The notes beneath the pieces were generated by a model, which was given only the letters and a program-made list of their open reading frames with translations, made no database searches and was not told the DNA's origin. DNA of 35,854 nucleotides from Anaerolineaceae bacterium (GTDB lineage: Bacteria; Chloroflexota; Anaerolineae; Anaerolineales; Anaerolineaceae), in contig PABH01000058.1 of NCBI GenBank assembly GCA_002702705.1, forward strand, positions 1-35,854, read 5' to 3'. Within the stretch, counting starts at the first letter, position 1. The number at the start of each line of letters is the position of its first letter. A program made the position numbers and the translations under genes. Positions 1 through 35,854 of the stretch are shown here, piece by piece.

Positions 1-98
1 TTAACCAATTTTTGTTGTTCTGGTGGTAAACATCCACCCGACTATGACTGGTAAACATTACCCGACTATGGGTGGTAAAAATAACCAGGCTATTGACA
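1..98. mobile_element. Possible end of an IS21-like insertion sequence
   Basis: Read on the minus strand, the block opens with TGTCAATAGCC and then carries repeats built on TTTACCA followed by CATAGTCGGGT: two full copies of 24 and 25 bases and the start of a third. IS21-family elements have TG...CA termini and several tandem terminal repeats, so this looks like one such end with the transposase genes beyond the left edge. No istA/istB sequence is inside the window. The alternative is a short coding repeat (FTTHSRVM/FTSHSRVD) in the membrane protein. Confidence 0.4.
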
Positions 99-172
99 CA
101 AAACCCAATGATGATAAAAACAATCAACGCGAAGTTCATTAAAAGCAGATAGGTGGATTTTAATTTACTCAT
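1..172 (-). CDS. Start of a membrane protein gene, partial at the left edge
   Basis: An ATG at 172 overlaps the TGA stop of the prenyltransferase-like gene by one base (TGATG), so translation is probably coupled. The frame stays open for 57 codons to the window edge. Residues about 8-30 form one hydrophobic helix after a basic N-terminus (MSKLKST), as in a membrane sensor or transporter. Its place after a ComX-like and a ComQ-like gene makes a ComP-type histidine kinase an attractive guess, but no kinase sequence is visible. From about codon 25 the DNA turns into tandem repeats that look like the end of an insertion sequence (see 1-98), so the gene may be broken there. Function is not established. 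Confidence 0.4.
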   Translation of the reverse strand, partial: MSKLKSTYLLLMNFALIVFIIIGFCVNSLVIFTTHSRVMFTSHSRVDVYHQNNKNWL

Positions 173-1086
173 CAAAACAGATCCAGTCTTCTTGTTAATG
201 TGAGAAGTCCTGTTTCCGATAAGGCTAAGGACAGCAAAGCCTGACGTGCTAAAATTTTATGCTTTTCTATAGATAATCCTAAATAAATTAGTGCTCCATT
301 TTCGATCAATAGATCACGTATATCTTTTCTGTACGCTTCTCGTTTTTTTTGTTGAGATAAAAAGAATAATAATTGTTTCTTTTTTAGTTCAGGAAGAATA
401 TCTTTTGCATACAGAATTGAAATATGATGGTTCCCCCACAGTGTTAGATCGGATTGAAAATCCTTAATATCATTGGCAATTTGTACCAATAACCCCAAAT
501 GAAAACCATATTCAGCCGTTTTTTTAGCGATCACTTCATTATCATTAGTGCAAATCACGCCAATATATGCGCCACAAGCAAAAAATAAGCCAGATTTTTT
601 GCCATATATATCCCAGCCATCTTCAAGAGAATAAACATCTTGGGTTAAATCCTGGTGCTGCGCTGCACACATGGAAAGTACCGTTTGATTGATATTTTGC
701 CTGATCCGTTGGGCAGACTGTAATTTTATTCCCTCATTCTCAAGGGAATTTAAAATTGTTTGCGCTAAAAAAATTAAAACGGTTGTTAGATTCGTGATAC
801 AGCCATCGTCTATTCGCAATGGAAGATTTTTGGTTTCTTTGTCCTCAATTTTATTAAGAAGATAAAGTGCAGTATACAAAAGTGCCCAAGCACTTGTAAC
901 TGGTGTAGGTAAAAATGATTCCCCATTAATGACATGGTTACACAAAGAAGGCAAGATTAAAAGGCTGTCTTCCTCAACTTTTGAATCCGGTAAAAGGTCT
1001 TGCAGCATGGCAACAAGAAACGAAAAGAGATTTGGATCAATACTTTCATTTTGAATAATATCCAAAATGAATTGAAGCATATTCAT
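172..1086 (-). CDS. ComQ-like polyprenyl synthetase-fold protein (candidate peptide prenyltransferase)
   Basis: This is an isoprenoid-synthase-fold protein of about 304 residues. The second metal-binding motif is clear near residue 204 (QIANDIKDF), preceded by the family's K-S-G-FFACGA segment. The first aspartate-rich motif, normally DDxxD, is weak here (NKIEDKE), as expected of a divergent enzyme rather than a housekeeping farnesyl or geranyl synthase. ComQ enzymes in Bacillus prenylate the tryptophan of the ComX pheromone. Here the gene starts two bases after a small ORF with a tryptophan near its C-terminus, so the same chemistry is inferred. I chose the ATG at 1086; a TTG six codons upstream would overlap the peptide gene. 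No good ribosome site precedes it, which suits translational coupling. A degenerate housekeeping polyprenyl synthase is the alternative. Confidence 0.7.
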   Translation of the reverse strand: MNMLQFILDIIQNESIDPNLFSFLVAMLQDLLPDSKVEEDSLLILPSLCNHVINGESFLPTPVTSAWALLYTALYLLNKIEDKETKNLPLRIDDGCITNLTTVLIFLAQTILNSLENEGIKLQSAQRIRQNINQTVLSMCAAQHQDLTQDVYSLEDGWDIYGKKSGLFFACGAYIGVICTNDNEVIAKKTAEYGFHLGLLVQIANDIKDFQSDLTLWGNHHISILYAKDILPELKKKQLLFFLSQQKKREAYRKDIRDLLIENGALIYLGLSIEKHKILARQALLSLALSETGLLTLTRRLDLF

Positions 1087-1088
1087 AG

Positions 1089-1292
1089 TTAAGGTGTGAA
1101 CCAATTGATACCCAATGAGTCCAATTCTGTATTAAATAGTAATTTTGAATTCTTAAAAAATTCTTCAAGAATAATTTGATCATGAGGAGAGAGATCGAGG
1201 TTAAGAGCAGGGTGATCAAACTCCTCTTTCACATTGTTAATTATGTTTTTGTCGGCAGCTAAAAAATATGCGATTGCGGAAAGTGATTCCAT
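1089..1292 (-). CDS. ComX-like peptide precursor (candidate prenylated signalling peptide)
   Basis: This 67-residue protein has no signal peptide. It has an amphipathic leader-like N-terminal part (AIAYFLAADKNIINNVKEEF) and a short tail ending GINWFTP. The layout (YFL motif, basic helix, leucine-rich middle, tryptophan four residues from the end) resembles Bacillus ComX precursors. The middle LDLSPHDQIILEEFF also recalls NHLP-type RiPP leaders. The ATG has a strong Shine-Dalgarno GGAGGG six bases upstream. The next gene encodes a ComQ-like protein, which would attach a prenyl group to Trp64. The order is peptide then enzyme, the reverse of the Bacillus comQX order. Family assignment is by eye, so the peptide could also be an unmodified small protein. 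Confidence 0.6.
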   Translation of the reverse strand: MESLSAIAYFLAADKNIINNVKEEFDHPALNLDLSPHDQIILEEFFKNSKLLFNTELDSLGINWFTP

Positions 1293-1330
1293 TTCATTCC
1301 CTCCAAAACAAAGTTTTAAGCTTACACTTT

Positions 1331-1374
1331 ATTATAGAGGGTTTTATTTAAAAAAATACTGTGGATTTCCACAG
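1331..1374 (-). promoter_or_regulatory. Promoter and dyad operator of the ComX-like operon
   Basis: On the minus strand a perfect TATAAT lies at 1336-1331, about 40 bases before the peptide start codon. The position expected for -35 has only a poor match (GTATTT). Directly upstream, at 1359-1374, is a perfect dyad CTGTGGATTTCCACAG. A weak -35 with an adjoining 16-base dyad is the usual layout of an activator-dependent promoter. The ComA box of Bacillus is also a 16-base 6-4-6 dyad, although its sequence differs. Confidence 0.5.
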
Positions 1375-1501
1375 TTGCCCATCTAATTGAAAGATGTTAT
1401 TGTGAGATTGTTCGAAAACAGCGCAGTTAATAGGTCTAAAAAAATAAATTTTTATCCTCAACTTGAATAAAACATATAAAATCAAATGGGAGAAAAATTT
1501 T

Positions 1502-2185
1502 ATGAAGGAAAAATTCTCTCTAGATAAATTTCAGGGATTTAATATTCTCATTACATTGCTTCTTATAACACAAGTTGCATTATCATTACTCATTACTACT
1601 AAATTAATACATATTGAAAAAACAGGAACATTCAATATAGAAAAAGACCCACCCCCAGCATTTATCGAAAACGTATCCGAAGATGACGATCCTTTGCTTG
1701 GCGATATCAATTCACCTATTTTGATTGTTGGATTTGGTGACTATCAATGTCCGTTTTGTAAGGAGGGGGAAAAAAGTATAAAAATGCTTCTCGATGAATA
1801 TCAAGGGGCCGTTGCTTTTGTTTTTAGAGATTATCCTCTTAATTCGCATTCCCAAGCATTTTTATCGGCACTTGCGGCAAATTTTGCTAAAGAACAAGGA
1901 TATTTTTGGGAGGTTCACGATTTGCTTTACACAAATCAAGAAAAGGTTGTTGATATTGATTCGGTTTTAAAAATAATAAATGACATTCCTCTAAATAAAA
2001 AAGAATATTCGGAATGTGTGTTACAACAAAAATATAAAAAAGAAATATTAAATGATATTGAGGATGGAAATGAATATGAAGTAACTGGTGTTCCTACATA
2101 TTTTATTAATGGATACCGAGTTGTTGGAGGGGAATATGAACAGATAAAATCAGAAATTGAAAGGCAATTAAATATCTTTAAATAA
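1502..2185 (+). CDS. Membrane-anchored DsbA-like thiol:disulfide oxidoreductase
   Basis: This is a 227-residue protein. An N-terminal membrane anchor lies at about residues 14-34, followed by a linker and a thioredoxin-fold DsbA domain. The redox motif is CPFC (C83, C86) in GDYQCPFCKEG. The cis-proline loop is TGVPTYF (P198), and FRDYPL and a helical insert occupy the middle. It probably acts outside the membrane to form or isomerise disulfides. I chose the ATG at 1502 because GGGAG lies nine bases upstream; a TTG at 1463 would add 13 residues without a ribosome site. About 100 bases downstream on the same strand is a gene for a secreted eight-cysteine peptide, a likely dedicated substrate. 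It is divergent from the ComX-like operon. Confidence 0.9.
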   Translation: MKEKFSLDKFQGFNILITLLLITQVALSLLITTKLIHIEKTGTFNIEKDPPPAFIENVSEDDDPLLGDINSPILIVGFGDYQCPFCKEGEKSIKMLLDEYQGAVAFVFRDYPLNSHSQAFLSALAANFAKEQGYFWEVHDLLYTNQEKVVDIDSVLKIINDIPLNKKEYSECVLQQKYKKEILNDIEDGNEYEVTGVPTYFINGYRVVGGEYEQIKSEIERQLNIFK

Positions 2186-2269
2186 AAAATTTGATTTTAT
2201 TGATAAAAAAAGGAGATAAATTGTATTTGACAGTAAATTAATATGCTGCAAACATATTAACGAACCAAT

Positions 2270-2611
2270 TTGTATGGAGGATTAAGTCATGAAAAAAATA
2301 TTGAATTTTTATTGTTTTTGTCTGTGATGGCAAGTATGCTATCCATTGCATTATTAATTCCAACGTCCTCAGTTTTAGGACAAACCCAATCAAACTCAAA
2401 TTGTTTGGGTTATCTTTACACCGTTACTTGCTACACTGATTGTCACGCCAGAACAATTTATTGTCCCTTTCCAGGCACTCCAGAAGGTTATGGTTTTCTC
2501 TGTGAAAAGAAAAACTTAGTAATTTATGCAAATGGACAAAAAGTAGGTGGTTCTACTGGTTATGCTTGCGATTATGATGGAAAACCGACTTGTTACAGTA
2601 CCTGTAACTAG
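2270..2611 (+). CDS. Secreted cysteine-rich small protein, 5' end apparently frameshifted
   Basis: The product has a hydrophobic export signal ending near SSVLGQ and a mature part of about 75 residues with eight cysteines in an even pattern, consistent with four disulfides. I do not recognise a family. The open frame begins at a TTG at 2270 whose codons run through the ribosome site. The natural start looks like the ATG at 2289, behind GGAGG, but it is in the wrong frame and stops after 12 codons. One extra A in the A7 run at 2292-2298 would join this ATG to the frame and give a textbook signal peptide (MKKNIEFLLFLSV). The first in-frame ATG is at 2327. The gene is therefore either a sequencing artefact, a phase-variable or slippage-expressed gene, or a recent pseudogene. 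A DsbA-like gene precedes it. Confidence 0.65.
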   Translation: MYGGLSHEKNIEFLLFLSVMASMLSIALLIPTSSVLGQTQSNSNCLGYLYTVTCYTDCHARTIYCPFPGTPEGYGFLCEKKNLVIYANGQKVGGSTGYACDYDGKPTCYSTCN

Positions 2612-2650
2612 ATGATTCAATTAAAACTAAATATTGTTACAAGCTAAGTT

Positions 2651-2680
2651 TATAAAGAATGGAGAATCCCATTCTTTATA
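2651..2680 (+). terminator. Perfect hairpin after the cysteine-rich gene
   Basis: A 12-base-pair perfect stem (TATAAAGAATGG with CCATTCTTTATA) surrounds a six-base loop, 40 bases after the stop codon. There is no T-tract after it, so it is either a weak terminator or an mRNA 3'-end stabiliser for the small secreted-protein gene. Confidence 0.55.
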
Positions 2681-2747
2681 ACTGTTAATATCACCTTAGT
2701 AACAGCAGATACCAAAAAAGAGAAATAGGAAAAACAAAAAATCTAAC

Positions 2748-5129
2748 ATGACGGATAATTTTCTCTCTAAAAGCAGCAAGATTCTTTATACGATTTGTTT
2801 GTTCGCTCTAATTCTAACGGGAATCCTATTCAGATTCTATGGTGCAAATTGGAATCAGGATGCCAACTTACACCCTGATGAATATGGTCTGACGAATACA
2901 TTAACCCAATTGAGTTTTCCCAAAACGGTACAGGATTATTTTAATACCAGAATTTCTCCACTGAGTCCTTATCATAAATATGATCAGACCGGTCAATTTT
3001 TATCCAATGGGCCGGATAACCGCATGCGCTGGGGGCAATGGCCGATCATTTTAATCCGTGGTTTTGCAGAATTAACCGGGAACACGGGATATAACGAAAT
3101 TAGAATAATGGGTAGGATTTTATCCGCAATTTTTGATGCACTAACGGTTTTATTGATTTTTTTAATCGGTAGAAAATTATACGGCCGTAGGGTTGGTTTG
3201 CTGGCTGCTGCACTTTCTGCTCTCGCGGTTATGCAAATCCAGCAATCGCATTTTATGACGGTCGATAATTTTGCGGTCTTTTTTTCCACATTGGCGATGT
3301 TTGCCGGGGTTCAGATCAAACAGCACCCCCCTGTTAAAAGAACAGATGGTGGGCAAACCCAGCACCATCAATTTGATTTGGCTGGATTGAAGTGGTATGT
3401 TTTATTTGGGGTAAGTTTCGGTATGGCAATCGCATCAAAAATCAATCTGGTGCCCCTGGGCGGCATGCTTCTTATTGCTGTTTTTATTAGTATCGCCGAC
3501 CTGAAACTTCAGCATAAAAATGATATTAATCAAATCTTTCAATCAGTTATATTTTTGGTACTCATCACATATATCATCTCATTGATTACTTTTCGGATTT
3601 GTCAGCCGATGAGTTTCAGAGCAGCAACAGGCGATACATCTTTTTTCACGCTTCACTTTAATCAAGACTGGGTCGACAGTATGAAGGTAGCTCAACAAGA
3701 GAGCAGCGGCGGTGGGGGAGGTCCTCCCGCAGAGCAATGGACAGACCGCCCGATCATAATTTTTCCTTTGCTTAATATGGTCTTGTGGGGAATGGGTCTT
3801 CCCCTCGGGCTTGCGGCCTGGTCCAGTTTTATTGCAATAGGATATCGCTTGTTCCGATATGGCGACCGCTGGCGGGTACATTTACTGCCGTTCGTCTGGG
3901 TGGGTGGTTACTTTTTATTTATGGCCACTCGTTGGGTAAAATCGATGCGGTATTTTCTTCCCATTTATCCCTTTCTTTGTCTGATCGCCGCCTGGGGGTT
4001 AATTAAACTGTTTCAGTCTTTGTATTCCTATAATGGTTGGCGAAAAGAAGGGAAGTTTTTAGGCGATTTTCGTTTTGTTTTCGCTGCTATACCTATGGCC
4101 ATGGTATTATCAGGCACCTTGATCTGGTCAATTGTGTTCGTTAAGACGATATACCAGCAGGAGCATACCCGCATTCAAGCGACAAAATGGATTTTTCAAA
4201 ATATACCAGCACCGATCCATCTTCAGATGAACAATAATGAATCTATTCCAATCCCTGTTCCGGATGGTCAGGAAATCAGAATCGATATGCCGTTTCAACA
4301 ATCATTTTCGCCCACTGTTGATGGAAGGTTAACTGCGGTTACAATCCCCCATATCCGTTTTGCGGGAAATGGATCTTTTACTATGCTGCTGACGATCAGT
4401 ACCGATGCAGCAGGTGAATATGTTTTGGAGGAGATTAGAATCCCGATTCCTTCCTCCACAAATGAGCGCGGCCTTGAAATAAACAGCGAATTCCAAAGTG
4501 CGCAACTTGAGGCAGGTCAGGTTTATTACCTTGCCCTATCAACAGAACAACCCGGAACTTTACAAATATTTAGAAATATTCTAACCAATGAAGATTGGGA
4601 TGAGGGATTACCGTTCCCATTTTATGGTTATGATCCGTTTGGTCAGTTTTATGAAGGCCGAACCATGAATGTGCGTTGGATGGATGACCAAAACAAACGC
4701 AACATGTTTTATGAAAACCTGGCAGAAGTTGATTATATTATTTTGCCAAGCCAACGCGCGATTTGGAGCGCTTCCCGGCTGCCGCTGATGTATCCGATGA
4801 CTTTGGAGTATTATCGCGCGTTGTTTGATGGACGTCTCGGGTTTGACCTGGCTGTTTTATTTCAAGCTCCGTTTAAGTTTGGTCCTCTGCGGGTTTCGGA
4901 TGTGGGAGGGAGTATGGCCTGGAATCAGGATCCCAAGCTGCCTTTATTTAACTTTAATCCGCTATCAGCCGAAGAAGCTTTTAGTGTCTATGACCATCCG
5001 CCAGTGTGGATATTTGCCAAAAATGATAATTTTTCAATGGACACTGTCAAGTCAATTCTTGGGTCAATTGACTTAAACCAGGTACAGAATCAAAACCCAA
5101 AAGATTCCAAAGTAATTCCGATTAAATAG
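2748..5129 (+). CDS. GT-C/ArnT-PMT-like membrane glycosyltransferase
   Basis: This is a 793-residue integral membrane protein. It starts with one helix (about 12-30) and a short outer loop carrying the acidic motif NLHPDEYG (D44, E45), the position of the catalytic aspartate in lipid-phosphosugar-dependent GT-C transferases. About ten more hydrophobic helices follow up to residue 470. The last 320 residues are mostly soluble and should lie outside the membrane; they contain beta-rich segments and a Y-D-P-F-G-Q-F-Y-E-G-R stretch. By family knowledge such proteins move sugars from polyprenyl-phosphate carriers to lipids, glycans or proteins; the acceptor cannot be read from sequence. The glycine run GGGGG near residue 325 is a flexible loop. 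The ribosome site is weak and no sugar-nucleotide genes flank it. Confidence 0.8.
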   Translation: MTDNFLSKSSKILYTICLFALILTGILFRFYGANWNQDANLHPDEYGLTNTLTQLSFPKTVQDYFNTRISPLSPYHKYDQTGQFLSNGPDNRMRWGQWPIILIRGFAELTGNTGYNEIRIMGRILSAIFDALTVLLIFLIGRKLYGRRVGLLAAALSALAVMQIQQSHFMTVDNFAVFFSTLAMFAGVQIKQHPPVKRTDGGQTQHHQFDLAGLKWYVLFGVSFGMAIASKINLVPLGGMLLIAVFISIADLKLQHKNDINQIFQSVIFLVLITYIISLITFRICQPMSFRAATGDTSFFTLHFNQDWVDSMKVAQQESSGGGGGPPAEQWTDRPIIIFPLLNMVLWGMGLPLGLAAWSSFIAIGYRLFRYGDRWRVHLLPFVWVGGYFLFMATRWVKSMRYFLPIYPFLCLIAAWGLIKLFQSLYSYNGWRKEGKFLGDFRFVFAAIPMAMVLSGTLIWSIVFVKTIYQQEHTRIQATKWIFQNIPAPIHLQMNNNESIPIPVPDGQEIRIDMPFQQSFSPTVDGRLTAVTIPHIRFAGNGSFTMLLTISTDAAGEYVLEEIRIPIPSSTNERGLEINSEFQSAQLEAGQVYYLALSTEQPGTLQIFRNILTNEDWDEGLPFPFYGYDPFGQFYEGRTMNVRWMDDQNKRNMFYENLAEVDYIILPSQRAIWSASRLPLMYPMTLEYYRALFDGRLGFDLAVLFQAPFKFGPLRVSDVGGSMAWNQDPKLPLFNFNPLSAEEAFSVYDHPPVWIFAKNDNFSMDTVKSILGSIDLNQVQNQNPKDSKVIPIK

Positions 5130-5143
5130 ATAAATGATGCTTC

Positions 5144-5405
5144 TCAAGAAGAGTTTGCAAAAATTATACGCACGAAAGGAAACATCAAATAGAGTCGGCG
5201 CAATTTGTGCCATACGGTTTTGTAGGTGCCCACCTCGCGCGGGACAAGCATATCGACGATGATTTCAGTAGTTTCACCTGTGGGAACAGAGGATTTCTGG
5301 AGATTAACCGCATCACCGCCAGTTTGGAACTTGGCACCGCTGATATAGATCAGATCCACAATGTCACCCCATGTTTCCGTACCGGTGTTTTTAACGTCCA
5401 GCGGC
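5144..5405 (-). pseudogene. NBR1-Ig-like domain fragment
   Basis: The frame reads DVKNTGTETWGDIVDLIYISG, then a V-P-x-G-E-T segment and REVGTYKTVWHKL, the core of NBR1-type Ig-like (next-to-BRCA1) domains common in extracytoplasmic proteins of Chloroflexota. There is no signal peptide or start: the 5' side runs straight into an aldehyde dehydrogenase fragment in another frame near 5400. The tail after WHKL does not follow the family's FG...V pattern. It is a decayed remnant of a larger secreted protein. Confidence 0.6.
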
Positions 5406-5737
5406 CTGGATATCGGCATCTTCCAAAACGATCATGGGATCTTTACCACCCAGTTCACATAAAACCGGAGTGAGATTCTTGGCCGCGGTTTGACTGATTT
5501 TTTTACCTGTTTCCACGGACCCGGTCACAAAAATTAAATCTGGCTCCGCATTTACCAGGGCTTCACCGATCTGCCCGTCCCCATGCACAAAGCGGATGTA
5601 GGGTTTTAACCCCGGAATTTGGTTAAACAAAGATTCAATACAACCTGCCACTGCCGGCGTGACTTCCGAGCCTTTAACAACCACCGTATTACCGCTGATT
5701 AATGCTCCCCAAATCGGGTTGATGGTTAACAGTGGCA
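5398..5737 (-). pseudogene. Aldehyde dehydrogenase fragment
   Basis: The frame contains internal aldehyde dehydrogenase sequence: PLLTINPIWGALISGNTVVVKGSE, then FVTGSVETGKKI and LCELGGKDPMIVLEDADI. These correspond to the cofactor-binding core and the catalytic-glutamate region (about residues 150-270 of a 450-500 residue enzyme). The N-terminal third is missing, with an in-frame TAA directly before the homology at about 5738. The C-terminal half with the catalytic cysteine is missing too; homology stops near 5400, where an NBR1-Ig-like fragment begins. It cannot be a working enzyme. The fragment suggests deletion or rearrangement in this gap. Confidence 0.85.
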
Positions 5738-5890
5738 GTTATTCATATACTGCCTTTTTGGCTTGAAATGTGGCTTTCTATTGTTAGCATATCAGTTATG
5801 AGAAAAAACACATTGAGATCAAATTGGATTTTGTTTTTAGAAAAATAAAAATGGATATAAAATTCCTAACGTTATAAACTAGGGCGAAAC

Positions 5891-7165
5891 TTATTCATCG
5901 TGGCTAACCGGGACTAACGCCTCAAGCAGAATTTTTCTATCAACCAATCCCATTGGTATACCCTGATCATTTATCACAACCATCCATTTGCGTGATTCAG
6001 ACAACATACGGTTAATTGCTTCAACCACCGTTGTGTCCGGATGAGCCGTTAAGGGGCCGGGAGACATCAAATCAAATGCGGTTTCTTTTCCGGCGGGTGG
6101 TTCGCCCAGGTGCCTGAGCGCATTTAATATACTGCGGCGTTTGCGGGGCTGCACGCGGGCAACCACATCCGAATCGCTGATCAAGCCCACTGCTTTGCCG
6201 GATGAATCAACAACAATCAGTCGGTGAGAATCGGTCATCGAGAATTTATTAATGATGGTAGCCAGGTCATCGTTTTCGTCGATGGTTGGTATATCAAACA
6301 TCATGGCGTCCTGTACGGTTTTGACTGTCCCTGTGATCAAATGGGATGTATGGAAAGATAAATTGTTATCTGCTACCTGACGTAAGATATCCAGGCGGGA
6401 AAGCATGCCCACCAGCAGCCCTTTTGAGTTGGTTACCGGCAGTCTCTTTAAGCCTGATTTCACCATACGTTCCGTAGCGCTGCCTAAGGTCTCCTGTTCA
6501 TCAGCGGTGATGACCGGTTTGCTCATCACATCAGCCACCTTTAATGGTGATTTTTCTAAGCCCTGTAATTCCTGGCTGATTTCTGCGGCATCCATGCGGA
6601 TGGCAACTGAAAGACGCTGTTGAATCCCGGCTCTTTCCAGCAAATCCTGATCGGTTAAAATACCAATCACCTTACCATCCGCGTCCACAACCGGATTGGC
6701 TTTCAGCTGGTTTTCCAGTAATTGCTTCCATGCTTCGCGAACCGTCATATCGGGTTTTAGGGAGAGAACTTCTTTTGTCATGACTTCATTCACCATTTTA
6801 TCGGCTGGTAAAGTGTTAACAAATCGATGACTGTATTTTACGATTTCAACATCTTCAACCGTGATCAGGCCTTCACGCACCATGGGGTAAATGATTTCAA
6901 TCATGTTTTTGATTTTTTCAGGAGAATCAATGACCTCAATCATGACAGGAAGGTCAAATGAGAGTACTTCAATCCGTGCTGACCGGATTCGTGAATGTGC
7001 GCCAAATCCCGCGATCCCCCGAAAAACAGTCGCGCCGGCCATGCCGTGCTTTCGCATTACTCCCAATAGTTCGGAATCTAAGGTTTTCCCCTCCCAACGG
7101 TCACTTTCCCCGATATAAATACATAACCGTTTGGCAGATTTTTGTAAGGACAAACCTTCAGCCAT
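5891..7165 (-). CDS. DUF190 (PII-like) protein with four CBS domains
   Basis: The protein has 424 residues. Residues 1-115 match the DUF190/UPF0166 fold (LCIYIGESDRW, HGMAGATVFRGIAGFG, IEVIDSPEKI), a PII-like ferredoxin fold thought to sense small ligands. Four CBS motifs follow, at about 122-180 (VNEVMTKEVLSLKPDMTV), 207-262 (VADVMSKPVITADEQETL), 282-335 (VQDAMMFDIPTIDENDDL) and 361-415 (AFDLMSPGPLTAHPDTTV). Two CBS pairs would form two Bateman modules that typically bind adenine nucleotides. There is no membrane segment, so it is probably a cytoplasmic energy or nucleotide sensor; the partner is unknown. DUF190 proteins elsewhere often sit by CrcB fluoride channels, but none is here. AAGGAGG precedes the ATG. 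Confidence 0.9.
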   Translation of the reverse strand: MAEGLSLQKSAKRLCIYIGESDRWEGKTLDSELLGVMRKHGMAGATVFRGIAGFGAHSRIRSARIEVLSFDLPVMIEVIDSPEKIKNMIEIIYPMVREGLITVEDVEIVKYSHRFVNTLPADKMVNEVMTKEVLSLKPDMTVREAWKQLLENQLKANPVVDADGKVIGILTDQDLLERAGIQQRLSVAIRMDAAEISQELQGLEKSPLKVADVMSKPVITADEQETLGSATERMVKSGLKRLPVTNSKGLLVGMLSRLDILRQVADNNLSFHTSHLITGTVKTVQDAMMFDIPTIDENDDLATIINKFSMTDSHRLIVVDSSGKAVGLISDSDVVARVQPRKRRSILNALRHLGEPPAGKETAFDLMSPGPLTAHPDTTVVEAINRMLSESRKWMVVINDQGIPMGLVDRKILLEALVPVSHDE

Positions 7166-7189
7166 AAAGACCTCCTTTTTGATATCTTA

Positions 7190-7219
7190 ATTATAAGGTT
7201 TTTTTGGACCGGTTCACAA
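7190..7219 (-). promoter_or_regulatory. Promoter of the DUF190-CBS gene
   Basis: Minus-strand TTGTGA (7219-7214), an 18-base spacer and a perfect TATAAT (7195-7190) lie 25 bases before the start codon. A small dyad, GTTC-acaa-GAAC, overlaps the -35 element and may be an operator. Confidence 0.6.
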
Positions 7220-7426
7220 GAACTAAACGGATGATCAAAACAACAGTCTGTTTATCATTCGAAACCAGGCTTGTTGTTCTTGATCAAATGGAGGGTCACG
7301 ACCATTGCGTAAATCTTGTCCCCCAGAAAACTTTCCTTTTACACGAGGGCTAAAAAACCTACTCTAGGTTGAATGTAAAAAGTGTTACCTGGTGGTTCAC
7401 CCTCGGGTGGGGTTGATTTTTCCTGC
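7220..7426. other. Intergenic stretch between divergent genes
   Basis: The gap between the DUF190-CBS gene and the lipoprotein operon is 323 bases. Apart from the two outward promoters at its ends I see no ORF of useful length, no RNA gene and no strong hairpin. The GC-rich patch near 7390-7420 can form only short imperfect stems. Confidence 0.4.
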
Positions 7427-7455
7427 TTGCCATCCCCTTGCCCTGCGTTTATAAT
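7427..7455 (+). promoter_or_regulatory. Promoter of the lipoprotein-MBOAT operon
   Basis: TTGCCA at 7427-7432, an exact 17-base spacer and a perfect TATAAT at 7450-7455 form a strong sigma-70-type promoter. The lipoprotein start codon follows 33 bases later, behind GGAGG. Confidence 0.75.
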
Positions 7456-7488
7456 TTTGACATTCAATAATTCCCGGAGGTAATAACC

Positions 7489-7878
7489 ATGCGTAAATTA
7501 ACCATGATGATTGTATTGTTAACCCTGGTCCTCAGCCTGTCAGCTTGTGCCGGTGGTGGCGCCGATGCACCCGAAAAAGCAACCGAGGCCTACTTAAACG
7601 CCCTGGTCGCCGCCGATGCGGACCGCATGAGCACCCTCTCTTGCGCCGATTGGGAAAGTAACGCCATGTTGGAGCTGGACTCCTTCCAGGCGGTCGAGGC
7701 TTCCTTAAAAGACATGACCTGTTCCAAAACCGGTGAAGACGGCGAAACCGCCCTGGTTACCTGCCAGGGACAGATCGTTGCCAGTTACAACGGCGAAGAT
7801 ACCGCCATCGATTTAAACAGCCGCGTGTATGAAATGACCCAAGCTGGCGGTGAGTGGCTGGTATGCGGTTACCGTTAA
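7489..7878 (+). CDS. Small secreted lipoprotein
   Basis: This 129-residue protein has a lipoprotein signal: MRKL, a hydrophobic core and the lipobox LSAC with lipidated C20. The mature part (EKATEAYLNALVAADADRMSTLSC...) resembles the small alpha+beta fold of DUF4878/NTF2-like lipoproteins, with E-W-L-V-C near the end; C46, C78, C91 and C126 may form disulfides. It is probably anchored on the outside of the membrane. The gene opens an operon: the next reading frame overlaps its end and leads into an MBOAT acyltransferase and an SGNH-like protein, so it may assist acylation of an envelope polymer. Start and SD (GGAGGTAATAACC ATG) are clear. No enzymatic motif is visible. Confidence 0.85.
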   Translation: MRKLTMMIVLLTLVLSLSACAGGGADAPEKATEAYLNALVAADADRMSTLSCADWESNAMLELDSFQAVEASLKDMTCSKTGEDGETALVTCQGQIVASYNGEDTAIDLNSRVYEMTQAGGEWLVCGYR

Positions 7879-8000
7879 AACTTTGGTCCAAATTGTGGAC
7901 CAGGGAAAACCGTTGGGCTGTGGCCTTGTTTTTAATTGTCGTGTTGGTGATCATCCTGACTGCTGACAGTGCCCCATTATGGATTTACCAGGGTTTTTAA
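7863..8000 (+). CDS. 45-residue single-pass membrane peptide
   Basis: A short ORF begins with an ATG 16 bases inside the end of the lipoprotein gene and stops with TAA directly against the ATG of the MBOAT gene (8001). The product has a basic, tryptophan-rich N-terminus (MRLPLKLWSKLWTRENRW), then a hydrophobic helix at residues about 19-33 and an aromatic C-terminal tail (APLWIYQGF). Overlap on one side and zero spacing on the other indicate translational coupling. By position it could be a small subunit or assembly factor of the MBOAT complex, comparable in size to the DltX peptide of dlt operons, although I see no sequence match to that family. Confidence 0.65.
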   Translation: MRLPLKLWSKLWTRENRWAVALFLIVVLVIILTADSAPLWIYQGF

Positions 8001-9428
8001 ATGTTAATTCGTGATATTTTCATTTTCGCTGCCCTGGCAGTTCTCTTTCGTCTGATCAGCCGCGGAAAAGCCCGCGGCTGGCTTTTGTTAATCACATCCA
8101 CCCTGGTCATTTACTGGATGCAGCCCGCCATGCCGCTGCGCTCTCTCGATTTCTGGCTGCCGACCCTCACCCTGGCGATCACTGTCTTTTCCTGGCTGCT
8201 GACAGCTGAGGAGGAACAAAAAACAGAAAAACAAAATTGGCTGACAGCTGTGCTTTTGGTGGGGCTGGTGATTCTAATCGCCTTAACCCGTTACCTCAGC
8301 CTGGACGGGCTGATCACGGCCAACCGCCCGCCGTTAACCGTGCAGGTGCTGGTGGGTCTGGTCATTTTGGCGGCAGTTGGTTTCGTCATTGGATGGTTCA
8401 GCAGACAAAAGGCTTGGTTAACGGGCGGGATCATTTTTCTTTTGGTTTTGTTTCTGATCTTAAAATCACCAGCTTTATCCCTATGGAGCAGTGTCGGTTT
8501 GCGCTCCATGCTGGGACAATCCACTCAAAATGCGACCGCATTTGATATCCGCTGGTTGGGGTTTTCGTATGTCGCCTTCCGCCTGATCCACACCATCCGC
8601 GACCGGCAGAATAACCGCCTGAAAGCGGTTACCCTGCAGGAATATGTTAATTACGTTATCTTTTTTCCGGCTTTTTCCGCCGGTCCGATCGATAAACTGC
8701 CGCGTTTTGCCAAAGACTTACGTGAGCCGCTTGTATTTTACAATCCGCAATTGGCCGACGCCTTTTACCGCCTGGTGGTAGGGATCTTTAAAAAATACGC
8801 CATCGCCGATTCCCTGTCGTTGATTGCTCTCAACAGCCAGAACGCAGCCCAAACGCAGGGTGCCGGATATACCTGGGTATTGGTGTATGCTTATGCGTTT
8901 ATGATTTATTATGATTTTGCCGGGTATACCGATATCGCCATTGGGCTGGGCAAACTCTTGGGGATCGACCTGCCGGAGAACTTCAACCGCCCATACATGA
9001 AAAACAACCTGACTCAATTTTGGAATAACTGGCATATGACGCTCACCCAGTGGTTCCGGGCGTATTTCTTTAACCCCTTCACCCGCAGTCTGCGCACCCG
9101 CTATAAAAACTTGAGTGTGGGCTGGGTCATTTTAATCACCCAGGTCTCAACCATGGTGCTGATTGGTTTATGGCACGGTATCACCTGGAATTTTGTCCTA
9201 TGGGGCCTGTGGCATGGCTTGGGTTTGTTTGTGCAGAACCGTTTCAGTGATTGGGTAAAACCCAGGTTGGCGCAACTGCAAGATAAACCGCGTTTGCAGA
9301 ATTTCTTGAACGGTTTTAACACCGTCCTGACCTTCCATTTTGTAGCTTTGGGTTGGGTCTGGTTTGCCTTGCCGCAGGTGGGTTTATCCTGGCAGGTTAT
9401 TCTATCAAGTTTGGGCCTGGCTGGGTAA
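8001..9428 (+). CDS. MBOAT-family membrane O-acyltransferase (AlgI/DltB-like)
   Basis: This is a 475-residue polytopic membrane protein with about ten to twelve hydrophobic segments. The MBOAT signature is clear in the second half: FFPAFSAGPI, YYDFAGYTDIAIGLGKLLGI, LPENFNRPY, NNWHMTLTQWFRAYFFNPF and GLWHGITWNFVLWGLWHG. H392 in the last motif is the usual catalytic histidine and H345 the second conserved one. Family members move acyl groups (acetyl in AlgI, D-alanyl in DltB) across the membrane to envelope polymers. Here a small membrane peptide precedes it with no gap and an SGNH-type protein follows after 12 bases, the classic pairing for polysaccharide O-acetylation. The N-terminal half is less conserved than the catalytic half. 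Confidence 0.92.
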   Translation: MLIRDIFIFAALAVLFRLISRGKARGWLLLITSTLVIYWMQPAMPLRSLDFWLPTLTLAITVFSWLLTAEEEQKTEKQNWLTAVLLVGLVILIALTRYLSLDGLITANRPPLTVQVLVGLVILAAVGFVIGWFSRQKAWLTGGIIFLLVLFLILKSPALSLWSSVGLRSMLGQSTQNATAFDIRWLGFSYVAFRLIHTIRDRQNNRLKAVTLQEYVNYVIFFPAFSAGPIDKLPRFAKDLREPLVFYNPQLADAFYRLVVGIFKKYAIADSLSLIALNSQNAAQTQGAGYTWVLVYAYAFMIYYDFAGYTDIAIGLGKLLGIDLPENFNRPYMKNNLTQFWNNWHMTLTQWFRAYFFNPFTRSLRTRYKNLSVGWVILITQVSTMVLIGLWHGITWNFVLWGLWHGLGLFVQNRFSDWVKPRLAQLQDKPRLQNFLNGFNTVLTFHFVALGWVWFALPQVGLSWQVILSSLGLAG

Positions 9429-9440
9429 GGGAGGATTTTG

Positions 9441-10535
9441 ATGGATTTGAAATTTTACCGTAATGTGATCCTCAAAGCGTTCTTTTTATTTATAGTATTG
9501 AACCTGATTCTTGTTTCTATACCCCCCTCCACAGGTGGCAAGCAGTTTTCCATATATAACAGCCTGGTGCCGGGCCGGCTTCGTTTCCCCTTTGGTGAAA
9601 CCCCACGTGAAGCCTATAATTTCAGCCTGTATGATGTGGATGCCATGTTTGCGGCCCATGAAATAAACGGCGGTCTGTCGGATCGGGCTTTGAACGTTTT
9701 CCTGGTAGGGGATTCCTCGGTGTGGGGCACGTTGTTAACTCCACAGGAAACATTAGCCGGGCAGTTAAATAATTTCAACCTGACCTGCGGTGAAACCCCG
9801 CTTCATTTTTATAATCTTGGTTACCCAACCATTTCCCTTACCAAAGACTTGATGTTAATGGAAGAAACCAAAGCTTACAATCCCGATTTGGTACTATGGT
9901 TAACCACCTTAGAAGCTATGCCGCTCGAGAAACAGTTAGCTTCTCCGCTGGCAGAAAATAACCCCAGCCGGATCGAAACTCTGAATGAAACATACCGACT
10001 CGGTCTGATGGTTCCACCAAAAGCGGATTGGTGGCAGCGCACATTGTTTGGCAGGCGGCGGGCTATCGCCGATTGGGTGCGGCTGCAGGTTTACGGCATC
10101 ATGTGGGGAGCAACTGGAGTGGATCAGATTTATCCGGACTATACACCCGCTGCCTGGGATCTGGAAGCAGATGACAGTTATTATGATTTTGAACCGGATA
10201 CCCTGACCTCCGACACCCTGTTTTTGCAAGCCTTTCCGGCGGCACAGGATTTGTGGTCGGATACACCCTTGTTGGTCGTGAATGAGCCGATCATGATCAG
10301 CGGCGGCGAAAACAGCGACATCCGTTACAATTTCTTTTACCCACGCTGGGCTTATGACCAATACCGCCAGATACTGAGTGAAACAATGGGCAGCCTAAAC
10401 CAAAACTATGTGGATGCCTGGTGGTGGGTTCCCGCAGAGGAATTTACTAACTCCGCCATCCACCTCACTCCGGAAGGGGAGCGTTTGTTAGCCATTGGTT
10501 TGGAACCTTTCATCCTCGATGCAGTCTGCCCCTGA
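9441..10535 (+). CDS. Membrane-anchored SGNH-hydrolase-like partner of the MBOAT
   Basis: The protein has 364 residues. An N-terminal signal anchor lies at about 10-27. A GDSL/SGNH-type core follows: block I is NVFLVGDSSVWGTLL (S92), and the C-terminal block is NSAIHLTPEGERLL, which keeps the histidine; the usual aspartate three residues before it appears to be Ser (S-A-I-H), so the triad may be altered. Proteins of this kind (AlgJ/AlgX, DltD, PatB) accept the acyl group exported by an MBOAT and place it on the polymer outside the cell. The ATG at 9441 lies six bases after AAGGGAGG; a TTG directly before it is less likely. It is the last gene of the operon. Confidence 0.8.
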   Translation: MDLKFYRNVILKAFFLFIVLNLILVSIPPSTGGKQFSIYNSLVPGRLRFPFGETPREAYNFSLYDVDAMFAAHEINGGLSDRALNVFLVGDSSVWGTLLTPQETLAGQLNNFNLTCGETPLHFYNLGYPTISLTKDLMLMEETKAYNPDLVLWLTTLEAMPLEKQLASPLAENNPSRIETLNETYRLGLMVPPKADWWQRTLFGRRRAIADWVRLQVYGIMWGATGVDQIYPDYTPAAWDLEADDSYYDFEPDTLTSDTLFLQAFPAAQDLWSDTPLLVVNEPIMISGGENSDIRYNFFYPRWAYDQYRQILSETMGSLNQNYVDAWWWVPAEEFTNSAIHLTPEGERLLAIGLEPFILDAVCP

Positions 10536-10697
10536 AAAAGATACTCTCGAAGCAAAAACCCTAGTTTAATTGGATTTCAGGGTAGGTAGCATAAATTTAA
10601 CTTATAACAAGTAGCTGCACATTTTAATTTCTTTGTTTTATCGAAAAAACACACCCCTCGTGATTTTTGGGTAATTGTTTTTGAGAGCGGATGAACT

Positions 10698-11498
10698 TTA
10701 TCTGTTTAGCGGCAGGTCCAAATTTTCTAGGAATTGTAGGTAAACCTGGTTGAACTTTTGAGGTTGTTCCATGTTGGCACAGTGACCTGCATCGTTTATG
10801 ATACTAATTTCCGCGTTTGGTTCGAGCTGTGCCCATTCCCTTCCATGTTCAAGTGCTATAGGTAGATCATGATCGCCATAGACCAAAAACAAAGGATAAG
10901 GAACCGGATCGCTGGAGTCTTCAAATAATTTACCCATGCCTTGTAAATATACAATCGATTTTCGAGTGAAAGCTAGTGCTGATTTTAAGAATTTTTTATA
11001 AGCATGAGGTTGGTAGGTGGAGCGTTTTGCGATGTATTTGCGAAACCCATTCATATTAAAAACCAATAAAAATAACCAAGAAAATATTTCCCGATTTTGC
11101 GCTTTTTTTAATGATTGATTGTTTTTGTGGATGCTGTAGCCGCCAACGACTGTTACAGAAAGAGTATACTGTGGGTATTTTTTTGCGAACCCCTGTGCAA
11201 TCAACGAGCCTAAAGATACACCCATCAGATGGCATGTTTTAATTTGATATTGATCAAGAATACCACGTATATGTTCAATCGTCACATCAATTTGATCAGG
11301 TGTGGAAGTGGGTTGCGTAAGACCGTGACCTAACATGTCCAGCGATATTAAAAAATATGATTCGGATAAAGTATCCAATTGGTCGTTTAATGTTTGGTGG
11401 TCACCAAAAGCTGGATGAAGACAAACAATACATGGTTTTTCTGGATTGCCGCTGGTTTTGTAAAAAACATCATAATCGTGGTAATTAATACTCTGCAT
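10698..11498 (-). CDS. Alpha/beta hydrolase
   Basis: This 266-residue cytoplasmic protein has the alpha/beta hydrolase fold: an HPAFGD oxyanion region near residue 28, the nucleophile elbow GVSLGS (S95), an acid in VYGDHDLP (D209 or D211) and the catalytic histidine in DAGHCANME (H239). LDMLGHGLT is the usual strand-4 segment. The substrate is not evident; family members hydrolyse esters, lactones or C-C bonds. The gene overlaps the end of a PadR regulator by 14 bases, and its SD AAGGAG lies inside that gene, so the two are co-expressed. The substrate or product may be a ligand or an inducer-detoxification target. Confidence 0.88.
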   Translation of the reverse strand: MQSINYHDYDVFYKTSGNPEKPCIVCLHPAFGDHQTLNDQLDTLSESYFLISLDMLGHGLTQPTSTPDQIDVTIEHIRGILDQYQIKTCHLMGVSLGSLIAQGFAKKYPQYTLSVTVVGGYSIHKNNQSLKKAQNREIFSWLFLLVFNMNGFRKYIAKRSTYQPHAYKKFLKSALAFTRKSIVYLQGMGKLFEDSSDPVPYPLFLVYGDHDLPIALEHGREWAQLEPNAEISIINDAGHCANMEQPQKFNQVYLQFLENLDLPLNR

Positions 11499-12036
11499 GA
11501 AGATTCTCCTTTTGAATGCTGCGTTTTAGTTCTTCAAACCACTCAATTTCCAATCTTAATTGTTGAACGCCATAATCTAGTGTATGTAATTGAAACTTGA
11601 CGACTTCTTTTTTATCCTGAAAACTTTCAGGTATTGTCAGGTTGGTTTGGAATGAACATATCTCTTCATATTCGATTCTTAATTTTTTTACATAGTCATC
11701 CACTAATCGAAATTGATCCTCAGGTTGAATGAACCCGAAAAAAAATACCCGTACCAATACTTCATTATTAAATTTATTTACTGGAATTTCACTTAACATC
11801 CAGTCAAAAAAGGCTTTTTTACCGGCAGCAGTAATGAAATACACTTTTTTATTTCGTCCGTCTTTCACCGCTTCAGAAAAACCTATCTGCTGATTTGCCA
11901 GTAGATTTTTAATTGCGTTTTGGATGGACCCGTAACTAGCAGCATAAAATGGTGAAATTTTCTTCTCGAGTGTGGTCTTGATATCATAAATTGTCAGGTT
12001 TCGGATCATTAACAATCCGAGAATGAGATATAACAT
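11485..12036 (-). CDS. PadR-family transcriptional regulator
   Basis: This is a 183-residue PadR protein. The N-terminal winged helix (LILGLLMIRNLTIYDIKTTLEKKISPFY, then SYGSIQNAIKNLLANQQIGF) and wing (GRNKKVYFITAAGKKAFFDWM) are canonical. The C-terminal helices serve for dimerisation (VDDYVKKLRIEYEEICSFQ and LHTLDYGVQQLRLEIEWFEEL). PadR proteins repress genes, often their own, until a phenolic or lipophilic compound binds. Here the downstream coupled gene is an alpha/beta hydrolase and a palindrome sits about 30 bases upstream of the start, so autorepression is likely. AAGGAG lies five bases from the ATG. Confidence 0.93.
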   Translation of the reverse strand: MLYLILGLLMIRNLTIYDIKTTLEKKISPFYAASYGSIQNAIKNLLANQQIGFSEAVKDGRNKKVYFITAAGKKAFFDWMLSEIPVNKFNNEVLVRVFFFGFIQPEDQFRLVDDYVKKLRIEYEEICSFQTNLTIPESFQDKKEVVKFQLHTLDYGVQQLRLEIEWFEELKRSIQKENLHAEY

Positions 12037-12063
12037 AGGACTCCTTAATCTTTAACACTCATC

Positions 12064-12087
12064 GTAATATTACTAATAGTAATATAC
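12064..12087 (-). promoter_or_regulatory. Palindromic operator candidate for the PadR gene
   Basis: ATATTACT (12067-12074) and AGTAATAT (12078-12085) form a perfect 8-base inverted repeat with a three-base centre; the left half also contains the self-complementary GTAATATTAC. It lies 28 bases upstream of the PadR start codon, where a repressor would block transcription. AT-rich dyads with ...ACT-AGT... arms are typical PadR sites. Confidence 0.6.
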
Positions 12088-12193
12088 AAAAACACCAATG
12101 TCAAGAGCGTTTTTCCTTACCCTGAAAAGTTTCTGTTTGGCGAAAGGATTGGCAAACATCAAATGTAATAATCTCGGGTATGACATTTATCAC

Positions 12194-12260
12194 TTGTGAA
12201 AAAAGACACATAGGCTTATTATTGAAATATATATAACAAGTTATAACAAACTATAACAAA
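12194..12260 (+). promoter_or_regulatory. Promoter and three helically phased TATAACAA repeats
   Basis: TTGTGA (12194-12199), a 17-base spacer and TATTAT (12217-12222) form a reasonable promoter for the sulfur operon. TATAACAA then occurs three times at exactly 10-base spacing (12232, 12242, 12252), ending 12 bases before the regulator's start codon. Repeats on one face of the helix suggest an operator bound cooperatively, probably by the encoded HTH-PocR protein itself. No clear Shine-Dalgarno is present. Confidence 0.6.
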
Positions 12261-12271
12261 TTGAAAAAATT

Positions 12272-13015
12272 ATGGAAAAATTTTACACGAGCAAACAAGT
12301 TCAAGATCTTTTTAAAGTAGACCGGATTACGGTTTATCGCATGCTTCAGGATGGTCGTCTGAAGGGTGTCAAGATAGGCACTCAGTGGCGATTTCCGGAA
12401 AGTGAAATCGAACGTTTGTTAGGGGGAGACACGGCTGCGGTAGATATGGATCCTGATGTGGATACCAGTTTTCCAGTGCATTGTGTACAAACCATTCAGG
12501 ATTTATTCTCATCTGTTGGACAGGTTAGTGCACTGGTGGTTGATCAAAATGGCAATTTGGTAACAGAGATTAGTAAACCCAGTAAGTTTTGCCAAATGAT
12601 TTTATCCACGCCAACTGGCAAAGAAGCCTGCCAACGGTGTTGGTCAGAATCCGCTCGCCAAGGTGTTTCCCAGAATAAGATCTTTACTTGTCATGCGGGT
12701 TTAAATTATGTGGGTACTTCCATTGTGCATGAACGTGAAGTTGAAGGCATGTTCTTAATGGGAGAAATTTATTTACAAAAGCCGAATGAGTTGGAAGCCG
12801 AGAACCGCTATGAAGAATTGGCACGAACTCATGGTTTATCCGTTAAAGAATTAAAGAAAGCAGCTTTAGAAATTCCGGTGTTAGATGAAACCCAGCGAAA
12901 TCACTTGACTTTACAACCGGCTGCAGCTGCCCGTGCGGTGGAAAGTATATTAAATGAACGTGGTGGTTTTCTAAAACGTTTACAAGAAATTGCGAATTTG
13001 ACGCAAAATTTATAA
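12272..13015 (+). CDS. HTH-PocR ligand-binding transcriptional regulator
   Basis: The protein has 247 residues. Residues 1-50 are an excisionase/MerR-type helix-turn-helix (FYTSKQVQDLFKVDRITVYRMLQDGRLKGVKIGTQWRFPESEIERLL). Residues about 70-240 form a PocR-like sensory domain with its cysteine set C107, C120, C123 and C140 (GKEACQRCWSE, FTCHAGL), followed by the VGTSIV and MFLMGEIY segments. PocR domains bind small hydrocarbon-type ligands, and the cysteines could also hold a metal or react with sulfur species. The gene lies 11 bases before a sulfide:quinone oxidoreductase gene, so it very probably controls the sulfur operon and itself. The start codon lacks a clear SD but is preceded by three direct repeats. 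Confidence 0.85.
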   Translation: MEKFYTSKQVQDLFKVDRITVYRMLQDGRLKGVKIGTQWRFPESEIERLLGGDTAAVDMDPDVDTSFPVHCVQTIQDLFSSVGQVSALVVDQNGNLVTEISKPSKFCQMILSTPTGKEACQRCWSESARQGVSQNKIFTCHAGLNYVGTSIVHEREVEGMFLMGEIYLQKPNELEAENRYEELARTHGLSVKELKKAALEIPVLDETQRNHLTLQPAAAARAVESILNERGGFLKRLQEIANLTQNL

Positions 13016-13026
13016 GGAGTTTGATG

Positions 13027-14268
13027 ATGAAAAAAATTGTTATCCTCGGTGCGGGTACAGCAGGAACAATGGTAGCGAACCGGTTTTCCAAAATGTTGGA
13101 TCTCAATCAATGGCAGGTTACCCTGGTTGATGAAGACCCAATCCATTATTACCAGGCAGGTTATATTTTTATGCCATTTGGGATGCAGGATGAAAAAGGG
13201 ATTGTAAAACCCAAGAAAAAATATATTCCATCCAGTATGAATTTGGTTCAGGCCACAATTAAGAGTATCGAGCCGGAAAACAACCGCGTTTCATTGGATA
13301 ACGGTACTACCCTCGATTATGATTACCTGATTGTTGCCACCGGTTGTGATATTTACCCTGAAGAAACTCCTGGTTTGGCGGAACATGAGTGGGGTAAATC
13401 CATTCATACCTTTTATAACTTGGAGGGGGCTAAAAAATTACAACAAAAATTGCAAACCTGGCAAGGTGGGCGATTGGTTGTAAATGTTGTGGAAAACCCG
13501 ATTAAATGTCCGGTTGCTCCGATGGAATTTTTAATGTTGGCTGATTATTGGTTCACCAAACGTGGTATGCGGGATAAAGTGGAGCTGGTTTACGCAACCC
13601 CATTACCCGGTGCTTTCACCAAACCGATTGCTTCCAAAATGATTGGCGATTTATTAGACAAAAAGAACATCAAAGTTGAGTCGGAATTTTATGTAGAACG
13701 TGCTGAACCGGATGCCAAAAAGATTGTTTCTTACGATGAACGTGAAGTCGATTATGATCTTTTGGTAAGTATTCCTGTAAATAAAGGTGCAGATGTGGTT
13801 GGAGAAGCCGGTTTGGGTGATGACTTAAACTTTGCATATGTCAACAAACACACTTTCTTATCCGACAAATTTGATAATATCTTTGTTTTGGGTGATGCTG
13901 CCAATGTGCCAACTTCCAAAGCTGGTTCTGTAGCCCATTATTCAATTGATCTATTTGGTGAAAATTTTGAGCGCTATATTAATGGTAAAGAATTAGTACC
14001 GGAATTTGATGGCCATGCCAATTGTTTTGTGGAATCTGGTTACGGGAAAGGCGTATTAATCGACTTTAATTACGAGCAGCAACCACTGCCAGGAACTTTC
14101 CCCATACCAGGGATTGGCCCCTTCCAACTTCTCAAAAACACAAGGATTAACCATTTAGGAAAATTATCTTTCCAATGGATGTATTGGAATATCCTGATGC
14201 GTGGTTTGCATATTCCGCTGCCCGCTAATATGGTGATGGCTGGAAAAAAACAAGTAACAGTTAATTGA
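13027..14268 (+). CDS. Sulfide:quinone oxidoreductase-like flavoprotein
   Basis: This is a 413-residue FAD enzyme. The N-terminal dinucleotide motif is ILGAGTAGTM, the second FAD segment is YDYLIVATGCD, and the flavin-binding end is NIFVLGDAANVPTSKAG. Three cysteines occupy the positions seen in sulfide:quinone oxidoreductases: C107 (ATGCDI), C161 (IKCPVAP) and C333 (HANCFVESG). C161 and C333 are the likely redox pair that takes sulfide sulfur to polysulfide; electrons pass to quinone. The basic C-terminal segment (HLGKLSFQWMYWNILMRG) is the amphipathic membrane contact. Starts at 13021 or 13024 are possible, but the ATG at 13027 has the best spacing to GGAG. DsrC-like and DsrE-like genes follow, giving a path for the oxidised sulfur. 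Confidence 0.9.
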   Translation: MKKIVILGAGTAGTMVANRFSKMLDLNQWQVTLVDEDPIHYYQAGYIFMPFGMQDEKGIVKPKKKYIPSSMNLVQATIKSIEPENNRVSLDNGTTLDYDYLIVATGCDIYPEETPGLAEHEWGKSIHTFYNLEGAKKLQQKLQTWQGGRLVVNVVENPIKCPVAPMEFLMLADYWFTKRGMRDKVELVYATPLPGAFTKPIASKMIGDLLDKKNIKVESEFYVERAEPDAKKIVSYDEREVDYDLLVSIPVNKGADVVGEAGLGDDLNFAYVNKHTFLSDKFDNIFVLGDAANVPTSKAGSVAHYSIDLFGENFERYINGKELVPEFDGHANCFVESGYGKGVLIDFNYEQQPLPGTFPIPGIGPFQLLKNTRINHLGKLSFQWMYWNILMRGLHIPLPANMVMAGKKQVTVN

Positions 14269-14336
14269 AGAAAAAAACGAACGAACCGGTAAACATACCG
14301 ATTTAAGAATAAATAAATTTTTATGGAGAATAAAAG

Positions 14337-14654
14337 ATGACTACCAAAGTAATTGCAGGAAATACAGTTGATGTAAATGAAGAAGGTTTTTTGACCAATC
14401 CAAATGAATGGAATAAAGAAATCGCAGCAGAATTGGCAAAAGAAGAAGGAATCGATGCTTTAACAGAATCCCATTGGACCGTGATCGATTTTTGTCGCAC
14501 TTCCGCTGCCGATAGCGGTAAGGCTCCTACCTTACGCGCCATCACCAGTGGTTCTGGTGTTAGCACCAAGGATCTCTTTAAACTTTTCCCCAAAGGACCT
14601 GCCAAGAAAGTTGCTAAAATTTCCGGTTTGGGAAAACCCGAAGGTTGTGTCTAG
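14337..14654 (+). CDS. DsrC/TusE-family sulfur carrier with a single C-terminal cysteine
   Basis: This is a 105-residue protein of the DsrC/TusE/gamma-sulfite-reductase family: GFLTNPNEWNKEIA, GIDALTESHWTVIDF and the C-terminal arm LFPKGPAKKVAKISGLGKPEGCV. The penultimate-residue cysteine (C104) is present, but the second cysteine of true DsrC, eleven residues earlier, is alanine (A93). It therefore cannot form the DsrC trisulfide used with DsrAB and is of TusE-like, persulfide-carrying type. Another cysteine, C53, lies in the helical part. The genes before and after are sulfide:quinone oxidoreductase and a DsrE-like sulfurtransferase, so it probably receives sulfane sulfur from one of them. 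SD GGAG precedes the ATG. Confidence 0.9.
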   Translation: MTTKVIAGNTVDVNEEGFLTNPNEWNKEIAAELAKEEGIDALTESHWTVIDFCRTSAADSGKAPTLRAITSGSGVSTKDLFKLFPKGPAKKVAKISGLGKPEGCV

Positions 14655-14691
14655 GCCTAATATTTTACGGAAATAACAGGAGAAAAATAAA

Positions 14692-15195
14692 ATGAATGAT
14701 GAACCAAGAAAGATGGCTTTTATTTGTTCCAAAGGTAACCTTGATATGGCTTACCCGGCATTGATTATGGGTTGGGCTGCTTTGGGCAATGGTTTAGATG
14801 TAACCCTGTTCTTTACCTTTTGGGGTATGGACTTAATTAACAAACATCGTGTGGATCATTTGGAATTAGCCCCGGTGGGTAATACCAGTATGAAAATGAG
14901 CATGATGGGTGTTAAGAACCCTAATCTGGGTATTCCGAATATTATGGGTGTTTTACCAGGTATGACGGCATTTGCCACCAAATTAATGAAAGATAAGATC
15001 GCTGATTTGGAAGTGCCTCCGGTACGTGAGTTTATGGAAATGTTAGCAGATGCTGGCGCTCATATGTATGCCTGTAAAATGTCGGTTGATATGATGGATC
15101 TTAAAGAAGATGATTTTATTGATGGCGTGGAAGCAGTTGTTACAGCTGCTGATTTCATCGACATGGTTGATGGTGCTCAGATAATTTTTATCTAA
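14692..15195 (+). CDS. DsrE2-like sulfurtransferase
   Basis: This 167-residue protein is of the DsrE/DsrF-like fold, DsrE2 type: KMAFICSKGNLDMAYPALIMGWAALG, then VTLFFTFWGMDLIN and a C-terminal MLADAGAHMYACKMSVDMM segment holding the conserved cysteine C128; C12 lies in the first strand. Such proteins carry sulfane sulfur as persulfide between rhodanese, TusA and DsrC-like partners. The hydrophobic middle (GIPNIMGVLPGMTAF) suggests membrane contact. It ends the sulfur operon, with AGGAG before its ATG and a strong terminator 20 bases after its stop. No tusA or rhodanese gene is nearby, so the TusE-like protein upstream is the likely partner. Confidence 0.88.
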   Translation: MNDEPRKMAFICSKGNLDMAYPALIMGWAALGNGLDVTLFFTFWGMDLINKHRVDHLELAPVGNTSMKMSMMGVKNPNLGIPNIMGVLPGMTAFATKLMKDKIADLEVPPVREFMEMLADAGAHMYACKMSVDMMDLKEDDFIDGVEAVVTAADFIDMVDGAQIIFI

Positions 15196-15215
15196 AGCCG
15201 GACTGAAAGTTAATG

Positions 15216-15250
15216 AAGCCCCTCTCTTGAATTCAAGGTGGGGCTTTTTT
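15216..15250 (+). terminator. Rho-independent terminator of the sulfur operon
   Basis: AAGCCCC pairs with GGGGCTT around an inner self-complementary CTTGAATTCAAG, followed by TTTTTT. It separates the sulfur operon from the convergent phosphatase gene. Confidence 0.85.
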
Positions 15251-15287
15251 GTTCTTGATTTTCCCAAAGCGGAGTCGTCGTAGAAAA

Positions 15288-16067
15288 TCAAATCTTTCCT
15301 GGCAAGCTGTTTAAAAATACTCGCACGGCTTGCGGATTTTCTAGATACCAATCGGCGGTGGTTTTCACTTGTGTGTCAGCCACTTTGATAGCAGATCCCC
15401 CTAAACATTGAACTGCTTGCATACCCAATTCATCTTTTTCATCATCTCCAATATAAAGATAATTCATATTTTCATATCCAAATTTTTTCACCAAAAACAA
15501 AACAGCATTTCCTTTATTCGCTAAGATTGGAGCGGCTTCCAGAAATTTTTCATCGATGATGATTTGAAACAGATCTCGATCAATCAACGGTGTGGCGGCA
15601 TGCAGGGCTTCTTGTAATACCCGTTGGGAAGTTTCCGGATTGACAAATTTTCCATGGATTGCCAATGACCAACCTTTATCTTCCAGGAAGAAAGCAGCAT
15701 CTTCTTGGATTAACTCTTGCCAGACTGGTTTGATGCGGTTGATCGTGGGCCGGATGGTATCATAAGCTTCCTGCATCAGCAGTGTGCCATCGACAGGCTG
15801 AATTTCTAACCCATACGTACCTGCAAGACATAATTTGTCCACAGGTAATAAAGCCCGCAGGTGTTCCAGTTTACGGCCACTGAGGAGAATGGGATGAATC
15901 TTGGAATCCGAAACAAGCCTTTCCATTATCTTGATCACTTCAGGATTTGGCAAAATATCGTCCGGGGTGGGTGCAAAATCATCCAGTGTGCCATCATAAT
16001 CTAAAAACAAAACCAGAGGTTTTCCGGGAATGAGGTTTTTAATAAATGTATCTAGGACATCTTTCAT
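15288..16067 (-). CDS. otsB: Trehalose-6-phosphate phosphatase-like HAD phosphatase (OtsB family)
   Basis: This 259-residue HAD enzyme has all the trehalose-phosphatase motifs: FLDYDGTLDDF (D23 nucleophile, D25 acid), ILSGRKLEHL, AGTYGLEIQ and IGDDEKDELGMQA at the magnesium site. It removes phosphate from trehalose 6-phosphate or from a related product of the GT20 enzyme upstream. The ATG overlaps the TGA of the GT4 gene (ATGA), so it is translationally coupled. It is the last gene of a four-gene operon (glycosidase, GT20, GT4, phosphatase). Its substrate follows the identity of the GT20 product, which is uncertain. Confidence 0.9.
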   Translation of the reverse strand: MKDVLDTFIKNLIPGKPLVLFLDYDGTLDDFAPTPDDILPNPEVIKIMERLVSDSKIHPILLSGRKLEHLRALLPVDKLCLAGTYGLEIQPVDGTLLMQEAYDTIRPTINRIKPVWQELIQEDAAFFLEDKGWSLAIHGKFVNPETSQRVLQEALHAATPLIDRDLFQIIIDEKFLEAAPILANKGNAVLFLVKKFGYENMNYLYIGDDEKDELGMQAVQCLGGSAIKVADTQVKTTADWYLENPQAVRVFLNSLPGKI

Positions 16068-17326
16068 GATTTTCCCCGGGGATCGATTATCGGTTTCATG
16101 TCGTTTTGGAATAATGCTTCCCAGGTGTAGTTCTGGCGTACCTTTTTTCGCATCTGATAGGCTTGGTTCTGTTCACACCAATCTAAAATTTGTTTGGCAG
16201 TAAAATGAGGTTCTTTATTGATATCCACCAGGTGAAGATCCTGCTGTCCGATTTCTACGCTGGCGGGAATTGGTGCGGAGAAGATGCCTAACCCGGTTAA
16301 ACCTGCCTCAAGGATGGGCATGCCAAAGCCTTCGCGGTGGCTGGGCATAAATAAAACATCCATCACCCGGTATAGTTCCCCGACAACTTCTATCGGCAAG
16401 GTTAGGGGACTACCCGATTCATCGTCTAATTCATAAACAAAAAACATATTATCTTTTAAACCCAATTGATTTCTTAATTCTTTCAAGGAGTCAAAATAAG
16501 CCATGTTTTTCGGATCATGCGGATCGGGTGGGCCGGTTAAGATAAGTTTTGGAGTTAAGCCGTTTTGTTTGATATCAGCCAATGTGTGCAGAGCAAATTC
16601 GATGTTTTTCGCCTGAGTTACTCTCACAGGCATTAACAGGTTTAGGTCGCTATTGGTCAATCCACAAGCAGAAATTATGCGCATAGTCGTATTTGATAAA
16701 CCCAAGAGACTTTGGAAATCTACGCCGTTGTAGACGACCTTAATATCCTCTGCTTCTACGCCGTATAAATTTGCTAAATCTTTTTGACGGTCTTTGGAAA
16801 CCACAACATGATGTACTTTCGCGGGATTGGTGCGCAGTAATTCCCAGGGATATTCTGGAAATACCTTAGAAGATGAATTGGGGCTGGTCCAAGTAAAATC
16901 ATGAGACCACGCAATCCAATTCTTAATTCCATCTTCATTTAATAAAACAAATAAAGCAGCGGTAAGTGGTAAATTAAAATGTTTGGTAAAGATATTGTGC
17001 ACAATGATGGTATCAAAACCGAACAAAATGGGTCTTAAAGTTTGAACCAATTCTTCTTTTATTTTTTCAAAATTGTTTGGTAAAACCCCTTGCTCCAATT
17101 GTTGATTCATAGCCGTAATTTCCGGATGCTGGGAGTCGATGAGTGGGATGGTTACAAAGTTAGTTCCTGGCGGTAGTGCGGTAGAATCACCGCGTCCCGC
17201 GATCACGGTCACAGAATAATTATGTTGGATGAATAACTTTGCTTGTGCTTCCATAACAGATTCTACCCCTCCTATTACGGGTGGGGCGGAATAATGCAGG
17301 ATCGCTATTTTTTTGGGGTTGGTCAT
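16064..17326 (-). CDS. GT4-family glycosyltransferase
   Basis: This is a 420-residue GT-B glycosyltransferase. The N-terminal acceptor domain has the PPVIGGVESVME loop. The C-terminal donor domain has the GT4 strands VVYNGVDF, LMPVRVTQAKNIEFALHTL and the MPSHREGFGMPILEAGLTGL motif with the conserved E-x7-E pattern. The FD-T-IIVHNIFTKHFNLPL and AWSHDFTW segments are of a trehalose-synthase or mannosyltransferase-like type. It is placed between the GT20 and phosphatase genes (15 bases after the first, overlapping the second), so it probably extends or modifies the same solute or makes an alternative one. The donor sugar cannot be read from sequence. Confidence 0.82.
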   Translation of the reverse strand: MTNPKKIAILHYSAPPVIGGVESVMEAQAKLFIQHNYSVTVIAGRGDSTALPPGTNFVTIPLIDSQHPEITAMNQQLEQGVLPNNFEKIKEELVQTLRPILFGFDTIIVHNIFTKHFNLPLTAALFVLLNEDGIKNWIAWSHDFTWTSPNSSSKVFPEYPWELLRTNPAKVHHVVVSKDRQKDLANLYGVEAEDIKVVYNGVDFQSLLGLSNTTMRIISACGLTNSDLNLLMPVRVTQAKNIEFALHTLADIKQNGLTPKLILTGPPDPHDPKNMAYFDSLKELRNQLGLKDNMFFVYELDDESGSPLTLPIEVVGELYRVMDVLFMPSHREGFGMPILEAGLTGLGIFSAPIPASVEIGQQDLHLVDINKEPHFTAKQILDWCEQNQAYQMRKKVRQNYTWEALFQNDMKPIIDPRGKS

Positions 17327-17341
17327 ATTCCCTTCTTTTTA

Positions 17342-18877
17342 TTAAATGTCTAAATTGGCAATTGTTTGTAATTGATCACAGAACCATTGGTGAATATCTT
17401 CTTTATGTATAGAATCACTTAAGAAAGTGGCATGTTCTTTTTTTTCATCTTCCGGCATGGTTAAAGCCTGATGCAAAGCTTCCGCGGTTTCATAAACATC
17501 ACAAGGGGAAATAATTTTTGCTCCATCCCGCAGTTGTTGGCTGGCACCGGTGCGGTCCGAGAGGATTAACACCCCATTTTTTTCATTCACTAAAGAACCT
17601 TCTTTAGCAACCAGATTCATACCGTCTGCAATCGAATTAACCAATAATACGTCGTAATGCTTTAAAGCAGAAACAGCTCGGTTATAATCTTCACCTACCA
17701 AGAGGCGGATGGGTTCCCAAGCGCCTGTGCCATAGTTTGCATTGATCTGGCCCACCACTGCCATGATATCATCCAGGTAGGTTTTGTATTCTATTACATC
17801 CATTCGGGAAGGCGCGATAATTGCTAAAAACTGTACTTTTCCGATATGTTCGGGATGGTACTCGAGCAGTTCATCAAAGGCTTGAAACCCACGGATAATA
17901 TTTTTGCTGGGTTCGAGGCGATCCACTCTCAAGATCATCTTGTTGTTCCCGATCATCTCTTTAAACATAACATCATATTCTTTAACGGCTGTACTTTCTG
18001 CTCTGCTTTTTAAAGAATCTACATCAATCGAAATAGGGAAGTTACGGACATGGGTGGCATGATTACGATACCATACCATTCGACGTCGAAAGTTGCCGTA
18101 TGCCCGAGGTAGATAGGCCTGGCAGGTGCGGATAAAGTTTAATTCATCTTCTTTTGTCTGAAAACCAAGCATATCAATGGCACATAATCCATCCAATATC
18201 GCATGTCGCATTTTCTGAGGGATAATGCCCCAATATTCCGGTCCTGGCCATGGAATATGGACAAATAGGGACATGGTTGGCCTTTTTTTGGGTCTGAGAC
18301 TTTTATAAATGGTGCGTGCAGTTAGATATAGATGATAGTCTTGTAAAAATAACAATACAGGGCGCTTGGATTGTTTTGTTTGTTCGATGATTCGATTTGC
18401 GAATAATCGGTTCACAGCTACATAACCGTGTTCCCAGGCATCCCATGTTTTACGGGTAATGACAGGAGAGCGGGGTACATCCCACATGGAGTGCTGCAAA
18501 AACCATAAAAGAGGATTGGCGATCTGGTTATAATAACCTTCATATTCTTCATCGGTAGGTGTAAGAAAACTGACGTTTATATCACGGCCTTCATCCATGC
18601 TCACTTTGCCATCCCGCCATTCCGCATCTGCTTCCGTCATAGCACAGGCGATCCAATTTGAATCCACGTTTTGTAATAATCCCGTCAATGCAGTTATGAG
18701 GCCACCACTACCACGATTGTAAGAAAATTGTCCGTTCTCATCTTTTTCAAATGTGACGGGTGCCCGATTTGAAGCAATGATCAGGCGGTGATTAGCTAAA
18801 AAATCGTAATTTAAATTGGAATAACAATCTGGTGTTTTAGAAATTGCTGATTTCGTAATCATGATTTCAGTCCCCAT
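17342..18877 (-). CDS. GT20 alpha-glycosyl-phosphate synthase (OtsA-like)
   Basis: This 511-residue protein is of the trehalose-6-phosphate synthase family: RLIIASNRAPVTF, NRGSGGLITAL, FLQDYHLYL, FVHIPWPGPEYWGI, GFQTKEDELNF, and the C-terminal nucleotide-sugar domain with ADGMNLVAKEGSLVN and LSDRTGASQQL. The usual VDRLDYIKG segment is RVDRLEPSKNI here, a variant of the GT20 family also found outside classical OtsA. The product may be trehalose 6-phosphate or another glucosyl phosphate such as glucosylglycerol phosphate. The start overlaps the end of the upstream glycosidase gene by 11 bases; a second ATG five codons in is possible. The phosphatase gene is in the same operon. Confidence 0.85.
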   Translation of the reverse strand: MGTEIMITKSAISKTPDCYSNLNYDFLANHRLIIASNRAPVTFEKDENGQFSYNRGSGGLITALTGLLQNVDSNWIACAMTEADAEWRDGKVSMDEGRDINVSFLTPTDEEYEGYYNQIANPLLWFLQHSMWDVPRSPVITRKTWDAWEHGYVAVNRLFANRIIEQTKQSKRPVLLFLQDYHLYLTARTIYKSLRPKKRPTMSLFVHIPWPGPEYWGIIPQKMRHAILDGLCAIDMLGFQTKEDELNFIRTCQAYLPRAYGNFRRRMVWYRNHATHVRNFPISIDVDSLKSRAESTAVKEYDVMFKEMIGNNKMILRVDRLEPSKNIIRGFQAFDELLEYHPEHIGKVQFLAIIAPSRMDVIEYKTYLDDIMAVVGQINANYGTGAWEPIRLLVGEDYNRAVSALKHYDVLLVNSIADGMNLVAKEGSLVNEKNGVLILSDRTGASQQLRDGAKIISPCDVYETAEALHQALTMPEDEKKEHATFLSDSIHKEDIHQWFCDQLQTIANLDI

Positions 18878-20672
18878 TATTTTTTGGTTCCTTTTTGTTC
18901 AGGTCCGGGGCTTTTTGACCCGGTTTCGGTTTACTAGCCTGGATAGCCAGGTCGATAAAAACGGCTGCAGACCAACCAAAAATTTCTGCAGATTTTTTTG
19001 GCGGCAGACCAGTTTCTGCTGTGTAATATTCGTAAATACTGGGCTGCTGCATAATTAATTCAAGGGTTTTGTTTTGTAATTGATCGGCAATTTCATCATA
19101 ACCTACCTGGCGAAGGGCTTCAATGAAGAAATAATTAATATTGACCCAAACCGGGCCTCGCCACATGGATTGTGAGTCGTAATGTTCGTCATTAAACGCA
19201 ACCGATGGTAAAGCATACTTTCCCCAAAACTCTTCGGGGTTTGTGAGGTGATCTACCAAACGTTGATTAATATGTGTAGGTAATTGACCACTCCATAAAG
19301 GATAAAGATTAAAGGGAGTAAGCACCGGAATTGGCTGGTCATTATGAAAAGCCTGGAAAACGCCTTTTTCTTCATCCCAAAAAACATCCAACATGCGTTG
19401 GACAATTGCGCTTGCTCTCCGCCGCCACATAGCACCTTCTGAGTCCATACCGAGTGTTTCTGCTATTACAGCAAGAGAGCCCATTTGAACACATAAATAG
19501 GTATTAATATCTGGTGATTCAACAGGCATACCATAATCCCATAATGGATTATTATCTAAGCCAGAGGAATAAGGATGGTTATACTGTACCAATCCATTCA
19601 CATTATCATCATTCATGCTGAACCACCATGCATTCCACCGCACCAGCGGAATATAAATTTCTTTCAGAAACTCAAGATCCGGATCTGTTTCATGTAGTTT
19701 TAACGCAGCCCAAGCTAAAATGGGTGGTTTGGTTACTTCAGCCCGAATGGGATGGTCAATTTCAGCAATCACACCCTCGTCATAAATCGCATCCGGCAGC
19801 ATGCCATCTGGTAACTGACTTTCAATCATGGCGCGAATTTGGTTGCGGGCTAATTCTGGGTCAGTATGACGGAAGGCTAAGGCGTGCATGGCGCTGTCCC
19901 ACAGCCATAAACCAACGTAGTTTATTTTGGAAGGCATCATGGATTCATAAGTGATTTTTCCTAAAGGACTGAGCAAATTATTTGCCATGACCCACCAGGC
20001 ATAGGCATAGGTTCGGCAGTATTTTTCTTCCACAGCGGGTACATGTTCAAACCAGCTTTTCCAGCGTTGTTCAGCAGCGGTGTGTGAGATGGAAAATGCT
20101 TGGGGTTCATGATGCGGATCAATACTATCCACTGTGAGCGTGATTACACTGTCTGCACCGGATTTAACGATCAGGTCAACAGAATAACCGCCTGCTTCTG
20201 GGTTGATGGTGTGGTGGACCATCTCAGCATTGGTATTATAGGCAAAGTTGCGAATTGCCTTAAATAAACCGCCATCGGTTGTGATTTTCCAATACAGAGG
20301 TGAAACCTGAAATCGGATGCCAAGTTTTTTTTCCGGTGGTAAACCAATTGAGAGCGTACGTTTGTTAGCAAACACCATTCCAAAATCACCCAACTGCGTG
20401 GTGAAATAAACTACATGAGGATACGATGTGGTGCTGAAGTGTAAAGCGTTTCCATTTTCATCCACAAATTCGAGATTGGTGATGAAAGGTGCTCTATCCA
20501 AATAAGCTTCTAGAGCAGGATCCAGGAATGAGAGACGTTCGGCTAATTTTATGTAAAGTTGATCTTCATTTTCATACTGAAATACCATTAATCTTGACCC
20601 GCGGTCACTGAATGGCACTTTTTTAATATTAATATGATTTCTTAACAAGTTGATTTGTGGTTTTGTGAGCAT
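18867..20672 (-). CDS. GH63/GH37-like (six-hairpin) glycoside hydrolase
   Basis: This protein of 601 residues has a beta-sandwich N-terminal part (about 1-220) and an (alpha/alpha)6-barrel. Barrel motifs are VGLWLWDSAMHALAFRHTDP, QLPDGMLPDAIYD, YNHPYSSGLDNNPLWD (probable catalytic acid Asp) and SMWRGPVWVNINYF, then EYYTAETGLPPKKSAEIFGWSAAV with the likely base. The pattern resembles GH63-type hydrolases of glucosyl- or mannosylglycerate and related trehalases. No signal peptide is seen, so it acts in the cytoplasm, probably recycling the solute made by the GT20, GT4 and phosphatase genes that follow it. I chose the ATG at 20672 behind AGGAC; a TTG 18 codons upstream lies on top of the promoter. 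Confidence 0.82.
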   Translation of the reverse strand: MLTKPQINLLRNHINIKKVPFSDRGSRLMVFQYENEDQLYIKLAERLSFLDPALEAYLDRAPFITNLEFVDENGNALHFSTTSYPHVVYFTTQLGDFGMVFANKRTLSIGLPPEKKLGIRFQVSPLYWKITTDGGLFKAIRNFAYNTNAEMVHHTINPEAGGYSVDLIVKSGADSVITLTVDSIDPHHEPQAFSISHTAAEQRWKSWFEHVPAVEEKYCRTYAYAWWVMANNLLSPLGKITYESMMPSKINYVGLWLWDSAMHALAFRHTDPELARNQIRAMIESQLPDGMLPDAIYDEGVIAEIDHPIRAEVTKPPILAWAALKLHETDPDLEFLKEIYIPLVRWNAWWFSMNDDNVNGLVQYNHPYSSGLDNNPLWDYGMPVESPDINTYLCVQMGSLAVIAETLGMDSEGAMWRRRASAIVQRMLDVFWDEEKGVFQAFHNDQPIPVLTPFNLYPLWSGQLPTHINQRLVDHLTNPEEFWGKYALPSVAFNDEHYDSQSMWRGPVWVNINYFFIEALRQVGYDEIADQLQNKTLELIMQQPSIYEYYTAETGLPPKKSAEIFGWSAAVFIDLAIQASKPKPGQKAPDLNKKEPKNNGD

Positions 20673-20693
20673 AATTTGTCCTATTGTCTTGAT

Positions 20694-20731
20694 GTTATAC
20701 TCGTTTATAACATTTAATTGGGTCAAAACAA
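20694..20731 (-). promoter_or_regulatory. Promoter with an 18-base dyad before the glycosidase operon
   Basis: Minus-strand TTGTTT (20731-20726), 16 bases and TATAAA (20709-20704) form a plausible promoter. The -10 element lies inside a perfect dyad, GTTATA-n6-TATAAC (20694-20711), an apparent repressor operator of the LacI-like size class. The start codon follows 22 bases later. Confidence 0.5.
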
Positions 20732-20902
20732 ACTGGATTTAAAAGATCATAGGACTCACATAGAATATAAGTGATCCACAAGTGAAAAAAAATATCAATA
20801 TCTTATTAGTTCGTGAACCTGAAAGATTGTTTTTTGATATAGATGATTTTTATCTAATAGTTAAATATTACCGTGCTATTTTTAATGTTGAGATGACAAG
20901 CT

Positions 20903-21994
20903 CTAACCGCTTCCAAAAAGTGAGCGTAAGAATCGCAAGATACTGGCAATAAAGCCTGTTTTTGTTTCTTCTTCAATTACTGGATTATGAACTGCTGCGG
21001 TATGTGCGGATTTTCCATATTCTTCCATATATGCATAAGGAAGTCGAGCGTATCCGGCACCAAGAGTGCTTTCACCTGCCCAGTCCGTGCCCCAACTGTT
21101 ACGAATCATAAAAAAACCACCTCCTGGCAAATCAGGATCGTCTTCATATCCCACCATACACATAGCGTGTCCTCCGGCTAGTTTATCATCCGGCAAAGGA
21201 AGACGAATATCACCACTGCTGTAGAGGGGTTGGGAGAACCAATATTCGTAAACCGGAACAGCAAAGGCAATTGGTTTTTGTTCAGCCAAGGATTGTCGTA
21301 AATGGTTCACTGACCGTGCTGGAAGTTTTTGGGTTTCTTCTATGCGATAAGCAACTGCTTTATCTGCAATACCTTCAGGGGGCGGTCCCTGACCTTCGTT
21401 ATTCGGAATTTTATTGCCGTTGTATGGCCAATCTTCTTCTCTACATTGTCCATCCTGTAATAAACGATTCATGGCAACGTGAATATATGTACCCGGGCCA
21501 TTAAAAAGATCATGTTCTTTACAATTCCAATATAGATATTGTTCTGATAGGTCATTGACTTGGATGGTTTCGGGGAGTAAATATTCACGGACGGCAGTAC
21601 AAGCGAATGCGACACACGTGCCCCGCTGTTTCTGATTGCGGATGGGTGCCATGTGTTTTATTAGATCCACTTTGGAAGGCAGCGGGGCAAAAGAAAAGCT
21701 GGGTGGTGGTTCTTCTGCTGTTGGTTCATCCAATGCACCCAAACCAAAACGCTGCACCTCATCTGGTGAAAAAGAAACGCCAGCTGGCAGGTGGTCTTGT
21801 GCCAAATCAACCAACCGAATCACTTCTTCAACCGGTAATCCCAAAAGTTTCCCAAGCCCAGCAGGACCGTTCTCACGAATGGCTGCTCCTACCAATTCTT
21901 CTACGGTGGTAATCCATAATTGGGCTAGTTTTTTGATCACTTCTGGTGGAAAATCTTTAACATCCGTTAATGGAATTCCTTTTTTGTCTGCCAT
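20903..21994 (-). CDS. Papain-like C1 cysteine peptidase
   Basis: The protein has 363 residues. Residues 1-70 are a helical region with helix-hairpin-helix-like turns (LAQLWITTVEELVGAA, LGKLLGLPVEEVIRLV), a likely interaction domain. A proline-rich linker (about 88-103) follows. The papain-type domain has the oxyanion Gln in RNQKQRGTCVAF (Q121), catalytic C127, histidine in GGHAMCMVGYEDD (H276) and asparagine in IRNSWGTDW (N299); all four are present. The C-terminal tail (TGFIASILRFLRSLFGSG) is an amphipathic helix that may bind membrane. There is no signal peptide, so it is probably cytoplasmic. It is the last gene of the CHAT operon, 23 bases after the C25-like gene, and could be its terminal executor protease. 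Confidence 0.9.
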   Translation of the reverse strand: MADKKGIPLTDVKDFPPEVIKKLAQLWITTVEELVGAAIRENGPAGLGKLLGLPVEEVIRLVDLAQDHLPAGVSFSPDEVQRFGLGALDEPTAEEPPPSFSFAPLPSKVDLIKHMAPIRNQKQRGTCVAFACTAVREYLLPETIQVNDLSEQYLYWNCKEHDLFNGPGTYIHVAMNRLLQDGQCREEDWPYNGNKIPNNEGQGPPPEGIADKAVAYRIEETQKLPARSVNHLRQSLAEQKPIAFAVPVYEYWFSQPLYSSGDIRLPLPDDKLAGGHAMCMVGYEDDPDLPGGGFFMIRNSWGTDWAGESTLGAGYARLPYAYMEEYGKSAHTAAVHNPVIEEETKTGFIASILRFLRSLFGSG

Positions 21995-22017
21995 ATCCTT
22001 ACCTTCCTTCCTTTATA

Positions 22018-23463
22018 TCAAAAATCATTCACCCTTAATTTAACGACAGGATCACCAATGAGAATATAACCTTCAGCGTCGTTCCGTTCGATCCACTGCA
22101 TAACCAATGAGTCCGGGTCAGGCGCAGATCCCCAACCAGCCTGCTGTAAGGTTGCAGCCAGACTGGTTGAAAGGGCAGCGTATCGTTCATTAAAATCCTT
22201 CAAGGCGTAACCAAGTGGTTGTCCAATCAGGATGCGTCCTATTGCGTTTTGAAACGTTTGTATTTGTGGCCCGCTATGTGAGGGAATGATGGATGTACCC
22301 CAGGCACGTTCGACATGGCCGATACAAGCTAATGCTCCGCCTGATGGGTGGCTCAACCATGTTTTTGGTAATGCGGAGAGAAAAGGTTTTTCAGCAATGT
22401 TGGGAGGGGGGTGACCGGGTTTGTGAATAAACTGATCAACCTGAGGTGTACCGGCGCCATAACATGCAAAATGAAAGATCACCAATCCATTAAGTTTGGC
22501 ATCGTGAGGAACATCTTCTGCACTAAAATAAAAATCGGGGTTTATCGCACCAAAGCCAGGCCAATCCTGGCATAACAAGGCCCCTTGTGCTTTTTCTTGA
22601 CTAGGATTCCCCAATGGAAACCCCATACCGTGACTGGCTGTAAACAAAAACGCAGGCATTTTGTTTTGCCCAGGAGGTTGAATTACGTTTTTTAATGCAG
22701 CTTTCGTAGCATCATTTCCCCAGATTTTGCGGGTGGAATAACCCCATTGGTCTGCCACACCTGGCATGGCTGGTTGTCCATTTGCTGCGGGTTTTCCGTC
22801 TGCTAAAGGATTGACTAAATAGTCCGCACTCATTTTGGTGGCCTGGTCAAAATTGTGTCTGGGGCCGAAAAAAACGGCTTCTTTTGCATTAGGTATACCG
22901 GTATCGGTTTCATAGGCGATGACACTTTCAGCGTAGGCGGCATAACCTTCTGGCGTGTCAAAATGCAATCGCCCTACGCCATACTCCACATCCAAAAGAT
23001 TCCCAAATAAGAAGGAAAGTGAAGCAGGGTCACCGATCAATAATAAATAATACGGAATTTTGGCTGGATCGACATTTCCCGGTGCAACCTGATACCTTCC
23101 CAACCACTCTTCCCAACTTTCACCAGGTCTATACTCCAATACTTTCACCAAATGATCTGGAATTTGACTGATTCTATGATTAATCAGTGGCTGTAAAGCA
23201 GCTTTCACAGCTGGTTTTTCATCTTTCAGGAAAACGATACCCCATCCAACCTGACTTATATCAGTTGGGTCAACACCCAACGGCAGACCCATAAATGGTG
23301 TGCGAATTTTATGCCACACGCTGGAAAGCCAGGTAGTGATCTTTTTTTCTCTTGTTTCCCCTCGTGCTATATCTGCTGCTTCAGTAATTGGCATTGGGGG
23401 GATTAAGTATTCCCCTGTGATACCGTTGATGCCATTAAAATAGATTTTCTGTTCCTCAGGCAT
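22018..23463 (-). CDS. C25/caspase-fold (clan CD) peptidase-like protein
   Basis: This is a 481-residue protein. The central part shows the clan CD layout of gingipain- or caspase-like peptidases: LLLIGDPASL and a YGVGRL segment, then a hydrophobic strand ending in histidine (PAFLFTASHGMGF, H278) and a second strand ending in cysteine (GLVIFHFACYGAGTPQ, C334). The C-terminal YILIGDPVVKLRV also recalls C25 enzymes. No signal peptide is seen, unlike secreted gingipains, so it should act inside the cell. It lies between a FecR-like lipoprotein and a papain-like protease in a CHAT-containing operon, so a proteolytic cascade is the natural reading. The CHAT-like alternative name is possible, since CHAT domains belong to the same fold. 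SD AGGAG is clear. Confidence 0.75.
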   Translation of the reverse strand: MPEEQKIYFNGINGITGEYLIPPMPITEAADIARGETREKKITTWLSSVWHKIRTPFMGLPLGVDPTDISQVGWGIVFLKDEKPAVKAALQPLINHRISQIPDHLVKVLEYRPGESWEEWLGRYQVAPGNVDPAKIPYYLLLIGDPASLSFLFGNLLDVEYGVGRLHFDTPEGYAAYAESVIAYETDTGIPNAKEAVFFGPRHNFDQATKMSADYLVNPLADGKPAANGQPAMPGVADQWGYSTRKIWGNDATKAALKNVIQPPGQNKMPAFLFTASHGMGFPLGNPSQEKAQGALLCQDWPGFGAINPDFYFSAEDVPHDAKLNGLVIFHFACYGAGTPQVDQFIHKPGHPPPNIAEKPFLSALPKTWLSHPSGGALACIGHVERAWGTSIIPSHSGPQIQTFQNAIGRILIGQPLGYALKDFNERYAALSTSLAATLQQAGWGSAPDPDSLVMQWIERNDAEGYILIGDPVVKLRVNDF

Positions 23464-23479
23464 AAGCTGCTCCTGTTGG

Positions 23480-24784
23480 TTACTCTATATAATTTGGAAA
23501 CCCAGAATAAAAGGATGGGTTCGCATTCAGAAAAATAAACGGCATATCGTCCTGCTGCATCATTTCTTTCTGGTAGGCAGGATATTCACCCTCACTCATA
23601 AAGATGATTTCACTCGAGAGATCGAGTTTTAAAAGATAAAGCTGCAGTTCATTTGCGTAATTTTCTGAAAATGGATTATTGGTCGGGCTGACGATAAAGA
23701 TGGTAGTATTTAAAGGGGGAAATTCGGTGTCATATAACAGGTTTAATGCCTGTTCTGTATCATGCGTCAACTCACTAGCAAGAAAGGGTTCAGACTGATT
23801 AATATCGATGCTGGGTACCATGTTTAAATCTGGCCACAAAGAGGTCGAGATAATTGACCAAGGAATTCCGAATAATACAGCTTCAGTCGCGTTTCGATTT
23901 TCCCAGCGTTCACCGATGAGTTGAATGGTGATATCTCCCCTGGGTAATACCAAAAAGTCCGGAAAAACCAGGTCTTCTTTGTTTGCTTTTTCTTTGGCTG
24001 ATTCCATCCACTCATTCAGGTTAGGATATTTGTCGATCAGTGCGGGTCGCATAGCTTGCCAAACCTCCAAAGGCTGTGATTGCCGACCTTCAATACCATT
24101 AATATTCGGCGCTTCTCTTCCAGGTGCGGTGAACCATAAATTACCAGCTTCGATTTTTTGCCCATCTGTGATGGATTCAGTACGCTGATTGATTACGGCA
24201 TTTACATCGACAGTTCCTTCATAAACCTGAATGATACTGAGCTGATCCTCCGGTAGATAGATAACAGAGTACCAGGTGCCGTTTGTTGAAGCACTGGAAC
24301 TGGGTGTTTGCACATCCACTTTGCTCAAACATTGGTTTAATACGCCTGTCAAACCGGATGAGCTGCATACCCCCAATCCGCTGGCAGCATCCGATTTGCG
24401 GCAAGTTGATCGTTCCAAGGTGACATCCTGAAAAAGAAATATCTTTAGACAACCCTGAATTAAAATTTCAGCCTCACCCTTGGCATCTGTTGTTACCATA
24501 CCACCAGGTGCCAAAGGTTGGGCGATGTTGTTGGTTAATTCCGGTAGGGGTAATACATTACCTGCAAACACATTTGGAATCAAACGGCGAACTTGAGAAT
24601 CCGGGGTAATGATGGCGATGGGGGTTTCCCCGGTCGGTGGAATTTGAGGTGTAATCGTGTCTTTGGGTGTTATGGAAGTTGGAGTAACGATTGAAAAGGG
24701 CAGGTTGCACGCCAGCCCAATGAACAGTACCAGCCCAATCAGGGAGATCAAGCTGCCCCATGAAGGTCTATTTTTTGGTAACAT
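23480..24784 (-). CDS. FecR-like lipoprotein
   Basis: This 434-residue protein has a lipoprotein signal: a basic N-terminus, a hydrophobic stretch (SLISLIGLVLFIG) and the lipobox IGLAC (C26), followed by a Thr/Pro-rich linker of about 35 residues. Residues about 70-220 resemble a FecR-type beta domain (GTWYSVIYLPEDQLSIIQVYEGTVDVNAVI with ITDGQKIEAG). The C-terminal half (IQLIGERWENRNATEAVLFGIP, NLLYDTEFPP, TTIFIVSPTNNPFSENYANELQLYLLKL) has alternating strands and helices but no family I can name. It is anchored outside the membrane, whereas its operon neighbours lack export signals except for the membrane proteins, so it may be the sensor arm of the system. It lies 12 bases after the CHAT gene. 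Confidence 0.7.
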   Translation of the reverse strand: MLPKNRPSWGSLISLIGLVLFIGLACNLPFSIVTPTSITPKDTITPQIPPTGETPIAIITPDSQVRRLIPNVFAGNVLPLPELTNNIAQPLAPGGMVTTDAKGEAEILIQGCLKIFLFQDVTLERSTCRKSDAASGLGVCSSSGLTGVLNQCLSKVDVQTPSSSASTNGTWYSVIYLPEDQLSIIQVYEGTVDVNAVINQRTESITDGQKIEAGNLWFTAPGREAPNINGIEGRQSQPLEVWQAMRPALIDKYPNLNEWMESAKEKANKEDLVFPDFLVLPRGDITIQLIGERWENRNATEAVLFGIPWSIISTSLWPDLNMVPSIDINQSEPFLASELTHDTEQALNLLYDTEFPPLNTTIFIVSPTNNPFSENYANELQLYLLKLDLSSEIIFMSEGEYPAYQKEMMQQDDMPFIFLNANPSFYSGFPNYIE

Positions 24785-24796
24785 AGGTACTCCGAT

Positions 24797-27700
24797 CTAT
24801 TTCTCTTGACTAACAATAAAATTTAACCAGCGCAGGTAATACTTTTCAGCAAGAAACAATCCGCTGGCACCTCCAAAGGTCAATGCCAAGCCGGCTAAAG
24901 CTGATTCAATCAAAGAAAGTACACTTGGCCAATTTTGAAAAGAATTAATCCAGTTTTGCCAAACGGGAGTGTTAAAATATTCAAATTCCACCTGAAAATA
25001 GGCACTGGAAAGTGCGATGGATAAACCGTTGCCCATGGTTGGAAAAGCCAGAAAAACATACTGGACCAGACTAAACCAGAAGGCAGCCAGTAGGCTAAAT
25101 AATAAAATCCGAATGGTTTTTTTGAAGTTGAAGAAAAAGACCAGACTGATTCCCAAACCAGCTACGAACCCGAGTGGAATCACTCCTGGAGCTTGCTGGA
25201 GAGAAATTCCGTTTAACACGGCAATCAAAAGATTTGCCAACCCAAAACCGACAGATCCCAGAATAAGACTTAATACACTGGTGTGGGAATTGTTTTGTTG
25301 TTTTTGGTTTTTATTTTGCCAATCATTCTCTAAACGTAAAATAAAGCTGAGTTTGCTGGCGAGCGCGGTCAAACCGCCCAAGATCAATCCCCAATAAGAA
25401 AATAATGCAAAAAAGATGACCCCCGTATGGGATTGTGCCAAAGAACCTAATAGCAGACGTTCAATTCCAAGTCCAAACCCTGCGCCAAGTCCCCCGCCTA
25501 TGGCGGACCAAATTAATTTCTGACGTTGATGGATCAAACGCTGCCCAACCCGCCATAAATAAATACCAATCCCTTTATATTCAGAAGGCGATCCGAGTTG
25601 ATTGGCGTCTGCCAGAGTGCCAATTAATTCTGAACGCCGCCAAAAACGTGACCATTGGGAATGTAGATCTTTTAGGGCAGTATCAATCCGTTGTATTGTT
25701 TTTTGATCTTTCTGATCAATTAAGGTGAGTGCCAAGATGGCTGTTTGGCGATCCAATCTTTTTTTACCAAACACGGCAGCACGGGTTATCTGTCCGTAGT
25801 GTGATTTATTAGCATCCTCTGGTAATTTGTTATAACCGAGTATGCGGTGCATATATTCGATTGAGGACCCGGGGATGAATTTCTTCTTATTTTGGTTGGT
25901 GGAAGTATCTTCCAACATCTGTACCAGACCCTCTAGGTTTTCCCTTTCCTGTAGTAAATTCAGCCATGGTTGAGTAGATTCACCGTGCAGTACAGCGGAT
26001 CGTAACAACAATATTAATTTAACGAATTTAGAATCAATATACTGTTCGGTTTCGGCTAAAGTTCTTAGTTGTTGATGGGTGGCTAACATATGGTCAGTGT
26101 CACTTTGAGTTTCTAATTTGGTTTGTGCTGCCAGCCATAAACGCCAAACGCGTTCTACTTCGTCCCTGGCATTATATTGTTGCGTGATCTGTTCGCCTCC
26201 CAACCGCACTGCCTCTTCATAAATCATTTGATTGACAAATGCATATTGATAACGTTCGTCTTTTAAACGCCGAACCAGTAGTTCAGCTTTAACAAATTGG
26301 TCCAAGATGGTTGTGATTTTTGCTGTTAAATCCGATGCCGGGGTAACATCTGGAATCAGTAATGATTCTGGCAAAACCCAGCGTTCCATTTCCGGGGCAG
26401 CCATTGCTACCAAAACTTTGCGGGCAAGCTCTGACTGCCCCGCAAAGCGTGTCTTCAGTTCTTCCTCCATATATCGGACTAAAATCCCATTGGCACCGCC
26501 AGCCTCTTTTAGATATAAAACTTCGTCAATCATGGGGGGCTTGCGGTTTAAAGCTTTTTGATATAACCAGGTGCAGGTAATCTGTAACTGGCCGGGATCA
26601 ATGGTAACCGGATCATCTGGTTCACCTTCATTTGGTGATAATTCTCCTAAATCAGGAACTATTAATTCGCGCACTAGATTGGGGTTTAACATTACCGGCC
26701 AGTTTAAAACATCAAGTGGTTCCAGAATTGCGGATAATGCTTCCGTCTGTTTTAATGGTTCAATCTCCAGCCAGCGTCCTGACCGATTTGATAGCAGCGG
26801 TTGGAAAAAGGTTAAACTCGATAAACAATCTTCATGTAGGAAAAAAACCAATCGCAGGCGAACTCCATTTAATTGAAGGCAAGTTTCCAAAGTTTCCAAT
26901 ATATTTTTTTTGGCAGTTTCCGGCAACTCGCTCACACGTTCAAATTGGTCAAAGGCCAGTATCAACTGGTCGTAATGGATCACACTAACAGCACGCAGGA
27001 TGTCTGGTAAACTGGCATCTCCCGGAATACGCAGTATCATTGGGCGTCCTTTTTTTACCAGGCCTTTACGGAAAGCGTTCGCCAAATCATGATATTCTTC
27101 CACCCGCACAACCAGGTTATTGTTTTGCTCCAAAACCGGCCTCAATCCTGCTTCCAGTAAGGAGGTCAGCCCTACTCCGGATTCTCCATACACTACCGTG
27201 GTTTCAAAGTGTTGAATACTTTGCCGAATTTCATTAATTTTTTCGGTGCGCCCTTTAAATAAATCACTGTCTTCGGGCAAATAGGGTGATAAAAATTTAT
27301 AAGGGTGGCGAATTGATGGTTGAAAACGGATTTTTGGTGAAAATAACAAACCATCTGTCTGGTGCATATATAAGGTTGGCACTGACCACTGAAGGTATTG
27401 GTGATGTAATAGGTTGGATCGGGCTCTGTTAATTGCCAGGTCCACACATCCTGTTTCAAAGAGGTTGTTATAAAAAGCGGCAGCAAATTGGCGTGCGACA
27501 TCCGTTTCGACTTTTTCTTGCATACATACAACGGACGGACAACCTGCCTGTACCAATTGTGGTCCAACCCCCGTGAAAGCATCGATGGATGACTGTTGTC
27601 CGCTTTCACAAGCCGCCAGAAAAACCAGTTGGGGTAGGCGAGGTGCAGCGCTAAACAATTGGGTGATCTCATTGGCTGTCACACCAACTGGTCCAACACT

Positions 27701-28423
27701 TCCGTCATCATATTTTTTGGAGAGTATTAAATACCCAGTTTGTTCACTTTCACGCCATTCACCATGACCGATATAATGCAAAATATCGTAACCATTTCCT
27801 TGCATCAGCCTGTTTGTAATATCTTGAAGATTGACTTTACCAGATAGAATTTCCACCTCGCTTTGATCCGAAAAGTTTTGAAATACCTCCCGAATAGTTT
27901 CTTCTTCGGTTGTGGTGTTAACGTATAGATTGGTTCCGGCCGCAAAGGGACTGGAAATAACAACCAGTATTTTTAATAGCCCGGATTGGATGGGTAGACC
28001 CCATGGGTGACCCGATTGTAAAAAGCGAGAAAAAACCACAGACGGAGAAGCGCCCAATGCGATCCAGGTGGTTCCTTGAGGGTAGTACAAACGCTCCCAG
28101 GGAATCCGGTGAAGGTTTGGCAATCCTGGATCAATGCTCAGCGTCAGGCGAATCCCGCGCTCGCCGGAAGCTTTTATTGCAGATGTGAATTGGTTGGAAA
28201 GCAAACCAGGAAAAAGAGCCTGATATAAAGTTTGTCCAAAAATTTCTTGATTGTTTAAATCCCATTGGTTTTGTAAAGTGGAGATTTTCTGAATCAGATC
28301 CGTTGGATTTAAGGTTCCCATCTCACCGCTTCCATCAGGTAAAGTTAAGCGGATGCGGCAGGGTAAATTAGGTCCTTGAGAAAGAATATCAATAGTTACA
28401 GGATCGGGAGAAAAGTTGGACAT
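24797..28423 (-). CDS. CHAT-STAND NTPase-transmembrane protein
   Basis: This is a 1208-residue multidomain protein. Residues about 60-360 are a CHAT (caspase-like) domain with the histidine in DILHYIGHGEW (H220) and the cysteine in LVFLAACESGQ (C272). A STAND-type NTPase follows (KFLSPYLPEDSDLFKGRTEKI, residues about 376-396). Its P-loop reads GESGVGLTSLL (413-423), so the Walker lysine is replaced by leucine (L419); Walker B is LILAFDQFE (D492). Residues about 560-950 are helical, as in the winged-helix and sensor arms of STAND proteins. Six hydrophobic helices lie at about 970-995, 1001-1024, 1048-1070, 1080-1098, 1104-1128 and 1168-1192. STAND proteins assemble on sensing a signal; here the CHAT protease would be membrane-tethered and cytoplasmic. 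It is the core gene of the six-gene operon. Confidence 0.88.
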   Translation of the reverse strand: MSNFSPDPVTIDILSQGPNLPCRIRLTLPDGSGEMGTLNPTDLIQKISTLQNQWDLNNQEIFGQTLYQALFPGLLSNQFTSAIKASGERGIRLTLSIDPGLPNLHRIPWERLYYPQGTTWIALGASPSVVFSRFLQSGHPWGLPIQSGLLKILVVISSPFAAGTNLYVNTTTEEETIREVFQNFSDQSEVEILSGKVNLQDITNRLMQGNGYDILHYIGHGEWRESEQTGYLILSKKYDDGSVGPVGVTANEITQLFSAAPRLPQLVFLAACESGQQSSIDAFTGVGPQLVQAGCPSVVCMQEKVETDVARQFAAAFYNNLFETGCVDLAINRARSNLLHHQYLQWSVPTLYMHQTDGLLFSPKIRFQPSIRHPYKFLSPYLPEDSDLFKGRTEKINEIRQSIQHFETTVVYGESGVGLTSLLEAGLRPVLEQNNNLVVRVEEYHDLANAFRKGLVKKGRPMILRIPGDASLPDILRAVSVIHYDQLILAFDQFERVSELPETAKKNILETLETCLQLNGVRLRLVFFLHEDCLSSLTFFQPLLSNRSGRWLEIEPLKQTEALSAILEPLDVLNWPVMLNPNLVRELIVPDLGELSPNEGEPDDPVTIDPGQLQITCTWLYQKALNRKPPMIDEVLYLKEAGGANGILVRYMEEELKTRFAGQSELARKVLVAMAAPEMERWVLPESLLIPDVTPASDLTAKITTILDQFVKAELLVRRLKDERYQYAFVNQMIYEEAVRLGGEQITQQYNARDEVERVWRLWLAAQTKLETQSDTDHMLATHQQLRTLAETEQYIDSKFVKLILLLRSAVLHGESTQPWLNLLQERENLEGLVQMLEDTSTNQNKKKFIPGSSIEYMHRILGYNKLPEDANKSHYGQITRAAVFGKKRLDRQTAILALTLIDQKDQKTIQRIDTALKDLHSQWSRFWRRSELIGTLADANQLGSPSEYKGIGIYLWRVGQRLIHQRQKLIWSAIGGGLGAGFGLGIERLLLGSLAQSHTGVIFFALFSYWGLILGGLTALASKLSFILRLENDWQNKNQKQQNNSHTSVLSLILGSVGFGLANLLIAVLNGISLQQAPGVIPLGFVAGLGISLVFFFNFKKTIRILLFSLLAAFWFSLVQYVFLAFPTMGNGLSIALSSAYFQVEFEYFNTPVWQNWINSFQNWPSVLSLIESALAGLALTFGGASGLFLAEKYYLRWLNFIVSQEK

Positions 28424-28446
28424 TTTATTTCATTCTCGGTATTCTT

Positions 28447-28788
28447 TCAACGTCCGGCAATAAAATTGATAAGATTGGGTTTGGGTTTTGAATCGGGGGC
28501 GAAGGATACCGGTTTGCCGTTGGGTGGTTTGATCGGAACAACTGATGCGAAGCCTTTCAGAATTAAAGGCGCCGTGATGCCCACATTAATTGCCAACCAG
28601 GGGTTTTCTGGTTGAACACCCTGGATGAGCACGAGTCCGCCGCCTGCTAAGATCATCAATACAGTTATCACCCAATAAAACCAACTTCGGATATATTCCG
28701 GCAGATTTGGTGATTCACGTAGTGAATACCATTTTAATAATTCGCCTAATACACCACCAATGACTCCATATAAAAAGCTCATTCCCAT
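28447..28788 (-). CDS. Small membrane protein with about three helices
   Basis: This 113-residue protein has hydrophobic helices at about 4-18, 34-57 and 64-80, then a Pro/Lys-rich tail (KPPNGKPVSFAPDSKPKPN). The loop LRESPNLPEYIRSWFYW between the first two is polar and aromatic. I do not recognise a family; the size and helix count recall small holin-like or phage-type membrane proteins and accessory channel subunits, but nothing is diagnostic. It lies 23 bases upstream of the CHAT-STAND gene, so it could partner that protein's membrane domain. AAAGGA lies eight bases before the ATG. Confidence 0.7.
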   Translation of the reverse strand: MGMSFLYGVIGGVLGELLKWYSLRESPNLPEYIRSWFYWVITVLMILAGGGLVLIQGVQPENPWLAINVGITAPLILKGFASVVPIKPPNGKPVSFAPDSKPKPNLINFIAGR

Positions 28789-28871
28789 GATTTTTTCCTT
28801 TCAATTGTTTCGATTAGATAAAAAATAACAAATGGATTGGAACAACACCATATTTCAATCACTCGGTAAAA

Positions 28872-30176
28872 CTAAAAGGCAAAATACAAATTTTGCAAAT
28901 CCGCTTCACTTGCAGTTCCTGCTTCGATTTTGTTTTGCAAAACTTCTGCCTGAATATCAGATGGTAGGTTTTCTTGCGGTTCAAAGGAAATCAACTTAGG
29001 TGGCGGTAAGGTTTCCGGCAAGTCACAAGTCCCATTTTGAATCAAGTCGATGGAAGCTTCAATAATTTTTCTATTACCCGGTAGTGCACGGTGAACTTCT
29101 TGTACATAAAATGTTTTGCAACCAGGAAGGTCTGCTGACCAAAGTGGAACTGTACCATCACCGGAATTTTCACCACGATCTTCCGATCTCATTTCAAGGT
29201 GCGGCACATCTCCTTCAAAAGCAAATCGCGCGCTAACCATTGTTTCGATATGTACTCCGGCAATGACATTAATTGGAATTTGCGGATCCGATGAGTTTAA
29301 AACCTGGTGTAAATTGTGTGCCTTATCCAAAAAGCTCTGCCTGATTGAATCCATTTGCCAGTTTCTAGCATCATATAAATTAAAGGAGATTGGATATTCT
29401 CTTCCCTGTGGAAAGAATTCAGGTGGGGCTGGGAGGAGCTGATATAGGCTGGGTAAATTTGGCACCAGTGATTTCATGTTATTGCGGGAATTTAATTGAT
29501 CCACGGTTGCCATCATCGAATTTCCATTCACCAAATTGTCAATGGCATTGGTTGCACCATAATTTGGTGTGCCGTGCATGATTAGTCGCTTGATATGTTT
29601 TTCGGCGTGGGCAGGATGGCGGGCTAAATAAGTGCGGGATACCAGCCCACCCATACTGTGAGCTACCAGGGTGAAAGTTTGGTTGGGGTTATTTTGGCAC
29701 CAACGGTCGATGTGTTGGCGTAAACGATCAGCACTGTGTTCGATTGGACGCCGCCAGTCATAAGGGAATTCAAATAAATTGGCCTGGTTCTTAAGTCGTA
29801 GACTTATTTTCAGGTAAGTCAGTTTTTCTAAACCAACTGGTACACATTCTACTTGTGGATTCTCATCCTCATCCCCGGTTTCGTTTAAGCGCAGATAACT
29901 ACCGTTTCCTTTTAAAAATAAAAGCGGATTGATCCATAGTGAAGTGGTGATACCGCTAATACTCGATAACAGAGATCCCATAATGCCGGGCAAAAGAATA
30001 ACGTTTTCGCGTTCCTTCAAAGGGGGAGGGGAAAACGATACCGCCCTGATTTCTGTTACCGTATCAGCACCAATCAATTGGGTTACAGATTCCAGATCCT
30101 CACCACTGATAATTTGATCTTCGATCTCCGTTAATGACATGGAAGACCATCGTTGTAACAATTCATTCGTGTTCAA
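28872..30176 (-). CDS. LCAT-like lipase/acyltransferase (alpha/beta hydrolase)
   Basis: This is a 434-residue protein of the lecithin:cholesterol acyltransferase/phospholipase family: VILLPGIMGSLL, LFEFPYDWRRP, the nucleophile LVAHSMGGLVSRTYL (S174), an aspartate in GENSGDGTVPLWSA (D340) and a histidine in VQEVHRAL (H362). It should hydrolyse or transfer acyl chains of lipids. There is no signal peptide, so it acts in the cytoplasm or on the inner face of the membrane. The N-terminal 50 residues are a separate helical segment. The start is TTG at 30176, supported by AAAGGAG six bases upstream; no better ATG exists. It is the first gene of the CHAT operon, 83 bases before the small membrane protein, and is the probable lipid-damaging or lipid-signalling effector. 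Confidence 0.88.
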   Translation of the reverse strand: MNTNELLQRWSSMSLTEIEDQIISGEDLESVTQLIGADTVTEIRAVSFSPPPLKERENVILLPGIMGSLLSSISGITTSLWINPLLFLKGNGSYLRLNETGDEDENPQVECVPVGLEKLTYLKISLRLKNQANLFEFPYDWRRPIEHSADRLRQHIDRWCQNNPNQTFTLVAHSMGGLVSRTYLARHPAHAEKHIKRLIMHGTPNYGATNAIDNLVNGNSMMATVDQLNSRNNMKSLVPNLPSLYQLLPAPPEFFPQGREYPISFNLYDARNWQMDSIRQSFLDKAHNLHQVLNSSDPQIPINVIAGVHIETMVSARFAFEGDVPHLEMRSEDRGENSGDGTVPLWSADLPGCKTFYVQEVHRALPGNRKIIEASIDLIQNGTCDLPETLPPPKLISFEPQENLPSDIQAEVLQNKIEAGTASEADLQNLYFAF

Positions 30177-30206
30177 TTTTCGCTCCTTTCCCTTGGTCGG
30201 GTCAGA

Positions 30207-30245
30207 AAGTGATCCCAGGTGGGTTGTGAGCGGTGTTGATCACTT
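30207..30245 (-). promoter_or_regulatory. Inverted repeat in the leader of the CHAT operon
   Basis: AAGTGATC (30207-30214) and GATCACTT (30238-30245) form a perfect 8-base inverted repeat 23 bases apart, 30-70 bases upstream of the lipase start. It could be an RNA hairpin in the roughly 135-base leader or a DNA operator. Confidence 0.4.
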
Positions 30246-30317
30246 ATTAATGTGGTTGTTTATGGACCAATTTAATAAAAAAAATTGGTGAAATTAGGAA
30301 TTGTTTACCTTTTTTAT

Positions 30318-30346
30318 AATATATCATTAAGAGAACCTTAATACAA
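30318..30346 (-). promoter_or_regulatory. Promoter of the six-gene CHAT operon
   Basis: Minus-strand TTGTAT (30346-30341), an exact 17-base spacer and TATATT (30323-30318) lie about 140 bases before the lipase start. No other comparable site is seen on that strand in the 416-base divergent gap. Confidence 0.5.
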
Positions 30347-30592
30347 ATAGTAGGGTAACTCCTTATGTGGGTGTAGGTCAGTTCCTGATGTAGAAAAAAT
30401 AAATCACTGATTATGATAAAAGTGTATATTTGTTTTTTAAAATTTGAGTTGTGAAAAAATTACTCACAACAATTTTGGCTTATTCCATTTCAGATAAGCA
30501 TCGTACGTATAGTTCCAATTCGTTAAACTTTTTTGGGGTCGTGTAACGAGAAAAGGAAATGATTAAGAATAAATTGAAAGGATGATTGTTTT
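30347..30592. other. Divergent intergenic region before the molybdoenzyme gene
   Basis: This AT-rich stretch holds no ORF of interest. A perfect 7-base dyad, GTTGTGA (30448-30454) and TCACAAC (30464-30470), is flanked by AAAAT/ATTTT and may be an operator for the molybdoenzyme gene. AAAGGATGA, the ribosome site, ends the stretch. Confidence 0.4.
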
Positions 30593-32188
30593 ATGAATTC
30601 CAAAAAAGTTAAAATAAAATATGTTGTTAGGGGTTTTTTCTACGGTTTATTAAGCATTGTTGTATTAATCGTAGTTTCCTACTTAGGCATGGTATGGTTG
30701 GGGCTGCCTTTTTTACCTTTTCGTTTGTTTGATTTTCTTACCAGAATTTTACCTGGTGCAATGATAACTTTTGTGATTGACTCAATGGTGAGTATTATCA
30801 CATCCCTTCAAATTGGTTCAACATCGGCAATAGCCAAATTGACGGAACAAGGAATTGCAATATTTCAGTTTTTGATTATTGGAGGTTTGGTTGGTGCTTT
30901 AATTGGTTACTTAAGGTCAAAAATCGATATCAAACGGCTCCCACTCTGGGGCACAATGATTGGTTTGGGACTGGGATTGGGACTATTTTTGGTTGAAATC
31001 TATCTGATAGGTTTTTCGGATATTCAAATTGCTGAAATAGTTTGGATAATCATTTTGATGACGGTTTGGGGTCTGGTGTTAGGTTGGATCAACCTATGGG
31101 TTAGTCAGAAAAGAAGTGAGGATGATCTACAGGAGGGAATCTCTAGAAGAGAAGTACTGACTTTAATCGCTGCCGCTTTTGCTGCTTTGCTAACCAGTGG
31201 CCTTGCTTTTTTGATTAGATCAATAACAACACAAGATGACAATACTGTAACTGAAGTAAAAGAGCCGACCCCGATTCCTGATGAAGAATTGCAGAATCGA
31301 ATACAACCAGTTTCAGGTACCCGCTCGGAAATCACTTCAAATGAGGATTTTTATCGAATTGATATTAATACCCAGGTACCCGAGATAAATGGTGAAGAGT
31401 GGCATTTGGTATTGGACGGCTTGGTGAATAATCCGATGCAGCTTAGTATAGAAGATATTCGATCCCGTCCGAAACATTCACAGTATATTACGCTTTCATG
31501 TATTTCTAATAAAGTTGGCGGCGATCTAATTAGTGCCAGTTTATGGGCTGGAATTCGTTTAAAGGATTTATTAGAGGAAGCTGGATTACAAACTGGTGCT
31601 GGTGAGTTGGCAATCGAATCAGTTGACGGTTTTTATGAAAGTGTGAGTATAGAGGACATGATGGATCCTCGTACCCTTTTGGTTTATGAAATGAATGGAC
31701 AACCATTACCTCAAGAACATGGATATCCCTTAAGAATTTATATTCCAAATCGATATGGTATGAAACAACCCAAATGGATCACTCACATGGAAGTAATTAA
31801 GGGAGAAGGAGATGGATATTGGGTGGACCGAGGTTGGAGTGAGGAAGCGTTTGTACGTTTGACTTCAGTCATCGATGAGATAAGTATTTCGGAGAATGGC
31901 AATGGTATGTTATTAGCCGGGGGAATAGCATATGCTGGTGCAAGAGGGATTAATAAAGTTGAAATTAAAGTTGATGATGGTTCTTGGCAGGAAGCAGAAC
32001 TTCGTGTTCCACCCTTAAGTGATTTAACTTGGGTGCAGTGGCGTTATGAAACGCAAGACATAACTCCGGGCGAACACGTCGCAACCGTCCGAGCTTATGA
32101 TGGTAATGGTGATCCCCAGATAATGGAAGTTAATCCTCCACATCCATCGGGTGCAACAGGATATGACACGTTTACTTTTGAGGTATGA
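30593..32188 (+). CDS. Membrane-fused sulfite-oxidase-fold molybdopterin oxidoreductase
   Basis: The protein has 531 residues. Residues 1-170 contain four hydrophobic helices (about 12-34, 88-106, 119-140 and 149-170). A fifth follows a twin-arginine-like SRREVLTL at 184-191 (helix about 189-208). The outer domain is of the sulfite-oxidase fold: SNEDFYRIDINTQVP, the molybdenum-binding cysteine in YITLSCISNKVGGDLIS (C303), SLWAGIRLKDLLEEAG, GYPLRIYIPNRYGMKQPKWI, and a C-terminal Ig-like dimerisation domain (VRLTSVIDEI, GGIAYAGARGINKVEIKVDDG). It should bind a Mo-molybdopterin cofactor outside the membrane. The substrate is unknown: YedY-like protein-methionine-sulfoxide reduction and sulfite oxidation are both possible. 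No cytochrome or maturation gene is beside it. Confidence 0.88.
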   Translation: MNSKKVKIKYVVRGFFYGLLSIVVLIVVSYLGMVWLGLPFLPFRLFDFLTRILPGAMITFVIDSMVSIITSLQIGSTSAIAKLTEQGIAIFQFLIIGGLVGALIGYLRSKIDIKRLPLWGTMIGLGLGLGLFLVEIYLIGFSDIQIAEIVWIIILMTVWGLVLGWINLWVSQKRSEDDLQEGISRREVLTLIAAAFAALLTSGLAFLIRSITTQDDNTVTEVKEPTPIPDEELQNRIQPVSGTRSEITSNEDFYRIDINTQVPEINGEEWHLVLDGLVNNPMQLSIEDIRSRPKHSQYITLSCISNKVGGDLISASLWAGIRLKDLLEEAGLQTGAGELAIESVDGFYESVSIEDMMDPRTLLVYEMNGQPLPQEHGYPLRIYIPNRYGMKQPKWITHMEVIKGEGDGYWVDRGWSEEAFVRLTSVIDEISISENGNGMLLAGGIAYAGARGINKVEIKVDDGSWQEAELRVPPLSDLTWVQWRYETQDITPGEHVATVRAYDGNGDPQIMEVNPPHPSGATGYDTFTFEV

Positions 32189-32263
32189 AGATTTTTAAAT
32201 AGAACCTTTCATTCATTTATTAGAATCTAGGTTGAAAAACTTAGTCTGTAAAAAGTGAAATTG

Positions 32264-34012
32264 TCAGTGTTTCTCAAAAAACTTGTATCCGTTTTTGGTT
32301 TCACCTTTAATTTGATACATAGCCTGATCTGCTTGTTGAATTAATGTCTCGATTTTTTCGCCATGGTCGGAATATAAACTGATGCCAAGACTGGTTGAGA
32401 TTTGTACTGTTCCAGCTTCGAGTTGGAAGGGTTCTGAAAGGTTATTTATGATTTTTTCTGCAACAAGCGCAGCATCCTGTTTTTTGTGAATCACTTCAAG
32501 CACGATAATAAACTCATCACCACCCACTCTTGCCACCAAATCGCTTTGGCGAACAAAGGTCATTAATTTTTGACCAACTAATTTCAGTAATTGATCTCCC
32601 TGTTCATGCCCAAAGGAATCGTTTACCTGTTTGAAACCATCTAAATCCATAAAAAAGACAGCCAGCATATGTTGTTCACGGTCAGCATTAAACATTGCTT
32701 TTTCAAGATAGGCATATAAATGTGTGCGATTTGGCAAACCGGTTAGGGGGTCGTACATTGCCATAAAGCGGAGTTGTTCTTCAACTTTTTTTCTTTCCGA
32801 AATGTCTCGTGAAACACTTTGGAAATAAAGCGGTTCACCAAGCTCATTCAACACCCTTGTAAAAGAAATCTCAACGGGAAACGTGCTTCCATCACTTTTA
32901 CACATCGTATATTCAAAAACGGGTAAATCTGTTCCGGAAACCAATTTTTCTAAAGATTGATAAGCCAGTTTTTTTTCTTCATCAGCAACCATTTCCTGAA
33001 TATTCATTCTTGAAATTTCGCTTGGGGAATAGCCATACATGGATAATGCACGTTGGTTCGCTTTTAGTATTTTCCCATCTAAGCCGATCAAAAATACGGC
33101 ATCATTACTTTGGTTAAATAAAGCTTGATAACGGAATTCGATTTCTCGCAGCGCATACGTTCGTTCCTGGATCGAATTTACCATTTGGTTAAATGCGGTT
33201 CCAATGACACCAAACTCATCAACACTAGAAATTTTTACCCGCTCATCCCAATGTCCAGCTTGAATTCTTGCGGAAGCACGAGTTAGATCAGAAACGTTAC
33301 CAGAAAGCACTTTTCTGAAAACCAACAGAATAACACCTACTAAAACAAAGCCCAATAGATTTGCCAGGATGAGAAACAAAATCACGGATTGCTGGGTATC
33401 TTTTGCCTTTTCTTGAGCAAAAATCACCTCATTTTGTGTCATTAATATTAAACGGGTGAATAGTGGTTTGATAGATTCAGCCAATATATCCAAATTTTCA
33501 CGTTTTGCTTTGATGTTTTCCGTTTGATCTGTCGTGGAATCTGCAGCTAATTGCACAGCACTTTCTAATTCAGATGCATACTTACTCAGTTCTGACAAAA
33601 ATTGTTGCAATAAAGCATTATGGCTTTTTAGATTATCACTGGCATCCGGTGCAGTTGTTAAGCGGCGAAGGGCTGCACCGGTACGGATAATATCTGATAA
33701 TTTTTCACCTGCGGGTAGGGCGTAGTGCTCTTTTGCTTCCGTGAATCCAATGGATGGAAATTGTGAAAAGAAGCGGTATTCATAATTACGCATGCTTTCC
33801 CAATCCCGACTCATTTCTAAGGAAAGTCTTTGTGTATCCAGGCTTGCAAGAGCAGATTCGGCGGATTTCCCAATCACCCTAAAAGCTGAAATGGATACAA
33901 TACTTTGAATTCCACTGATAAAAAGCAATAATAAAAAAACAGCGCCAAATTTTTCGGTTATTTTTCTGGAGTTCCACCAATAGGAGATTAGATTTTTACT
34001 CTGATGTTTCAT
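32264..34012 (-). CDS. Membrane diguanylate cyclase: sensor-HAMP-PAS-GGDEF
   Basis: The protein has 582 residues. A first membrane helix (21-43) is followed by a periplasmic-type helical sensor (about 45-207), a second helix (209-232), HAMP (232-285), PAS (about 292-405, with SRDISERKKVEEQL) and a GGDEF domain (about 415-578). The active site is RVGGDEF (497-501), and the inhibitory site RxxD is R488-D491, exactly five residues before GGDEF. It should make cyclic di-GMP and be feedback-inhibited. It lies 21 bases downstream of a sugar-type binding lipoprotein on the same strand, so the outer domain probably reads that protein. No EAL domain is present. Confidence 0.93.
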   Translation of the reverse strand: MKHQSKNLISYWWNSRKITEKFGAVFLLLLFISGIQSIVSISAFRVIGKSAESALASLDTQRLSLEMSRDWESMRNYEYRFFSQFPSIGFTEAKEHYALPAGEKLSDIIRTGAALRRLTTAPDASDNLKSHNALLQQFLSELSKYASELESAVQLAADSTTDQTENIKAKRENLDILAESIKPLFTRLILMTQNEVIFAQEKAKDTQQSVILFLILANLLGFVLVGVILLVFRKVLSGNVSDLTRASARIQAGHWDERVKISSVDEFGVIGTAFNQMVNSIQERTYALREIEFRYQALFNQSNDAVFLIGLDGKILKANQRALSMYGYSPSEISRMNIQEMVADEEKKLAYQSLEKLVSGTDLPVFEYTMCKSDGSTFPVEISFTRVLNELGEPLYFQSVSRDISERKKVEEQLRFMAMYDPLTGLPNRTHLYAYLEKAMFNADREQHMLAVFFMDLDGFKQVNDSFGHEQGDQLLKLVGQKLMTFVRQSDLVARVGGDEFIIVLEVIHKKQDAALVAEKIINNLSEPFQLEAGTVQISTSLGISLYSDHGEKIETLIQQADQAMYQIKGETKNGYKFFEKH

Positions 34013-34033
34013 ATGATGAAAAAACTTTTAAAG

Positions 34034-35401
34034 TTATGGTAGTAATAAAAGTTCATTTTGTAATAACTCGGCTGAGTCTTTAGGTGAAATCTCATTATAC
34101 ACTACACGGTCAATCGCCCGAATTAAAGCCATTCCGGGTTTGTCTGATGAGTGTTGGTAATAATCCACTTCATAGGTATCAAATGTATCGATAAAACATT
34201 TCATCCATGAATCCCGATTGATAATTGTTTCGTATTCCGGAGATTGTAGAAAAGCGGTTCGGGGTTGTAAAATTCCAACGTTTTCAAACCACCACAATGG
34301 CTGTTCAGCTTCGCCCTTTTTTCCAAGCATAAACGCTAAAAATTCTTGAGCTAACTGGCTCTTCTCGTCATCTAAGTTGGCGTTCACAACCCACCCAAAA
34401 GAGTACATAATATTTTGGTAAGTTTCCGGATCATCAGGGTTAACTACTGGATGAGGAGCGACGCCAAAACGTGTTTCTGGCTGCAGAGCAGATGGAAACC
34501 ATGGTCCAGCTGTGACCATCGCTGTGCGGTTATTAGAAAAATCTGCAAACCAATCTTTAATAAAATATGGGTCATAAATTCGATAGGTATGGGTAAAATC
34601 ATAAAAGAGTTGGAGTGAATTGTAAAAGGCCTCTGTTTCGACTGACGGTTTGACATTTATATAGATATCATTCTGCCCATACTGGCGCAATATTGGGTAA
34701 AAATTTTGGATGTACCATTGAGGAGAAGGATAATTTGCAAAAAAGCCGAATTGATAACCAAGGCGTGAGGGTTCATCTGTTATTTCGTCTCGTTGGGTAA
34801 TTTGCTCACCGATTCTGGCAATTTCCTGCCAACTGGTAGGTTTTTCAGAGTCAAGATAGGGAATGCCCACTTCATCAAAAACATCTAGATTATAAAACAA
34901 ACAAAGCGTCGTCAGCTCATTTAATAGGCCGTATATTTTTCCGTCGCGCACAAAAACGCTCAAGCTGTTTGGTGGGTAATCGTTAAGCAAATCATCAACG
35001 GAAGCGTAACCAAATATTGCTGGATCAAGCGGTGCAAGAAGTCCTGCCTCAATGTATTTTTCTTCAGTGAAATTAAAACTTGCCATCGCCCATATATCCG
35101 GTCCACCACCGCTAGAAACTTCTGCCAGCAAACGGGTATCAAACGAAACCACCTCACCGGAATAAGGAATGGTGACATATTCAATGGTTACACTGGGATG
35201 GCTTGCTTCAAATTCCGGTATCCACTTTTTTTGAATGCCTTCATTAAACGATGGAAATTCATGTGTCCACACTACCAATTTTTTTTGTTGAGAATCATCT
35301 ATGGTCGTGTCGATTTTTTCATCGGTTTGGTTTGGATTGGAACAACCAGATAATATTAAAACCAAACAGAAAACCACCAACCGTTGTAAAAAATATTTCA
35401 T
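34034..35401 (-). CDS. Extracellular solute-binding lipoprotein (ABC family 1 type)
   Basis: This 455-residue protein has a lipoprotein signal with lipobox LSGC (C20). It has the fold of family-1 sugar-binding proteins: KLVVWTHEFPSFNEGIQKKWIPEFEASHPSVTIEYVTIPY, GGGPDIWAMASFNF, IYGLLNELTTLCLFYN, TSWQEIARIGEQIT and MVTAGPWFPSAL. It probably binds a sugar or oligosaccharide on the outside of the cell. No ABC permease or ATPase gene is nearby; instead a diguanylate cyclase follows after 21 bases, so a sensing rather than an uptake role is likely. The start ATG has GGAAGGAT upstream. The long linker after C20 includes Asp/Thr-rich spacers. Confidence 0.9.
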   Translation of the reverse strand: MKYFLQRLVVFCLVLILSGCSNPNQTDEKIDTTIDDSQQKKLVVWTHEFPSFNEGIQKKWIPEFEASHPSVTIEYVTIPYSGEVVSFDTRLLAEVSSGGGPDIWAMASFNFTEEKYIEAGLLAPLDPAIFGYASVDDLLNDYPPNSLSVFVRDGKIYGLLNELTTLCLFYNLDVFDEVGIPYLDSEKPTSWQEIARIGEQITQRDEITDEPSRLGYQFGFFANYPSPQWYIQNFYPILRQYGQNDIYINVKPSVETEAFYNSLQLFYDFTHTYRIYDPYFIKDWFADFSNNRTAMVTAGPWFPSALQPETRFGVAPHPVVNPDDPETYQNIMYSFGWVVNANLDDEKSQLAQEFLAFMLGKKGEAEQPLWWFENVGILQPRTAFLQSPEYETIINRDSWMKCFIDTFDTYEVDYYQHSSDKPGMALIRAIDRVVYNEISPKDSAELLQNELLLLP

Positions 35402-35451
35402 AAGAATCCTTCCAGCAAATGCACGATCAAAACATCGATAACGGTTTTTAC

Positions 35452-35475
35452 ATTATAGACTTATTATAGATAAGT
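35452..35475 (-). promoter_or_regulatory. Two TATAAT elements and a small dyad before the binding-protein gene
   Basis: On the minus strand TATAAT occurs at 35468-35463 and 35457-35452. The first lies inside the dyad ACTTAT-n5-ATAAGT (35459-35475). No good -35 is seen, so an activator or repressor site is possible. Confidence 0.35.
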
Positions 35476-35537
35476 TTTTCTTTGCATTTTCTTATGGAGG
35501 ACTAAATTTGAAGAATTTATACGAATTTTATTTTGAT

Positions 35538-35854
35538 TTAAATTTCAGATGGATTGGATAAGGGCGAAACTTTTTTCATTCGCCGATCTTTGATTGCAAA
35601 TGGGGCATAAAAGAGAAAGATAAATATGGCTGCCAATAATTCAATGATAAGAATATAATATGGCCAGGGAGGCAAGACATCCAACAGGCTGGCTGTTTCC
35701 GGTTTATGGGCAATGAATAAATAATTGCTGCCGATGATCTGGTTTAGGATAAATACAAATACCAAATAAAGGTTTCCGTAAATAGCAACCTGTTTGACAG
35801 ATTTAATGGTAGGACGGCATCCTTCTACCAGGGTCATATACACAGCAGATAAAA
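35538..35854 (-). CDS. TIGR02206/YwaF-like membrane protein, partial at the right edge
   Basis: At least 105 residues of the C-terminal part of a multi-pass membrane protein, still open at the window edge (a GTG at 35843 is only an internal codon). The stretch GSNYLFIAHKPETASLLDVLPPWPYYILIIELLAAIFIFLFYAPF closely matches the last helices of the YwaF/TIGR02206 membrane-protein family, whose function is unknown. Two hydrophobic helices and a basic tail (KDRRMKKV) are visible. It lies 136 bases upstream of the solute-binding lipoprotein gene on the same strand, with a separate promoter region between them. Confidence 0.8.
   Translation of the reverse strand, partial: LSAVYMTLVEGCRPTIKSVKQVAIYGNLYLVFVFILNQIIGSNYLFIAHKPETASLLDVLPPWPYYILIIELLAAIFIFLFYAPFAIKDRRMKKVSPLSNPSEI

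Follow-up and report, generated by a model that had tools for sequence, protein, structure and literature searches.

A probable ComQXPA-type prenyl-tryptophan signalling operon, interrupted in its kinase gene, in a bacterium of the Chloroflexota

Described systems and the locus in outline

The ComQXPA system of Bacillus and its relatives (ComQ, IPR033965; ComX, PF05952) is made up of four linked parts, in the order Q-X-P-A. Reportedly, a census of 2014 saw it in no phylum outside the Firmicutes. The tryptophan that ComQ accepts lies second to fourth from the C-terminus of the precursor, or internally in natto; the enzyme has, and needs, an asparagine at the first position of its pseudo-SARM, and an alanine mutant of the first aspartate of its FARM abolishes signalling (PMC5331326). 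Bacillus ComP has been modelled with an extracellular PDZ domain between TM1 and TM2 (PMC9620489).

Among described precursor types, PalX of Paenibacillus comes nearest. PalP-PalX-PalQ of Paenibacillus alvei (PMC10853753) shares with the loci treated here an NHLP-type precursor with a C-terminal tryptophan, a tryptophan prenyltransferase of isoprenoid-synthase fold and a neighbouring histidine kinase. PalQ is described there in a RiPP cluster, with the kinase adjacent to PalX (section 2.1). In contrast to the loci treated here, PalQ requires tryptophan as the last residue, and the portion of that account drawn on here names no regulator; the comparison with PalQ is one of descriptions and not of sequences. 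Ord1, which farnesylates free tryptophan (PDB 9v4g-9v4j), shares the fold and is among the best Foldseek matches of the enzyme analysed below, but its acceptor is a small molecule (PMC13290415). Among the matches listed in a literature search whose coverage excluded preprints and most subscription journals, there was no ComQXPA and no tryptophan-prenylated peptide from the Chloroflexota.

The window (the whole stretch of DNA that was analysed, 35,854 nucleotides) is the entire contig PABH01000058.1, here C60, of an Anaerolineaceae bacterium (assembly GCA_002702705.1). Genes X and Q lie at its left end on the minus strand. We read them, with a probability of about 0.75, as the first half of a prenyl-tryptophan signalling operon of ComQXPA type in the order X-Q-P-A, with NHLP-like precursors in its relatives. 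Like ComQXPA, the operon type has four parts: a short precursor (X) with a tryptophan near its C-terminus; an enzyme (Q) of isoprenoid-synthase fold that lacks IPP motifs and is related to ComQ by profile; a kinase (P) whose membrane sensor is homologous to that of ComP, with a PDZ domain in many members and with HisKA_3 and HATPase_c; and a regulator (A) with Response_reg and GerE, as in ComA. Unlike ComQXPA, X precedes Q, or A lies 5' of X in many relatives; the Chloroflexota precursors fall outside PF05952 and some are multi-core; and the hosts belong to another phylum. The locus is not a ComQXPA in the strict sense: PF05952 and gene order speak against it and, in the window copy, so does the first FARM aspartate.

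The operon in the window and its interrupted kinase gene

Positions 1 to 98, no strand assigned: terminal repeats of an IS21-type element (the element continues past the end of the contig).
Positions 99 to 172, minus strand: P, start of a ComP-like sensor kinase, with its initial codons and first hydrophobic helix (interrupted at 98/99).
Positions 172 to 1086, minus strand: Q, candidate ComQ-like tryptophan prenyltransferase (from the ORF, a family match and a fold prediction).
Positions 1089 to 1292, minus strand: X, precursor peptide of 67 aa (codons 1092-1292, stop 1089-1091; from the ORF reading).
Contig C7 of the same genome, L152 5088-8078: rest of P and regulator A (from a kinase search and domain matches).

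The original prediction of a 67-residue ORF ending in GINWFTP, two bases before a gene of isoprenoid-synthase fold, was confirmed by the ORFs, by PF00348 and by the predicted fold. The tryptophan of X is at -4, and a Shine-Dalgarno-like GGAGGG precedes its ATG. The Q frame is open from a TTG at 1104, with the ATG at 1086, two bases from the stop of X, as the likely start; the stop of Q shares one base, at 172, with the ATG of P. The frames of X and Q are intact and tightly coupled. On the plus strand, divergently oriented, lie a DsbA-like thioredoxin protein (1463-2185) and a Cys-rich ORF of 113 aa (2270-2611), for which a family search gave no match. A small helix-turn-helix-like protein is conserved 5' of X in three relatives (L036 5837-6217; L037 5609-5974, in reverse complement; L040 5771-6109); unlike them, the window has no such protein in view upstream of X.

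Searched with a relative's kinase, the source genome gives its best match at one end of contig C7. Repeats similar in style to those of the window stand there ahead of a kinase frame and a response regulator; the other end of an IS21-type element also lies there, beside the rest of P. A genome search placed the window 1-98 repeat also at the extreme ends of contigs C46 and C4 and on C43, less than 700 bases from the contig end, with weaker matches on C55 and C71. On C43 an ORF for IstB (IS21; PF01695, 7.5e-62) adjoins a copy of the repeat with 91% identity. The C60 and C7 flanks have a 4-bp duplication in common (4 is the only length from 2 to 8 that matches), and the kinase frame runs unbroken across the reconstructed empty site. 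Because the duplication is shared and the frame is continuous, the order of the window operon appears to have been X-Q-P-A, with an IS21-type element now inserted in P; no contig bridges C60 and C7, whose adjacency is deduced from these two features. Since P is interrupted, the window copy probably cannot sense. Beyond P and A on C7 there is also a 174-aa ORF on the opposite strand with a hydrophobic start (L152 4394-4918).

The same genome carries a second X-Q-P-A row, with all four frames open, on contig C69 (L005 381-4360; X 57, Q 319, P 726 and A 213 aa). Its X ends in LPLKEWI, with the tryptophan at -2; that position and the -4 of the window both lie inside the range that ComQ accepts. 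There is no gap between the first two hydrophobic segments of its P that could take a PDZ domain. Given the different X tail of this operon and a kinase that leaves no space for a PDZ domain, two signals may be in use in one genome.

Relatives and their distribution

Window Q gave matches, mostly weak, in 54 of 101 genomes searched, and the 20 best places outside its own genome were taken into a locus set. A seven-row Q model matched in 42 of 396 genomes of the class at E<=1e-30, the source genome included. From the 52 places outside the window that this search gave, 40 were taken, L053 was already in the set, and the remaining 11, all low-scoring, were left out; three of the 40 (L127, L129 and L136) have an IPP motif and were counted as canonical. 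Named matches (11 loci) included Longilinea arvoryzae KOME-1, a cultured member of the family of the source genome, and MAGs labelled Anaerolinea, Levilinea and Thermoflexales; L060, L062 and L063 were added from these. The final set of 65 loci comprises 59 without an IPP motif (Q loci, the near-copies L062 and L063 being counted separately) and 6 with one (canonical). It rests on 67 Q-model rows, less two secondary rows in L133 and L134.

Among seven genomes of the same genus, six were without a match and one had a weak match (3.2e-4). Outside the class, 400 genomes of the phylum yielded 6 matches at E<=1e-35, of which the source genome itself accounts for one. L163, L164 and L166 combine a tryptophan-tailed small ORF, Q and a kinase (the matches at L163 and L164 contain stop codons within the aligned stretch); L165 has only the tryptophan-tailed ORF, and L167 neither that ORF nor a kinase. 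One genome (G121) holds five Q copies (L097, L100, L116, L123 and L124), which suggests an expansion of signals or products. Farther afield, plasmid pFDU301A of Priestia megaterium carries a Q-like gene that has NDFQD but lacks IPP motifs (L151 5974-6981), unannotated there, which the Chloroflexota Q model matches at 3.2e-33.

The enzyme

Window Q matches polyprenyl_synt PF00348 (1.4e-8) and is predicted to have an all-alpha isoprenoid-synthase fold (pLDDT 90); prenyl diphosphate synthases and the prenyltransferase Ord1 are its structure matches in the PDB. Canonical synthases bind IPP through GKxxR and through an RRG that follows the FARM. In a first set, grouped by neighbouring genes, these two motifs were absent from 19/19 Q and present in 3/3 canonical proteins. 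In the full set both are absent from 59/59 Q and from 2/2 ComQ, the first of these counts being partly true by definition, because the 59/6 split was made with these motifs (at L038 an RRG occurs only within the untrimmed upstream extension). Among the canonical rows, 7/8 have GKxxR and 6/8 have RRG. A Q model built from Chloroflexota only matched two annotated ComQ at 1.7e-28 and 1.3e-31 (E-values for 1000 sequences). Judged by its sequence, Q is homologous to ComQ and devoid of IPP motifs. In the tree the 8 canonical rows group together (100/97), and window Q, on a long branch, groups with Longilinea and four others (100/91); the branching point of ComQ is left unsettled by the tree.

The reading of Q as an ordinary prenyl diphosphate synthase, with the small ORF beside it incidental, can appeal to the PF00348 match, to the retention of both Asp-rich motifs in most family members and to the lead of diphosphate synthases among sequence and fold matches. 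Nevertheless, we consider it highly improbable: Q has no IPP motifs, it is linked to a tryptophan-tailed ORF and a kinase, and two synthases that do carry IPP motifs are encoded elsewhere in the source genome.

An NDIKD and a degenerate first aspartate motif had been noticed at the outset, and both stand: the second motif reads QIANDIKD, and the FARM is NKIED, with asparagine in place of the first aspartate. The first FARM aspartate is present in 57/59 Q (the exceptions being the window and L133) and the fifth in 59/59. By keeping the fifth and not the first, the window FARM departs from the DDxxD of ComQ, which has both. The first position of the pseudo-SARM is Asn in 5/59, Ser in 1/59 and, unlike in ComQ, Asp in 53/59; the NDIKD of the window (Asn, then Asp) is of the ComQ kind, which has Asn or Gly first and Asp second. 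The glutamine that precedes the SARM, suggested as the residue that holds the indole NH (PMC13290415; PMC10853753), is found in 58/59 Q and is non-discriminating, because 8/8 canonical rows keep it too.

These motifs bear on whether the window copy is a decaying remnant, its enzyme weak or dead and its receptor broken, of a family that works elsewhere, which would be compatible with the ComQXPA reading. The asparagine in the FARM, the long branch and the interruption of P by an IS21-type element with its 4-bp duplication all point that way. Set against them are the intact, tightly coupled frames of X and Q and an asparagine at pseudo-SARM position 1 as in active ComQ; the insertion, moreover, may be recent or present in part of the population only. 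We give decay a chance that falls only a little short of even.

Precursor peptides

Precursors were picked by an automatic rule, as ORFs of 40-160 aa that end near the start of Q and have a tryptophan within the last 20 residues. Such an ORF is found at 51/59 Q loci, compared with 85/297 other genes in the same loci (Fisher p 7e-17) and 3/6 canonical synthases; a tryptophan within the last 5 residues is found at 33/59, 34/297 and 2/6, respectively. These counts contain wrong picks at L038, L104, L106, L115 and L131 (at L104 and L106 multi-core precursors lie further upstream), and the 8/59 Q loci without a tryptophan-tailed ORF under the rule include L112, where a leader-like start and a Trp tail lie in two different frames, and L128, where a multi-core ORF overlaps Q. 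The position of the tryptophan varies across the Chloroflexota loci, between the last residue and about -20.

A leave-one-out model trained on residues 1-48 finds an X-like ORF at 32/59 Q loci (E<=0.01) and at 0/6 canonical loci; 31 of the 32 finds carry a tryptophan in the last 20 residues, the training leaders having been taken from peptides selected for a Trp tail. When L063 was tested, the training set included its near-copy L062. The find at L047 is a second leader-like peptide, a 72-aa ORF that ends 468 nt 5' of Q and has its tryptophan at -9. Conservation of the tail among orthologues was what the original prediction had chosen to be judged by, and the tail is conserved on both counts (51/59 and 31/32). 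In the 34-row alignment of X the invariant tryptophan column is partly the product of selection, because the rows were chosen from 52 peptides.

The window's own X is missed by the leave-one-out leader model. Against a model of 14 relatives, 1 of 2000 full shuffles and 1 of 2000 leader-only shuffles score as high as it does; against a model of its five nearest relatives the numbers are 2 and 6 of 2000. In sequence, window X thus weakly resembles the precursors of its Chloroflexota relatives, and this much stands of the ComX-like N-terminal pattern that had been seen in it. The likeness to ComX itself does not stand, since searches of Pfam and NCBIfam put window X in no RiPP or ComX family. Among its relatives 2/34 X match PF05952 at E<=0.5 (best 0.058), and a profile comparison of X with three ComX places them in the same register without significance (P 0.018, probability 2.5%). 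A scan of 396 genomes with PF05952 gave 0 matches, a figure that is not usable as absence because the control was also silent in 14 genomes, B. subtilis among them. A ComX match was also sought in phages and none was found.

Many of the relatives' precursors resemble the NHLP/Os1348-type leaders instead: 23/34 have a match to NCBIfam NF038399 (Os1348 family, NHLP clan) at E<=0.1 (best 3.8e-12), and 14/34 match Pfam PF14407 at E<=0.5, the two matches viewed in full being below the curated cut-off. These matches are the relatives' only; window X has none in NCBIfam. At L041 there are two near-identical X genes, and at five loci the precursor is multi-core:

L104 7849-8184: three GPWGWQF units after a leader.
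L105 1520-1894: four GPWGWQF units after a leader.
L106 1890-2339: five GPWDWQF units after a leader.
L108 5624-6193: about twelve GPFPGWQG units of 39 bp around a run of N.
L128 2029-2316: three GPQEAWAVSP units after a leader.

To our knowledge, no multi-core precursor of a prenylated signal is known in bacteria.

Receptor kinase and regulator

A kinase lies within 400 nt of Q at 44/59 Q loci, downstream in 40 and divergently upstream in 4, and at 0/6 canonical loci. A sensor model adds kinases at L050, L116 and L123, which brings the loci with an adjacent kinase to 47/59; at L044 a kinase stands at 473 nt, and several Q loci without a kinase are situated at contig ends. Among 46 P proteins, 44 have HATPase_c, 33 HisKA_3 and 18 PDZ_2 (E<=0.001). 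Both of the A proteins that were examined, one of them L152 5091-5717, consist of Response_reg and GerE.

Whole-genome searches with ComP were tried as a test for the receptor. In the source genome they gave 20 matches, all through the catalytic domain, with the C7 part of P fifth and the C69 P not among them; in the Longilinea genome P came first of 13, through the catalytic domain as well. As only the catalytic domain was being matched, this test was replaced by the sensor model. Built from ten Chloroflexota sensors, it matches Anoxybacillus ComP over residues 16-378 at 1.5e-16 (0/200 shuffles), and among 597 targets its only matches besides labelled P proteins are L050, L116 and L123. The hydrophobic segments of Longilinea P and Anoxybacillus ComP nearly coincide. 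The Longilinea sensor is predicted to have TM1, a beta-rich domain and then further TM helices, an arrangement like that modelled for Bacillus ComP (PMC9620489); its PDB matches include the PDZ domains of DegS, DegP and MucP, weakly (best 0.038), with a GPCR on top (0.023) and nothing at <=0.001. The P of the window is split, with its first hydrophobic segment on C60 and nine more, together with HisKA_3 and HATPase_c, on C7. Joined across the deduced C60-C7 adjacency, these make up the ten TMs, HisKA_3 and HATPase_c of a ComP, with a loop of PDZ size that has no match to a PDZ domain in Pfam.

The original prediction, of a prenylated-tryptophan pheromone or RiPP in a Chloroflexota-like organism, is thus supported as far as sequences go by the conserved tryptophan tail and by the lineage, which fits. 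The kinase and the regulator, which were absent from it, favour signalling, because they are linked to X-Q. X and Q might instead make a tryptophan-prenylated RiPP whose main role is not signalling (it could be antimicrobial, surface-active or of the envelope), with P and A regulating its production or sensing its effects. Many of the relatives' X do resemble NHLP-clan RiPP precursors, multi-core precursors suit bulk production, and the characterised relative PalQ is described in a RiPP cluster (PMC10853753, section 2.1). Yet a kinase with a ComP-homologous sensor stands beside Q at 47/59 loci, and we regard a product of this kind as unlikely.

Proposed mechanism and meaning

On the ComQXPA-type reading, X would be a ribosomal precursor composed of a leader and a tryptophan-bearing C-terminus. 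Q, which is related to prenyl diphosphate synthases, would bind an allylic diphosphate through its FARM and attach the prenyl chain to the C-terminal tryptophan of X; peptidases would cut the modified X and a short lipopeptide would be released. This lipopeptide would be recognised by P through its membrane sensor, which in many members includes an extracellular PDZ domain, and P would phosphorylate the LuxR-type regulator A. The sequences support the linkage of the genes, the conservation of the tryptophan, the lack of IPP motifs, the homology of Q to ComQ and that of the P sensor to ComP, and the domains of A; from these we infer prenylation, secretion, signalling and target genes. The asparagine in the window FARM, the interruption of the window P and the C69 kinase without room for a PDZ domain are points against the ComQXPA reading.

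More speculatively, the Chloroflexota may have a phylum-wide prenyl-tryptophan language spoken on NHLP-leader precursors, some of which encode the signal 3 to about 12 times over; Bacillus ComQXPA would then be a trimmed branch of this older system of precursor, Q and kinase, its leader eroded into ComX. This is offered tentatively, with the odds somewhat against it.

The finding suggests that the ComX chemical language of Bacillus is also in use in a quite different phylum. If that is true, the Chloroflexota gain a signalling language that can be tested, with Longilinea arvoryzae KOME-1 as a cultured host. It would also provide many candidate peptide prenyltransferases paired with their substrates, and a way to trace where ComX came from.
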